This document shows, piece by piece, positions 1-44,032 of a stretch of DNA of 44,032 bases; the stretch's first letter is position 1, and each line of letters starts with the position of its first letter. Under the pieces are notes generated by a model. That model had not been told where the DNA came from. It worked only from the letters and a program-made list of their open reading frames with translations, and ran no database searches. The position numbers and the translations under genes are program-made. This stretch comes from a virus, in IMG/VR virus record IMGVR_UViG_3300025147_000022, positions 1-44,032 of that record. One strand, written 5' to 3'.

Positions 1-77
1 CTTAAATCTATGCCAGCATTCAATAAAATCTCCCTACACCTAAATTTAGTAAACTCTTCAAAATCATTCTCCATCAT
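1..77 (-). CDS. Unknown protein, N-terminal 25 codons only (runs off window)
   Basis: A reading frame begins with two adjacent ATG codons (at 77 or 74) and stays open to the window edge, giving MMENDFEEFTKFRCREILL and a few more residues. A G-rich ribosome site (GAAGGGGGC) lies just upstream, and a good promoter lies at 123-151. The spacing favours the second ATG. I do not recognise the product. Its promoter contains a LexA-like sequence, so SOS control is possible, but this is inference. Only the start is visible, so function cannot be judged. Confidence 0.5.
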   Translation of the reverse strand, partial: MMENDFEEFTKFRCREILLNAGIDL

Positions 78-451
78 ATTGCCCCCTTCTCGATAGTGGA
101 ACGTAGCAGTGAAATTAATGTTATTATACCAGAACGTTTGTTTGTATTCAAGGTCTAATCTTATCTTTCGTATATTTATTTGATGCCGTTCATCGGCTAA
201 CATAGATTAAATATAATAAACTCTGTTGCAAAACAGAGATAAAATAAGGCACTGCGCTTCAGGTGGGGATCCCTTAGCGCACAGCATTATTGATTGGGTG
301 TTAGAATATCATACGATAGGGTCATACTGTGTATCATTAGACATTAATCGACAAATATCCTTGTCTGTATATTTTATCCCTCATGGGATATTGTGTCAAC
401 TTATATTGTTTCATTTTCTGCGACATGTTATTATTTACCAGAGGTGGCATA
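78..451. other. Intergenic region between divergent edge genes
   Basis: About 370 bases with no convincing gene. It holds the minus-strand promoter above, a perfect hairpin CTCTGTT-GCAA-AACAGAG (221-238), and a smaller GCCG/CGGC hairpin near 185-197. An open frame at 226-462 has no ribosome site and a composition unlike a phage protein. I could not find a repeat shared with the right end that would serve as attL. Confidence 0.4.
123..151 (-). promoter_or_regulatory. Promoter with LexA-like box in the spacer
   Basis: On the minus strand TTGAAT (146-151), a 17-base spacer and TATAAT (123-128), preceded by TGG as an extended -10. The spacer contains GAAC-N4-GTTT (132-143), one mismatch from the Gram-positive SOS box core GAAC-N4-GTTC. 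It drives the gene starting at 77. The promoter is clear; LexA control is a hypothesis. Confidence 0.55.
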
Positions 452-664
452 ATGGGTCGTAATTTAGTGGATATAGGCGATAGAGCATATAGCGCCAGGG
501 TAAATAAAAGAATAAAGCAAGAACATTTAAGTGAATCCTTGGGTATCGCTCAATCTTCCTACTCCAGATTTGAGAATGGAACCTATGATATGCCGATAAC
601 GAAGATCATGGAACTTTGCGACTTACTAGATATATCTGTGATGTGGTTGCTTTACGGAAAATGA
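452..664 (+). CDS. Small XRE-family helix-turn-helix regulator
   Basis: A 70-aa protein that is essentially one HTH_XRE domain. The pattern KRIKQEHLSESLGIAQSSYS followed by RFENG and a C-terminal LCDLLDISVMWLLYGK is the classic Cro/CI fold. The start at 452 follows GAGGTGG with good spacing. It lies alone on the plus strand next to the lysis genes and opposite to them, a common position for a phage lysogeny-conversion or edge regulator. Its target is unknown; the divergent gene at 1-77 is a candidate. Confidence 0.75.
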   Translation: MGRNLVDIGDRAYSARVNKRIKQEHLSESLGIAQSSYSRFENGTYDMPITKIMELCDLLDISVMWLLYGK

Positions 665-814
665 TTTTGTTTATTTTATATATATTTCTATTGAAGTTTC
701 AGCATTTCGCCAAGTATACAATTATTACCTATCATGATATGATTATCTCGGATATAATTAGAGCCCTGCACATCAGGAGAGAGACTGGTGTGTGGGGTAT
801 CTTTCATTTATGGA

Positions 815-855
815 CAAAAAAATAACCCCTAGCCAATTAAGACCAGAGGTTATTT
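815..855 (-). terminator. Strong rho-independent terminator after the lysis genes
   Basis: In minus-strand RNA a 15-bp stem (AAAUAACCUCUGGUC with GGCUAGGGGUUAUUU, including G-U pairs) closes a UUAAUU loop and is followed by a run of U. The plus-strand version has three mismatches, so it acts mainly for the minus-strand late operon, ending transcription after the endolysin. Confidence 0.85.
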
Positions 856-860
856 TATGC

Positions 861-1529
861 TTATCTACTCATTAATTCTTTAAATGCCTCAGCTCCGAGC
901 TGTCCATTGGCTGTCTTGTATCCCATGCATTTACGGAATACATTCACGGCCTCCGTTGTTGCAGGTGTCCATATTCCATTCACCGTGAGATTGTTGCACT
1001 TTAGCTCATTGAGCTTTGTCTGGATTGCTCTAGTCACGTAAGGAGTGGTGTGTTTGGCATCGAATACCGTTGTGAAATCACCTTTGACTTGAAAGTGGGG
1101 ACTATCCGGAGAACTGGTCCAATTCGCTCCAGCTTCAAATCCGTATTTCTGCATCGTCCGGATGATGATCTGCGTCTGAGGATCTTTAGTATTCCAGATT
1201 GCCACCATCTTGCCATTTACCAAACGCTGAGGAACCACATCAACCGCTTTCCGACTCTTATGTACACTATTTAGTGTCCAAGTAATCTTGCCCGATTTAG
1301 GGCTACAATAGGCGGTTGCAAATGCATTATTAATTCCTTTAATGACAGCTTCGTAAATTGTACGTCCCTGGCAGTATAAGTAGTTCTGTCGTTGCTGTTG
1401 TCGATAAGTTTCTACGACCAAGGGATTCACTCCCTGGGACTTAATATCTGCTATGGCAAGCTCTAGCATGGTTCGGACCATCTTATTCAACTCTTTCAGA
1501 TCAGAGCATCTTTCTGGTAGTTTATTCAT
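861..1529 (-). CDS. Endolysin: M15-family peptidase with peptidoglycan-binding tail
   Basis: A 222-aa lysis enzyme predicted to cut the peptide part of the cell wall. The M15 (VanY/CwlK-like) zinc-ligand pattern is visible: NSVHKSRKAVDVV supplies the first His and Asp, and SPHFQVKGD the last His. The last 50 residues (NNLTVNGIWTPATTEAVNVF) match a PG_binding_1 domain. The start at 1529 follows GGAGGG; upstream in-frame codons overlap the holin and lack a ribosome site. It follows the holin with an 8-base overlap, as in a standard lysis cassette, and a strong terminator follows. There is no signal peptide, so export depends on the holin. Confidence 0.88.
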   Translation of the reverse strand: MNKLPERCSDLKELNKMVRTMLELAIADIKSQGVNPLVVETYRQQQRQNYLYCQGRTIYEAVIKGINNAFATAYCSPKSGKITWTLNSVHKSRKAVDVVPQRLVNGKMVAIWNTKDPQTQIIIRTMQKYGFEAGANWTSSPDSPHFQVKGDFTTVFDAKHTTPYVTRAIQTKLNELKCNNLTVNGIWTPATTEAVNVFRKCMGYKTANGQLGAEAFKELMSR

Positions 1530-2007
1530 CTGTTTTTCCCTCCGCTTCTTTTCCGCTAAGTAGTTTTTTCCCTGCAGCATCAATAAAGTCCCCTGATATT
1601 TTTAGACCTTTAATCAGAATATACGGTACTTTATAACCCAAGTCTTTTAGATTTTCGAGTATGCTAACTATTTCATTGACGATTATGGTCGCAAGCGTGA
1701 ACCATCCCATCCATATCATGAAACCTAAGTTTATGCCCAAAATGTCGCCCAACTTAATAAATACAAATGAACACCCGAATGCAATTGCAATAATAACCCA
1801 GTATCCTGTCTTCTTTGCGATTCCACGGATACCAATTGCTGAGCTTCCCTCGTTTTTCTTCCTAGCCTTCGCCCATCCTGTAATCCAGTCAGCTATATTT
1901 AATCCCAAGTAAAAGGCAAATAGAAACCAAAACTGACCAAATATTAAAGTCATTACACTTACAATTAAACCACCCGCTCCTTTGATACTACTTGATACTT
2001 TTTCCAT
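1522..2007 (-). CDS. Phage holin (Phage_holin_4 / toxin-secretion holin type)
   Basis: A 161-aa membrane protein with three or four hydrophobic helices (around residues 10-40, 65-85 and 90-115), a basic loop AKARKKNEGSS, and the motif GIRGIAKKTGYWVI that is characteristic of the clostridial/Bacillus holin family PF05105. It forms the membrane hole that releases the endolysin. The start follows AAGGAAGAGA. It overlaps the endolysin and sits behind the UUCG terminator at 2038-2060. Confidence 0.87.
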   Translation of the reverse strand: MEKVSSSIKGAGGLIVSVMTLIFGQFWFLFAFYLGLNIADWITGWAKARKKNEGSSAIGIRGIAKKTGYWVIIAIAFGCSFVFIKLGDILGINLGFMIWMGWFTLATIIVNEIVSILENLKDLGYKVPYILIKGLKISGDFIDAAGKKLLSGKEAEGKTDE

Positions 2008-2037
2008 TCTCTTTCCTTCTTTCTCATTTTCTGTATT

Positions 2038-2060
2038 AAAAAAGGAGCCCGAAGGCTCCT
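2038..2060 (-). terminator. UUCG-loop terminator between tail and lysis genes
   Basis: Minus-strand RNA forms AGGAGCC-UUCG-GGCUCCU followed by six U. The 7-bp stem closes a very stable UUCG tetraloop. It lies between the 48-aa protein and the holin, so holin expression needs readthrough, antitermination or another promoter. Confidence 0.85.
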
Positions 2061-2065
2061 AGTTC

Positions 2066-2212
2066 CTAACTATTTATAACTTCTAATATCTCCGCTTTTT
2101 CTACTTCTGTTAGCTTCGTATAAGTGTCGATCACATCTTCTGCTAACCCCTCTCCGGCAGCCACTCTAATTTTAATTGCACTAACAAATATAGCTAGTTT
2201 CCAACTTTGCAT
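2066..2212 (-). CDS. Small conserved tail-end protein (48 aa)
   Basis: Reads MQSWKLAIFVSAIKIRVAAG, then EGLAEDVIDTYTKLTEVEKAEILEVI. It has a strong ribosome site (GGGGGTG, six bases before ATG) and fits exactly between the preceding gene and the terminator. It resembles short proteins that follow fibre genes in clostridial myoviruses. The function is unknown. Codon use and spacing support a real gene despite its size. Confidence 0.75.
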   Translation of the reverse strand: MQSWKLAIFVSAIKIRVAAGEGLAEDVIDTYTKLTEVEKAEILEVINS

Positions 2213-2216
2213 ATTA

Positions 2217-2468
2217 TTACACCCCCATCATTTCTGCATAAGCCAAGGTAAGATTATTTACCTGTTCTTTTAGCAATTCTGTTTCAGATTTTGGAATGTT
2301 TGTAAAAATTGGAACGTGTACTTCACTGCTTACATCAATGCCTGCTAAAATTTTTCCTTCCGGTACATCAACCCATATGAATGGGACACCTACAGGCTCT
2401 CTTACATCTCCACTCATTTGCGAGATTAAATACCCTACTTCATCATAAATTATTAATACACTATTCAT
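2217..2468 (-). CDS. Small tail-associated protein, function unknown
   Basis: An 83-aa protein starting MNSVLIIYDEVGYLISQMSG. The ATG at 2468 follows AGGAAG; an upstream start at 2501 would overlap the fibre gene and has no ribosome site. It ends in a short helical stretch (SETELLKEQVNNLTLAYAEM) typical of proteins beside XkdX in PBSX-like phages, where such proteins cap or assist fibres. No catalytic motif is visible. Confidence 0.7.
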   Translation of the reverse strand: MNSVLIIYDEVGYLISQMSGDVREPVGVPFIWVDVPEGKILAGIDVSSEVHVPIFTNIPKSETELLKEQVNNLTLAYAEMMGV

Positions 2469-2482
2469 ATTAAGCTTCCTTT

Positions 2483-3958
2483 CTACTCGTATGCTGCCCA
2501 TGTATATGTAGCAGCGTTATACTTTACAGGTAATATAAAACCACCATTTGTTACAGATGCATAACCGGCATCACCTTTGTAATGTTCCATATAATCAGAT
2601 GTATAATCTGCTGTATAACCTACCCCAGCCATCTTTATTGTCTTCGGGTAAAGTCCTCCAGATACTACTATTTCCTCATATATTGTATAAGCCTCAGCAG
2701 ATGATGTTCCTATTTTTACATAAATAAGCTTTGGTAAAAAACTTAAACCAGTAACTGTTACAAATTTTTTACTTGTACTAATACCTGCTATAGTTTCAAA
2801 AGATGCATTTGTACTAGAGGAAACTATTGTGCCACTGGCTGACCGTTTACCCGCAATTACGTTTCCAGTTACACCAAAGATTACTTTATTTAGCAGTATA
2901 TTAGCTGGTATTAAATCAGCATCACCCAATATTGTTTGGATCCCACTTAAATACTGGTTAGCTGCTAGAGTTTGATTAACAGTGCTGGGGGTAATTGTGG
3001 CCACCCCTTTGCTTGGGACTGTACCTGTAACTTTTAAGCCATTTACATAAGCAGTTACTCCTAATAGCATTTGTCCTGCAACTGCTGTAGCGTCTGATGT
3101 AAATGTGCCAAGAATACCTCCTACAGTTGTGCCAGCTTTTATTACACTAGCTATAAGTCCAGTAATTACAGCTTTTACTTTCTGCAATCCACCATGCTTA
3201 CCTACAGGTATTGTATATTCAGCACCCTCAGTAGCTAAATTAATAGTTGTAGTAGTGGTATTGTTTGGCATAGTACCGGTCAGTAGAGCACCATCAACAT
3301 AAACCTTTTTGCTTAATAAAACATCACCAACTACAGCATCTCCAGCACTAGTATCTACTACATTTGCATTACCGGCCACCCCAAATATATTAGCACCTGC
3401 TTTAATATTAGCGCTAATTAAGTCAGCGTCACCAAGTATTGTCTGTATTCCGCTTAGATATTGGCCAGATGCAATTGTTTGGTTTACTGTACTTGGAGTG
3501 ATTGTTGCTAATGCTTTACTTGGTATTGCACCAACTAAACCTGTATCATCGTCGTTGCTGAAAAGTTTTCCTGCTAGCACATCTGCAGCTACGACATCAC
3601 CCTCTGCACTAGCCTTGATAAAAAAACAGCCACTAGACTCACTATACCAAACCGTTACAGCCTTACCAGTAATTAACTTTGGTGTGGTTGTTGTGCCTGG
3701 CTTATAAAGTGGTTTCGCGTTTATAGTTGTTGCTGCTGAACCGTTGTTAGCACTAATAACAAAGGTTCTTGTAAACCCATCCAGTAATTCAACATTAACT
3801 AAAATGATTGCAGTTCCTGTTCCACCCGCGGTTTGAAATTTTCTGGCCGCGTCTAACTCGGTATCAATCTTATCCCAATTAGGATTTATTACTGTTATAT
3901 CTGGGGGGCTATCGTTAAGTTCTATTTTCTTAAGCCCTAAATTCGGTGTTGTTTGCAT
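2483..3958 (-). CDS. Tail fibre protein with internal repeats
   Basis: A 491-aa protein. The N-terminus (MQTTPNLGLKKIELNDSPPD then NPNWDKIDTELDAARKF) is the baseplate-attachment type seen in many clostridial phage fibres. The middle carries a duplicated block beginning ATITPSTVNQT and containing YLSGIQTILGDADLI, near residues 150-180 and 320-350, alternating with VxGxKVTGT-type beta repeats common in fibres that trimerise. The last 100 residues (from about SGTIVSSSTN) form a distinct tip domain likely to contact the host surface. It probably determines host range. Confidence 0.85.
   Translation of the reverse strand: MQTTPNLGLKKIELNDSPPDITVINPNWDKIDTELDAARKFQTAGGTGTAIILVNVELLDGFTRTFVISANNGSAATTINAKPLYKPGTTTTPKLITGKAVTVWYSESSGCFFIKASAEGDVVAADVLAGKLFSNDDDTGLVGAIPSKALATITPSTVNQTIASGQYLSGIQTILGDADLISANIKAGANIFGVAGNANVVDTSAGDAVVGDVLLSKKVYVDGALLTGTMPNNTTTTTINLATEGAEYTIPVGKHGGLQKVKAVITGLIASVIKAGTTVGGILGTFTSDATAVAGQMLLGVTAYVNGLKVTGTVPSKGVATITPSTVNQTLAANQYLSGIQTILGDADLIPANILLNKVIFGVTGNVIAGKRSASGTIVSSSTNASFETIAGISTSKKFVTVTGLSFLPKLIYVKIGTSSAEAYTIYEEIVVSGGLYPKTIKMAGVGYTADYTSDYMEHYKGDAGYASVTNGGFILPVKYNAATYTWAAYE
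2909..3003. repeat. Intragenic repeat in fibre gene, copy 1
   Basis: About 95 bases matching 3417-3511 at roughly four positions in five. It encodes ATITPSTVNQTLAANQYLSG and the following GIQTILGDADLI block. The divergence shows an old duplication. Confidence 0.75.
3417..3511. repeat. Intragenic repeat in fibre gene, copy 2
   Basis: Partner of 2909-3003, 508 bases apart in the same frame. Such repeats allow fibre length change by recombination. Confidence 0.75.
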
Positions 3959-3973
3959 CTCTTGTCACTCTCC

Positions 3974-4903
3974 TTAATCTGTTACTGCTACAGTGATTAT
4001 ATAGCTCTGACCTACATTTACTGGGTTCGGAGCAATTGTAATTGTGCTAATTACTGGTGCTACAGTATCTAGTATAACGGTTCTTACTACGCTGCTTGAT
4101 TTTCCAGCTAAATCTGTTGCTATCACAGTAATTGTATTGCTTCCCTCAACTAGGGTTAAAGCCTTTGTAAAATTACCACTACCATCAATTGTTACCGCAA
4201 TTGCACCACCAGCGTTAAGTTTAACTGTAGCTGAAACAGAACTACTTGTTGCATCATTTGTTACACCAACAATCGTTAAATTTGCATTATTCTGATAGGT
4301 TGTTGCACTTGATGGAGTAGTGATTGTCAATACCGGTGGAACTGTATCAACTATAAATGTCCTTGATGATTGAGTCGCTAAATTTCCATCATTATCTTGA
4401 ATATTCACTAATATAGTATGAGAGCCGTCAGATAATGCGGATTGTGGTGTATAAGTTACATCAAATCCATTAGCCACGGTCGTTACTACAACTCCAGGAC
4501 TTACATTAGTTAAGTTAGCAGCAGCATCAACCTTTAAGGTAAGTGTATTAATTTTAATACCTGAGCCATTTGACTCATCTCTTAATTGAATAATTATTGC
4601 AGGTGTATTTGTTGATAAGTTCGCGCCACTTGCTGGAGAAGTAAAAGCAATTGTTGGTTTAGCCAATTCTTTTACAGTTAATTTAAGGCTTGCACCTAAA
4701 GTTGCATGAGCATCTGTTACAGTTACTATATTTCCAGCTAAGTCTGTCGCTTCTGCAGTTACCGGATAATAATGATTTGCGTTTACATTAAAACTGGTGA
4801 TTGCAGGTGCAGCAATTGTACCTTCATATTTACCTGTTGAACCATTATATGTTAGCACTGTCCAGACACCATTTATTTGAACTCTTACTGTATTAACTGC
4901 CAT
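3974..4903 (-). CDS. Ig-like-domain tail/baseplate decoration protein
   Basis: A 309-aa, nearly Cys-free, beta-rich protein. Residues 1-80 form a short module starting VQINGVWTVLTYNGSTGKYE, also found at the N-terminus of the protein at 5192-5983. Then come about three Ig-like repeats with signatures such as SDGSHTILVNIQDNDGN and VEGSNTITVIATDLAGKSS, each preceded by a VPPVLTI or APVISTI linker. It ends abruptly in VNVGQSYIITVAVTD. Ig modules on phage tails usually give weak binding to cell-surface sugars. The start at 4903 follows AAAGGAGG. Confidence 0.8.
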   Translation of the reverse strand: MAVNTVRVQINGVWTVLTYNGSTGKYEGTIAAPAITSFNVNANHYYPVTAEATDLAGNIVTVTDAHATLGASLKLTVKELAKPTIAFTSPASGANLSTNTPAIIIQLRDESNGSGIKINTLTLKVDAAANLTNVSPGVVVTTVANGFDVTYTPQSALSDGSHTILVNIQDNDGNLATQSSRTFIVDTVPPVLTITTPSSATTYQNNANLTIVGVTNDATSSSVSATVKLNAGGAIAVTIDGSGNFTKALTLVEGSNTITVIATDLAGKSSSVVRTVILDTVAPVISTITIAPNPVNVGQSYIITVAVTD

Positions 4904-4919
4904 ATCTTTTTCCTCCTTT

Positions 4920-5180
4920 CTAATAAGTTTTTAGTCCTAACCAGTTTGAAATACTTTCCTTAAGCGATTGCCAGTTTGTAATAACACTCTTTACTCTTGA
5001 CCAGCTGCTTTCTATAATCTCCACTTCAATAAATATGGGTTGATTAACTTCAGTTATTTGATTAGTGTTTCCCCATGTAAGTTCTGTGTTTTTTATTACC
5101 TGCCAATTTTGATGCTGATATACATCTTGCCAAGTCTGATTGGGATTAATTATTATGCTTTCAATTCTAAAGTCTGCCAT
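4920..5180 (-). CDS. Small tryptophan-repeat tail protein
   Basis: An 86-aa protein with a repeated W-x3-hydrophobic pattern: NPNQTWQDVYQHQNWQVIK and later WSRVKSVITNWQSLKESIS. The same kind of Trp motif (YADWSAISTATNWQIIKDY) ends the upstream YmfQ-like protein, so the two are probably related by partial duplication and contact each other or the Ig protein. I do not recognise a named family. Confidence 0.65.
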   Translation of the reverse strand: MADFRIESIIINPNQTWQDVYQHQNWQVIKNTELTWGNTNQITEVNQPIFIEVEIIESSWSRVKSVITNWQSLKESISNWLGLKTY

Positions 5181-5191
5181 TCAAGCACCTC

Positions 5192-5983
5192 CTACTGTGG
5201 CGGTATGTAGTCTTTTATTATTTGCCAGTTAGTAGCCGTACTTATGGCTGACCAATCGGCATAGTTTAAAATCACATCAGCCCATACAGAGAAATACTTA
5301 ATTACAAGAAGTTTGAGGTGACCTGGAACTAATGGTTTTAGAGCCCTAGCAATATCATCATATCGGTAGTCTTTTAGACTATCCGGGCTTAAAACTTGAA
5401 CTCGTAATAAACCATAACCAAGCTCTGGATTATTTAGCTCATTAGATCCGTAAAAGGTAGTGATGCAGTCAGAACCTGTTATGGTATTGACGATCTCTTT
5501 TATCTTTCCTTCATGCAGTTTTTTACCTTTTTGGAATAGTGATATTAAATAACTTTTCCTTTGTTCGAGTGTCCCCTGCCCTTTGATCCGAAGAAAGTTT
5601 TCAATCCTAACTATGGCATCATTAGAAGCACTAGTGATAAACATATCATTTTTAATCTTCTCAACATCCGCATAAAGTTTATCTAGATTCTCATTCTCAA
5701 CATCAAATATTACATTAAGCTCAAAGATGTCTTGCATAAAATCTGGTAAGTAGGTTTTTAAAAACACTTTCCTTTCAGCACCTTCTATCACCTGAAGATA
5801 GATCTCGTATCTGGAGTCAGCACTGTCTATATATGAAATAATTCCGTTTTCACTTATCTCAAATAGCAAAGCATAATTTCCCGATACACTTGGAGCATCA
5901 GCTTCTCTCCTCCAAGTACCATCACCACTGTTAATCATACTGTGAGTCACGCCATCCACTGTATATTTTATATAATCTATCAT
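5192..5983 (-). CDS. xkdU: YmfQ/XkdU-like baseplate protein (DUF2313) with extra N-terminal module
   Basis: A 263-aa protein. The core, about residues 75-245, matches DUF2313: YLPDFMQDIFELNVIFDVEN, then the helical VEKIKNDMFITSASNDAIVR, the KKLHEGKIKEIVNTITGSDC segment and VPGHLKLLVIKY. It links baseplate J to fibres. The first 65 residues (YTVDGVTHSMINSGDGTWRR and on) are an additional beta module resembling the start of the Ig-like protein downstream, and the C-terminus adds a Trp motif. It overlaps baseplate J by 4 bases. Confidence 0.83.
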   Translation of the reverse strand: MIDYIKYTVDGVTHSMINSGDGTWRREADAPSVSGNYALLFEISENGIISYIDSADSRYEIYLQVIEGAERKVFLKTYLPDFMQDIFELNVIFDVENENLDKLYADVEKIKNDMFITSASNDAIVRIENFLRIKGQGTLEQRKSYLISLFQKGKKLHEGKIKEIVNTITGSDCITTFYGSNELNNPELGYGLLRVQVLSPDSLKDYRYDDIARALKPLVPGHLKLLVIKYFSVWADVILNYADWSAISTATNWQIIKDYIPPQ

Positions 5984-7017
5984 GCTGTCACCACCAGACT
6001 TAAGCCATTTAATACTGGTATTTCTTCACCGGTTAATGCAATATCAATTGACGCGCCATTAACTGTCAAGTTGCTTAAATCAGCGATACTAGCACAATCT
6101 AATAACGCACTTCCTAATCGCATATAACTAACGCTATTTTTAACATAAGTAATAGAGGCTAGGTAATCCGAAATTGCATTGGCTGCACCTTCTGGATCCG
6201 TATATCCTTCCGCCAGAATCACATTTGCTGCAATATTAATATCTTTTTTTATACCGCCGGTAATAGTCACCTTGCTGCCGATTGGAGCAACACCATTACC
6301 TAATCCGGTAATACCAGGATCTATATAAGCCTGAAATTTCTGGACTAGCGTAGTCTCGGCCGGGAGAAAGTTTCCATTTGTAATGGCAATTTTAACAGTA
6401 TTCCCGCCATTCCATAATGGAAATACTTTGGCCGTACCAACACCTTCATATTCTGTGGCCCATTGCAGATATTGCGCAACATTACCATCCTGCTCTGGAT
6501 CAATTAGATATTGTTTCATTCTCACTCTCAGGTTGCCATCTGTTTCTTCATCTGATCCGCTTGTAATAATCTCTGTTAACGTAGCCGTCACACCGTTTAC
6601 ATTGTCAATATTCTCAAGTATCCCGTTATATGCATTTCCCATTTCTCCTGATTGCTCACATCTTGCACAATATTCATTAGTTGACAACAATTCAGTAATT
6701 TCATATGTTGTATCATTTAGTCCCCATCGAGTACCGATATCGACTGTTCCACTGGTTTCAATCCGCCTTATTGCATAGGTGGCAGCTTTGCGTGTTATTC
6801 CATAATCAGCAGCCTTACGGTCCAGGTATTCTCCTACCGACGTATCAATAAAAAACAAGTCGTAATAGTTACTTAGTAAAAAATAAACTTGTGCTAACTG
6901 ATAGGCACAAGGGGCAAGTGCATCATAAATTACTGACCCTTCTCTCTTATCAATATCATTCGTAACCCGATTAAGCATATCAGACAAGATAACTTCATAT
7001 GTTATTTCATTGAACAT
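5980..7017 (-). CDS. xkdT: Baseplate wedge protein J (XkdT-like)
   Basis: A 345-aa Baseplate_J family protein. Typical features: an N-terminal MLNRVTNDIDKREGSVIYDA, the segment LDRKAADYGITRKAATYAIR, the ETDGNLRVRMKQYLIDPEQD motif, and the C-terminal VxAN...IKKDINI region. It forms the wedge ring of the contractile baseplate. It overlaps its neighbours by a single base or four bases, indicating translational coupling within the tail operon. Confidence 0.93.
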   Translation of the reverse strand: MFNEITYEVILSDMLNRVTNDIDKREGSVIYDALAPCAYQLAQVYFLLSNYYDLFFIDTSVGEYLDRKAADYGITRKAATYAIRRIETSGTVDIGTRWGLNDTTYEITELLSTNEYCARCEQSGEMGNAYNGILENIDNVNGVTATLTEIITSGSDEETDGNLRVRMKQYLIDPEQDGNVAQYLQWATEYEGVGTAKVFPLWNGGNTVKIAITNGNFLPAETTLVQKFQAYIDPGITGLGNGVAPIGSKVTITGGIKKDINIAANVILAEGYTDPEGAANAISDYLASITYVKNSVSYMRLGSALLDCASIADLSNLTVNGASIDIALTGEEIPVLNGLSLVVTA

Positions 7018-7406
7018 TAGACATTCACCTCCTTCGTAATCGTGATTTCTCCATAGATGCTCACCACATCAAACATGCAAAGCATTTCATCACCTGAAAC
7101 AGAATACACAAAGTTATCTACACTCTGAATTCTTTCATCTTGGAGTAAACACTCCTGAATGCGTCTTTTTAATTCAATCCGTACATATACCGGATCTTTA
7201 CCGATCAAGCTTTCCAAATCGATTCCATAAGAAAAGCTATATATCGGATACTCATACTTTTCAGTATTCAGCATCTTATATATAGCCTGTTTCAGAGCTT
7301 CCAGATTGTCCGTAAAGCCTTGTATCTTATCAGTGGATAGTTTATAAGTCTTAGTGGTTTCTATGTCCTCTGTAATCGTTAAATCAGTTGTTAGTATTGT
7401 GCTCAT
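7017..7406 (-). CDS. xkdS: Baseplate protein, DUF2634 (XkdS/gp25-like)
   Basis: A 129-aa protein with KTYKLSTDKIQGFTDNLEAL and YPIYSFSYGIDLESLIGKD, the standard DUF2634 signature, a gp25-type (EPR-fold) protein that joins wedge to tail. Order and length match PBSX XkdS. The upstream gene stop overlaps its start by four bases. Confidence 0.92.
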   Translation of the reverse strand: MSTILTTDLTITEDIETTKTYKLSTDKIQGFTDNLEALKQAIYKMLNTEKYEYPIYSFSYGIDLESLIGKDPVYVRIELKRRIQECLLQDERIQSVDNFVYSVSGDEMLCMFDVVSIYGEITITKEVNV

Positions 7407-7636
7407 TTAACTATCACCTCCAGGATATAAAATTGATGTCCACCATTATTGCGGAGTAACCGAACTTTATCACCAATAATAATTGTATTTTTCAAATTTC
7501 CAACAACGTTTTCATTTGGTAAGGTGAGCTTGTCACTTACTTTTATTCCGTCAACGGCTACTGTACCGATGGTAAATTCACAAAGCTTTACGTTCTTTAA
7601 ATAATTTTGTATTATTGTTTTAATTTCATTTATCAT
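7403..7636 (-). CDS. xkdR: Baseplate protein, DUF2577 (XkdR-like)
   Basis: A 77-aa beta-barrel-like protein. KLCEFTIGTVAVDGIKVSDK and GDKVRLLRNNGGHQFYIL fit DUF2577, found between the hub (XkdQ) and DUF2634 in all PBSX-like tails. It is the likely hub/spike adaptor. Overlaps both neighbours by four bases. Confidence 0.9.
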   Translation of the reverse strand: MINEIKTIIQNYLKNVKLCEFTIGTVAVDGIKVSDKLTLPNENVVGNLKNTIIIGDKVRLLRNNGGHQFYILEVIVK

Positions 7637-8571
7637 ATAGCCACCTCGATTGACATTGTATGGACCGGTAAAAAATCATGCGTAACAGACCTAACTATTA
7701 GCCTTTTATTTTCAAGTCCAATATCTTCTATGGCTGCGTAAAAACTTGAACCTGCTCTTATTCGTGTATCACCTAGACATTTCATTGATAAAGTTTCCTT
7801 TTCTAGGTTATAAAGCCCTAGCAAGGCATCCGACATAGATTTGGCTTGTGATGCATTATAATTTTTGTCCAGGACTTCAAAATACTGTAATAATCCGTAA
7901 GTAGTTACTGATCCATTATCTGTCTTGATATATGTATCTCGTTTTCCTGTGGTTTCATTGTCACTGACAAGTTTAATCACATTATAAAATTCTTCATCAA
8001 TGGATTTTTCGTACTCATAATCGTAACAGAGACTTTCATCTCCCAATGCAAGATTTAACTTTAAATTTTCTAAATCACGGAGACATATGCTTCCGTATTC
8101 GTCACGTAAGCAATACCATTTGCTTTTATTCATTCGAGTTTCCTGTATATCTTCATAGATTATATCTAGCCATGTTTTATCATCCTTAGGATCGGTTGAC
8201 AGTATGTACTTTGTATCTGCAAGTGTTCCCATGGTAAGCCCGAGATAGTTACACATTTTTTTTACATGAGATGTAGCTGTTTCGCCTTTTGATACTATCG
8301 TATCTTTTGCCTTAGCATATCTAAGCTTGTCATATGCTGTGACGGTAATTTCTTTGCTCTTATTCCGTCCATGCTTAAATATAATACCAAAAAACTTTAT
8401 ATGATCATCAATAAATCTAACTAAGCTACCGTTTTCAATTTTTAAATCATCATCAATAAAAGAAAATTCAAGCTTGCTGCATCCATCATTTAGCTTATCA
8501 GTAAATGATACGGACTTCACAAGCTCGCTTATTTCGTACATTTTACCATTTACTTCGACAATGAATTCCAT
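7633..8571 (-). CDS. xkdQ: Baseplate hub protein (XkdQ/gp27-like)
   Basis: A 312-aa hub protein. The N-terminus VNGKMYEISELVKSVSFTDK with GCSKLEFSF, the HGRNKSKEITVTAYD stretch, and C-terminal RAGSSFYAAIEDIGLENKRL are typical of XkdQ/YqbQ. It forms the trimeric hub at the tail tip under the tube. The start at 8571 directly follows the LysM gene. Confidence 0.9.
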   Translation of the reverse strand: MEFIVEVNGKMYEISELVKSVSFTDKLNDGCSKLEFSFIDDDLKIENGSLVRFIDDHIKFFGIIFKHGRNKSKEITVTAYDKLRYAKAKDTIVSKGETATSHVKKMCNYLGLTMGTLADTKYILSTDPKDDKTWLDIIYEDIQETRMNKSKWYCLRDEYGSICLRDLENLKLNLALGDESLCYDYEYEKSIDEEFYNVIKLVSDNETTGKRDTYIKTDNGSVTTYGLLQYFEVLDKNYNASQAKSMSDALLGLYNLEKETLSMKCLGDTRIRAGSSFYAAIEDIGLENKRLIVRSVTHDFLPVHTMSIEVAI

Positions 8572-8581
8572 CTCGCATCAC

Positions 8582-9415
8582 CTACTTCCGTTTAAGATAT
8601 TGATCAAGTGCAGCAGCAAAATCAGAAACCCCTTCGTCTGATTTAATGTAGTTTTTATTTATTGCCTTCGTTGTTGGCAGAGGAGCTGAATACTTTGAGA
8701 ATTCATCATTGGTCGGAATATTAAGTTTCCACCCAATCGTTATCGATGACGCGTTTTTAATTTTATCTTTGTTAGCATTAAAGATAATATTACACTTGGA
8801 TCCATCTCCGTAATACTTTTTTGCAATCGTCCATAGGTTATCGCCGGATTTTACAATATGATATCCGGTCGACTTAGGATTGACCGCCTTCGTAGCAGCT
8901 GCCTTTTTCTTTTTAGCCTTTGTTTTTCCTGTCGAAAAGGATGTTATCTCTGCAATGCTTGCTGATTTCTTACCGTATTCTCGGTATTCAAGGAGTTTGA
9001 AACTGACGTACTTATCACCCTCTTCTCCGGCCTTCTCTGTGATTTCAAGCTCTTCTATTAATACAAGAACACTGTCACCCTCTTTTCTGCTAATCTTGCC
9101 ACTATCGTTTGTATCTGTACCGTACACGAAGCGAACCGGAAGAAAGCTTTCTCTAATTTTTTTAAGCGTAGTCAAGAAAGTCTTCGCGCCAATGAATTCA
9201 TCTGGATTTTCAACATAAGAACATATATCATGTGGAAATTCTGTCTCGAAAGAAAACTCTCTAAGTTCCATGTATGCAGGTACGGCTATTTGCCCAAGTT
9301 TTAATATCTCATGTTTTTCTATGGACATTGCCGTGGTTTCCTTTATCTCTTCCGGATTAACAGGGAGTTTATAAAGTAAACCATCAACATCGAAATATAC
9401 TATGTATCCACCCAT
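8582..9415 (-). CDS. xkdP: LysM-containing tail protein (XkdP-like)
   Basis: A 277-aa protein. The N-terminal half is the phage baseplate part (PVNPEEIKETTAMSIEKHEI). A LysM domain follows near residues 185-240 (YHIVKSGDNLWTIAKKYYGD with IFNANKDKIKN), which binds peptidoglycan. The ATG at 9415 overlaps the tape-measure stop as TGATG; a TTG one codon upstream is less likely. It probably attaches the hub to tube and aids wall contact. Confidence 0.9.
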   Translation of the reverse strand: MGGYIVYFDVDGLLYKLPVNPEEIKETTAMSIEKHEILKLGQIAVPAYMELREFSFETEFPHDICSYVENPDEFIGAKTFLTTLKKIRESFLPVRFVYGTDTNDSGKISRKEGDSVLVLIEELEITEKAGEEGDKYVSFKLLEYREYGKKSASIAEITSFSTGKTKAKKKKAAATKAVNPKSTGYHIVKSGDNLWTIAKKYYGDGSKCNIIFNANKDKIKNASSITIGWKLNIPTNDEFSKYSAPLPTTKAINKNYIKSDEGVSDFAAALDQYLKRK

Positions 9416-11247
9416 CAATATCCCCCTTCCGCTGCCAAGGCAATTTCTTCTTTCATGATAGCCTCCAGTTCGCCTTTAAGTTTATTGATATCGGCTGTTT
9501 CTTTGATGTCGCTAATATTAAAGACTACATTCGGAGCAAGTGTTGCTGTACTGAATTTATTAATATAATCCCTCTCAGCAATATCTCGAAGGTACTGAAG
9601 ATCCTCATCAGCCATATCCACTTCAACCGCGTCGTTATTACCTTTGCCTTCTACAACTACAGGTCCTTCATACGGATCAACTCCTGGGTTTTCTGCGCCC
9701 TCTGCCGCTTTCTCTGCTAGAGCACTTGCCTTTGTCTGCGCTTCCGAGATTTCTAACTGCCTTGCAGCAGTATCGGCCATAGCATTTGCTTTCATATCTT
9801 TAAGCGTTGTATCACGTCCAGCTATTTCTGCCTCTTTATCAGCAACATAGCTATCTAATCCACTATTTCTAGCTTGCTTTTCTGCCTCGTTTTCAAGTTG
9901 TGCATTGGTACCGAATGTTACTTCTTCGACAAACCCAATATTTACTCCTGGTATTTTATTCAGAATCCCAATAAATCCATTAATGATTCCGATTGCACCA
10001 TTGACCAAGTTTTGTAATATAGATAAAACGTTTGCTTTCATGTCTCCCATGAAGTTTGCTATATTAACTGCCATTGTCATAAAGCCGATCTGCAACTTAG
10101 CAATCAAATCCATAACAAAAAATACACCTGTGAAAAATCCAAGTTTCATTAAATCCCATGCAAATAGTACCCTATCCACAACAATCATCCATGCAATTTT
10201 GAAACCACCAACGGATTGAACCCATTTATAAACTGCACCTACAACAACTCCGATTCCGACTGCGATCCATGTCCATGGATTAGAAAGCATGGCTGTTATT
10301 AGTGCTCTGTTAGCTGCAACGCTTAACCATGTAACTGCGTTGCTAATACCCATTGCTACTGCATAAACCCCCACGCCTGCCGCTATTCCGTAAAAAATCG
10401 GTGCAATGTTTCCCCAGTTGTCGGATATCCATTGAGCACCTTTCCCTATCGCCTCAAGCAGCGGAAGGAATGTTTGTAATAGATTGTTTTGTATGGATGT
10501 CCATGCCTGGCCAAATGTCATTGGCATTGTTTCAAATTTAGCATTGGTTTCATCTGCTGCAGCGAATAAAGCATTCTTTACGATAAGTCCAGTAATTTCA
10601 CCTTCGGATGCCATATCTTTTAACTTGCCGATAGGAACCTCCATATAATCAGCCACTGCTTGCATTACATTAGGCGCTGACTCGAATACTGCATTAAATT
10701 CTTCACCACGCAAAACTCCGGAACCTAAGGCTTGTACGAGTTGCAAGCTTGCGGAGGCTGTTTCCTGTTGGCTTGCACCTGCTATTACAAACATCTTGTT
10801 TAGTGTTTCAGCAAAAGCAATCGTTTCTTCATTAGATCCAAAAGCATCACCTGCTCTCTGTCCTAACTTAGCAACAAGATCTGCAGTGGTCGTATATGAT
10901 GCTCTTGACCTTTCAGCAGATTGGAATATCATTTCCTGTAACTCAGCCGTAGTCTGCATTCCATCATTCATCAAATCAAGTCTTGCTGTCGTCTGTGTCA
11001 TTTCATCGGATAGGCTCAGTGTTTTTTGTACTGCAGCTAAACTAGCAACCATACCAACAAGCCTTCCTATCCTGCCACTAGCGTTATTGGCACTGCTACT
11101 TGTCGAGTTAAGCTTATTATTAAATCTATCTGTTGAGCTACTCGCCTTTGAAATCTTAGTTGTGGCTTCGTCGGTTTTCCGACTGATCTTATCGATTGTA
11201 CTTGTATACCCATCTGTTAATTTAAAAATTGCACTTAAGCCTGGCAT
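9415..11247 (-). CDS. Tail tape measure protein
   Basis: A 610-aa protein. Residues 45-300 match the phage tape-measure N-terminal domain ([60 protein letters not shown]). Hydrophobic segments follow around 290-345 and 375-450, then a charged helical tail. It sets tail length and passes DNA into the host. It lies right after the G/GT chaperone locus, as expected. It is short, so the tail is likely short (on the order of 90 nm if the usual scaling of about 0.15 nm per residue holds). Confidence 0.93.
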
Positions 11248-11250
11248 CGA

Positions 11251-11831
11251 TTAACCTCCTTTCCGCTTTGCTCTATTAGTCTGCTTCTTCTCTTCATCTA
11301 CTCTAATCTGGATGCTCGCGAAGATAAACGCTCTTTCTTTTTGGTCCATGTCATTGAGTGTGGACGGAAGAATGTGTAATTTTTGCAATGCAAAGTGCGC
11401 CAGATGAAATTCAGCGTCACCTTGCTTTATGCGTTTTTTACTTCTTCAATATCATCGTTGATATCTTTATCGAGTCCGCTTAAGTCACTGACCGCCTGTG
11501 ATAATGTTGCAAACTCTCCGATATTCAGCATTTCTGTCATTAGATTGCTTTCACCGAGTACACCGTAGGCTTTTTGTAACTCTGCATTCGCAAGATCCGG
11601 GAACACTACAGCCGAAGCTACAAGCGCATGCGCATATTCTGTTTTATCAAGTGATTCCCTACCGCTCTTATCTTTCTTTGTATATTTCTTCATCAGCTGA
11701 CCATTTTCTTTTTCAGTGATCGATCTGATCTCGAACGGAACTGACTTTCCATCTTCCATAAATCTATTAGATACAACAATTTGCTTATTTTCAGTTTTGA
11801 TTGGATGCAAAAACGCATTTAATGAGCTCAT
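11251..11831 (-). CDS. Tail assembly chaperone GT fusion, made by -1 frameshift
   Basis: The G frame (11427-11831) runs into a perfect slippery heptamer A AAA AAC at 11439-11433, four codons before the end of its frame. Slipping back one base continues through a second frame, RIKQGDAEFHLAHFALQKLH onward to RAKRKGG and a TAA at 11251-11253. The product is 193 aa (133 from G, 60 from T). The T frame has no start codon of its own with a ribosome site. Nearly all long-tailed phages make such G and GT proteins just before the tape measure; GT binds the tape measure while tube forms. Confidence 0.85.
11427..11831 (-). CDS. xkdN: Tail assembly chaperone G (XkdN-like)
   Basis: A 134-aa XkdN-family protein: MSSLNAFLHPIKTENKQIVV, then FEIRSITEKENGQLMKKYTK and SALVASAVVFPDLANAELQ-type core. 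It sits between tail tube and tape measure. Its 3' end carries the frameshift site described for the GT product. A strand-specific terminator hairpin (11855-11878) precedes it. Confidence 0.9.
   Translation of the reverse strand: MSSLNAFLHPIKTENKQIVVSNRFMEDGKSVPFEIRSITEKENGQLMKKYTKKDKSGRESLDKTEYAHALVASAVVFPDLANAELQKAYGVLGESNLMTEMLNIGEFATLSQAVSDLSGLDKDINDDIEEVKNA
11433..11439 (-). promoter_or_regulatory. Programmed -1 frameshift site A AAA AAC
   Basis: In the G frame the codons are GTA AAA AAC GCA TAA, giving the canonical heptamer in the right phase. Both tRNAs can re-pair after slipping. The downstream T frame is open for 60 codons. Confidence 0.85.
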
Positions 11832-11854
11832 AATATTCCTCTTTTCTTTGTATT

Positions 11855-11878
11855 AAAAAAGGGAGCCGAAGCCCCCTT
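11855..11878 (-). terminator. UUCG-loop terminator after tail tube gene
   Basis: Minus RNA: AAGGGGGC-UUCG-GCUCCCUU then U6. One G-U pair makes the stem perfect only in minus-strand RNA. It follows the tail tube gene by 13 bases and probably lowers expression of chaperone and downstream genes relative to tube. Confidence 0.8.
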
Positions 11879-11890
11879 ACTCGTAGTTAC

Positions 11891-12367
11891 TTATCTGTAA
11901 TTCTCAGGCAATACAAACGAACTCATAACATTAATGTCATCAAAGGTAAAATCACTATCAACAGTGATTGGATCATCTGAGCCATCATCAATTACAGCAA
12001 CAGGAATAGTTTTCAAAATTACATTTAACAATACAACCTCTTGTCTTCCGACTGTAGACGCTGCATCTTCGTTGTAGCATTGAATTGTGATTCCTTTTAA
12101 CTTACCCGTTTTCAGATACTCAACTGTCCTATTGAGATGTTGGCTATTCATAAAGTACATTGTGAGGCTTCCAGTTCCCTCAGCTCCAGCAACTTTATGC
12201 TGAGTCATTCGATGTCCTAACATTCTCTTTGCCTGGATGATTAAATCTATCTGAGCCTTTAAACTGGACAGTTCGAATAACTCTCGGTTCTTTTCGTCAA
12301 TAGAAGCAAATGCTTTACCCTCTTGTGAGGATATCGTATCACCTAATCTTGTATAATTATCTGACAT
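11891..12367 (-). CDS. xkdM: Tail tube protein (XkdM-like)
   Basis: A 158-aa protein of the DUF2001/XkdM family: GDTISSQEGKAFASIDEKNR, AKRMLGHRMTQHKVAGAEGT and GSLTMYFMNS. It polymerises to the inner tube of the contractile tail. Immediately after the sheath gene and before a terminator, consistent with high expression of both. Confidence 0.93.
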   Translation of the reverse strand: MSDNYTRLGDTISSQEGKAFASIDEKNRELFELSSLKAQIDLIIQAKRMLGHRMTQHKVAGAEGTGSLTMYFMNSQHLNRTVEYLKTGKLKGITIQCYNEDAASTVGRQEVVLLNVILKTIPVAVIDDGSDDPITVDSDFTFDDINVMSSFVLPENYR

Positions 12368-12383
12368 TGTTTAATCCCCTTTC

Positions 12384-13421
12384 TTAGGATAGGTTTACAG
12401 TTAGGTAAATCTTTTCGATGCTATCTACCGGCTGGATGTAGCAATTAATTACCACCGCATCAGAATCAGTTCCAGCTACAACGGTTACATCACCAGCGGT
12501 AAAATTCTGGATTGCTGATAATCTTTGTAGCTCATTAAAATACTCGATTAAGGTAGCCCTAAGTAGCGAGCGCCCATCTGCAGTATTATTCGTTTTGCCA
12601 ACATAGTTACTTTCGAATATCTCCGTAATATCATTGTTGATACCTTGGAGGGTTCGAATTACACGGTTTTTCTTAAACTGCTTACCCTTATCCACCGATA
12701 CCGTAGTCAATGAGTTGATATCATATACTGCAGTAACATTCTGTGCTGTATCAACTTTGAAGATAAACTCTCCTGCAATAACAGCTGCTTCCATCTCCGT
12801 CTTGGTCATTCTCGGAGATACATCAATCGCCCCTACATACTTTTTACCAGTATTAGATTGACTGATACTTGCGCCTGCTGTAACGCCTCCTACCCATGCT
12901 GTAGTCTGTGCTGCTGTAAGCACTGTTTCATCGGATAGTTCAATCCCATGTGTGACATTAATGATGAATTCACTGTCAGCAACATAATCAGCTAATACAG
13001 CTTGGATGCCGACACCTTCATCCTTAACCATAGCCTCGACCCATGTTGCAATAGCTAATTGATTAGCTGAGGTTACATATGGATAAACTAAGACATTAAA
13101 GTCTACTGTCTTAAGAGTCACTAATGCGGTAGTAACATCTGCTGCGTCATGTGCTGTCCCCAGATTATAAACAATTACTGTCTTTGCAGCCTTTAAGGCT
13201 TCATTGACTAATAACTTATCCGCAGCTGTTACATCTGTTGGATACTTACTTGTATCCGTAGCAGTAATTTTGTACATTTCTCCTGCAATGCCTTTACTCA
13301 TTTCTTGCAATAAAACAACTGTTCCTCTATCCCCTAAGGTAATAGATAACGGTGCATTAGTAAGAAAATTAAGATAGGCACCAGGAAGAATTTTATTCTG
13401 AGAGGTAAAAGTTCCACCCAT
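12384..13421 (-). CDS. xkdK: Tail sheath protein (XkdK-like)
   Basis: A 345-aa sheath protein. It begins MGGTFTSQNKILPGAYLNF, includes LGDRGTVVLLQEMSKG, the ADYVADSEFIINVTHGIELS segment and ends in the conserved strand IEKIYLTVNLS that meshes with neighbouring subunits. Length is at the short end for the PBSX/C. difficile phage type (about 350 aa). Its presence proves a contractile tail. Confidence 0.94.
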   Translation of the reverse strand: MGGTFTSQNKILPGAYLNFLTNAPLSITLGDRGTVVLLQEMSKGIAGEMYKITATDTSKYPTDVTAADKLLVNEALKAAKTVIVYNLGTAHDAADVTTALVTLKTVDFNVLVYPYVTSANQLAIATWVEAMVKDEGVGIQAVLADYVADSEFIINVTHGIELSDETVLTAAQTTAWVGGVTAGASISQSNTGKKYVGAIDVSPRMTKTEMEAAVIAGEFIFKVDTAQNVTAVYDINSLTTVSVDKGKQFKKNRVIRTLQGINNDITEIFESNYVGKTNNTADGRSLLRATLIEYFNELQRLSAIQNFTAGDVTVVAGTDSDAVVINCYIQPVDSIEKIYLTVNLS

Positions 13422-13437
13422 GATCTATTCCACCTTT

Positions 13438-13848
13438 CTACAAATTTGTATTTGTTGTTTGTGTCTGCATCGGTACTGATGTTTCCGTTTTCATTTCTGA
13501 ATACTTCACATCGAACGTAATATGCAACACGTTATCAGTTATCCTGGCATCCTTATTCAGTACCTTGAAAGTACCAATAAAATCAAAGGCCCGGAGTAAA
13601 TCTTCTTGGACTCTTAAACAGTCTGCTTTGATCTCTGTTGCTCCCTTATCGGAGAAGTAGGCCACATCAAAAGATAGTGCACCATTGTACCTGGTATTAA
13701 TCCGCTTACTATAATCCTGGTCGATTACACTAATCAAAAAAGCTGGGGTAATGAACTTTTGAGGGATATCTTCCACGTAGCGCTTGTACCCGGTAGAGTA
13801 AACTTCCAACAATTTATTTATGATTGTTTGCCTAATCTCACTTATCAT
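13438..13848 (-). CDS. Tail terminator/tail completion protein (DUF6838, XkdJ position)
   Basis: A 136-aa protein: QTIINKLLEVYSTGYKRYVE, SVIDQDYSKRINTRYNGALS and DNVLHITFDVKYSEM fit the phage tail terminator family that ends tail growth and joins head. It overlaps the gp10-like gene by 11 bases and precedes sheath, the expected place. Confidence 0.83.
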   Translation of the reverse strand: MISEIRQTIINKLLEVYSTGYKRYVEDIPQKFITPAFLISVIDQDYSKRINTRYNGALSFDVAYFSDKGATEIKADCLRVQEDLLRAFDFIGTFKVLNKDARITDNVLHITFDVKYSEMKTETSVPMQTQTTNTNL

Positions 13849-14251
13849 GTTCTCGGTTCACCCTTTCTATTTCCTTTCGGAATTCTACTTCAAGAGCCTT
13901 ATTAACTTTATGCTCTGCTTTCTCAAGCATAAACTGTCCATTTACCCACCCAGTTGTTTCTCCCGCACCATTTACCAGTCTGTGGCCGTCATTGACAAAA
14001 GATGCATAGTCCATATAGTTTGCAATAGACTTTTTAATCCCTTGACGTGTATGTGCTATCGGAGTTGACTTCCAGCTCTTTCGCATGAAGCTAGTTACAA
14101 CCGGAGTATTCCTTTTTACATCTGCTACTCCAATGGAAACGGCTTTCGTTAAAATTCTAGCATCTATCTCAGACACATCATCAAGCATGGCTTTGAGTTC
14201 TTTTCGGAACTGCTTGATAGCGATCTGATTGGCTCTCTGGTTATTGTTCAT
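13838..14251 (-). CDS. HK97 gp10-like head-tail joining protein
   Basis: A 137-aa protein with DVKRNTPVVTSFMRKSWKST and NYMDYASFVNDGHRLVNG, which are the gp10 (XkdI-type) landmarks, and a helical C-terminus. Minor tail/neck component. Overlaps both neighbouring genes, so it is translationally coupled. Confidence 0.85.
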   Translation of the reverse strand: MNNNQRANQIAIKQFRKELKAMLDDVSEIDARILTKAVSIGVADVKRNTPVVTSFMRKSWKSTPIAHTRQGIKKSIANYMDYASFVNDGHRLVNGAGETTGWVNGQFMLEKAEHKVNKALEVEFRKEIERVNREHDK

Positions 14252-14586
14252 GCCGTATCACTTCGCTTTACTCGATATTGCATACCACCCGAATAAGGAA
14301 ATCCCTCACCGGCTGTCAGAGTTACTTGCTTACCGTTTCGCTGGGTGACGATAATCTTGTCACCCTCGAGTACATTTGCAGTTAAGGAACAAAAAAGCAT
14401 ATGCGAACTAACCAGAGTAGGAATGCCATCATCTCCTGTCTCAGCCAAAGAGCCTTTACTGTAATGGCACTTAATTCCTGATGGTGTAATCAATTGTTCG
14501 GTATTCGTACTAACTCCTTCAACTTCTGTTTCCTTCCATCGGTAAATATCCATCTTGTCTTTCCATAATCGTTCAAGAGCTGTCAC
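14248..14586 (-). CDS. Head closure / head-tail adaptor protein (XkdH-like)
   Basis: A 112-aa beta-barrel type protein: LWKDKMDIYRWKETEVEGVS, SGIKCHYSKGSLAETGD, and GGMQYRVKRSD. This pattern is that of YqbH/XkdH adaptors. It starts with GTG after GGAGG; the preceding stop overlaps as TAGTGA. Confidence 0.8.
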   Translation of the reverse strand: MTALERLWKDKMDIYRWKETEVEGVSTNTEQLITPSGIKCHYSKGSLAETGDDGIPTLVSSHMLFCSLTANVLEGDKIIVTQRNGKQVTLTAGEGFPYSGGMQYRVKRSDTA

Positions 14587-14924
14587 TATCTCAACCTCCT
14601 AAACCTCTGCAAGGTTTTTTTATCCCTGTCTGATAAACCGTAGATTGTCTCCTTTGAGACTTTATCGTCTACATTGTAAGTAGTAGTTGTATCGCCCTCA
14701 TGAAGACTCTTAATGTCAAATACGGAGGTCGTGCCGTTCTCGGCTTCATAATTGATAATACCCTGGACCTTCTTCCGGATAAAAGGTTCTGCTTCAACCG
14801 GTAGCTCTACAAGGTTACAATAATTCAATGCATCCTGGATTGTATCAGCAATTATTAAGTCTCTGGATACATCTGCAATCTTAAGATTGGTTTTCACCAA
14901 TATTGTTAATTCTGCTATAGTCAC
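14586..14924 (-). CDS. Head-tail connector (gp6/YqbG-like)
   Basis: A 112-aa helical protein starting with GTG behind AAGGAG. VELPVEAEPFIRKKVQGIIN and YEAENGTTSVFDIKSLHEGD are typical of the gp6-like connector that forms the ring under the portal. It ends in a basic tail (KKTLQRFRRLR). Confidence 0.83.
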   Translation of the reverse strand: MTIAELTILVKTNLKIADVSRDLIIADTIQDALNYCNLVELPVEAEPFIRKKVQGIINYEAENGTTSVFDIKSLHEGDTTTTYNVDDKVSKETIYGLSDRDKKTLQRFRRLR

Positions 14925-14941
14925 CGTATCAACTCCTTTCG

Positions 14942-14972
14942 AAAAAGGGAGCTGATTTTACTCAGCACCCTC
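14942..14972 (-). terminator. Hairpin terminator overlapping the HeH gene end
   Basis: Minus RNA AGGGUGCUGA-GUAAAA-UCAGCUCCCU has a 10-bp stem with one U-U mismatch, followed by UUUUUC. The stem includes the last codons and stop of the HeH gene. Confidence 0.7.
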
Positions 14973-15143
14973 ATTAGATTTTGCAAGCAGATCCAGAAGC
15001 TCTGCTTTAGTTGCTTTCTTATCGTATTCAATGCCTTTTTCATCAAGCAGCTTCATAAGCTCCTTATTGGTCGGATCTGCTTTCTTTTGAGCTGCTATGA
15101 CATGATCATGCAGCCTTTTTACTCTATCTTCATATAATCCCAT
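14958..15143 (-). CDS. Small HeH/LEM-like domain protein
   Basis: A 61-aa protein. The C-terminal half ELMKLLDEKGIEYDKKATKA then ELLDLL is the HeH/LEM fold (helix-extension-helix), a small DNA- or protein-binding module often encoded right after phage capsid genes. A hairpin lies on each side, so its expression is isolated from the capsid and connector. Confidence 0.8.
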   Translation of the reverse strand: MGLYEDRVKRLHDHVIAAQKKADPTNKELMKLLDEKGIEYDKKATKAELLDLLAKSNEGAE

Positions 15144-15170
15144 GACATTTTATCCTTTCTTTTATAAGTA

Positions 15171-15190
15171 GAGGGAGCATAAGCCCCCTC
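15171..15190 (-). other. Hairpin after major capsid gene (no U run)
   Basis: Minus RNA GAGGGGGC-UUAU-GCUCCCUC, an 8-bp stem with one G-U pair that exists only in this orientation. There is no run of U, so it may be an mRNA-stabilising or processing element and not a terminator. Confidence 0.65.
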
Positions 15191-15204
15191 ATTTATTGAT
15201 AAAG

Positions 15205-16176
15205 TTACGCGGTCTTGAACATGAACTTCACAATACGAATCTTTTTCGGCTCATAGCATCTAGTCCAATTGGTTCCAGTCGCTAATTCTGCCATTGAAGG
15301 GAATTCATCTACTACACTTGCATCCGTCCATTTAACCCCACGAGGATGCAAGATGCTAAGACGTCTATTAACAAGGATATTTTCACCTGCTAAAGACTCG
15401 CCTTTTCTAACTTTTTCAGTCTCTTCAACGTCCGGATGACTTCCATTACCCCAAGCAATAGCACCTTCTCCGAATAAGTAAGACTCTGCTGCTCCTGTTG
15501 CTGAGTCAAATGCTAAAGAGTCATCAACAATAACAGTCTTGCCCATGAAGGTTTTAACTCTAATCTTTCCGGTGGAGTCTTCTTTGTACTGGATCAAATC
15601 GTTTTTAGCTAAGTAAGCCTCAACTGCACTGTGGAACATAACACCGGTCAAAAGGTCTTTTGCATCACCCATTTTTTGAGTAGCATCAATGAATGTTCTG
15701 CCGCTGATTAAAGCCAAGTCTCCGGCTAATGCGGTAATGTCATGGATTTTTTCAGCCATACTAGCGGCAGCGAAAACACCGTCTAAAGTTGCAAGCATTA
15801 TTTTCTGGTATTCTCTACCCCAGTAAGCCGCGAATAAATCTGCGATTGCCTTCATCGGATCGGAACCAGACAGCAAAGAGGAAAGCGCATTCACGCCGAA
15901 TGATTTAGTCCATGCCATTTTCTTTGCTACGTCTTTGTTTGCTGTAATTTTCCCTGGCACAGTATCTCCAGTATCTTTCATTAACTCTGGATCACCGGTA
16001 AGGTCATTCCAGAAAGGCATATTAATTAAAGTATTCGGGGTACTTGCTAAAGTATTGAATTCTTTGTTGTTTTCCGCAATTCCACTCTGGATCAATGCGG
16101 ATAATTCCATAGTACGATTAATCGTATATGGTGTGAAGATTTCGGGTTGGATTACGTCTAATACTTTTGTTGACAT
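15205..16176 (-). CDS. Major capsid protein
   Basis: A 323-aa phage coat protein: it starts MSTKVLDVIQPEIFTPYTIN, with TLINMPFWNDLTGDPELMKD, AAYWGREYQKIMLATLDGVF, VMFHSAVEAYLAKNDLI and ending WTRCYEPKKIRIVKFMFKTA. This is the Gp13-like capsid family of C. difficile-type myoviruses. It follows scaffold, as expected, and a stable hairpin sits at its 3' end. Confidence 0.92.
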   Translation of the reverse strand: MSTKVLDVIQPEIFTPYTINRTMELSALIQSGIAENNKEFNTLASTPNTLINMPFWNDLTGDPELMKDTGDTVPGKITANKDVAKKMAWTKSFGVNALSSLLSGSDPMKAIADLFAAYWGREYQKIMLATLDGVFAAASMAEKIHDITALAGDLALISGRTFIDATQKMGDAKDLLTGVMFHSAVEAYLAKNDLIQYKEDSTGKIRVKTFMGKTVIVDDSLAFDSATGAAESYLFGEGAIAWGNGSHPDVEETEKVRKGESLAGENILVNRRLSILHPRGVKWTDASVVDEFPSMAELATGTNWTRCYEPKKIRIVKFMFKTA

Positions 16177-16213
16177 ATTGTATTACCTCTTCTTTCTCTA
16201 TAATGGTTAATAG

Positions 16214-16855
16214 TTACACGCTTGCCATGTACTGCTTAGCAAGGTCTGGATTTTCTCTAAGCATCTTCCCTTGCTCGGTAAGGTTGAAATGTTCTTTACT
16301 CCAAGGGTTCTTACCACCCGCTGGGCTTCCTCCTTTGTTATACGGGTCTTTCCCACTAACAACAACAGTAAATAAATCCTTGTAAGTTTCTTTAATGCCT
16401 GTCAGCTGCTCATCAATACCAGATACAGCTCCATCAGTACCAACTACTAATTTGGACTTGTCAAACTTCGTAGCCAACAGATCCGGATACTTGGTATCAG
16501 TCAATTTCGCTTGGATTGCAGCATTGATTGTAATTTCTTTGAACTTGCTCTCATAAGTAGTTTTCAAGGTCTCAATCGTGCCCTCATGCGTCTTGATGGT
16601 TGCTTGCAAGGTCTCGTTACTTGCGTTATCCTTTTTGAGTGTACCTATTGTTGTCTCTGCAGTAGTAAGTTTCTCTTGTATTCCATCTTTCTCTGTCACA
16701 AGAGCATTATACTTACCAACTCCCACATATTCACCGCCACCAAGGTCTGCAAGTTTAACCGGTTTATTCTTGTTTTCTGGTAGGTTGTTATATGCAGTGA
16801 TAGCCGCTTCAAATTCTGGATACTTGTCACCTAATATTGCTTTTAAAAATTCCAT
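16214..16855 (-). CDS. Capsid scaffold protein (GP20 family)
   Basis: A 213-aa Phage_GP20 protein. N-terminus MEFLKAILGDKYPEFEAAI, long coiled coil near residues 55-100 (QEKLTTAETTIGTLKKDNA), then NAAIQAKLTDTKYPDLLATK, and a disordered C-terminus with SPAGGKNPWSKEHFNLTEQG. It directs capsid assembly and leaves the shell. The ribosome site GAAAGGAGC is good. Confidence 0.92.
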   Translation of the reverse strand: MEFLKAILGDKYPEFEAAITAYNNLPENKNKPVKLADLGGGEYVGVGKYNALVTEKDGIQEKLTTAETTIGTLKKDNASNETLQATIKTHEGTIETLKTTYESKFKEITINAAIQAKLTDTKYPDLLATKFDKSKLVVGTDGAVSGIDEQLTGIKETYKDLFTVVVSGKDPYNKGGSPAGGKNPWSKEHFNLTEQGKMLRENPDLAKQYMASV

Positions 16856-16930
16856 ATTGCTCCTTTCATCGCCATGTTTTTAATTGTGGTGTCTCCACTG
16901 CGATACAGAAGTTTATATCCCATTCTGCAA

Positions 16931-16995
16931 GGGTTGGTTTAGTTTAAGCGTCATTTCGGACAATGAAAATAAGACGTTTAACCCAACGTCCATAC
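16931..16995. other. Large imperfect hairpin upstream of scaffold gene
   Basis: Arms GTTGGTTTAGTTTAAGCGTC and GACGTTTAACCCAAC can pair with one 5-base bulge around an AT-rich loop. It lies in the 168-base gap between the HNH gene and the scaffold gene, where no protein is encoded. It might be an RNA element or the edge of the HNH insertion. Confidence 0.45.
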
Positions 16996-17023
16996 TAGGG
17001 AGATATATCTTTGGATCACCATC

Positions 17024-17581
17024 CTAACTGGCATAACGCCATGAATAACCTCTTGTTGTTTTTCGCTTTCCAGTACAACACTCTGAAATTTTCCCATTAT
17101 TACAACCTACTGCGTTTGCTGCTTCAATTGTAGATTCATACTTTGAAATAATTTCTCCTGTTAACGGGTTTAATTGTATGACTGTCTTTTTATTTCGGCC
17201 ATGTCTCTGACCTAAACAAATGGGAATAGGGTGTTTTTTAACATAATCTGAAATTCTCTGGTTCCTTGTGCCCCAATTAGAATTTTCTTTACTTGTAACC
17301 CACTGAAGATTATCCGTACAATTATTTAGCTTATTTTCATCAAGATGATTAACCTCTGGCTTATTATCATTGTTTCCAACAAAAGCCATAGCAACCAATC
17401 TGTGTACTGAACAAGTCTTTTTAACACAATTATTATGTAGTACAACTATCGCGTATCCCTTACTTGTCTTTTGTTTTCTAATACCACCTCTTGTTTTATC
17501 CCCTGGATAGCTTTTTACTCTGCCTATATTGGATATTTGATATAAACCCTCATATCCTACAATATCTTTCCATTGTTCCAT
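17024..17581 (-). CDS. HNH homing endonuclease (NUMOD4-HNH-NUMOD1)
   Basis: A 185-aa protein. Residues 1-45 are NUMOD4 (EQWKDIVGYEGLYQISNIGR); an HNH_3 nuclease follows with VHRLVAMAFVGN and EVNHLDENKLNNCTDNLQWV; residues 125-180 are a NUMOD1-like DNA-binding helix (STIEAANAVGCNNGKISECC and RGYSWRYAS). It is a selfish endonuclease inserted between the MuF/YjcQ and scaffold genes. A terminator lies just before it. I saw no intron structure that would connect split gene halves, so it looks free-standing. Confidence 0.92.
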   Translation of the reverse strand: MEQWKDIVGYEGLYQISNIGRVKSYPGDKTRGGIRKQKTSKGYAIVVLHNNCVKKTCSVHRLVAMAFVGNNDNKPEVNHLDENKLNNCTDNLQWVTSKENSNWGTRNQRISDYVKKHPIPICLGQRHGRNKKTVIQLNPLTGEIISKYESTIEAANAVGCNNGKISECCTGKRKTTRGYSWRYAS

Positions 17582-17605
17582 TTCTTCTCCCTTCTATTTT
17601 TCAAT

Positions 17606-17646
17606 AAAAAAGAGAAGTGGTCGGTAATTATCCAACAAACTTCTCT
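17606..17646 (-). terminator. Terminator between zinc-ribbon gene and HNH gene
   Basis: Minus RNA AGAGAAGU ... ACUUCUCU (8-bp outer stem, with an inner UUGG/CCGA stem) followed by UUUUUU. It insulates the HNH gene from the head operon. Confidence 0.75.
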
Positions 17647-17657
17647 GTGTTACACTC

Positions 17658-17789
17658 TCAATCTACATAATGTCTTTTGTTACACTTCTTACAGTAGTGA
17701 TAATGCCGTTTCTTATACGGCTTTGATTTATCAGAACGTAACTCACTAGACATCTCATGGCCACAAAACAATCTTTTGAATAAGCTCAA
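17658..17789 (-). CDS. Micro zinc-ribbon protein (43 aa, TTG start)
   Basis: Reads (M)SLFKRLFCGHEMSSELRSDK then SKPYKKRHYHYCKKCNKRHYVD. Cys9-x-His11 and Cys33-x2-Cys36 form a likely zinc site. TTG at 17789 follows GGTGAGGAG; a second start, ATG at 17753, would lose the first ligand pair. Such micro zinc proteins are common beside phage packaging genes. Function unknown. Confidence 0.6.
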   Translation of the reverse strand: MSLFKRLFCGHEMSSELRSDKSKPYKKRHYHYCKKCNKRHYVD

Positions 17790-17844
17790 TCTCCTCACCA
17801 CCCCTCATTTTGAGCATAAGAAAAGCACCAACCGAAGTCAGTGC

Positions 17845-18156
17845 CTATGGTATTAAATCTGTTATTCCTTTTGCAATATTAGCAGCCTTTTTCATGAATG
17901 AATTTTCTTCTAGGTACTCAAGGCCCTTCAGGGTAATTCTTACATCTGTTAGTTTTATACCTTTCATGCCCATACTTTTAATATAATGGACACCTTCAAC
18001 GTATCCAGCGTCTTGTAACATAGCCATGATCAATTCCCACCTGTTTTGACTTATGTTTAATATCTCTGCAGATATTAATGATCGGTCAAACTCATCATAG
18101 TCCATGGCTTTTTCGAGTATTCTTAATATCTTATAGATGATTTTAAAGTTATCCAG
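17845..18156 (-). CDS. YjcQ-family protein with CTG start codon
   Basis: YjcQ proteins usually begin MDNFKIIYKIL. Here that segment is present, (L)DNFKIIYKILRILEKAMDY, but its first codon is CTG at 18156-18154, placed seven bases after a perfect AAGGAGG (18164-18170). Taking the first ATG (18105) would remove 17 conserved residues. The rest, DRSLISAEILNISQNRWELI and ITLKGLEYLEENSFMKKAAN, is a winged-helix-like fold. It is found next to phage head genes; role unknown, DNA binding likely. Confidence 0.8.
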   Translation of the reverse strand: MDNFKIIYKILRILEKAMDYDEFDRSLISAEILNISQNRWELIMAMLQDAGYVEGVHYIKSMGMKGIKLTDVRITLKGLEYLEENSFMKKAANIAKGITDLIP

Positions 18157-18172
18157 CCTTATCCCTCCTTAC

Positions 18173-18207
18173 AAAAATACCACCTACCGTTATGATAGAT
18201 GGTATTT
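18173..18207 (-). terminator. Terminator after immunity-like gene
   Basis: Minus RNA AAAUACCAUCUA ... UAGGUGGUAUUU with a UCAUAACGG-type loop, then UUUUG. The stem is perfect only with G-U pairing in the minus RNA. It ends the MuF toxin-immunity pair and includes the immunity stop codon. Confidence 0.75.
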
Positions 18208-18460
18208 AATAACCTGCGTTTACTAATTCATTGTAAACTTTTTTGACCTTTTCAATTAATTCCTCATCATTTAACAAATTCTTTTCATTCGTTTTATATG
18301 GATCGTAATCAGCACATATTTCAGGCATATTATCAAGTATATGATTAGCGCCTTCATCTTCTAATTCCAACATTTCATCTGGAAAATCATACGAAAAAGC
18401 GTTACAATCGTATTCTCCGTTTATGACTTGTTCCATCATCTGCTTTAATTTATTTATCAA
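18206..18460 (-). CDS. Small acidic protein, likely immunity protein to MuF toxin
   Basis: An 84-aa, strongly acidic protein (about 22 Asp/Glu). MINKLKQMMEQVINGEYDCN then FPDEMLELEDEGANHILDNM, a CADYDPYKTNE segment and LLNDEELIEKVKKVYNELV resemble the colicin-D/Cdi immunity-like four-helix proteins, whose signature is an acidic middle followed by a D-x2-Y/R and final E-L-x3-V helix. It starts with TTG (18458-18460) behind GGTGG and overlaps the toxin-bearing MuF gene by 11 bases, so toxin and antidote are made together. Family assignment is by eye. Confidence 0.65.
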   Translation of the reverse strand: MINKLKQMMEQVINGEYDCNAFSYDFPDEMLELEDEGANHILDNMPEICADYDPYKTNEKNLLNDEELIEKVKKVYNELVNAGY

Positions 18461-19973
18461 CTGTATTCCACCCTTCCTTAGGTTTATTCTTTGCTACTAT
18501 ACTAACTATCTCTTTAGTATTTTTATTCTGGATAATAGATATGCTATCATAAAACTTTACAATCCTATCATCTCCATCGAAATAATTTGCTTCCTTCTTT
18601 AGAATATTAATTATATCATCCTTACCAAATGAGACCTTTCCTTTACTAGATTTCTGACCTAGAAACCTATTAAGTGAGTGATCTGTAAATTCATATCCTT
18701 CAGCTTTAAACTCATAGTATGTTTTAATAAGTTTGCTACGATATTCCTCTGAATAAGATTCCTTCTCTTTGATTTTTGAGATTGTACTATACTCACGCTT
18801 CTTATTTTCCCATTTCTCAATATCATTATACTTCAAATTTTGGAAATCATCAAGTGATTTAGGTGCATCTGATTTGAGAATATTCTCATAATTATTAAAC
18901 TGCTTTTCATCACTGAATCTATTCTTCCATTTTTGTTCAACCAATACTGCCTTTGGATTACTTTCAATATACTCTTTATGCCAGTCCTTGTAATTCATAT
19001 CAGCTGGTACTTTATAGTTTTTACCCGCTTCATCTCTTGCCACCCTAGTATCATCCGATAAGTCCACATCATCATAATAGGGTATTGTATCCGTTCTACA
19101 GAATGGATGAAATGGTGGATAATTAACCCCGGTCATTGCCTTACTTACCAAATACTTTTTACCATCTTGCTCCTGACATATGTCAGACGTTTTCAAGTCT
19201 AATGTAGCAAGTATCTCATATTGTTCAAGTTCATCCTCTTCGTAGGCCTTGAGCGTTCCTTGTTCGATTATGAATGAGCCTTCTGTATGTAAGAGCCTAT
19301 ACGCTTCGAATTCTTTAGTGTTGAAAGTCTTAGCAAACTCTTTAGTCAATGTCATAGGATTTCTACCCTGGATCAACATGGTAGTTATACTCTCGTTCAT
19401 CTTCTGGAGCATATCAGCCTTTTGCTTCCAGAGCCGAGAGGAGAAGTCCGCTCCATTAAAAGGATACTTTATCAGTTCCTCCACTGTGCTAGCATTGATC
19501 TGTGCAAATTCAGCATGGAATCCTTTGTATTGGTCGATGTTATACCAGGTCTGGTAATATGAGTCGGAATAGACTTCTTTCAGTAGCTCTTCACCTTTGT
19601 ACTGATAATCTGCATACAGCTGTTGAAGAGTGGCATCGATCTGTTTCTGTAATGCCTGGTACCTTGTTATCCTAGCTTTGATAGACATATTGTTGAGTTC
19701 CTGATCATATTCACCCATATGAGCGTAAGCCTTGTAAATGAATGCCTGTAGATCACCAATCTCAGTCTTATTTAGTTTACGAAGGGCAGTAGCATAGGAT
19801 GGTGAGTCATTTTCAATGCCGTAACGCAAAACAAAGTCATTAATTACTTTTTCGATTTCCTTTTTTGATTGTTCGAAAGACTTCTTCAACTCTGCGTAGT
19901 ATAAATTGATTTTCTTCTCACCGGCTAGGTACTTCTGTTCCTGGCGCTTCTCCCAATATTTTTTGTCGGCCAT
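18450..19973 (-). CDS. MuF-type minor head protein with C-terminal nuclease-like toxin domain
   Basis: A 507-aa protein. Residues 1-220 are helical; the MuF (Phage_Mu_F) core lies near 220-305, with TLDLKTSDICQEQDGKKYLV and NYPPFHPFCRTDTIPYYDD (the C...HPxCR landmark). A plain head protein would end soon after; here about 130 more residues follow. The last 80 (EFTDHSLNRFLGQ...YFDGDDRIVKFYDSIS...NTKEIVSIVAKNKP) look like a BECR-fold RNase (barnase-EndoU-colicin E5/D-RelE) with a likely catalytic His432/Arg436 pair. MuF proteins fused to such toxins are a known polymorphic-toxin class in Firmicute prophages; MuF enters the capsid and can be injected. Starts at TAATG with the portal. Confidence 0.82.
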   Translation of the reverse strand: MADKKYWEKRQEQKYLAGEKKINLYYAELKKSFEQSKKEIEKVINDFVLRYGIENDSPSYATALRKLNKTEIGDLQAFIYKAYAHMGEYDQELNNMSIKARITRYQALQKQIDATLQQLYADYQYKGEELLKEVYSDSYYQTWYNIDQYKGFHAEFAQINASTVEELIKYPFNGADFSSRLWKQKADMLQKMNESITTMLIQGRNPMTLTKEFAKTFNTKEFEAYRLLHTEGSFIIEQGTLKAYEEDELEQYEILATLDLKTSDICQEQDGKKYLVSKAMTGVNYPPFHPFCRTDTIPYYDDVDLSDDTRVARDEAGKNYKVPADMNYKDWHKEYIESNPKAVLVEQKWKNRFSDEKQFNNYENILKSDAPKSLDDFQNLKYNDIEKWENKKREYSTISKIKEKESYSEEYRSKLIKTYYEFKAEGYEFTDHSLNRFLGQKSSKGKVSFGKDDIINILKKEANYFDGDDRIVKFYDSISIIQNKNTKEIVSIVAKNKPKEGWNTVDK

Positions 19974-21403
19974 TACTCATCATCCTCTTTCGCGGCGGTG
20001 TCTGTTTTATTCTGATTAAGCATATCATCCTCTGGAAGCTTACCCTCTTCATCTATTCTAGCCTTTTCTGTAGCGTAGTCTTTAGTCCAAGGATGATTCT
20101 CAATGATTGTCTGTTGGCTGATAACTCCCATGCTATTCTGACAGTCTGTAATAGCAGTGCTCTCGTTTATCGCTATATCCCTATTGAAGACAATGCTGAC
20201 CTCTTTATCAGATAATGTCTGCTTGGTAACCTCAAGATACTTATTGACAAAATACATCTGCTGCTCAAAGCTCCATTTAAAACTATCTTCCAATGCATTA
20301 TCCTTTAGGTCTAATCCGGAATAAAGGAATTTCAATGCGATACCGGAAGGACTATTACCGAGTGAGTCTTGCCCTTTATCGACCGCTTGACCGAACCGAT
20401 GAATATCTTTATGTAATTGTTCAAAATGCTTGGCGGCAGCATCGATATTAATTGTGGGATTAAGAGTGGTTACATCTCCATCTTCATCAACCTTGATACC
20501 GTGATAATATGCTAAGTCACGCATAAACTGACTCAGGTCTTCACCGCCATATCCCTTAAGAACATATATGAGGGTCCTGAGGTCTTCCAAGAGATTAGAC
20601 ACATCGGATCGGGTTAAATCATAATCATCTATCAGTGTTTTAACAAATTGCAGATCTGGTAATTCGATATCGTTATTTTTCCATGGCACGAACGGAACCC
20701 TTTCCCATGATCCGGGTTCTCCATTAATCTCAAAGTGTGCAAGCTGGATATCATCACCCTCTACATTCAGATACAATTCTGCATCAAGAATAACATTACC
20801 GTCAGTATCTTTCATGTAGTATTCAACCCCATCTGGAGTATGGTATTCTATCTTGGTAATATACTTCTTCGTCTTACCATCGTAGACTTCGACCTGGTAA
20901 TACCTAATCATGGCTTGCAACTCCTCATGATCATTATCATCCCACAGAGGAATACACTGCTCGGATGGTATTCGCATAGTTCGCTTTTTACCCTTGGCAT
21001 CTACGTACTCATAGCTCCATGCGATACCCTTATTACTACACTCCGTACCAAGTTGCACAAGTCTGTGCTGAAATCTCTTTCCCAGGGCGTCGGTAACTGC
21101 CTTGAGATATGTTTCATCCTTGCATTCCATGGTGTACGGTTTAGACAATAGATAGTTAACTTTATCCTCAACAAACTCATGCATGAAACCATGAGCCAGC
21201 TTGTGGTTAGTTTTGGTCTCATCCGGTACTGGCTGTTCATTCTCATATCTGATCATCTGCCGATCAAGGATATCATTCTCTACCCTGTAATAACTATCAC
21301 CTTTAATCATGAGTTGTCTCTCTTTAGATAAGTTGAATTCATCTATGTAGATCTTGATGATCTCCGGTCGAGTCAGCACATTAATATTATTAATAAAATC
21401 CAT
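19973..21403 (-). CDS. Portal protein (SPP1 gp6-like)
   Basis: A 476-aa Phage_prot_Gp6/SPP1-type portal. Landmarks: DRQMIRYENEQPVPDETKTN, HGFMHEFVEDKVNYLLSKPY, DFEQ-like ... WKNNDIELPDLQFVKTLIDD, YDLTRSDVSNLLEDLRTLIY and SGIALKFLYSGLDLKDNALE. It forms the dodecameric DNA gate. ATG at 21403 follows GAGGTG; the in-frame GTG at 21412 overlaps that ribosome site and is rejected. Confidence 0.93.
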   Translation of the reverse strand: MDFINNINVLTRPEIIKIYIDEFNLSKERQLMIKGDSYYRVENDILDRQMIRYENEQPVPDETKTNHKLAHGFMHEFVEDKVNYLLSKPYTMECKDETYLKAVTDALGKRFQHRLVQLGTECSNKGIAWSYEYVDAKGKKRTMRIPSEQCIPLWDDNDHEELQAMIRYYQVEVYDGKTKKYITKIEYHTPDGVEYYMKDTDGNVILDAELYLNVEGDDIQLAHFEINGEPGSWERVPFVPWKNNDIELPDLQFVKTLIDDYDLTRSDVSNLLEDLRTLIYVLKGYGGEDLSQFMRDLAYYHGIKVDEDGDVTTLNPTINIDAAAKHFEQLHKDIHRFGQAVDKGQDSLGNSPSGIALKFLYSGLDLKDNALEDSFKWSFEQQMYFVNKYLEVTKQTLSDKEVSIVFNRDIAINESTAITDCQNSMGVISQQTIIENHPWTKDYATEKARIDEEGKLPEDDMLNQNKTDTAAKEDDE

Positions 21404-21542
21404 CTTTATCACCTCGTTTTCGTAATACTATTCGCAAAATCCTTAATTTAACGAATACTTCAAATTGCTGTAACCCTATTAAACAGGGCATTGTTGATAT
21501 TACCTACTATAAATGTATAGTATTACTGTTATTTTGAGCCTA

Positions 21543-22952
21543 TTATTTGAATACTGTCATTCCTGTCTTGTCTACATTTTCAGCCACACCAGTTGTTGCA
21601 TCTGGACCATCATCATGTTTGTTTTTACCCTCGCGCTGATACTTAACCATAGCAGAATAATATTCAGGCCATCTATCTCTCCAGTTAACCGGAAGATAAA
21701 AATGGTTTATTACCCATGTACTATTTGATAGGATCCTCGCAACCTTATTCTTGCTTTGATGGAACCATTTGATTTTAGTTTTGATACTTCTATACGTTTC
21801 TTTCAGTATTCTTTCAACGGATCTGGCAAATCCACGTCCCCCATTATTACTTTCTATATCAGCTACATTTACGCTGCACTCATATAATCGCTTAGCAACT
21901 TCTGTTTCAGTAACTTCCATAGGATCCTTAGTGTAGTAAATATCTAATACATAAGCCTCTTTCTGATACACTCCATAAATGATAAGGCATAAGAAGTCAT
22001 CGCCTTCGTCAGCAGTGTCACAGTAGGCTTTAGTCGATGTAAATAGAGGATTGCCATTCTTATCTGTTGGAAGCTCTATGTATGTCTTAAAAGAACTATA
22101 CAGTCTACCTTTCAAGTCAATCGGTTCCTGTTGATAGTTGGCGCTTGCTATGTCTTCACCCATGGCGCTTATTTTATCCTGGTATGATTTATACGATAAG
22201 ATTTCACTACACAGCATCTGTTTTTTTTCTTTATCAAGCAGCGCTCTCATGGAAACGTGTCTAATTCTGGCACCTTGTTGTTGATAGTGATCCAATGCTC
22301 TGCCGGCAAGATCATCACTCGCCCATCTGGTCATGATTATGATAATCTTACCGCCCTCTTCAAGTCTGGATAGCATCGTATTAGTGAACCAATCCCAGTG
22401 TTTCTCTTTGACCGTTTCGTTGTAGGCTTCTTCTGCATTTTTGATAAGATCGTCTATAATCATTAATGAACAACCGAAGCCTGTTGCAGTACCAGTTGGC
22501 GAAGTAGCCAGGTAGTTGTTATAACCATCGTTAAGGCTCCAGAGGTTCATAGCTCCATCACCTTTTTTAATTGTCACACCTGGAAACACATCAGAGAACA
22601 CAGGTTTATACTGATCTGCTTTCTCTTCCAGAATATTGTTACGAACGTTCTTAGAAAACATGGTCGATAAAGTCTCATTGTATGATCCGGTCATTATCTT
22701 TTGCGATTGATCCTTACCTAATACCCATTCAACTAATAAGCCAGCTGTTCGCGATTTACCATGTCTAGGTGGCTCATTAACTACCATTACGCTTTCATCT
22801 GATTCAAGGAACTCTTGAAATTCTCTACATAAGTCAGTGAGATATTCTCTATTGGTTTTGTAGAAGTCGGGAGCTTTAAGATTGCAATAAAAAAAGAACT
22901 CACGCCTAGCGAGTTCTATCTTTGCACCTAATCTAATTAGTTCCTTATCCAT
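21543..22952 (-). CDS. terL: Terminase large subunit
   Basis: A 469-aa packaging motor. ATPase: VVNEPPRHGKSRTAGLLVEW (Walker A variant), CSLMIIDDLIKN (Walker B), IIIMTRWASDDLAG (coupling motif). Nuclease part: FTSTKAYCDTADEGDDFLCL, VADIESNNGGRGFARSVERI, and KHDDGPDATTGVAE with the final metal-binding Asp residues. Overlaps the small subunit by 8 bases. Confidence 0.95.
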   Translation of the reverse strand: MDKELIRLGAKIELARREFFFYCNLKAPDFYKTNREYLTDLCREFQEFLESDESVMVVNEPPRHGKSRTAGLLVEWVLGKDQSQKIMTGSYNETLSTMFSKNVRNNILEEKADQYKPVFSDVFPGVTIKKGDGAMNLWSLNDGYNNYLATSPTGTATGFGCSLMIIDDLIKNAEEAYNETVKEKHWDWFTNTMLSRLEEGGKIIIIMTRWASDDLAGRALDHYQQQGARIRHVSMRALLDKEKKQMLCSEILSYKSYQDKISAMGEDIASANYQQEPIDLKGRLYSSFKTYIELPTDKNGNPLFTSTKAYCDTADEGDDFLCLIIYGVYQKEAYVLDIYYTKDPMEVTETEVAKRLYECSVNVADIESNNGGRGFARSVERILKETYRSIKTKIKWFHQSKNKVARILSNSTWVINHFYLPVNWRDRWPEYYSAMVKYQREGKNKHDDGPDATTGVAENVDKTGMTVFK

Positions 22953-23439
22953 CCTTAACCAACTTCTTTAATTCTTCTGTAGTCAAATTCTGATATGGAT
23001 TATTAACATTACCACTTAGCTCCACGTCTCTTTTATCTCTCCACTCGGCAGGCTTTCTATTTTTCAACCAGAATATCTGTGCAGTAGTTTCAGGAGGAAT
23101 ATACAGCTCTTCGTCAACCATCTCAATATGCTCTATTTCACTGATACGCTTACCGTTATCGTATAGTACCTCTTTAACCTTAACTGCCCTTTTGACTATT
23201 TTGTTTATGCCTAAGGCCTTTTGAAGCAAGGCATTTTCAACCGCAATATCAACAACTTCCTTACCTTTTTTTAAGGAGTCGGATATGTTGGGATACTTCT
23301 TCTTCCAATCATACAGAGTAGCTCTATTTATTCCTATCTTTCCGCTAATATCATCATCTGTTAATCCATCCCTGGCATACGCTTCTAATCTCAGTAAGCC
23401 ATCAGGAGTTAACCAATATTCATATTTACCTTTAGCCAT
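22945..23439 (-). CDS. terS: Terminase small subunit
   Basis: A 164-aa protein. Residues 10-50 hold a resolvase-like HTH (LEAYARDGLTDDDISGKIGI then NRATLYDWKKKYP) for binding the packaging site; the middle helix KKGKEVVDIAVENALLQKAL oligomerises; the C-terminus NPYQNLTTEELKKLV contacts the large subunit. ATG at 23439 is preferred over GTG at 23451 given GAGGTGGTGAG upstream. Confidence 0.92.
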   Translation of the reverse strand: MAKGKYEYWLTPDGLLRLEAYARDGLTDDDISGKIGINRATLYDWKKKYPNISDSLKKGKEVVDIAVENALLQKALGINKIVKRAVKVKEVLYDNGKRISEIEHIEMVDEELYIPPETTAQIFWLKNRKPAEWRDKRDVELSGNVNNPYQNLTTEELKKLVKDG

Positions 23440-23476
23440 CAGGCTCACCACCTCGATTCATTTGTTTCGGAGTATT

Positions 23477-23501
23477 AAAAAAGCACCCCACGAAGGATGC
23501 T
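23477..23501 (-). terminator. Terminator after the two-gene membrane cassette
   Basis: Minus RNA AGCAUCC-UUCGUG-GGGUGCU then U6. Nearly identical in sequence to the terminator at 25144-25166 (two extra loop bases). Confidence 0.8.
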
Positions 23502-23520
23502 CTTAAATATTTATTATTGA

Positions 23521-23997
23521 CTAATTATTGTTTTTCTTCTTAAGAGCCGTAACGATAATCAAAGTTAAATATAATAGGCATAAAAAAACATATATAAGTG
23601 TTATAATTAATGTGGAAGAGAATATATATAGCAAGTTTAGGCTGAATTTATTAATCATTACTACAGGTATAAAAATTGCAATACAGAGTAATAAAGTAAA
23701 GCATGTTATCATATAGGTATACAATATTGTTTTATAGTGTCTTGAATTCATAATATCTTTCGTTCGCTCATTACCATTGAATCCTATTAAAATTGATACT
23801 GCTGTAATAATAAACCCCAGTAATGTACCCCATATTCCCAACATAGTTTTTACAATTTCTATCATGACAACGCAATCAATTACATAACCAGCTCTTTTTG
23901 CAAGAAGTACAATAAGCCAAGAAATTGCACAACTTATTACTAGCGGTAAAATACATATTAATGACATAGCCTTCATTTGTTTCTTTTCTGCTTTCAT
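23521..23997 (-). CDS. Four-helix membrane protein (cassette partner, possible effector)
   Basis: A 158-aa integral membrane protein. Hydrophobic helices near residues 11-33 (LICILPLVISCAISWLIVLL), 50-68 (IVKTMLGIWGTLLGFIITAV), 86-108 and 115-146, with a short polar loop FNGNERTKDIMNSRHYKT and a basic tail KKKNNN. ATG at 23997 follows GGAAG. It starts 26 bases after the stop of the 313-aa gene and shares its promoter and terminator. I do not recognise the family. A small multi-helix membrane protein paired with a larger soluble partner is the layout of several phage-exclusion modules, which is inference only. Confidence 0.78.
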   Translation of the reverse strand: MKAEKKQMKAMSLICILPLVISCAISWLIVLLAKRAGYVIDCVVMIEIVKTMLGIWGTLLGFIITAVSILIGFNGNERTKDIMNSRHYKTILYTYMITCFTLLLCIAIFIPVVMINKFSLNLLYIFSSTLIITLIYVFLCLLYLTLIIVTALKKKNNN

Positions 23998-24022
23998 ATG
24001 ACCGCTTCCTTTCAAATATAGA

Positions 24023-24964
24023 CTAATCGTTTTTTACTACATAAGTATAAAAATTAAAAATTTCATTATACATTTCAATTGAATCAATAGCTCTATCTGT
24101 AGTAAGAATAAACTTTTTAGTGCAGACTAATTTATCTCCAAGTAAATCTATAGCATCTTTATAAGTACCCTGACTTACTCTAAAATACGCAATTTCTTCC
24201 CTGTTGGCAGTTATAAGATTTTTCATTTCATCAATACTAACTGGTGGCTCAAATCCGCTTTTCTTCTTAGTTTTTCTTCTTTTTATAGAAACCTCATAAG
24301 TATCTATATTTGGGGTGTCTATAAAAAATGCTCCTATAATACCCATTTGATTTCTTAATACAGTTTTAATTGCCTCAGTATTCTTAACTGCAATTTCAAA
24401 CAAACTATAAGTAAGACCTTCAGCTAATAGGTTGAATATATCATTTCTTATTTTTCCCATGCACGTAATTTGTCCAAGAGACCTAACTACATGAGGTAAA
24501 TAATGTATAATCGAACTTGGTCTAGCACCTGAAAAATTAAATTCAGCACCCATTATTCCTGTATCCGGGAACAAAATACAATGAGTTATTTCAGCTATAT
24601 TAAAATCCCCATTAACTTCTGAGGTAATACGTGTAAGTTTACCACTTTTTTCAATAAACGGCAAAGCATTTGTTCTACACAGAACTAATTTAAATCTTAT
24701 TCCCTCTGTTTCGCTAATATCGTCTACTATAATATATATATTATCACCAGTTTCTGTTTCGTATTTTATCTTTGTTAATAAAACTCGAATATTAACATCA
24801 TCTTGCTCGCTTTCAATTTTTTTATATATATTATCAATATAATTAAAAATTCCCATAAAAAGAGTCTTTTGATCTTCTGGTGTGCATAATGTATTAGTTT
24901 CATCTGTCACTTGTGCTACTACATCATAATAATAGATTTTTCTTTCAACCTCCGAATTTGCCAT
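24023..24964 (-). CDS. Unknown 313-aa soluble protein (cassette partner, possible sensor)
   Basis: Starts ANSEVERKIYYYDVVAQVTD after its Met, behind TTTGGAGG. No transmembrane segment or signal. Alternating beta/alpha pattern: YETETGDNIYIIVDDI, IRFKLVLCRTNALPFIEK, DFNIAEITHCILFPDTGI, then a helical VVRSLGQITCMGKIRNDIFN, and a basic patch IKRRKTKKKSG near residue 240. The C-terminus is again alpha/beta. I do not recognise it, and there is no nuclease, ATPase or TIR motif. It lies between the terminase genes and the late regulator, outside the structural operon's logic, with its own promoter. It is most likely an accessory (moron) gene. Confidence 0.75.
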   Translation of the reverse strand: MANSEVERKIYYYDVVAQVTDETNTLCTPEDQKTLFMGIFNYIDNIYKKIESEQDDVNIRVLLTKIKYETETGDNIYIIVDDISETEGIRFKLVLCRTNALPFIEKSGKLTRITSEVNGDFNIAEITHCILFPDTGIMGAEFNFSGARPSSIIHYLPHVVRSLGQITCMGKIRNDIFNLLAEGLTYSLFEIAVKNTEAIKTVLRNQMGIIGAFFIDTPNIDTYEVSIKRRKTKKKSGFEPPVSIDEMKNLITANREEIAYFRVSQGTYKDAIDLLGDKLVCTKKFILTTDRAIDSIEMYNEIFNFYTYVVKND

Positions 24965-24985
24965 ATTATACCTCCAAAAATGCTT

Positions 24986-25021
24986 TTCCAACATTATACA
25001 CCTATTGGAAATATTGTTCAA
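24986..25021 (-). promoter_or_regulatory. Promoter with overlapping inverted repeat for two-gene cassette
   Basis: Minus strand TTGAAC (25016-25021), 17 bases, TATAAT (24993-24998). The inverted repeat TTCCAA (25005-25010) and TTGGAA (24986-24991) brackets the -10 box, with half-site centres 19 bases apart, the spacing of a dimeric repressor site. The AGGAGG-like ribosome site follows at once. Confidence 0.7.
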
Positions 25022-25143
25022 CATAAAAGGGTAAATAATGACAAATTATGTTACTTTTTGTATACAGCTCATTATATCGAACATTAGTTCTATTTTCAAT
25101 AGTCATATCTTACTAATTTATAGCATTGAGTTAATATAGTTTT

Positions 25144-25166
25144 AAAAAAGCACCCCGAAGGATGCT
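25144..25166 (-). terminator. UUCG terminator after beta-helix gene
   Basis: Minus RNA AGCAUCC-UUCG-GGGUGCU then U6, in the same arms as 23477-23501. It separates the beta-helix gene from the next cassette's promoter. Confidence 0.83.
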
Positions 25167-25173
25167 TTACTGT

Positions 25174-25617
25174 TTATTTTTGGATTGGATTTTCTAAAAA
25201 GTATTTCATCAAACCTGATAGTATACCTGGTATACAACTCTTTCCAATACCATATATTTCTTTTAATACCTGATGAATTTTATTTGGCTGCTTGCTGTGT
25301 TCTTTTAAATCACCTAATAAATTATTCAAATACTTTAGTTCTTCTTCTGAAAACTCATTACTATTTTTAGCTTGACCCATTGCTAAATCAATAACACTAT
25401 CAAATCCACTTACATTAATACCATTTAATCCATTTCCAAATACTTCTATTTTAGCCAAAGTGACATCGCTGTCATTTGGTACATCTAAATATATACCATT
25501 TTTACCATTATTTTTAGATGTGCTGTTAACTATCTTAATACTATCAATGTTACCTTTAAAATGAAACCCATCTCCACCGTTATTACCTGCAGAACAATCA
25601 TCCATATATATTGGCAT
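25174..25617 (-). CDS. Small beta-helix protein with helical C-terminal domain (moron)
   Basis: A 147-aa protein. Residues 5-75 are short beta-helix rungs with repeated N-N-G patterns: DDCSAGNNGGDGFHFKGNID, STSKNNGKNGIYLDVP, and VFGNGLNGINVSG. Residues 85-147 are helical (SEEELKYLNNLLGDLKEHSK then HQVLKEIYGIGKSCIPGILS and GLMKYFLENP). Stand-alone proteins of this architecture occur in accessory regions of many bacteria and have no known function that I can name. ATG at 25617 follows GGGAGG. Its own promoter and terminator mark it as a moron expressed independently of the lytic operon. Confidence 0.75.
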   Translation of the reverse strand: MPIYMDDCSAGNNGGDGFHFKGNIDSIKIVNSTSKNNGKNGIYLDVPNDSDVTLAKIEVFGNGLNGINVSGFDSVIDLAMGQAKNSNEFSEEELKYLNNLLGDLKEHSKQPNKIHQVLKEIYGIGKSCIPGILSGLMKYFLENPIQK

Positions 25618-25641
25618 AAATACACCCTCCCTTTCACCCAA

Positions 25642-25670
25642 ATAATACCACTTATAACCAATATTTGCAA
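25642..25670 (-). promoter_or_regulatory. Promoter of the beta-helix gene
   Basis: Minus strand TTGCAA (25665-25670), 17-base spacer, TATTAT (25642-25647), about 25 bases before the start codon at 25617. Confidence 0.6.
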
Positions 25671-25764
25671 TAGGCTTGTACTAAAAGAGGCACCCAGTCT
25701 TTAACAACCAAATGCCTTTTTGCATTGAGGAGTATTAATGAGGTTCCCTCTGGGGAAGAGGGAA

Positions 25765-25835
25765 TGGAATTGGCAGGAGTCGAACCCACATCCGTTGTCA
25801 TACGATACATGCTCTGCCCATTGAGCTACAATCCC
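25765..25835 (-). tRNA. tRNA-like gene with abnormal anticodon arm (isotype not assignable)
   Basis: Acceptor arms GGGATTG and CAATTCC pair over seven bases; the D arm GCTC-AATGGGCA-GAGC and T arm GTGGG-TTCGACT-CCTGC are normal. The 20 bases between the D and T arms (TGTATCGTATGACAACGGAT) do not form a standard 5-bp stem with a seven-base loop and leave only about three bases for the variable loop. No CCA is encoded. It may be a degenerate phage tRNA or a tRNA mimic. Confidence 0.5.
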
Positions 25836-25966
25836 AGATGTTTTTCATGTTAACGTACACGAAAAACTATACTAATAAAAACTAAACGAATTCATTAAAG
25901 AATGAATTAAACTACACTTTCTTTTCGGGAAAGGCCGAACAAAGAAGTATGAAGAAAATCGCCTCT

Positions 25967-26037
25967 TGGACATTATCGGACTCGAACCGATGTTTCAGGA
26001 TTTGCTATCCTCGTTCTACCAACTGAACTAAATATCC
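25967..26037 (-). tRNA. tRNA-like gene, possible tRNA-Cys(GCA), odd anticodon loop
   Basis: Acceptor GGATATT/AATGTCC (one G-U), D arm GTTC-AGTTGGTA-GAAC, T arm ATCGG-TTCGAGT-CCGAT are all good. The anticodon hairpin AGGA-TAGCAAA-TCCT has a four-pair stem; with this loop the anticodon would be GCA, but position 33 is A where almost all tRNAs have U. Total length is 71 including the discriminator, identical to the neighbour. No CCA encoded. Confidence 0.6.
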
Positions 26038-26302
26038 ACGCAACATGTAAGACAGTTGCCAGCAATAGTCATTTTATTTTTAAGTGGTGAGTACTATAGG
26101 ACATTCCACTCTGCATGCGGTGTTTGAAACTCCTTGAACTATCCGCTAAAGTTTTCACTGTTTGTTACAGCTTTATGGTCGTCACCATAAGAAGTCATAT
26201 TGGTCGAATTACCGTGCAGTCGATAACTTATAATTTTTTATTTTTGCATCCTAACAATAACATAAACATTGTGTATCATTCTATACCATGATAATTTTTA
26301 GT

Positions 26303-26527
26303 TTAGTTGCCATATATTTTTTGATAATCTTCTTCATTGCAAACAAAATTATCACACACTTGACAATACAATCTTTTACCGCCATCTTTATAGGCAAAAT
26401 CCATATTTTCTTCAATATTTCCATTAAAATCATAAAAATTTTTGACATCTCGAAGTGAATATTTTGCATATAATCCGTTGGTTCTACCACAATGCGGACA
26501 TCTTCTTTCTCTATAATCCTTATTCAT
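26303..26527 (-). CDS. Small zinc-ribbon protein
   Basis: A 74-aa protein: ERRCPHCGRTNGLYAKYS and KRLYCQVCDNFVCNEEDYQK give two CxxC pairs that form a zinc ribbon of the kind seen in small phage regulators. It directly follows the late regulator gene. Start ATG at 26527 lacks a strong ribosome site, so expression may depend on coupling. Function unknown. Confidence 0.68.
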   Translation of the reverse strand: MNKDYRERRCPHCGRTNGLYAKYSLRDVKNFYDFNGNIEENMDFAYKDGGKRLYCQVCDNFVCNEEDYQKIYGN

Positions 26528-26550
26528 ATGATACCACTTCCATCCTCGAC

Positions 26551-26976
26551 TTAATTTACCATCTTAAAATTTCTCAATGCCATGCCATGGTATCTATGTG
26601 TCTGCATCCAACTGTAATCAATCTCAACACATATATTCTCCCAGGGCTTAAACTCTATGTACCGCTTATGGAGAATACTGCTCTCAATCCCATCGGGCAT
26701 ATCAGCTATACGGATTTCAATTTCAATTCTTTTCTTCATGCAATCAGCTTTCATCTGAATAATCTTTGTAAATACCACTTCAAGCTGAACCATGTAATCC
26801 GATAAATCAGTCTGCTTATTTCCCATTGGCATATCTGTGATTGACTGCACCTTAGCTGACTCTGCAGCAATTCGGAGTGATTGTATTTGCTCTTCCAGGG
26901 ATCTCAATTTCTTACACAGATTTTTATAGCTATTCAGGTATTCCTTTTTCTGTTCATTCTGTTCTTTCTCGGTCAA
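26551..26976 (-). CDS. Sigma-like late regulator (DUF1492/ArpU-type)
   Basis: A 141-aa protein: N-terminal coiled coil (KKLRSLEEQIQSLRIAAES), conserved SITDMPMGNKQTDLSDYMVQ, a helix of Lys/Met-rich sequence, and a sigma region-4-like HTH at the end (SSILHKRYIEFKPWENICVE then WMQTHRYHGMALRNF). Proteins of this type switch on phage late genes just upstream of the terminase. TTG start at 26976 behind GGTGATG. Position just before packaging genes supports the role. Confidence 0.8.
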   Translation of the reverse strand: MTEKEQNEQKKEYLNSYKNLCKKLRSLEEQIQSLRIAAESAKVQSITDMPMGNKQTDLSDYMVQLEVVFTKIIQMKADCMKKRIEIEIRIADMPDGIESSILHKRYIEFKPWENICVEIDYSWMQTHRYHGMALRNFKMVN

Positions 26977-26992
26977 TCACATCACCGTCCTT

Positions 26993-27163
26993 TTATGCAT
27001 CTTTACATTGGCCTGCCATAAAGTGTTCTCTGCCACAACAATATACAGTCTCAGTCACTCCTTTTTGCTTACGCTTATATTTATATGGCCATGTGTCTCT
27101 AGTAACTCGTCCAGTAAGTAGTATTTCTTTGCCACATACTCTGCATTTAACACTATCCTTTAT
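26993..27163 (-). CDS. Small Cys-rich zinc protein (56 aa) without a standard start codon
   Basis: A frame with KDSVKCRVCGKEILLTGRVT then RDTWPYKYKRKQKGVTETVY and CCGREHFMAGQCKDA. Cys7, Cys10, Cys42/43, His47 and Cys53 suggest a zinc site, so it looks like a complete protein. Between the previous in-frame stop and this segment there is no ATG, GTG, TTG or CTG; ATA at 27163-27161 stands where Met is expected, four bases after the TGA of the upstream gene. It may start at ATA by coupled reinitiation, or the start has mutated. Confidence 0.5.
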   Translation of the reverse strand: MKDSVKCRVCGKEILLTGRVTRDTWPYKYKRKQKGVTETVYCCGREHFMAGQCKDA

Positions 27164-27167
27164 CTGC

Positions 27168-27821
27168 TCAGGGACGCTCCTTTCGTTTCTGCTCTACGAT
27201 AGAGTCACGGAAGCCATCTGCCTTAATAAATGCCTTACGACTCAATTTGTTATTTGATATAAAATTATTTACCTTAGATTTATTTACACCAAAGTAATCA
27301 GCAATTTCATGCATATTCTTATTCTCTTCATGATACATTTTACTTACCGCTTCAACTGTCATTTCTGGATACTTAACCGGCTCTAGCTTCTTCTTAATTG
27401 TACTCGCTTCCATATCTTTCACAGCTGCTTCGAATTCCAGATTAATTACAGCTGCTTTCTTAACTACCGGAACGCTCTCCTTAATCTTCTGTTCCTCCTG
27501 GATCAGTTTCTCGGCTATCTTCTCCTCGAGTAAATCAATCTTTGCTTCCACTGGTCCAACACCAAGTAATCTCTCTAGCTCTGCAGTCTTATCTTTCTGG
27601 GCCAGGGTAATTGCATCTAAAACTGTAGCTTTTATTTCTTGCATCTTCTCCGGACTAAGAACTCTGATAAAAGTCGTACCGTGTCCCTCCACGTAAAAAC
27701 ATACATCACCTATTTTAGCCTCTGATACAACACCCTCGAATTCCTCTACTTCACCCATTAACTTATTGATAATAACTACATGGCTATTTGCCTGCTCTAA
27801 TAATTCTTTACTGTTCATCAT
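27168..27821 (-). CDS. Hypothetical phage protein with C-terminal HTH
   Basis: A 217-aa protein. The N-terminal half contains beta strands (VCFYVEGHGTTFIRVLSPEK) and a coiled region; the C-terminal 60 residues (PEMTVEAVSKMYHEENKNMH then EIADYFGVNKSKVNNFISNN) are an HTH of the resolvase/homeodomain-like type. It probably binds DNA. ATG behind AGGAGGAAAACGAT. Family not recognised. Confidence 0.75.
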   Translation of the reverse strand: MMNSKELLEQANSHVVIINKLMGEVEEFEGVVSEAKIGDVCFYVEGHGTTFIRVLSPEKMQEIKATVLDAITLAQKDKTAELERLLGVGPVEAKIDLLEEKIAEKLIQEEQKIKESVPVVKKAAVINLEFEAAVKDMEASTIKKKLEPVKYPEMTVEAVSKMYHEENKNMHEIADYFGVNKSKVNNFISNNKLSRKAFIKADGFRDSIVEQKRKERP

Positions 27822-27853
27822 ATCGTTTTCCTCCTCAAATTTAGTTTAGTTAA

Positions 27854-28177
27854 CTACTGCTCTATACCGTCCCATATAAGGTTCACATTGCATAAAGGAC
27901 AATTTTCTGCTCCATATGTTATTTGATGTTTATCCCCCAATGCTTCACATATAGGGCAGATGTGCTTAACGTATCTTGGTTGTATCGAGTAATGAAGAGT
28001 CAGGGGCTTGATTTTGACTGTTCTCTTATAACTCAATTCTTCATCTGCTACATCGCCCTCTATTACAGTTGGCTGATAATCTAACGTAGGATGAAGATAT
28101 CTGGTACGCATTCCATCTGTTTCAAGCAACCAATTAGGTGTATTCTCTTTCATTCTATCTGCATCAATCAATCTCAT
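27854..28177 (-). CDS. Hypothetical zinc-ribbon protein
   Basis: A 107-aa protein beginning MRLIDADRMKENTPNWLLET, a phage 'RLIDAD' type start, with two CxxC pairs near the end (VKHICPICEALGDKH and ENCPLCNVNLIWD). ATG at 28177 follows GGAAG; the longer frame to 28213 overlaps the upstream gene. Function unknown. Confidence 0.7.
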   Translation of the reverse strand: MRLIDADRMKENTPNWLLETDGMRTRYLHPTLDYQPTVIEGDVADEELSYKRTVKIKPLTLHYSIQPRYVKHICPICEALGDKHQITYGAENCPLCNVNLIWDGIEQ

Positions 28178-28205
28178 AAGTCGTCTTCCTTTCCCAAATC
28201 TTAAT

Positions 28206-28577
28206 TTAATCAAATGTTATCCTCAACCCTAACTCATCTCTGATCCGTTCAATCATCTCCGTTGTATCACCATTATTCCGACAAACATCCTCAACCTTTT
28301 TATCAAAGGTCTCCTTGAATTTCTTCGCCTGCATCTTTCCCATTCCGAATTCATCTGCCAGGGTAATCAGAGATACTGCAATCGCCATCTGAGTAGCATG
28401 AAATTCCATCTTATGTACCGCTTGTTCCACTTCAGTTTTAGATAACGTAGTGGATACTCCGGATATGTTTCGATACTTGATTTCTTTCTCCAGGGCTTCA
28501 ATGCCACCTTTTCGGACAATGTCTAATGCCAACACTAATCCTTGGTTGCGGCCTTGCATCAGGTCATTTACTTTCAC
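28206..28577 (-). CDS. Hypothetical helical phage protein
   Basis: A 123-aa helical protein (MQGRNQGLVLALDIVRKGGI, EQAVHKMEFHATQMAIAVSL, and MGKMQAKKFKETFDKKVEDV). GTG start overlapping the upstream stop (GTGA). Similar proteins occur in the replication region of clostridial phages. No function known to me. Confidence 0.72.
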   Translation of the reverse strand: MKVNDLMQGRNQGLVLALDIVRKGGIEALEKEIKYRNISGVSTTLSKTEVEQAVHKMEFHATQMAIAVSLITLADEFGMGKMQAKKFKETFDKKVEDVCRNNGDTTEMIERIRDELGLRITFD

Positions 28578-29026
28578 TTCATTGCCCCCTCTGCTTCGGC
28601 TTGAGTAAGAAATACTGTTTTCCCAAAATTATAAGATACTCGGTTCCATCCGTTTCCATGTACAACCAAATTCTTGTCTTCAAAATCAAACCACTCCACA
28701 TTTACTTTACTTACTTTGTTTTGTGTTAAGATATAGACCTCATCCCCAACTTTACAAGGCAATCTAACAATCAACCCTTGCCCCTCTAACAACTTGATTT
28801 CACCTAATGTTGCTGTTGCCTTAATTGCATTATTCTGCCACTCTGTCAACTCGGCCGATAATCTACCATTCTCCTCTAGCAGCTTTGCACATTGGATATG
28901 CTCGAAATCGTTTTGCTGCTTTTCAAGTGCTTCGATTGCAGCATTTTCATAGGTCTGTACTTGATCAGCCAACATCATTGCTTTACGAGATTTAAAATAG
29001 TTCAAGGCTTTTTCAGTATCATTCAT
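28574..29026 (-). CDS. Hypothetical phage protein (coiled coil plus SH3-like end)
   Basis: A 150-aa protein. Residues 1-75 form a coiled coil (YENAAIEALEKQQNDFEHIQ); the C-terminal part GLIVRLPCKVGDEVYILTQN through VSYNFGKTVFLTQAEAE is a common phage module ('VYxI...v.w..G.tVFLTREEAE'). It overlaps both neighbours. Function unknown. Confidence 0.75.
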   Translation of the reverse strand: MNDTEKALNYFKSRKAMMLADQVQTYENAAIEALEKQQNDFEHIQCAKLLEENGRLSAELTEWQNNAIKATATLGEIKLLEGQGLIVRLPCKVGDEVYILTQNKVSKVNVEWFDFEDKNLVVHGNGWNRVSYNFGKTVFLTQAEAEGAMK

Positions 29027-29315
29027 TAGGCTCCTCCGTTTCCACTATTTCACTTATCTTCTTTCCGCAAAACGGACAGTACTCAAAATCATTATCTTTT
29101 GGATTTCCATCAGTCAAAACAAGCAGATTAGCACATCCACTGCACTCCCATACACCGCCGTCCTCTTCGTACAAAGAATATGTACATTCTTTCTGCTCGA
29201 CTAGGATATAATTTCTTGCTAGATTTAATCCCATCGTTACACCATTTGAATAATCAGTGTTGTATTTTTCCTGTAATTCTATCTGCTTATCAATCTTCTT
29301 CAATACTTCATCCAC
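29019..29315 (-). CDS. Hypothetical zinc-ribbon protein
   Basis: A 98-aa protein, GTG start behind AAGGAGG. Residues 50-90 contain WECSGCANLLVLTDGNP and EYCPFCGKKISE, two CxxC knuckles. The N-terminus is helical. Function unknown; part of the middle operon. Confidence 0.72.
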   Translation of the reverse strand: MDEVLKKIDKQIELQEKYNTDYSNGVTMGLNLARNYILVEQKECTYSLYEEDGGVWECSGCANLLVLTDGNPKDNDFEYCPFCGKKISEIVETEEPNE

Positions 29316-29328
29316 TTTAACAACCTCC

Positions 29329-30093
29329 TTACTTTTTCTGAACCTCTTTCAGATAATCAATCAGAGCTGATTTATTAGTTTCGCAGTCCCTAAAATGCTT
29401 TTCCGGTTTCAACAGGTAGTACTCTTCTTTGCCCCAGCCATCTTTGAATCTATCCTCATATTTTTCGCCGATAGCCTTATAGTCAAACAATCTCGAATAA
29501 TACACTTTGACCACCATACTGGCATTGTCAGATAAATCATAGCGATAATAACGCTCTTCTGTTTCCTTTGTCTCAATCCATACTGGCCAGGTCTCATAGG
29601 CATCTACAAAAGCTGTGCGTTGGTCGTTATTTTTGAGGATTGGCAGCTCTGGTTGTATTGGATTAAGTTCTGGCTCTTTCACTACAACTGGTTTCTTTTT
29701 TAGTTCCTTATCGAGAAGGACAATTGCATCGTAACGCATCTTTGATTTTCTTCTTCCAAGGGCAGTATCATTATTCTTTCGATACAACTCAACATATTCC
29801 GTCAGCTTATCAAGTTCGTCGTCTACATCGCGCCATGTGTAATGCTCCGGGTCGATTGTTTCAAGTTCTTCATCCTCTTCTTTATCTTCCGGCTCAGTCT
29901 GGATGATATCGGCTTGTACCACTTCTTTGAAAAGTACATTATCTCTGGCATACTTTAGATAGTATCCAATAACCACAAAACACCTAGTAGCATTATTAAG
30001 ATTAGCTTTTATAAATACTTTTACATCATCATACTGTAGATTTTTGTACCATTCTGGGTTACTATTCATTAATTCTTGTAGTTCCTCATTCAC
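29329..30093 (-). CDS. Hypothetical phage protein, conserved C-terminal domain
   Basis: A 254-aa protein, GTG start behind AAGGAGG. N-terminal half has NATRCFVVIGYYLKYARDNV, like phage proteins related to DUF3102, then an acidic linker (EPEDKEEDEELETIDPEHYT). The C-terminal 90 residues (DNASMVVKVYYSRLFDYKAI, WGKEEYYLLKPEKHFRDCET then NKSALIDYLKEVQ) are a domain repeatedly seen in clostridial prophages. Probably DNA metabolism related; not established. Confidence 0.75.
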   Translation of the reverse strand: MNEELQELMNSNPEWYKNLQYDDVKVFIKANLNNATRCFVVIGYYLKYARDNVLFKEVVQADIIQTEPEDKEEDEELETIDPEHYTWRDVDDELDKLTEYVELYRKNNDTALGRRKSKMRYDAIVLLDKELKKKPVVVKEPELNPIQPELPILKNNDQRTAFVDAYETWPVWIETKETEERYYRYDLSDNASMVVKVYYSRLFDYKAIGEKYEDRFKDGWGKEEYYLLKPEKHFRDCETNKSALIDYLKEVQKK

Positions 30094-30288
30094 TTAAACC
30101 CCTCCTTGCTTCGATAATTTACCATTAGCTTTACTCCAACAGTTTTTATGTACGAACACATCATGCTTAGCTCTAGTTTTCGTATAATGAAATTCATTAT
30201 TCTCTGCTTGTAGGTCTGATATGATATCTTTGCAGATGTCACATCGTTTTCCTTTAGCTAGATTAATTAGGCTTTTCGTGTATTCCAA
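30094..30288 (-). CDS. Small zinc-finger-like protein (64 aa, TTG start)
   Basis: (M)EYTKSLINLAKGKRCDICKD then FHYTKTRAKHDVFVHKNCW. Cys-x2-Cys with later His and Cys suggests zinc binding. TTG at 30288 lies nine bases after GAAGGAGG. A longer frame reaching to 30372 overlaps the upstream gene and has no ribosome site. Confidence 0.65.
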   Translation of the reverse strand: MEYTKSLINLAKGKRCDICKDIISDLQAENNEFHYTKTRAKHDVFVHKNCWSKANGKLSKQGGV

Positions 30289-30523
30289 CGATTTTAACCT
30301 CCTTCGACTTAAATTCACTCTCGATACATTTGACCAATTCAAGTAATATCTGCTGACACAAGTCACAATCATATATTTGATTGATATCCCTCATCTCCTG
30401 GGCTACCTTTACCCAATCGTCTGGATTAGATAGGTCTTTCCACTTCGTATAAAACAGATATGTGTATTTGAATATGTCCTTTACCTCTACTGGTGATGGT
30501 ATCTTTTTATCTAAATCAGCCAT
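30263..30523 (-). CDS. Hypothetical phage protein
   Basis: An 86-aa protein, MADLDKKIPSPVEVKDIFKY and ending ESEFKSKEVKIVGIHEKP. It is the first gene downstream of the candidate origin and heads the middle operon. No motif beyond a CDLC pair (residues 53-56). Confidence 0.7.
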   Translation of the reverse strand: MADLDKKIPSPVEVKDIFKYTYLFYTKWKDLSNPDDWVKVAQEMRDINQIYDCDLCQQILLELVKCIESEFKSKEVKIVGIHEKPN

Positions 30524-30545
30524 AAATAATCCTCTTTTCTGCTCC

Positions 30546-30770
30546 GGTTACAATTTTTAACCCCTTGGTTACACTTTTTACCCTATTGGTTACAGTCATT
30601 TGTAACCGAAGAATGTAGTGTTTTCTAAGGCTATCGGTCACGGTTACAAAGTTACAACTTTTTTCACCCCTCTTACGCGCGAGGAAAAATCGTAATATTC
30701 GGATTTTATTTTTCATTTCACAGGGTACCTATTTTCCTTGTAACTTTGTAACTTTGTAACTTTGTAACTT
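30546..30770. repeat. Iteron-like repeats, candidate replication origin
   Basis: GGTTACA repeats begin at 30546, 30567 and 30588, exactly 21 bases apart (two helical turns), each followed by a T-rich stretch. GGTCAC/GGTTACA/GTTACAA copies follow at 30636-30656. At 30739-30770 TGTAACTT is repeated four times in tandem with period 8. The repeats lie directly downstream of the primase/helicase genes, where many phages place ori. The frame at 30516-30716 is a translation of these repeats and is not listed as a gene. Confidence 0.65.
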
Positions 30771-32690
30771 TTACTTAAATGGCAACTCTTCTTGTTGTGG
30801 GATTTTCATAAATCCATCTTCATCAAGCTCCGGCTTAGAATCCACTTGTTCTGCATTATCGAGTTTAAGGAAAATACATCTACTTGCTTTACCACCTAGT
30901 TTTTTGACCTTAGGCTCTGTACCAAACTTGAGAAGATTATTCTTATCTGCCCAACTGAGAAAAGCTTTACCAGAGAAACTGCCTCTATCACACATTTCCT
31001 TGAATATATTGTTATGTATAACCGCATATCCATTCTCAATAGTTCCCCATATTTCACCTTTATATGTTCCGAAATCTGGTACAAAATTATTTCTATGAAC
31101 TGCAATATCCGATAGTACAAAGTCATAAGCTCTTTCATTCTCGGAAACTTCGCCTTTGTTCTTTAATATGTCAACGCAGGTGTCAAAATCAAGATAAATT
31201 CCATCCTCGAATATGTAATCCGTCGCTATTTTATCAGCCGTTAAAAGGATACTCATTGGTAAAACTTGCTTTTCCTCTTTCTCTACTTCCAACTCTTTAG
31301 CCTTATCTAATATCCTCTTTGAAAAATCTTGTTGTATCTTCTTAATTTGTCCCATTCCAAGCTGATTTACAGTGTCTATAAATATCTGCCCCGCAAAGCC
31401 ATAGTTGTTTTTAATAAGTTCTGCTATTTCTCCGCCCTCAGCTGATGTAAACATATATCCATCTTCCATTTCAACTTCTATAATTCGGTTTATTGCTCCG
31501 CCTTGCATCGTTTCACTGATCAAGGAATGCTCGCTGTTAGTAACAATGACATTCTTCCAATAACGCTGCCTCTGTAGTCCTAGGTTGACCGTTGCCCTAT
31601 CTTTACCACCGCCATTACATAAGTTGTACACATACTCTGAAAAATCATCCTTAAGCTTTTTTTGAAGTTGCGATAAATCATCTATCATTAAAGGAAAGTG
31701 ATTAAGAAAATCCAACCTTATTTCTACTGATGCAGGAGTACCGTTTGCTTTAACCCAATACTTTCCTTCCTCTGGATTAGCCCATACTGATGTAGCAATC
31801 ATAAGTGCAACTGTTTTACCTTTACCGGTCTCTCCATATAAATTAATTATAAATGGCAGTGCATTCAGCTTATGAAGCAATGGACTGGCGAAGGATCCAG
31901 CCAGGTATAATCTCGTTTCAATTCGATTTCCTTTTCTGATTTTTTTAATCAAATCAAGCCATTTTTCATAGCTTCCATATTCAACAATGCTGCTAAATGT
32001 ACTTTTAAAGTTTTCATCTCCATCGAATATTACCCCGGAGTCATACGGCATAAACACGTTATTAATCCATCCTAATTTAGATGTAGATATCTGTTCGGTA
32101 ATTGTGCTTGAATTGTAGCTTTTCATATCGGCTATATATTGTACTAGGGCTTTGGAATTTTCACTCGTAACTCCTATGCCGTATTTGGAAAGAGAGACAA
32201 TTTTATTTGCTGACGATATTGTCTCGTTGTCGACAATAATTTCTTTCCATCTTCCTTTCATTTGAAAGGCTAGTTTAACTTTTACATAATCGGTCTCAGC
32301 ATTAGTCAAAATTTGAATAGGCATAATCGGATGAGTGCAAGCAATTCTTTCGCCCAGATAAGTAAATGCGCTTATACCATTATCGTTGGCAATCCACATA
32401 CCGCAATTCATCTGCGGATAATCACCATAAAAATGTGTCATTCCATCATGCTCAACCTGGTTGAGAGGCTTTGTGCTGCTACCTTTTTCTAGCTTGGATT
32501 TTTCCTTCTTGTATGCACTTACGAGTTTTTCAAACTTCCCTTTAACCCCCAGTGTTTGAGCCTTGTCTATGAGCGTAAGGAGCATCCTGGCCTTGAATAC
32601 TTCATCTAGTTCTTCGAGTACTTCACATATAACGTCTTCTGATAAAATAGTCATAGCTGTCAAACTATCTATTTCTTGCAGTGTTATCAC
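30771..32690 (-). CDS. DUF927-type replicative helicase/primase-helicase
   Basis: A 639-aa protein. Residues 1-110 are unique; about 120-520 is DUF927/AAA+ with Walker A LYGETGKGKTVALMIATSVW, Walker B FPLMIDDLSQL, an arginine-rich ATVNLGLQRQRYWKNVIVTN, and C-terminal winged-helix region RAYDFVLSDIAVHRNNFVPD. It probably unwinds DNA at the phage origin, which lies right behind it. GTG start overlaps the primase stop (GTGA). The end (DEDGFMKIPQQEELPFK) resembles the acidic tip of the SSB tail. Confidence 0.87.
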   Translation of the reverse strand: MITLQEIDSLTAMTILSEDVICEVLEELDEVFKARMLLTLIDKAQTLGVKGKFEKLVSAYKKEKSKLEKGSSTKPLNQVEHDGMTHFYGDYPQMNCGMWIANDNGISAFTYLGERIACTHPIMPIQILTNAETDYVKVKLAFQMKGRWKEIIVDNETISSANKIVSLSKYGIGVTSENSKALVQYIADMKSYNSSTITEQISTSKLGWINNVFMPYDSGVIFDGDENFKSTFSSIVEYGSYEKWLDLIKKIRKGNRIETRLYLAGSFASPLLHKLNALPFIINLYGETGKGKTVALMIATSVWANPEEGKYWVKANGTPASVEIRLDFLNHFPLMIDDLSQLQKKLKDDFSEYVYNLCNGGGKDRATVNLGLQRQRYWKNVIVTNSEHSLISETMQGGAINRIIEVEMEDGYMFTSAEGGEIAELIKNNYGFAGQIFIDTVNQLGMGQIKKIQQDFSKRILDKAKELEVEKEEKQVLPMSILLTADKIATDYIFEDGIYLDFDTCVDILKNKGEVSENERAYDFVLSDIAVHRNNFVPDFGTYKGEIWGTIENGYAVIHNNIFKEMCDRGSFSGKAFLSWADKNNLLKFGTEPKVKKLGGKASRCIFLKLDNAEQVDSKPELDEDGFMKIPQQEELPFK

Positions 32691-33181
32691 CTCTTTTCAT
32701 CCTGTAATTCAAGTAAGTAAATCTGATACGGTAATTTATTCTGTACATAGCACCAGAGGTCTGAGTATGGTTCTGATGTCTTAATAATGTTTCTGTAGGC
32801 GGTTACGTATGCTCTAATTCGCCTTAATTCAACATCAATCTTGTGTTGTCTGATATTCCTGTCTTCTCGCTCCTTAATGGCTGATTTAGCCTTTCTGATA
32901 GCTGTAAAACTTGGTTTTTCTGTTCCACCCAGTAGTTCGAAGGCTGTCCAGAAATCGCAATACTCGAAATGCATTGTGATATCAAAAATATCCATACTCT
33001 TATCGCAAACGAAGCAGCGACAGCCTGTTTTGAATACTTTCATGTTGTAATCCTTTCCATCATGGCAAAAGCCCTGGCATCGGTTTCCTCTTACTTTTAC
33101 ACCATACCGAGAAAGTATATCCGGAACTGATATTGTCGCTCGTAATGCTTCTTTTCTTTCTTCAATTTCTTCCCTGGTCAA
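32687..33181 (-). CDS. CHC2 zinc-finger primase domain protein
   Basis: A 164-aa protein. SVPDILSRYGVKVRGNRCQG, then FCHDGKDYNMKV and CRCFVCDKSMDIFDITMHFE form the DnaG-like CHC2 zinc finger that recognises priming sites. The TOPRIM catalytic part is absent, so priming probably needs the adjacent DUF927 protein or host primase. TTG start behind GGTGGTGAG. Confidence 0.85.
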   Translation of the reverse strand: MTREEIEERKEALRATISVPDILSRYGVKVRGNRCQGFCHDGKDYNMKVFKTGCRCFVCDKSMDIFDITMHFEYCDFWTAFELLGGTEKPSFTAIRKAKSAIKEREDRNIRQHKIDVELRRIRAYVTAYRNIIKTSEPYSDLWCYVQNKLPYQIYLLELQDEKR

Positions 33182-33183
33182 AT

Positions 33184-33651
33184 CTACTCACCACCTAAGA
33201 TTTCAATAATTCGCTTTCCAGTATGAAGTTTGTCGCAAAACATGAATTCACATCCATATTTCCGTTCCATAGTGGTCATAATCTTGGATAATGTTTCACC
33301 AGACATTGCCTTGTTACCATCTTTTTTCCTGGGGTTCTGCCAATTAGCCACATCCTCAACTGACTTAATCTGATTACTATGCTCGATAAGGATAATCAAC
33401 TTAATTCCCATCTCCTGAGCCCTGGTTAATTCAGCTCGGAACCGTTCATGCTGCTGGCACATATTACTGCACATCTCGGTCAAGTTCTGCTTACGGTCGA
33501 TTATTAATCTGGGGTTGTCCAGGGACATATAGTCCCCGGCCCATAATTTAGATATGTAATACTTAACCCCTTGTCGACCGAACTCTTCTATAATTTTCTT
33601 AATAGCCCTTGCTTTTTCTCGACTATCAATTTGTACTGTTAATCCAATCAT
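33184..33651 (-). CDS. ERCC4-family nuclease
   Basis: A 155-aa ERCC4 (XPF/Mus81-type) nuclease domain alone. The metal-binding pattern is visible: QIDSREK, WAGDYMSLDNPRLIIDRKQN (GDY...I-D-R-K), followed by EMGIKLIILIEHSNQIKSV. It probably processes branched recombination or replication intermediates. ATG at 33651 is chosen because the longer frame overlaps SSB. It sits in a recombination block with SSB and RecT. Confidence 0.87.
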   Translation of the reverse strand: MIGLTVQIDSREKARAIKKIIEEFGRQGVKYYISKLWAGDYMSLDNPRLIIDRKQNLTEMCSNMCQQHERFRAELTRAQEMGIKLIILIEHSNQIKSVEDVANWQNPRKKDGNKAMSGETLSKIMTTMERKYGCEFMFCDKLHTGKRIIEILGGE

Positions 33652-33664
33652 GCTTTCGCCTTTC

Positions 33665-34093
33665 TTAGTTGAATGGAAGTTCTTCATCGATACCATCTGG
33701 AATATTCATAAATCCATCACCTGCTGCACTGCTTGGCTCTGGTCTTGAAGATTGGTATCCCTCTTGTCCACCACCGGAAGCTTTACTCTCTACGAATTCC
33801 ACATTCTCCACAACAACATCAGTGGTATAAACCTTGACATTATCTTTATTCATGTAATTACCGGTTTGTATCCTTCCTGTTAATCCGATGCGCTGCCCTT
33901 TAGTAAAATACTTCTCAATAAATTCAGCTGTTTTACCAAATGCTGTACATGATATAAAATCCGCATCAGGTTGTCCCTCTTTCTTAAAGCGTCTATCAAC
34001 TGCAATGTTAAACTTTGCAATTGAAGCTCCACCATTGCTATATGTTACATCTGGATCTCTTGTCAACCTTCCGACTAAACCTACATTATTCAT
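33665..34093 (-). CDS. ssb: Single-stranded DNA-binding protein
   Basis: A 142-aa OB-fold SSB: MNNVGLVGRLTRDPDVTYSN, FISCTAFGKTAEFIEKYFTK, GQRIGLTGRIQTGNYMNKDN. The disordered tail ends DGIDEELPFN, the acidic tip that recruits partner enzymes. The following ERCC4 and RecT-block genes are the likely partners. Confidence 0.95.
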   Translation of the reverse strand: MNNVGLVGRLTRDPDVTYSNGGASIAKFNIAVDRRFKKEGQPDADFISCTAFGKTAEFIEKYFTKGQRIGLTGRIQTGNYMNKDNVKVYTTDVVVENVEFVESKASGGGQEGYQSSRPEPSSAAGDGFMNIPDGIDEELPFN

Positions 34094-34106
34094 GTATTAT
34101 TCCTCC

Positions 34107-34859
34107 CTAAAATGGTATAATGTCTAAATTCAATTTAAACCCTTTATCCGCTACAGAAACTAACGTTCTATTGCCGACAACTGCTTGCACTTCTTCTAAG
34201 AATAGCTTTTCATCACTATTACCATCTGACAAATGGAGCAGAACGACATCGTCAAGGTTATAAGTTTTATTAACCTCTATGAACTCCTTGCATGTCTCTA
34301 ACTCCATATGGGACGTTATTATTCGGTCTCGCAATCCCTTTACCGTTTCGCCCTGGTGCATACGTCCGTCAATTATCTTCTGGGAGTAATTGCACTCGAT
34401 CAAGATATGATTAGCTTTCAATTTAGCGAAATTATGCTTTATGTATTCGGTGTCAGTAGCAAAAATTAATATACCGATTTCCGGATGCCGGATGATAAAC
34501 CCAAACGGTTCGGCCGCATCATGAACTACCGAGAAGGGTGTAATCGTAAAATTCCCTAGCTGGTACCAATATCCGGACCGCATAACCTTGTCAGATATCT
34601 CAACTTCGTACGGAAGAGTTGACCAGGTTCCTTGACTTGTCATTATCCGGATACCACTTTTCAAATAATCTTTGACTTGTCCGAAATGGTCTCCATGCTC
34701 GTGAGATACCAACATACCTACAATCTTTGAAGTATTAAAATCTATAGCTTTCTTCACTTCTGAAAACTTAATACCTGCTTCGATGATTAAGCACTCCGTT
34801 TCATTCTCTAGGAGGTAGCAGTTACCTAAGCTACTGCTACCTAAACATCTTAAATTCAT
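34107..34859 (-). CDS. Metallo-beta-lactamase-fold hydrolase (YycJ-like)
   Basis: A 250-aa MBL-fold protein. MNLRCLGSSSLGNCYLLENE, LVSHEHGDHFGQV (HxHxDH metal motif), VHDAAEPFGFIIRHPEIGIL and EYIKHNFAKLKANHILIECN are typical of the YycJ/WalJ exonuclease-like group often linked to phage RecT. ATG at 34859 starts five bases after the RecT stop; longer frames overlap RecT. Likely a 5'-3' exonuclease that supplies single strands for RecT (inference). Confidence 0.85.
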   Translation of the reverse strand: MNLRCLGSSSLGNCYLLENETECLIIEAGIKFSEVKKAIDFNTSKIVGMLVSHEHGDHFGQVKDYLKSGIRIMTSQGTWSTLPYEVEISDKVMRSGYWYQLGNFTITPFSVVHDAAEPFGFIIRHPEIGILIFATDTEYIKHNFAKLKANHILIECNYSQKIIDGRMHQGETVKGLRDRIITSHMELETCKEFIEVNKTYNLDDVVLLHLSDGNSDEKLFLEEVQAVVGNRTLVSVADKGFKLNLDIIPF

Positions 34860-34863
34860 ATGG

Positions 34864-35793
34864 CTACCTTGGCATCCAATCCGGTTCAGTAGAAGCGGCA
34901 GGAGTATTTCCCTTAGTATTATTGATTGGCTCCTGCTTTGCTTCACCAACTACATCGCCCTCAAAAGTCTCAACCGGTATCTCGAATTCTTCTTTATTGG
35001 CATTCTCTCCGATTTCTTCCTTGCTCTCTATTGCAGCAACGTCGATAGCTTCATTATCAAGAGTATTATTAAACTCTTGGATAGTTTCATCTGATACAAG
35101 ACTGCTATCATCAGAAGAATTAATAAGCTGCTTACACGCACGATTAAGAACGGTCTTCTTTACCATTTCCTCGGAAAATAGATTGTGAGCCTTTGAGTTT
35201 CCCTTTGCTGCACCCATTCCCCATGAATTATGAATCTGATTAATATTCATGATCTCAACGATATCCATCTTGTCCGTCCTAACAATTGCATAGGCTCCAA
35301 CGATGCTTGCATTGTCAATGTTCTCAATCTTCTGTTCATGCTTTAAAATCTTCTTTTCGCCAGTATCAACATTGATTGCATATTCAAATACATCGCCCTT
35401 ATAAATTACATTTGCAACTGGTTCACCGGTAACATTGGCCACTCTCTTTGTAACTGCCAATGTGCCGAAATAACTCGGCATAAGGGTACATGTTGAACCC
35501 ATTGCCACAAAGTAACATTGTTTCTTAACTGGATTAAGACCTTGCGTTGCCATGCTCATAAGAGAATTAACAACACTTGTCTGAGTACATACATCAAGGA
35601 GTGGCTTATCGTTTTTATCTGTAGCTTGTTTAAGCATGAGATAAGCACTGTTAAGGGCATTTTCCAATGAATAACTAGTTGGGAATTTCAATCCCTTCTG
35701 TTGCTTATCTTTAAGCTGAGTGGTTAAGCCATCAATTCCTTTATTATCAATCCCATATTTCTTTTGTGTTGCTACTGCTGTTTGTTCCGCCAT
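34864..35793 (-). CDS. recT: RecT-family single-strand annealing protein
   Basis: A 309-aa RecT. KGLKFPTSYSLENALNSAYL, SLMSMATQGLNPVKKQCYFV, LMPSYFGTLAVTKRVANVTG, WGMGAAKGNSKAHNLFSEEM and KKTVLNRACKQLINSSDD are core RecT landmarks. Its C-terminal tail is disordered and acidic. It works with SSB, the SbcC-like ATPase and the MBL protein in phage recombination. Confidence 0.93.
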   Translation of the reverse strand: MAEQTAVATQKKYGIDNKGIDGLTTQLKDKQQKGLKFPTSYSLENALNSAYLMLKQATDKNDKPLLDVCTQTSVVNSLMSMATQGLNPVKKQCYFVAMGSTCTLMPSYFGTLAVTKRVANVTGEPVANVIYKGDVFEYAINVDTGEKKILKHEQKIENIDNASIVGAYAIVRTDKMDIVEIMNINQIHNSWGMGAAKGNSKAHNLFSEEMVKKTVLNRACKQLINSSDDSSLVSDETIQEFNNTLDNEAIDVAAIESKEEIGENANKEEFEIPVETFEGDVVGEAKQEPINNTKGNTPAASTEPDWMPR

Positions 35794-35969
35794 TATTTTT
35801 CTTCCTCCTTGTACTTCTCTATTATTTCACCATTAAAACATCCAGTTCCTTTGAACCTCTTGCAATTACCACCACAACTACACTTATCTTTATCAGAACC
35901 ATTACCACCACGATTACATTCACTGCACGCAACCCATAAATGACCTTTTAAATCTCTGTAGCTATGCAT
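35793..35969 (-). CDS. Small Cys-rich protein
   Basis: A 58-aa protein: MHSYRDLKGHLWVACSECNR then KDKCSCGGNCKRFKGTGCF. Seven cysteines in C-x2-C and C-x-C-x3-C spacing suggest two zinc sites. Start chosen at the TAATG overlap with the SbcC-like gene; an upstream in-frame start would overlap it more. Confidence 0.65.
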   Translation of the reverse strand: MHSYRDLKGHLWVACSECNRGGNGSDKDKCSCGGNCKRFKGTGCFNGEIIEKYKEEEK

Positions 35970-37915
35970 TAGGCCACCTCTACCTTTAATTCTCTGCCTT
36001 CTGTAACCGACAAAGTAATCAACTGGCAATCCATCTCTGGAACATTGAAATCATTAATTCTCTCAGCGTTATCCAGGAACACCGGCACCGATACTTCATA
36101 TATCTTTTGAAGCGCCTGAATGATATCCAACTCAGCCAATATCTTATGGCCGCTATTCAATGCACTGCTATAAGATTGTCCATTCACCAAAGGCTCACAA
36201 ATCGGATTGTACCCTCCATTGATCTGGCGTTCGAACAACTTCCATCTAACAATCTTGAAGTGAGAATTAATCTTCTCGGATAATAGATTGACTTTTGCCT
36301 TATTGAACTCCTCTAGTAAATAGATCTCTTTTTCAACTGTGGCAATATCTTGGCTTAACTTCTTCTGTTCAACCTTCAATTCCTCTACTCTCAATCGAGC
36401 ATTTGCAATAACTTGCTTTCCGGAAAGGATCCTATTTACCGCATCGATCTCGGTCTGAATGCTTCTCTTCTCGGCTATAATAGACTGCTTCAATGCTTCA
36501 CTGTCTTTGGTCATTTCTATAGCTTTTTCAAGGTTCATTTCTGAATTCATTAATGAACTCTTAACTGTTTGATAATCTGAGTTCGTGGTTAGATCTATCG
36601 ATGCAACAGGAAGTGCCGCAAGTTCCTTTTGCAACTTTTCTCGCTCTTGTGTAAAGGATATTATTTCTGCGCTGACTACAGATAGATGCTTTTCAAGTTC
36701 CTCAAGATTAACCTTGCACGCATCAGCGGAATCCTTTGCATTTTTACCTGCGTGATTAGTTGCAAGTAATCGTCTTTCCTTTTCGATATTAAAAGCTTTT
36801 ACCATATCCTCTTTCATTTCGTCAGGATAACCTTGGTGGCATACTGGACAAATATTAGATCCTTCGTCAATGATTCTGGATTTCTCAGCCGTGTATTCCT
36901 CACCAAGTTTTTTAAGACGCGTTTCACCGTCTTCAATAGAAGCCTTCACGCTCACTATATGGCTTTTGGTTCTAGTTTCTTTGTAGACCGCATCCGATAA
37001 GGATTGATCCGCAGTAAAAAGCTTATTCTGTGCCGTTCTTCTAGCAGCCGAAGCCATATCATTCTCGGACCGTTCTATTTCAGCAAGCCTACCTTTGGCC
37101 TGAGATATCTCAGTTCTCAGTTTATTAACTAAGTCATTGGCTGACGATGTATCTCCGGATCTACTTTCAACTTCTGTAAGTTGATTTCGAAGTTCTACAA
37201 GCTTATTCTCTTGTTCGGAATAATCAACCTCAATAATAGTCTTACTGACTTCATCAATTCTGGCCGGAATCTCTTCAAGCTTCTTTTTATTTTCGAGAAG
37301 AGCTTTCTTATCCCTGCTCATGATTTCCTCTGCGGTAAACTTAGCGAGCTCTCCAGACAAGCCATCAGATAACTTTTTATCAGTTGCCAATACATCCGCA
37401 TCGGTAACATCAGAAACTAATTTAAATAAAGTCTTACGACGGTCAACAGGCTTCTGAGCCATGAATGCATTGGTGTTGGACACAAACTTAAATACTTCTT
37501 CTGGTACAAATGCTTCTATGTATGCCTTGAATTCTTTTTCTGACTTGGGGATGGTATTTATAACATACTTATTTTCATTTCCTTGGAATGTCTGTTCTTC
37601 GCTGCCCCTTTTGGTTACCCAGTTTTGCTTCTGTATCTTAGTGATATCCAGAGGCTTACCATCAATCTCAAAATCTGCTTTAACGGAAATCTCCACGAAG
37701 TCGATATCAACTCCCAACTTGTCCTTAGGGCGAATATCAAAAGAAGATGATCCATCCAAACTCTTACCGAAGAGCAACCACATAACTGCATCTGCTACCG
37801 TAGTTTTACCGGAGCCATTCATTCCTTTGATGGCTGTTTTATCTCCAAAATCAACCATCCTATCTTTACACCCTTTGAAGTTCTGGATGTGTATTCTTTT
37901 TAGTATCATTTTCAT
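35969..37915 (-). CDS. SbcC/Rad50-like AAA ATPase
   Basis: A 648-aa SMC-type ATPase. Walker A GMNGSGKTTVADAVMWLLFG near residue 35, long coiled coils, a zinc hook at mid-protein (ICPVCHQGYP), and a C-terminal lobe with LNSGHKILAELDIIQALQKI (signature region) and PVFLDNAERINDF (Walker B-like, with Asn after Asp). It acts on DNA ends; no SbcD nuclease is encoded, so the MBL or ERCC4 enzyme may take that role. ATG at 37915 fits GGAGG nine bases before it. Confidence 0.88.
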   Translation of the reverse strand: MKMILKRIHIQNFKGCKDRMVDFGDKTAIKGMNGSGKTTVADAVMWLLFGKSLDGSSSFDIRPKDKLGVDIDFVEISVKADFEIDGKPLDITKIQKQNWVTKRGSEEQTFQGNENKYVINTIPKSEKEFKAYIEAFVPEEVFKFVSNTNAFMAQKPVDRRKTLFKLVSDVTDADVLATDKKLSDGLSGELAKFTAEEIMSRDKKALLENKKKLEEIPARIDEVSKTIIEVDYSEQENKLVELRNQLTEVESRSGDTSSANDLVNKLRTEISQAKGRLAEIERSENDMASAARRTAQNKLFTADQSLSDAVYKETRTKSHIVSVKASIEDGETRLKKLGEEYTAEKSRIIDEGSNICPVCHQGYPDEMKEDMVKAFNIEKERRLLATNHAGKNAKDSADACKVNLEELEKHLSVVSAEIISFTQEREKLQKELAALPVASIDLTTNSDYQTVKSSLMNSEMNLEKAIEMTKDSEALKQSIIAEKRSIQTEIDAVNRILSGKQVIANARLRVEELKVEQKKLSQDIATVEKEIYLLEEFNKAKVNLLSEKINSHFKIVRWKLFERQINGGYNPICEPLVNGQSYSSALNSGHKILAELDIIQALQKIYEVSVPVFLDNAERINDFNVPEMDCQLITLSVTEGRELKVEVA

Positions 37916-38012
37916 TCCCTGTTACCTCCTCATTATCTTGGTTACAATCCGAGCATTCCTCTCCCGGATCAAGTGCCGCTCCACAGCCGGGACATGTATG
38001 GTAATAACTCAT
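37866..38012 (-). CDS. Small zinc-ribbon protein (48 aa)
   Basis: MSYYHTCPGCGAALDPGEEC then SDCNQDNEEVTGNENDTKK. Four cysteines (CPGC and CSDC) form a zinc ribbon. It starts in an ATGA overlap with the tandem-AbrB gene and ends 50 bases inside the ATPase gene in a different frame. Clear coupling and a recognisable fold support it. Confidence 0.65.
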   Translation of the reverse strand: MSYYHTCPGCGAALDPGEECSDCNQDNEEVTGNENDTKKNTHPELQRV

Positions 38013-38404
38013 AAGCCTTTATCCATAACCATGTCGGTTACGGCCAATGCACAGTTCTTACAAATATGTACTTCCTTTACCGGATACAATTCAAACAGCT
38101 CACCGGTCCGGCCACAAATAGCACATTCCTTTGAATTCTTCCGGACGCATATCTCTTCGCCTGCCATGTACATATCAACTGGATCCTTCTCTGCTATGCC
38201 AAGTGATCTCCGAACTTCAATCGGTAATGTATACCTGCCTAATTCATCAAGCTTTCTTCCCTTTCCCTTCTTTAGGTGAATAACTTTTCCTTCTATGTAC
38301 AAATCCATAAACGTTCCGGGTTCTAAATCCATCGCCCTTCTATATTCCATCGGAAGAGTGATTCTCCCGAGTTCATCAATTTTTCTAACGATTCCACGTG
38401 CCAT
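38009..38404 (-). CDS. Tandem AbrB-type DNA-binding protein with zinc ribbon
   Basis: A 131-aa protein with two AbrB/SpoVT swapped-hairpin domains in one chain: RKIDELGRITLPMEYRRAMD (residues 6-25) and RKLDELGRYTLPIEVRRSLG (about 50-69). A C-terminal CAICGRTGELFELYPVKEVH with CKNC forms a zinc ribbon. AbrB domains normally dimerise; a tandem can form this pseudo-dimer alone. Likely a transcription regulator of early genes. ATG follows the gene at 38404-38604 with overlap. Confidence 0.85.
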   Translation of the reverse strand: MARGIVRKIDELGRITLPMEYRRAMDLEPGTFMDLYIEGKVIHLKKGKGRKLDELGRYTLPIEVRRSLGIAEKDPVDMYMAGEEICVRKNSKECAICGRTGELFELYPVKEVHICKNCALAVTDMVMDKGL

Positions 38405-38604
38405 TATTTAATTACCTCCCCATCTGCTTCAATTCCATTCTCGCGACACCAATCGCTGAACAAGTCACCATCTTCATCTACTAGTTCCACGTAATAAGGA
38501 AGTCCCATATCGTATTCATCAACCTCAGCGACCACTCCTTTCGTTCCTGCCTCATAATCTGTTGATGCCTCTGTAAATACAACCTTTTGTCCAACTTTAA
38601 ACAT
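38404..38604 (-). CDS. Small KOW/SH3-like protein
   Basis: A 66-aa protein: MFKVGQKVVFTEASTDYEAG then GVVAEVDEYDMGLPYYVELV and FSDWCRENGIE. A small acidic beta-barrel of the SH3/KOW kind. Ribosome site GGAGGAACGCAAT. Function unknown. Confidence 0.72.
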   Translation of the reverse strand: MFKVGQKVVFTEASTDYEAGTKGVVAEVDEYDMGLPYYVELVDEDGDLFSDWCRENGIEADGEVIK

Positions 38605-38655
38605 ATTGCGTTCCTCCGATTTCTGTGCTATGATGCACTTAGATTATTTACCTTT

Positions 38656-38692
38656 GAGCCTAGCGGGATTGCACTCCCAATGGCTCTTTTTT
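38656..38692 (+). terminator. Hairpin with U-run on plus strand
   Basis: Plus RNA GAGCC ... GGCUC followed by six U, with an inner GGGA/UCCC pair. No plus-strand gene ends here, so it may stop antisense transcription into the early operon. It sits directly after the minus gene at 38691-38990. Confidence 0.4.
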
Positions 38693-38990
38693 AATGCTTC
38701 CATACTATTCCCTTGCTACGATACTTTTCTTCCATGATCCCATTGATTTTGTTCTCAATGCGGTCGATGTCATCTGAAACTGTAATTCCATCTGCTAGCA
38801 AACCAAAACCTTTTAATACGTTGTAACTACCCTTTGCTATGCATAAAACACGCAATGCTTCCTGCAGATCTTTGATACTGCTTCCGGCTCCGATGCTATT
38901 TGCTGACTGCAGATACTTATGCATCCGTTTGATCTGTACTGTTACTGCATCCTTATCTACGGGTATTACGATTTGAATTCCTGTTGGCAT
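38691..38990 (-). CDS. Hypothetical phage protein
   Basis: A 99-aa mixed alpha/beta protein: PTGIQIVIPVDKDAVTVQIK and SIKDLQEALRVLCIAKGSYN, ending RIENKINGIMEEKYR. Ribosome site AGGAAGGAGGTG. Function unknown. Confidence 0.7.
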   Translation of the reverse strand: MPTGIQIVIPVDKDAVTVQIKRMHKYLQSANSIGAGSSIKDLQEALRVLCIAKGSYNVLKGFGLLADGITVSDDIDRIENKINGIMEEKYRSKGIVWKH

Positions 38991-38993
38991 GAT

Positions 38994-39104
38994 TTACACC
39001 TCCTTCCTAAATTCAGTTACTTGACCATTTTCGATTACGGTTATTTCGCCTTTCATATCAAACATATCAAGGCAATCTTGGATTGTAATAGCTTCTTTAT
39101 TCAC
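38994..39104 (-). CDS. Micro-protein (36 aa, GTG start)
   Basis: (M)NKEAITIQDCLDMFDMKGEI then TVIENGQVTEFRKEV. GTG behind AAGGAGGG. The stop codon overlaps the ribosome site of the next gene. Similar short proteins are frequent in early operons of clostridial phages. It diverges from the plus-strand KTSC gene. Confidence 0.62.
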   Translation of the reverse strand: MNKEAITIQDCLDMFDMKGEITVIENGQVTEFRKEV

Positions 39105-39123
39105 TGCTTGTCCCTCCTTTTTC

Positions 39124-39152
39124 TTGTAAATTTCTCCATATTCTTCTATAAT
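39124..39152 (+). promoter_or_regulatory. Plus-strand promoter, copy A
   Basis: TTGTAA (39124-39129), 17 bases, TATAAT (39147-39152), followed by an inverted-repeat-like TATCAG ... CTGAAATA segment. The entire block to the ribosome site is almost the same as copy B at 39774-39802. Confidence 0.75.
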
Positions 39153-39203
39153 GTGTATATCAGAATTGAATATCTGAAATACATAAGAAAGGAGTTTTTA
39201 CTT

Positions 39204-39410
39204 ATGAATATGGTTCCTGTTACATCTTCAAATTTAAGCGCTGTTGGTTATGAAAACAGTACGCTCTTTGTAAGTTTCAATTATGGTGGTTTGTATTCCT
39301 ATGATAACGTTCCACAATCGGAACATAGAGCCCTTATGGCAGCTACCTCGCATGGTAGTTATTTTGCTGCTCATATTAAGAATTCTTACCGCTGCACAAA
39401 AATTCGCTAG
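39204..39410 (+). CDS. KTSC-domain micro-protein on opposite strand
   Basis: A 68-aa protein: PVTSSNLSAVGYENSTLFVS, FNYGGLYSYDNVPQSEHRAL and HGSYFAAHIKNSYRCTKI match the KTSC domain (PF13619), a small fold often found next to lysyl-tRNA synthetase or in phages. It is transcribed against the early operon from its own promoter. Ends tail-to-tail with the next minus gene, sharing the bases CTAG. Confidence 0.85.
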   Translation: MNMVPVTSSNLSAVGYENSTLFVSFNYGGLYSYDNVPQSEHRALMAATSHGSYFAAHIKNSYRCTKIR

Positions 39411-39547
39411 TCAATTATTACTAGAATAGTTGCTGGACCAACTTCGCTGCTAATTACTTCCTTATATGGTTCAGCAATTATTTTCCTCACACCTTCGCGT
39501 TTTTCTAATTCCCTTACTAGATCCGATGTACTTACATCTCTTAACAT
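39407..39547 (-). CDS. BC1881-family micro-protein
   Basis: A 46-aa protein: MLRDVSTSDLVRELEKREGV then RKIIAEPYKEVISSEVGPAT and ILVIID. This is the BC1881 family of conserved phage micro-proteins, function unknown. Ribosome site GAAAGGAGG. Stop codon overlaps that of the plus-strand KTSC gene. Confidence 0.75.
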   Translation of the reverse strand: MLRDVSTSDLVRELEKREGVRKIIAEPYKEVISSEVGPATILVIID

Positions 39548-39561
39548 GGTTCTTCCTCCTT

Positions 39562-39756
39562 TCAATCATCACTCTCGTACTTGGTATTCTCATAAGCAAA
39601 CTCAACCATCTTTGATACGATACTTCTTAGTGACTCTCCTGTTTCATCTGCAATCTCTAAAACCTTGTTGTAGCAGTCAGCGTTAATTTTGATCACTACT
39701 TGTCCAGTTGCTTCGACAGGTGGACGCTTCTTACGCTTGAATATTAGTTCTGGCAT
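39562..39756 (-). CDS. Ribbon-helix-helix-like small DNA-binding protein
   Basis: A 64-aa protein: PPVEATGQVVIKINADCYNK then VLEIADETGESLRSIVSKMV. The strand followed by two helices is typical of Arc/CopG/ParD RHH regulators. ATG at 39756 is chosen (AGGAAG eight bases upstream); GTG at 39765 overlaps the ribosome site. It diverges from the plus-strand gene at 39852, and could be the regulator of the duplicated promoters (inference). Confidence 0.75.
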   Translation of the reverse strand: MPELIFKRKKRPPVEATGQVVIKINADCYNKVLEIADETGESLRSIVSKMVEFAYENTKYESDD

Positions 39757-39773
39757 TTCAAACACTTCCTTTC

Positions 39774-39802
39774 TTGTAAAATTTCCAATATGCTCCTATA
39801 AT
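39774..39802 (+). promoter_or_regulatory. Plus-strand promoter, copy B
   Basis: TTGTAA (39774-39779), 17 bases, TATAAT (39797-39802), then GTATCAG ... CTGAAATAC. It aligns with copy A from -35 through the ribosome site GAAAGGAGTT. Confidence 0.75.
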
Positions 39803-39851
39803 GTAGGTATCAGAATGATACGCTGAAATACATATGAAAGGAGTTGTTACT

Positions 39852-40022
39852 ATGTCTGATTCAGTTGAATTGTCAACTTTCCCATCTAATCGGTTAGATG
39901 GCCTTACCCTTCTTTATCTTGAAAAACAGGATCTTTCAAATTTGTCCCCCGAAGAATTTGTAGATAAATATTATATTGTAAGGAAACAAATAGCCGAACG
40001 AATTAAAGTAAATCGACAATAG
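39852..40022 (+). CDS. Micro-protein on opposite strand (56 aa)
   Basis: MSDSVELSTFPSNRLDGLTL then LYLEKQDLSNLSPEEFVDKY and YIVRKQIAERIKV. ATG at 39852 behind GAAAGGAG. All-helical, acidic N-terminus. Its promoter is a near copy of that of the KTSC gene. It overlaps the 3' end of the minus gene at 40003-40146 tail to tail by 20 bases. Family unknown. Confidence 0.72.
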   Translation: MSDSVELSTFPSNRLDGLTLLYLEKQDLSNLSPEEFVDKYYIVRKQIAERIKVNRQ

Positions 40023-40146
40023 CGACCATGGCCATTGTTATTTCTGGTAAATCTTCATCTAAACAAGTCTTAGATCTCTCCGCTAATAGTTTGAGCTGTT
40101 GGCGGAGTATTTCTTTTTCTGATATTTCACTGATTAATTCTGGCAT
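40003..40146 (-). CDS. Micro-protein (47 aa)
   Basis: MPELISEISEKEILRQQLKL then LAERSKTCLDEDLPEITMAM and VAIVDLL. Helical. Strong ribosome site GAAAGGAGG. Overlaps tail to tail with the plus gene above by 20 bases. Function unknown. Confidence 0.65.
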   Translation of the reverse strand: MPELISEISEKEILRQQLKLLAERSKTCLDEDLPEITMAMVAIVDLL

Positions 40147-40186
40147 TGGGCCCTCCTTTCTTCTCAATTTCAATTTCAAGATAAAC

Positions 40187-40303
40187 TCATATTTCTATTT
40201 TCTTTTTCCAAAAGCAAAAACACTTACCAAAAATATTGATCTGCAGCCACGATTCCGAATAATAGATTTCATTTTCTTTATACTTAGTTAGATAATGTTT
40301 CAC
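40187..40303 (-). CDS. Micro-protein (38 aa, GTG start)
   Basis: (M)KHYLTKYKENEIYYSESWLQ then INIFGKCFCFWKKKIEI. GTG behind AAGGAGG. A short family with the same 'KHYLTKY...SWLQ.N.FGK.FCF' pattern is common in clostridial phages. Function unknown. Confidence 0.68.
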   Translation of the reverse strand: MKHYLTKYKENEIYYSESWLQINIFGKCFCFWKKKIEI

Positions 40304-40319
40304 AGCTCGTCCTCCTTTC

Positions 40320-40574
40320 TTACCTTGTAGCTAATCTGTACTTAATAAGATTTTTCATAATATCAACAGCTTTCTTATTTCCCTGCTCAATCATGTATCC
40401 AAGCCACATTCTTAAATGTGTCAGATAAGAACCATCCTCTAATTGTTCTGTGTATTCCTTTGCATAATCTGATAACGTAGTTTCTAATCCGATATCATCA
40501 ATTGCATCAATCTCACGTGCCAATTCTGCACTTTTTGAAGTTATTTCAATTTTTAAAAGTTCCACCTTTACCAT
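40320..40574 (-). CDS. Hypothetical helical phage protein
   Basis: An 84-aa helical protein: MVKVELLKIEITSKSAELAR and LRMWLGYMIEQGNKKAVDIM. Ribosome site AAAGGAGGG. Follows the palindrome at 40593-40606. Function unknown. Confidence 0.7.
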   Translation of the reverse strand: MVKVELLKIEITSKSAELAREIDAIDDIGLETTLSDYAKEYTEQLEDGSYLTHLRMWLGYMIEQGNKKAVDIMKNLIKYRLATR

Positions 40575-40592
40575 GACTTGTCCCTCCTTTCA

Positions 40593-40606
40593 CCGCCTAG
40601 GCGGTT
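40593..40606. other. Perfect 14-bp GC-rich palindrome
   Basis: ACCGCCTAGGCGGT, overlapping the stop codon of the 44-aa gene and followed on the plus strand by TTTT. It is a GC island in AT-rich DNA, so probably a regulatory hairpin or protein-binding site. Confidence 0.6.
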
Positions 40607-40731
40607 TTATCTGATTCGTTCCTGCCAAGACCCCATTTCTTAGTCTTGAAGTTATAAGCGACATCTCCTTTGATCCACCATTTGATTAAAAGATATCTCG
40701 TCCAGATTTTAAGTCCAAAATCCTTAAACAT
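40597..40731 (-). CDS. Micro-protein (44 aa), Trp-rich basic
   Basis: MFKDFGLKIWTRYLLIKWWI then KGDVAYNFKTKKWGLGRNES. Four Trp and many Lys/Arg. Ribosome site AAAGGAGG. It might bind membrane or nucleic acid. Family unknown. Confidence 0.65.
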   Translation of the reverse strand: MFKDFGLKIWTRYLLIKWWIKGDVAYNFKTKKWGLGRNESDKTA

Positions 40732-40747
40732 ATATTATTCCTCCTTT

Positions 40748-41431
40748 CTACATAACCCTCTGAGCATTGTAATTCTGAATGTTCAGCTTTGAATTATTGC
40801 AAGGCCCCCACCCCTCGATATAACGAATTGCATCGTCAAATCTGAGTCTTGGTGTGTTGTTTCTGGAATTAACATTAAAGTAGTTCTTAAAGTCTTTTCC
40901 GCACTCCTTAAATAACTTTTTACCTATTACTGCATAAGCATTACTTTCTTTGCCGCCTAGCCAATTGGTTACTGCTCTGTTGACCTTCTCGGTTAGTACT
41001 TGTTGTTGTCCGTAGTCAATCACCATGGTATTTTCTAGCTTATCAACTCGCTGTTCCACATCGTCAATCATACCTAGCTGAATACGTAACATTTCCTTTT
41101 CAGACAATGGCTTTTGGTATGAGCCTGTTTTGCGTATGGATGGTAGAACCTCTGATGTAACCCATTTTCTGAATTTCTTAGCTGAAGGCTTGTCGCTTCT
41201 TATAATGACGGTGTACAATCCGCTTTCATTTATAAAATTAGTCTCACCTGAACGACTGCCTAAGTCTAACTTAGTCACTTCATCAACCTCTAATCTCTGG
41301 AGCACGACCGAGGCATTAGATAAATCCAAAATGTCGCACACATCTTTCAATGCGAACCATGGAAAATCTTCAATCATTACCGTTCTTACTTCTCCAAATT
41401 CTTCATTTTTAAAAATCTGTAAATTGTTCAT
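40748..41431 (-). CDS. Phage antirepressor (Bro-N plus ORF6C)
   Basis: A 227-aa protein. Residues 1-105 are Bro-N: FGEVRTVMIEDFPWFALKDV, CDILDLSNASVV, and KFRKWVTSEVLPSIRKTGSY. Residues 110-215 are ORF6C: VLTEKVNRAVTNWLGGKESN, CGKDFKNYFNVNSRNNTPRL, DDAIRYIEGW. Typically antagonises a CI-type repressor and promotes induction. It is the third gene of the early operon. Confidence 0.9.
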   Translation of the reverse strand: MNNLQIFKNEEFGEVRTVMIEDFPWFALKDVCDILDLSNASVVLQRLEVDEVTKLDLGSRSGETNFINESGLYTVIIRSDKPSAKKFRKWVTSEVLPSIRKTGSYQKPLSEKEMLRIQLGMIDDVEQRVDKLENTMVIDYGQQQVLTEKVNRAVTNWLGGKESNAYAVIGKKLFKECGKDFKNYFNVNSRNNTPRLRFDDAIRYIEGWGPCNNSKLNIQNYNAQRVM

Positions 41432-41637
41432 TTGTTTTCTCCTTTCACTTGTTCGACCGTCATACCTAAATACTCAGCTAGTTTAAACGGGCTGATATGT
41501 ATTGTATTATGTCTTCCAGTACTTGATGAAATGGCTCTTCCAAACTCCAATGCTCCGTGTTTTATTCCCTCCCTGATACATAGCTCGCTAAGTCCAGTTA
41601 GCTTCGCAGCTCTTTTAACTGTAATCCGCTCTGCCAT
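41428..41637 (-). CDS. Excisionase-like / small DNA-binding protein
   Basis: A 69-aa protein: MAERITVKRAAKLTGLSELC then IREGIKHGALEFGRAISSST. Winged-helix MerR/Xis-like fold (TVKRAAKLTGLSELCIREGI recognition helix). ATG at 41637 follows GGGAGG. It could be the Xis partner of the integrase. Confidence 0.72.
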   Translation of the reverse strand: MAERITVKRAAKLTGLSELCIREGIKHGALEFGRAISSSTGRHNTIHISPFKLAEYLGMTVEQVKGENK

Positions 41638-41673
41638 ACTGCCTCCCTTCATAAAAGTGATTAATATTCTTTT

Positions 41674-41904
41674 TTAAGTTGATTTATAATCTACTTCTTT
41701 GGTAAAAAAAATCTTATCCTTTTCCTCAAGAGAACTAATATTAAGTATTTTACATAAGATTACAATTTCTGTAGGTTTAAACTCGTTTAAGTTTTCAATC
41801 TTTTTCTGCAACCCATATGTCGTAATGCCTAACTGTTCGGCTATTGCTCCTTTTTTTAATCCAGAGTCAGCTATCAACCCCCTTAATCTGACGGTATCTG
41901 TCAC
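41674..41904 (-). CDS. Cro-like XRE regulator
   Basis: A 76-aa HTH protein: LRGLIADSGLKKGAIAEQLG then ITTYGLQKKIENLNEFKPTE. First gene of the lytic side, expressed from the promoter at 41947-41975. GTG start behind AAGGAGG. Its last codons carry a 19-base copy of the operator-like sequence upstream. Confidence 0.85.
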   Translation of the reverse strand: MTDTVRLRGLIADSGLKKGAIAEQLGITTYGLQKKIENLNEFKPTEIVILCKILNISSLEEKDKIFFTKEVDYKST

Positions 41905-41946
41905 ATAATCACCTCCTTTGTTGATTTATATTCTACTTTCACTAAT

Positions 41947-41975
41947 AATATAACTTATTGTCGATTAAATGTCAA
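41947..41975 (-). promoter_or_regulatory. Early lytic promoter with palindromic operator
   Basis: Minus strand TTGACA (41970-41975), 17 bases, TATATT (41947-41952). A palindrome GTCGATTAAATGTCAAC (41960-41976) covers the -35 box. Direct GTTGATTT copies lie at 41920 and 42003. Very likely the repressor/Cro operator region. Confidence 0.75.
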
Positions 41976-42003
41976 CATTTATTTAAAAATATTTATATAA
42001 AAG

Positions 42004-42032
42004 TTGATTTTTAATATTTTTCATGCTAATAT
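42004..42032 (+). promoter_or_regulatory. Repressor promoter
   Basis: TTGATT (42004-42009), 17 bases, TAATAT (42027-42032) with TG one base upstream. The -35 is part of the GTTGATTT operator-like repeat, suggesting autoregulation. Start codon at 42053 behind GAGGAGGTGAT. Confidence 0.65.
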
Positions 42033-42052
42033 ATTGACGAGGAGGTGATATT

Positions 42053-42688
42053 ATGTCTACTGAAATAGGGAAAATCATAAAACAAAGAAGAGAAGAACTT
42101 GGAATGACTCAAGAAGAACTCGCTCGAAAACTGAATTATAAATCTAAATCTACTATAAATAAAATAGAATCAGGCATTAATGACGTTCCGAGAACAAAGA
42201 TAATATATTTTGCTAATGCTTTGGAATTGTCTCCTTCAGACTTAATGGGATGGTCAAGCGATGAAAAGTATAAACACAAAGTCCATGCTTTAGATCTAGA
42301 AGCGTTTCTATTAAATAACACCAAGTATATAATTATGTGTATAAGCAATGTATTAAAAAACGAGCGTATTAATAAAGATCTAACTGAGAAATCGGTAGCT
42401 TTAAACGCTGGAGTTACATTGGAAGAATATTTGATTTTAGAAAACGACTATGTAAATATTGGTGCAGTTAAAATTGAAAATATAATTCAAGTACTAGATA
42501 TCAATTTTGACCTTTTGCATGGAATGTTAATAGCCTTTAGTATTATTTTTAAGTCAATAGATGGGTCAGAGGGAACAGAATCTGATAAAACATACTCTAA
42601 AGAGGTTTATGCTAAAAAATGCATTATGGATTCAAATGAAAATAAAAAAGCTAATAAAATGCGTGATGATATTAAAAGTCTTAGGTAG
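42053..42688 (+). CDS. CI-like phage repressor (XRE family)
   Basis: A 211-aa protein. Residues 5-65 are HTH_XRE: IGKIIKQRREELGMTQEELA and SKSTINKIESGINDVPRTKI. Residues 85-175 are a helical domain likely for dimerisation. No S24 protease domain or catalytic Ser/Lys is seen, so induction probably relies on the antirepressor and not RecA self-cleavage. Followed after 13 bases by the integrase. Confidence 0.87.
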   Translation: MSTEIGKIIKQRREELGMTQEELARKLNYKSKSTINKIESGINDVPRTKIIYFANALELSPSDLMGWSSDEKYKHKVHALDLEAFLLNNTKYIIMCISNVLKNERINKDLTEKSVALNAGVTLEEYLILENDYVNIGAVKIENIIQVLDINFDLLHGMLIAFSIIFKSIDGSEGTESDKTYSKEVYAKKCIMDSNENKKANKMRDDIKSLR

Positions 42689-42701
42689 AGGAGTGGTTTT
42701 A

Positions 42702-43748
42702 ATGAGATTACCAAACGGGTACGGTTCTGTTTATAAGCTATCCGGCAAAAGAAGAAAACCATGGATTGTGAGAAGAACTAAAGAAATTATTTATAATGAA
42801 GAAACAAACAAGCCAAAGCAGCTATATGAAATAATCGGGTACTACGATACTAAGCCCAAGGCATTGCAAGCCCTAGCAAAATATAACGAAGATCCTTATG
42901 ATTTGCATTCTGATAGTATTACTTTCTCTGAGTTGTATGACAAGTGGAGCGAAGAACATTTCGCAGGCATCGTTCCATCCGCACGAAGAACATGGAAATC
43001 AGCATATACTTATTGTAAGCCTTTATATGACTTAAAAATGAAAGAGATCCGAGTGGCTCACTTGGAATCAGCTATCACAACTGCAAGTGTCGGTGATAAT
43101 ACTAAGGTCAGAATGAAAAGCATGTTTAACCTTATGTACCGATATGCACTGAGGCATGAGGTTGTTGATAAGGATTATGCCAAGCTTTGCAATTCGGTTA
43201 AAAACGATTCACCTAAAAGGGAGAACATTCCGTTTACAGATAATGAAATAAGTAAATTATGGAATAATTCGAGCGTGCCATTCGTTGACATGATACTGAT
43301 TGGAATATATTCTGGATGGCGGCCGCAGGAGCTGGCAATCTTAAATACCGCAGATATTGATATCGACAATAAGACAATGTTTGGAGGAATAAAGACTGAC
43401 GCAGGAAGAAACAGATATGTGCCTATCCACCCATGCTTATTGCAGCTCGTGAAGAACAGATATAATAAAGATAACATAAGCTTATTTAATGATGAAGATG
43501 GACAACAAGGAACATCTATGACGTATGATAAATACAGGACTAGATTTAATAAAGTCATGAGCCGATTCGGCATGAAACACCATCCGCATGAAACCAGACA
43601 CACATTTATTACGATGGCAAAAAGTGTCGGTATGGACGAATACATTTTGAAACTTATAGTAGGACATTCCATTGAAGATATTACTGAAAAAGTTTATACT
43701 CACCGAACCATGGAACAACTACAAGAAGAAATCTATAAAATAAAATAA
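42702..43748 (+). CDS. int: Tyrosine-recombinase integrase
   Basis: A 348-aa integrase. N-terminal arm-binding region MRLPNGYGSVYKLSGKRRKP, core-binding domain SITFSELYDKWSEEHFAGIV, catalytic domain with YSGWRPQELAI (Arg), HPHETRHTFIT (His-x2-Arg), VGHSIEDITEKVYTHR (His and Tyr). ATG at 42702 follows GAGGAG. Integrates the phage beside the gene at 43891. Confidence 0.94.
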   Translation: MRLPNGYGSVYKLSGKRRKPWIVRRTKEIIYNEETNKPKQLYEIIGYYDTKPKALQALAKYNEDPYDLHSDSITFSELYDKWSEEHFAGIVPSARRTWKSAYTYCKPLYDLKMKEIRVAHLESAITTASVGDNTKVRMKSMFNLMYRYALRHEVVDKDYAKLCNSVKNDSPKRENIPFTDNEISKLWNNSSVPFVDMILIGIYSGWRPQELAILNTADIDIDNKTMFGGIKTDAGRNRYVPIHPCLLQLVKNRYNKDNISLFNDEDGQQGTSMTYDKYRTRFNKVMSRFGMKHHPHETRHTFITMAKSVGMDEYILKLIVGHSIEDITEKVYTHRTMEQLQEEIYKIK

Positions 43749-43779
43749 GGGATAGACTATTGAAAGCCTATCCCGTTTT
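43749..43779 (+). terminator. Integrase terminator
   Basis: GGGATAG ... CTATCCC stem (43749-43755 with 43768-43774) with an inner CT/AG pair, then GTTTTG. Ends the repressor-integrase transcript. Confidence 0.75.
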
Positions 43780-43823
43780 GTTAGTTATAAGTGTTAGTTA
43801 TTTGTTAGTTATGTGTTACTTAT
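43779..43823. repeat. TGTTAGTTAT direct repeats (integrase arm-type sites)
   Basis: Four copies at 43779, 43792, 43803 and 43814 (the last TGTTACTTAT), the last three exactly 11 bases apart. Short direct repeats between int and the phage end are the usual arm-type binding sites of tyrosine integrases. Confidence 0.7.
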
Positions 43824-43890
43824 ACGGTCAAATTCAATAGCATTTACTTGCTTTATCTCTTTAGTAAAGCCATTGAAACACTGTATTTTA
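43824..43890. other. Probable location of right attachment site
   Basis: AT-rich 67 bases between the arm repeats and the chromosomal gene. attR core should lie here or in the 3' end of the neighbouring gene, but no matching core is visible at the left end of the window. Confidence 0.4.
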
Positions 43891-44032
43891 CTAGAATTTC
43901 TTGCTATCACTTGCTTCTTGAATTGCAACTGCAACAGCAACTGTAGCTCCAACCATTGGGTTGTTACCCATACCGATGAGACCCATCATCTCAACGTGAG
44001 CTGGAACGGAAGAAGAACCTGCAAATTGTGCA
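43891..44032 (-). CDS. GGGtGRT-family chromosomal protein, C-terminus only
   Basis: The last 46 codons are visible: AQFAGSSSVPAHVEMMGLIG then MGNNPMVGATVAVAVAIQEA and SDSKKF. I recognise this as the C-terminus of the GGGtGRT protein of Clostridia and relatives, a conserved protein of unclear function. It is host, not phage, and its reading frame ends normally, so insertion is at or just after its 3' end. Confidence 0.8.
   Translation of the reverse strand, partial: AQFAGSSSVPAHVEMMGLIGMGNNPMVGATVAVAVAIQEASDSKKF

Follow-up and report, generated by a model that had tools for sequence, protein, structure and literature searches.

The window, meaning the whole 44,032-nucleotide stretch of viral DNA analysed here, contains two plus-strand microgenes that lie antisense to the early operon, each headed by a similar block. 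Microgene A (39204-39410) encodes a 68-aa KTSC-domain protein (Pfam PF13619, E 1.2e-19; phrog_3292) and is preceded by block A (39120-39203). Microgene B (39852-40022), preceded by block B (39770-39851), encodes a 56-aa protein with no match in Pfam, belonging to a family that it shares with leader-driven genes in two relatives (L007 and L086); the alignment of this family was too diverse to serve as a search query. Common to the two blocks are a predicted sigma-A promoter, a TATCAG...CTGAAATAC element and a Shine-Dalgarno (SD) sequence, GAAAGGAG. The layout is TTGTAA-17-TATAAT, 5 nt, TATCAG, a short spacer and CTGAAATACATANGAAAGGAG, with the start codon 8–9 nt further on; the GAAAGGAGTT of both blocks is SD sequence. 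A promoter scan placed the TTGTAA-17-TATAAT promoters at 39124..39152 (A) and 39774..39802 (B), and the SD sequences GAAAGGAG lie at 39187..39194 and 39836..39843, all on the plus strand. The initial annotation had described both blocks, with their promoter, TATCAG element and SD, and the opposition of both genes to the lytic operon, and this descriptive part stands.

On the minus strand, a small early-operon gene (39562..39756) diverges from block B. Its product appears RHH-like by eye (phrog_5118) and has weak YebG and HicB-like matches; we treat it as a context gene. A possible 36-aa micro-ORF with a GTG start (38994..39104, minus strand) diverges from block A. Other features of the window, all on the minus strand, were recorded alongside. 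Two neighbouring early genes begin with near-identical 15-base starts, ATGCCAGAACTAAT (39742-39756) and ATGCCAGAATTAAT (40132-40146), both encoding MPELI, the remainder of the two proteins being unlike. The product of 38009-38404 combines two segments resembling AbrB/MazE with what may be a zinc finger at its end. At 25764-26038 lie two tRNA genes, one for Cys (gca) and one, as predicted, for Ile (anticodon tat), and an ORF amid the structural genes (17024-17581) resembles, by eye, an HNH homing endonuclease.

Promoters A and B rank among the best-scoring promoter-like sites of their region, but the regional total of 32 such matches is no higher than in shuffled sequence (26.3 ± 5.1), so a promoter on its own is no proof. 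Transcription is predicted to start at an A 7 nt past the -10 (A39159 in block A, A39809 in block B); start-site mapping by dRNA-seq or Capp-Switch is available for Clostridium phytofermentans (PMC5171806). In block A a hairpin with a 5-bp stem, UCAGA and UCUGA around an 8-nt loop and followed by AAUAC, begins at the predicted +2 (39160..39177, plus strand), at a spacing from the -10 that is kept in relatives; the leader folds at -9.8 kcal/mol (z -2.2). The corresponding element of block B (39810..39826, plus strand), identified by folding and by a model, R2, has a 4-bp UCAG...CUGA stem and faces a competing hairpin, GUAUCA/UGAUAC, at 39807-39821. Taken alone, the block B leader has a fold no more stable than those of shuffled sequences (z +0.28), yet R2, which contains no window sequence, recovers it at 23.7 bits (E 0.011 in 498 kb). 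The window copies are thus atypical members with weak hairpins.

A repeat search aligned the two blocks over 47 nt at 81% identity (D2, 39120-39166 and 39770-39816) and over 29 nt at 93% (D3, 39174-39202 and 39823-39851), the two copies lying at a distance of 650 bases. The 21-nt core CTGAAATACATANGAAAGGAG, allowing up to three mismatches, occurs at only these two sites in the whole record and nowhere in its reversed control. The initial reading of A and B as a local duplication does not hold up: block B is 88–89% identical to the blocks of two other phages, L001 and L006, and only 77% identical to block A. Block B being nearer to those phages than to its neighbour, the two blocks appear to belong to a dispersed family and to have been acquired independently of each other.

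When viral contigs were scanned for the core, seven phages were found, and looser patterns gave more, including MT835488, a phage record from human faeces. Matches in bacterial genomes came from a Roseburia MAG, a Herbinix MAG and Bacterium 1XD21-70. In every relative except L012 the block stands ahead of a different, mostly very small ORF; the L012 match has no -10 and was judged to be chance. The search for the block in front of other microgenes elsewhere, proposed at the outset, therefore found it before unrelated genes in other phages, and the likeness among relatives goes beyond the promoter consensus, the conserved part being the leader. We gathered about 130 leader copies, mostly from phages of Lachnospiraceae. 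Model R1, built from 16 copies, matched 13 of 397 Lachnospiraceae genomes and revealed weaker copies with different compensated stems, and R2, a model of the second hairpin type described below, matched 54 of the 397 sampled, with at most five copies per genome. Among 391 sampled Clostridia R2 found the leader in five, three of them also in the family sample, leaving two further genomes beyond it. In these samples the leader is strongly enriched in Lachnospiraceae. A 48-nt consensus gave only weak BLAST matches to named phages and plasmids. One prophage, L004, holds five copies within 2.5 kb (L080 12003-14523); two pairs of neighbouring copies there are 94% and 90% identical, which suggests recent amplification with exchange of genes.

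The element between the -10 and the SD forms, at the predicted start of the transcript, an RNA hairpin with a compensating stem of 4–6 bp. Its loop is usually 6 nt long and reads YYGCCR, and GAGUAC or AAAUAC comes after the hairpin; the commonest 6-nt loops are CUGCCA, CCGCCA, UUGCCG, UUGCAG and CUGGCA, and loop length varies in several copies. Compensated stems among the weaker copies include UCAGCA/UGCUGA, UCAGUG/CACUGA, CCAGA/UCUGG, CCGA/UCGG and UCAAC/GUUGA. A second type has stems such as GGUCA/UGACC, GGCUC/GAGCC and AGCCU/AGGCU between the flanks ACA and GAGUAC. The stem begins 7 nt past the -10 in the first type and 9 nt past it in 75 of 89 copies of the second. The predicted promoters of leader units are sigma-A-like hexamers at a fixed spacing from the leader. 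Of 42 distinct hairpins, 34 close the loop with C.A or U.G (19.4 in shuffles); these are isosteric wobble pairs that replace one another.

In a set of 104 copies (A10), 96.8% of cells are paired, compared with 81.7% in shuffles (0/500), and all eight pairs are altered on both sides. Cells with double changes number 98, against 22.4 in shuffles (0/500), and pairing drops to 24–27% when the partner is shifted by one column. This set was gathered with a structured model and is biased towards paired copies, so less biased checks matter. Among 31 first-type hairpins, many of them collected by a sequence pattern, pairs 5 and 6 covary (shuffle P 0.0002–0.0004), and covariation is also present in other, smaller sets. 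A pattern blind to the stem gave eight matches against none in its reversed control, and five of these have the hairpin, with compensated stems; the other three (G073, G104 and G191) have none and were taken as chance. When KTSC genes were sought through protein similarity alone, those of L090, L096, L097 and L106 proved to have the leader, and its stems there are new and compensated. The free energies of typical leaders are not beyond those of shuffles (z +0.67 to -1.5), so it is the covariation that carries the claim of RNA structure, and on this basis we regard the structure as well supported.

Of the 129 listed copies, 123 open into an ORF of 30 aa or more. The 118 distinct proteins that they drive fall into 81 unrelated families, with a median length of 72 aa. 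KTSC, DUF2513 (E 2e-19) and YjzC (E 3e-14) are recognisable among them, and several others match solely PHROGs of unknown function. With gene calls made as simple ORF picks, the neighbour on the 5' side is on the opposite strand in 36 of 39 and 75 of 82 cases in two sets, and the neighbour on the 3' side in 37 of 42 and 73 of 83. The leader shares its strand with tyrosine integrases in 11 of 14 cases, with serine recombinases in 5 of 5 and with CI-like repressors in 21 of 23, and a CI-like gene is near the leader in most carriers. With opposed neighbours and a strand in common with integrase and CI, the leader genes thus have the orientation of lysogeny and lie within the early operon, close to the switch. 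As an observation on one carrier, the integrase gene of L070 (4612-6154) directly adjoins the tmRNA gene, suggesting that the latter is the attachment site.

The same cargo also occurs in other hosts. KTSC in the Streptococcus phage Javan527, and both KTSC and DUF2513 in the Solobacterium phage SMO_1P, occupy the same antisense place behind a short leader without a hairpin. The KTSC search with which these hosts were named used a query whose C-terminal part was approximate, and served solely for that naming. The KTSC genes of the Streptococcus prophages (Javan527, L120; L098-L115) have a compact start, TATAAT-N4/5-TATC-N6/8-GAAAGGAGG, with a short predicted leader from which the hairpin is absent. 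A unit near position 3031 of L097 lies beside a hairpin array and has no hairpin itself. The hairpin is therefore not essential everywhere. Its absence from these genes outside the family, taken with the 5 of 391 genomes in the class sample, indicates that it tracks the host family and not the cargo.

What the hairpin does can be read in several ways. The initial annotation had taken the element for a DNA operator, perhaps of the RHH protein, and a palindromic operator over the start site, for that protein or for CI, would account for the TCAG...CTGA dyad at this position and for the CI-like gene near most carriers; covarying arms are also conceivable if each phage had its own palindrome. We consider it highly improbable. 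In 14 of 20 multi-copy elements the half-sites of a single prophage are unlike one another (copies grouped by hand from parsed stems), while the same stem recurs between unrelated phages. The loop and the 3' flank are asymmetric yet conserved, with a loop length that is not constant, and relatives of the RHH protein are present in only 3 of 26 leader-bearing elements compared. The shared promoter and leader and the opposed microgenes thus remain of the original interpretation, and the duplication, the RHH regulator and the operator do not. Least probable of all, and very improbable in our judgement, is a leader that regulates nothing and serves purely as a recombination seam, a common sequence through which phages swap microgenes homologously. 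Window block B, L001 and L006 do have near-identical blocks ahead of unrelated genes, and neighbouring L004 copies are 90–94% identical, but covariation, the closing-pair swap and the fixed -10 spacing indicate selection on RNA form and not on DNA identity, and the compensatory changes contradict such a seam as the sole role.

A more serious possibility, though one that we hold only tentatively, is that the hairpin is a site for an RNA-binding protein or RNase of the host, or one that is widely shared, which would raise or lower the expression of all these prophage microgenes in concert, with YYGCCR in the loop and GAGUAC in the flank as its recognition letters. A Lachnospiraceae factor reading such hairpins might then join dozens of unrelated prophage microgenes into one regulon, an idea to which we likewise give less than even weight. 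Conservation of loop and 3' flank despite varying stems, the isosteric closing swap, the enrichment in Lachnospiraceae and the hairpin-less units with the same cargo in other hosts all favour it, and a pure stabiliser needs no conserved loop or flank, which is why we give this reading the weight that we do. A phage-encoded factor is a poorer candidate: among 26 elements, no gene family except diverse HTH repressors is common to most carriers. The commonest families that are neither HTH nor integrase, ParB-like (by eye) and AbrB-like, reach just 8 and 7 of the 26 and were rejected as a shared trans factor; relatives of the window's 38009-38404 protein occur in 7 of the 26. Against a host factor, the hairpin leaves the SD uncovered, so that repression would need an extra step.

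The reading we favour, and think somewhat better than even, is that blocks A and B are members of a widespread Lachnospiraceae prophage expression unit for accessory genes read in the lysogen. Such a unit would consist of a sigma-A promoter, a transcript opening with a compact hairpin, GAGUAC or AAAUAC, a strong SD and one small accessory gene. Comparison of the copies makes evident the common architecture, the stem covariation, the conserved loop and flank, the unrelated cargo, the strand in common with CI and integrase and opposed to the early operon, the enrichment in Lachnospiraceae and the prophage site near the immunity switch; the start site, the expression in the lysogen and the shut-off on induction are what we infer from them. 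The microgenes would be "moron" genes that are on by default: the lysogen would express them as long as CI keeps the early operon silent, and on induction the opposing early transcription would shut them off. The hairpin would guard the 5' end of the transcript and keep the SD open, and a host protein or RNase may recognise it as well, because loop and flank are conserved beyond the stem. Whether as end protection or through a host factor reading its loop, these functions are put forward as possible roles.

Several known systems resemble parts of this unit. In Salmonella prophages, accessory loci have been described that possess a promoter of their own and run antisense to lytic genes (PMC7067206), and leader units are like these moron loci in being small antisense genes with an apparent promoter of their own near the immunity region. 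The leader genes likewise lie inside prophages, antisense to lytic genes. To our knowledge, no single structured leader has been described for morons across unrelated genes and phages. In Bacillus, mRNA is stabilised by a hairpin or a ribosome-binding site near the 5' end (PMC3997798), which fits the architecture of the leader; the aprE leader stem-loop of B. subtilis and STAB-SD similarly place a hairpin and a ribosome-binding site in a short 5' leader (PMC3997798). In typical leaders the hairpin sits at the predicted 5' end and the SD is unpaired in centroid folds. Whereas aprE and STAB-SD concern individual genes, the leader has a covarying stem and a conserved loop and flank before 81 families. 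The nearest idea is SAS/ESAS of cluster K mycobacteriophages, in which one start-associated sequence stands on many phage genes (PMC3203893). SAS/ESAS belong to another host, have a different sequence (GGGATAGGAGCCC, 17-bp repeats) and a different repeat length, and the text consulted reports no stem covariation for them, while the leader unit spans the predicted start site to the SD; the 13-bp GGGATAGGAGCCC described at the start codon is absent from the leader sequences compared.

No family among the Rfam 15 covariance models matches the leader. One carrier, L096, has an Rfam GP20-b element (RF03003) outside the leader (1284-1354, minus strand; 41.3 bits, E 6e-7), about 90 bases upstream of the leader of its KTSC gene and on the strand opposite to that gene; GP20-b is also cis-regulatory, but its sequence and fold differ. 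A survey that looked for structured RNAs in metagenomes (PMC8040213) may include this motif in its supplementary lists, and we therefore make no claim of priority. As a sequence tag that Rfam lacks, the leader marks small accessory genes in prophages of a dominant family of gut bacteria, and nothing but sequence is needed to single out about 80 families in this way, mostly of unknown function. A further question is why the same folded RNA would stand on unrelated genes in unrelated phages, unless the host reads or needs it.
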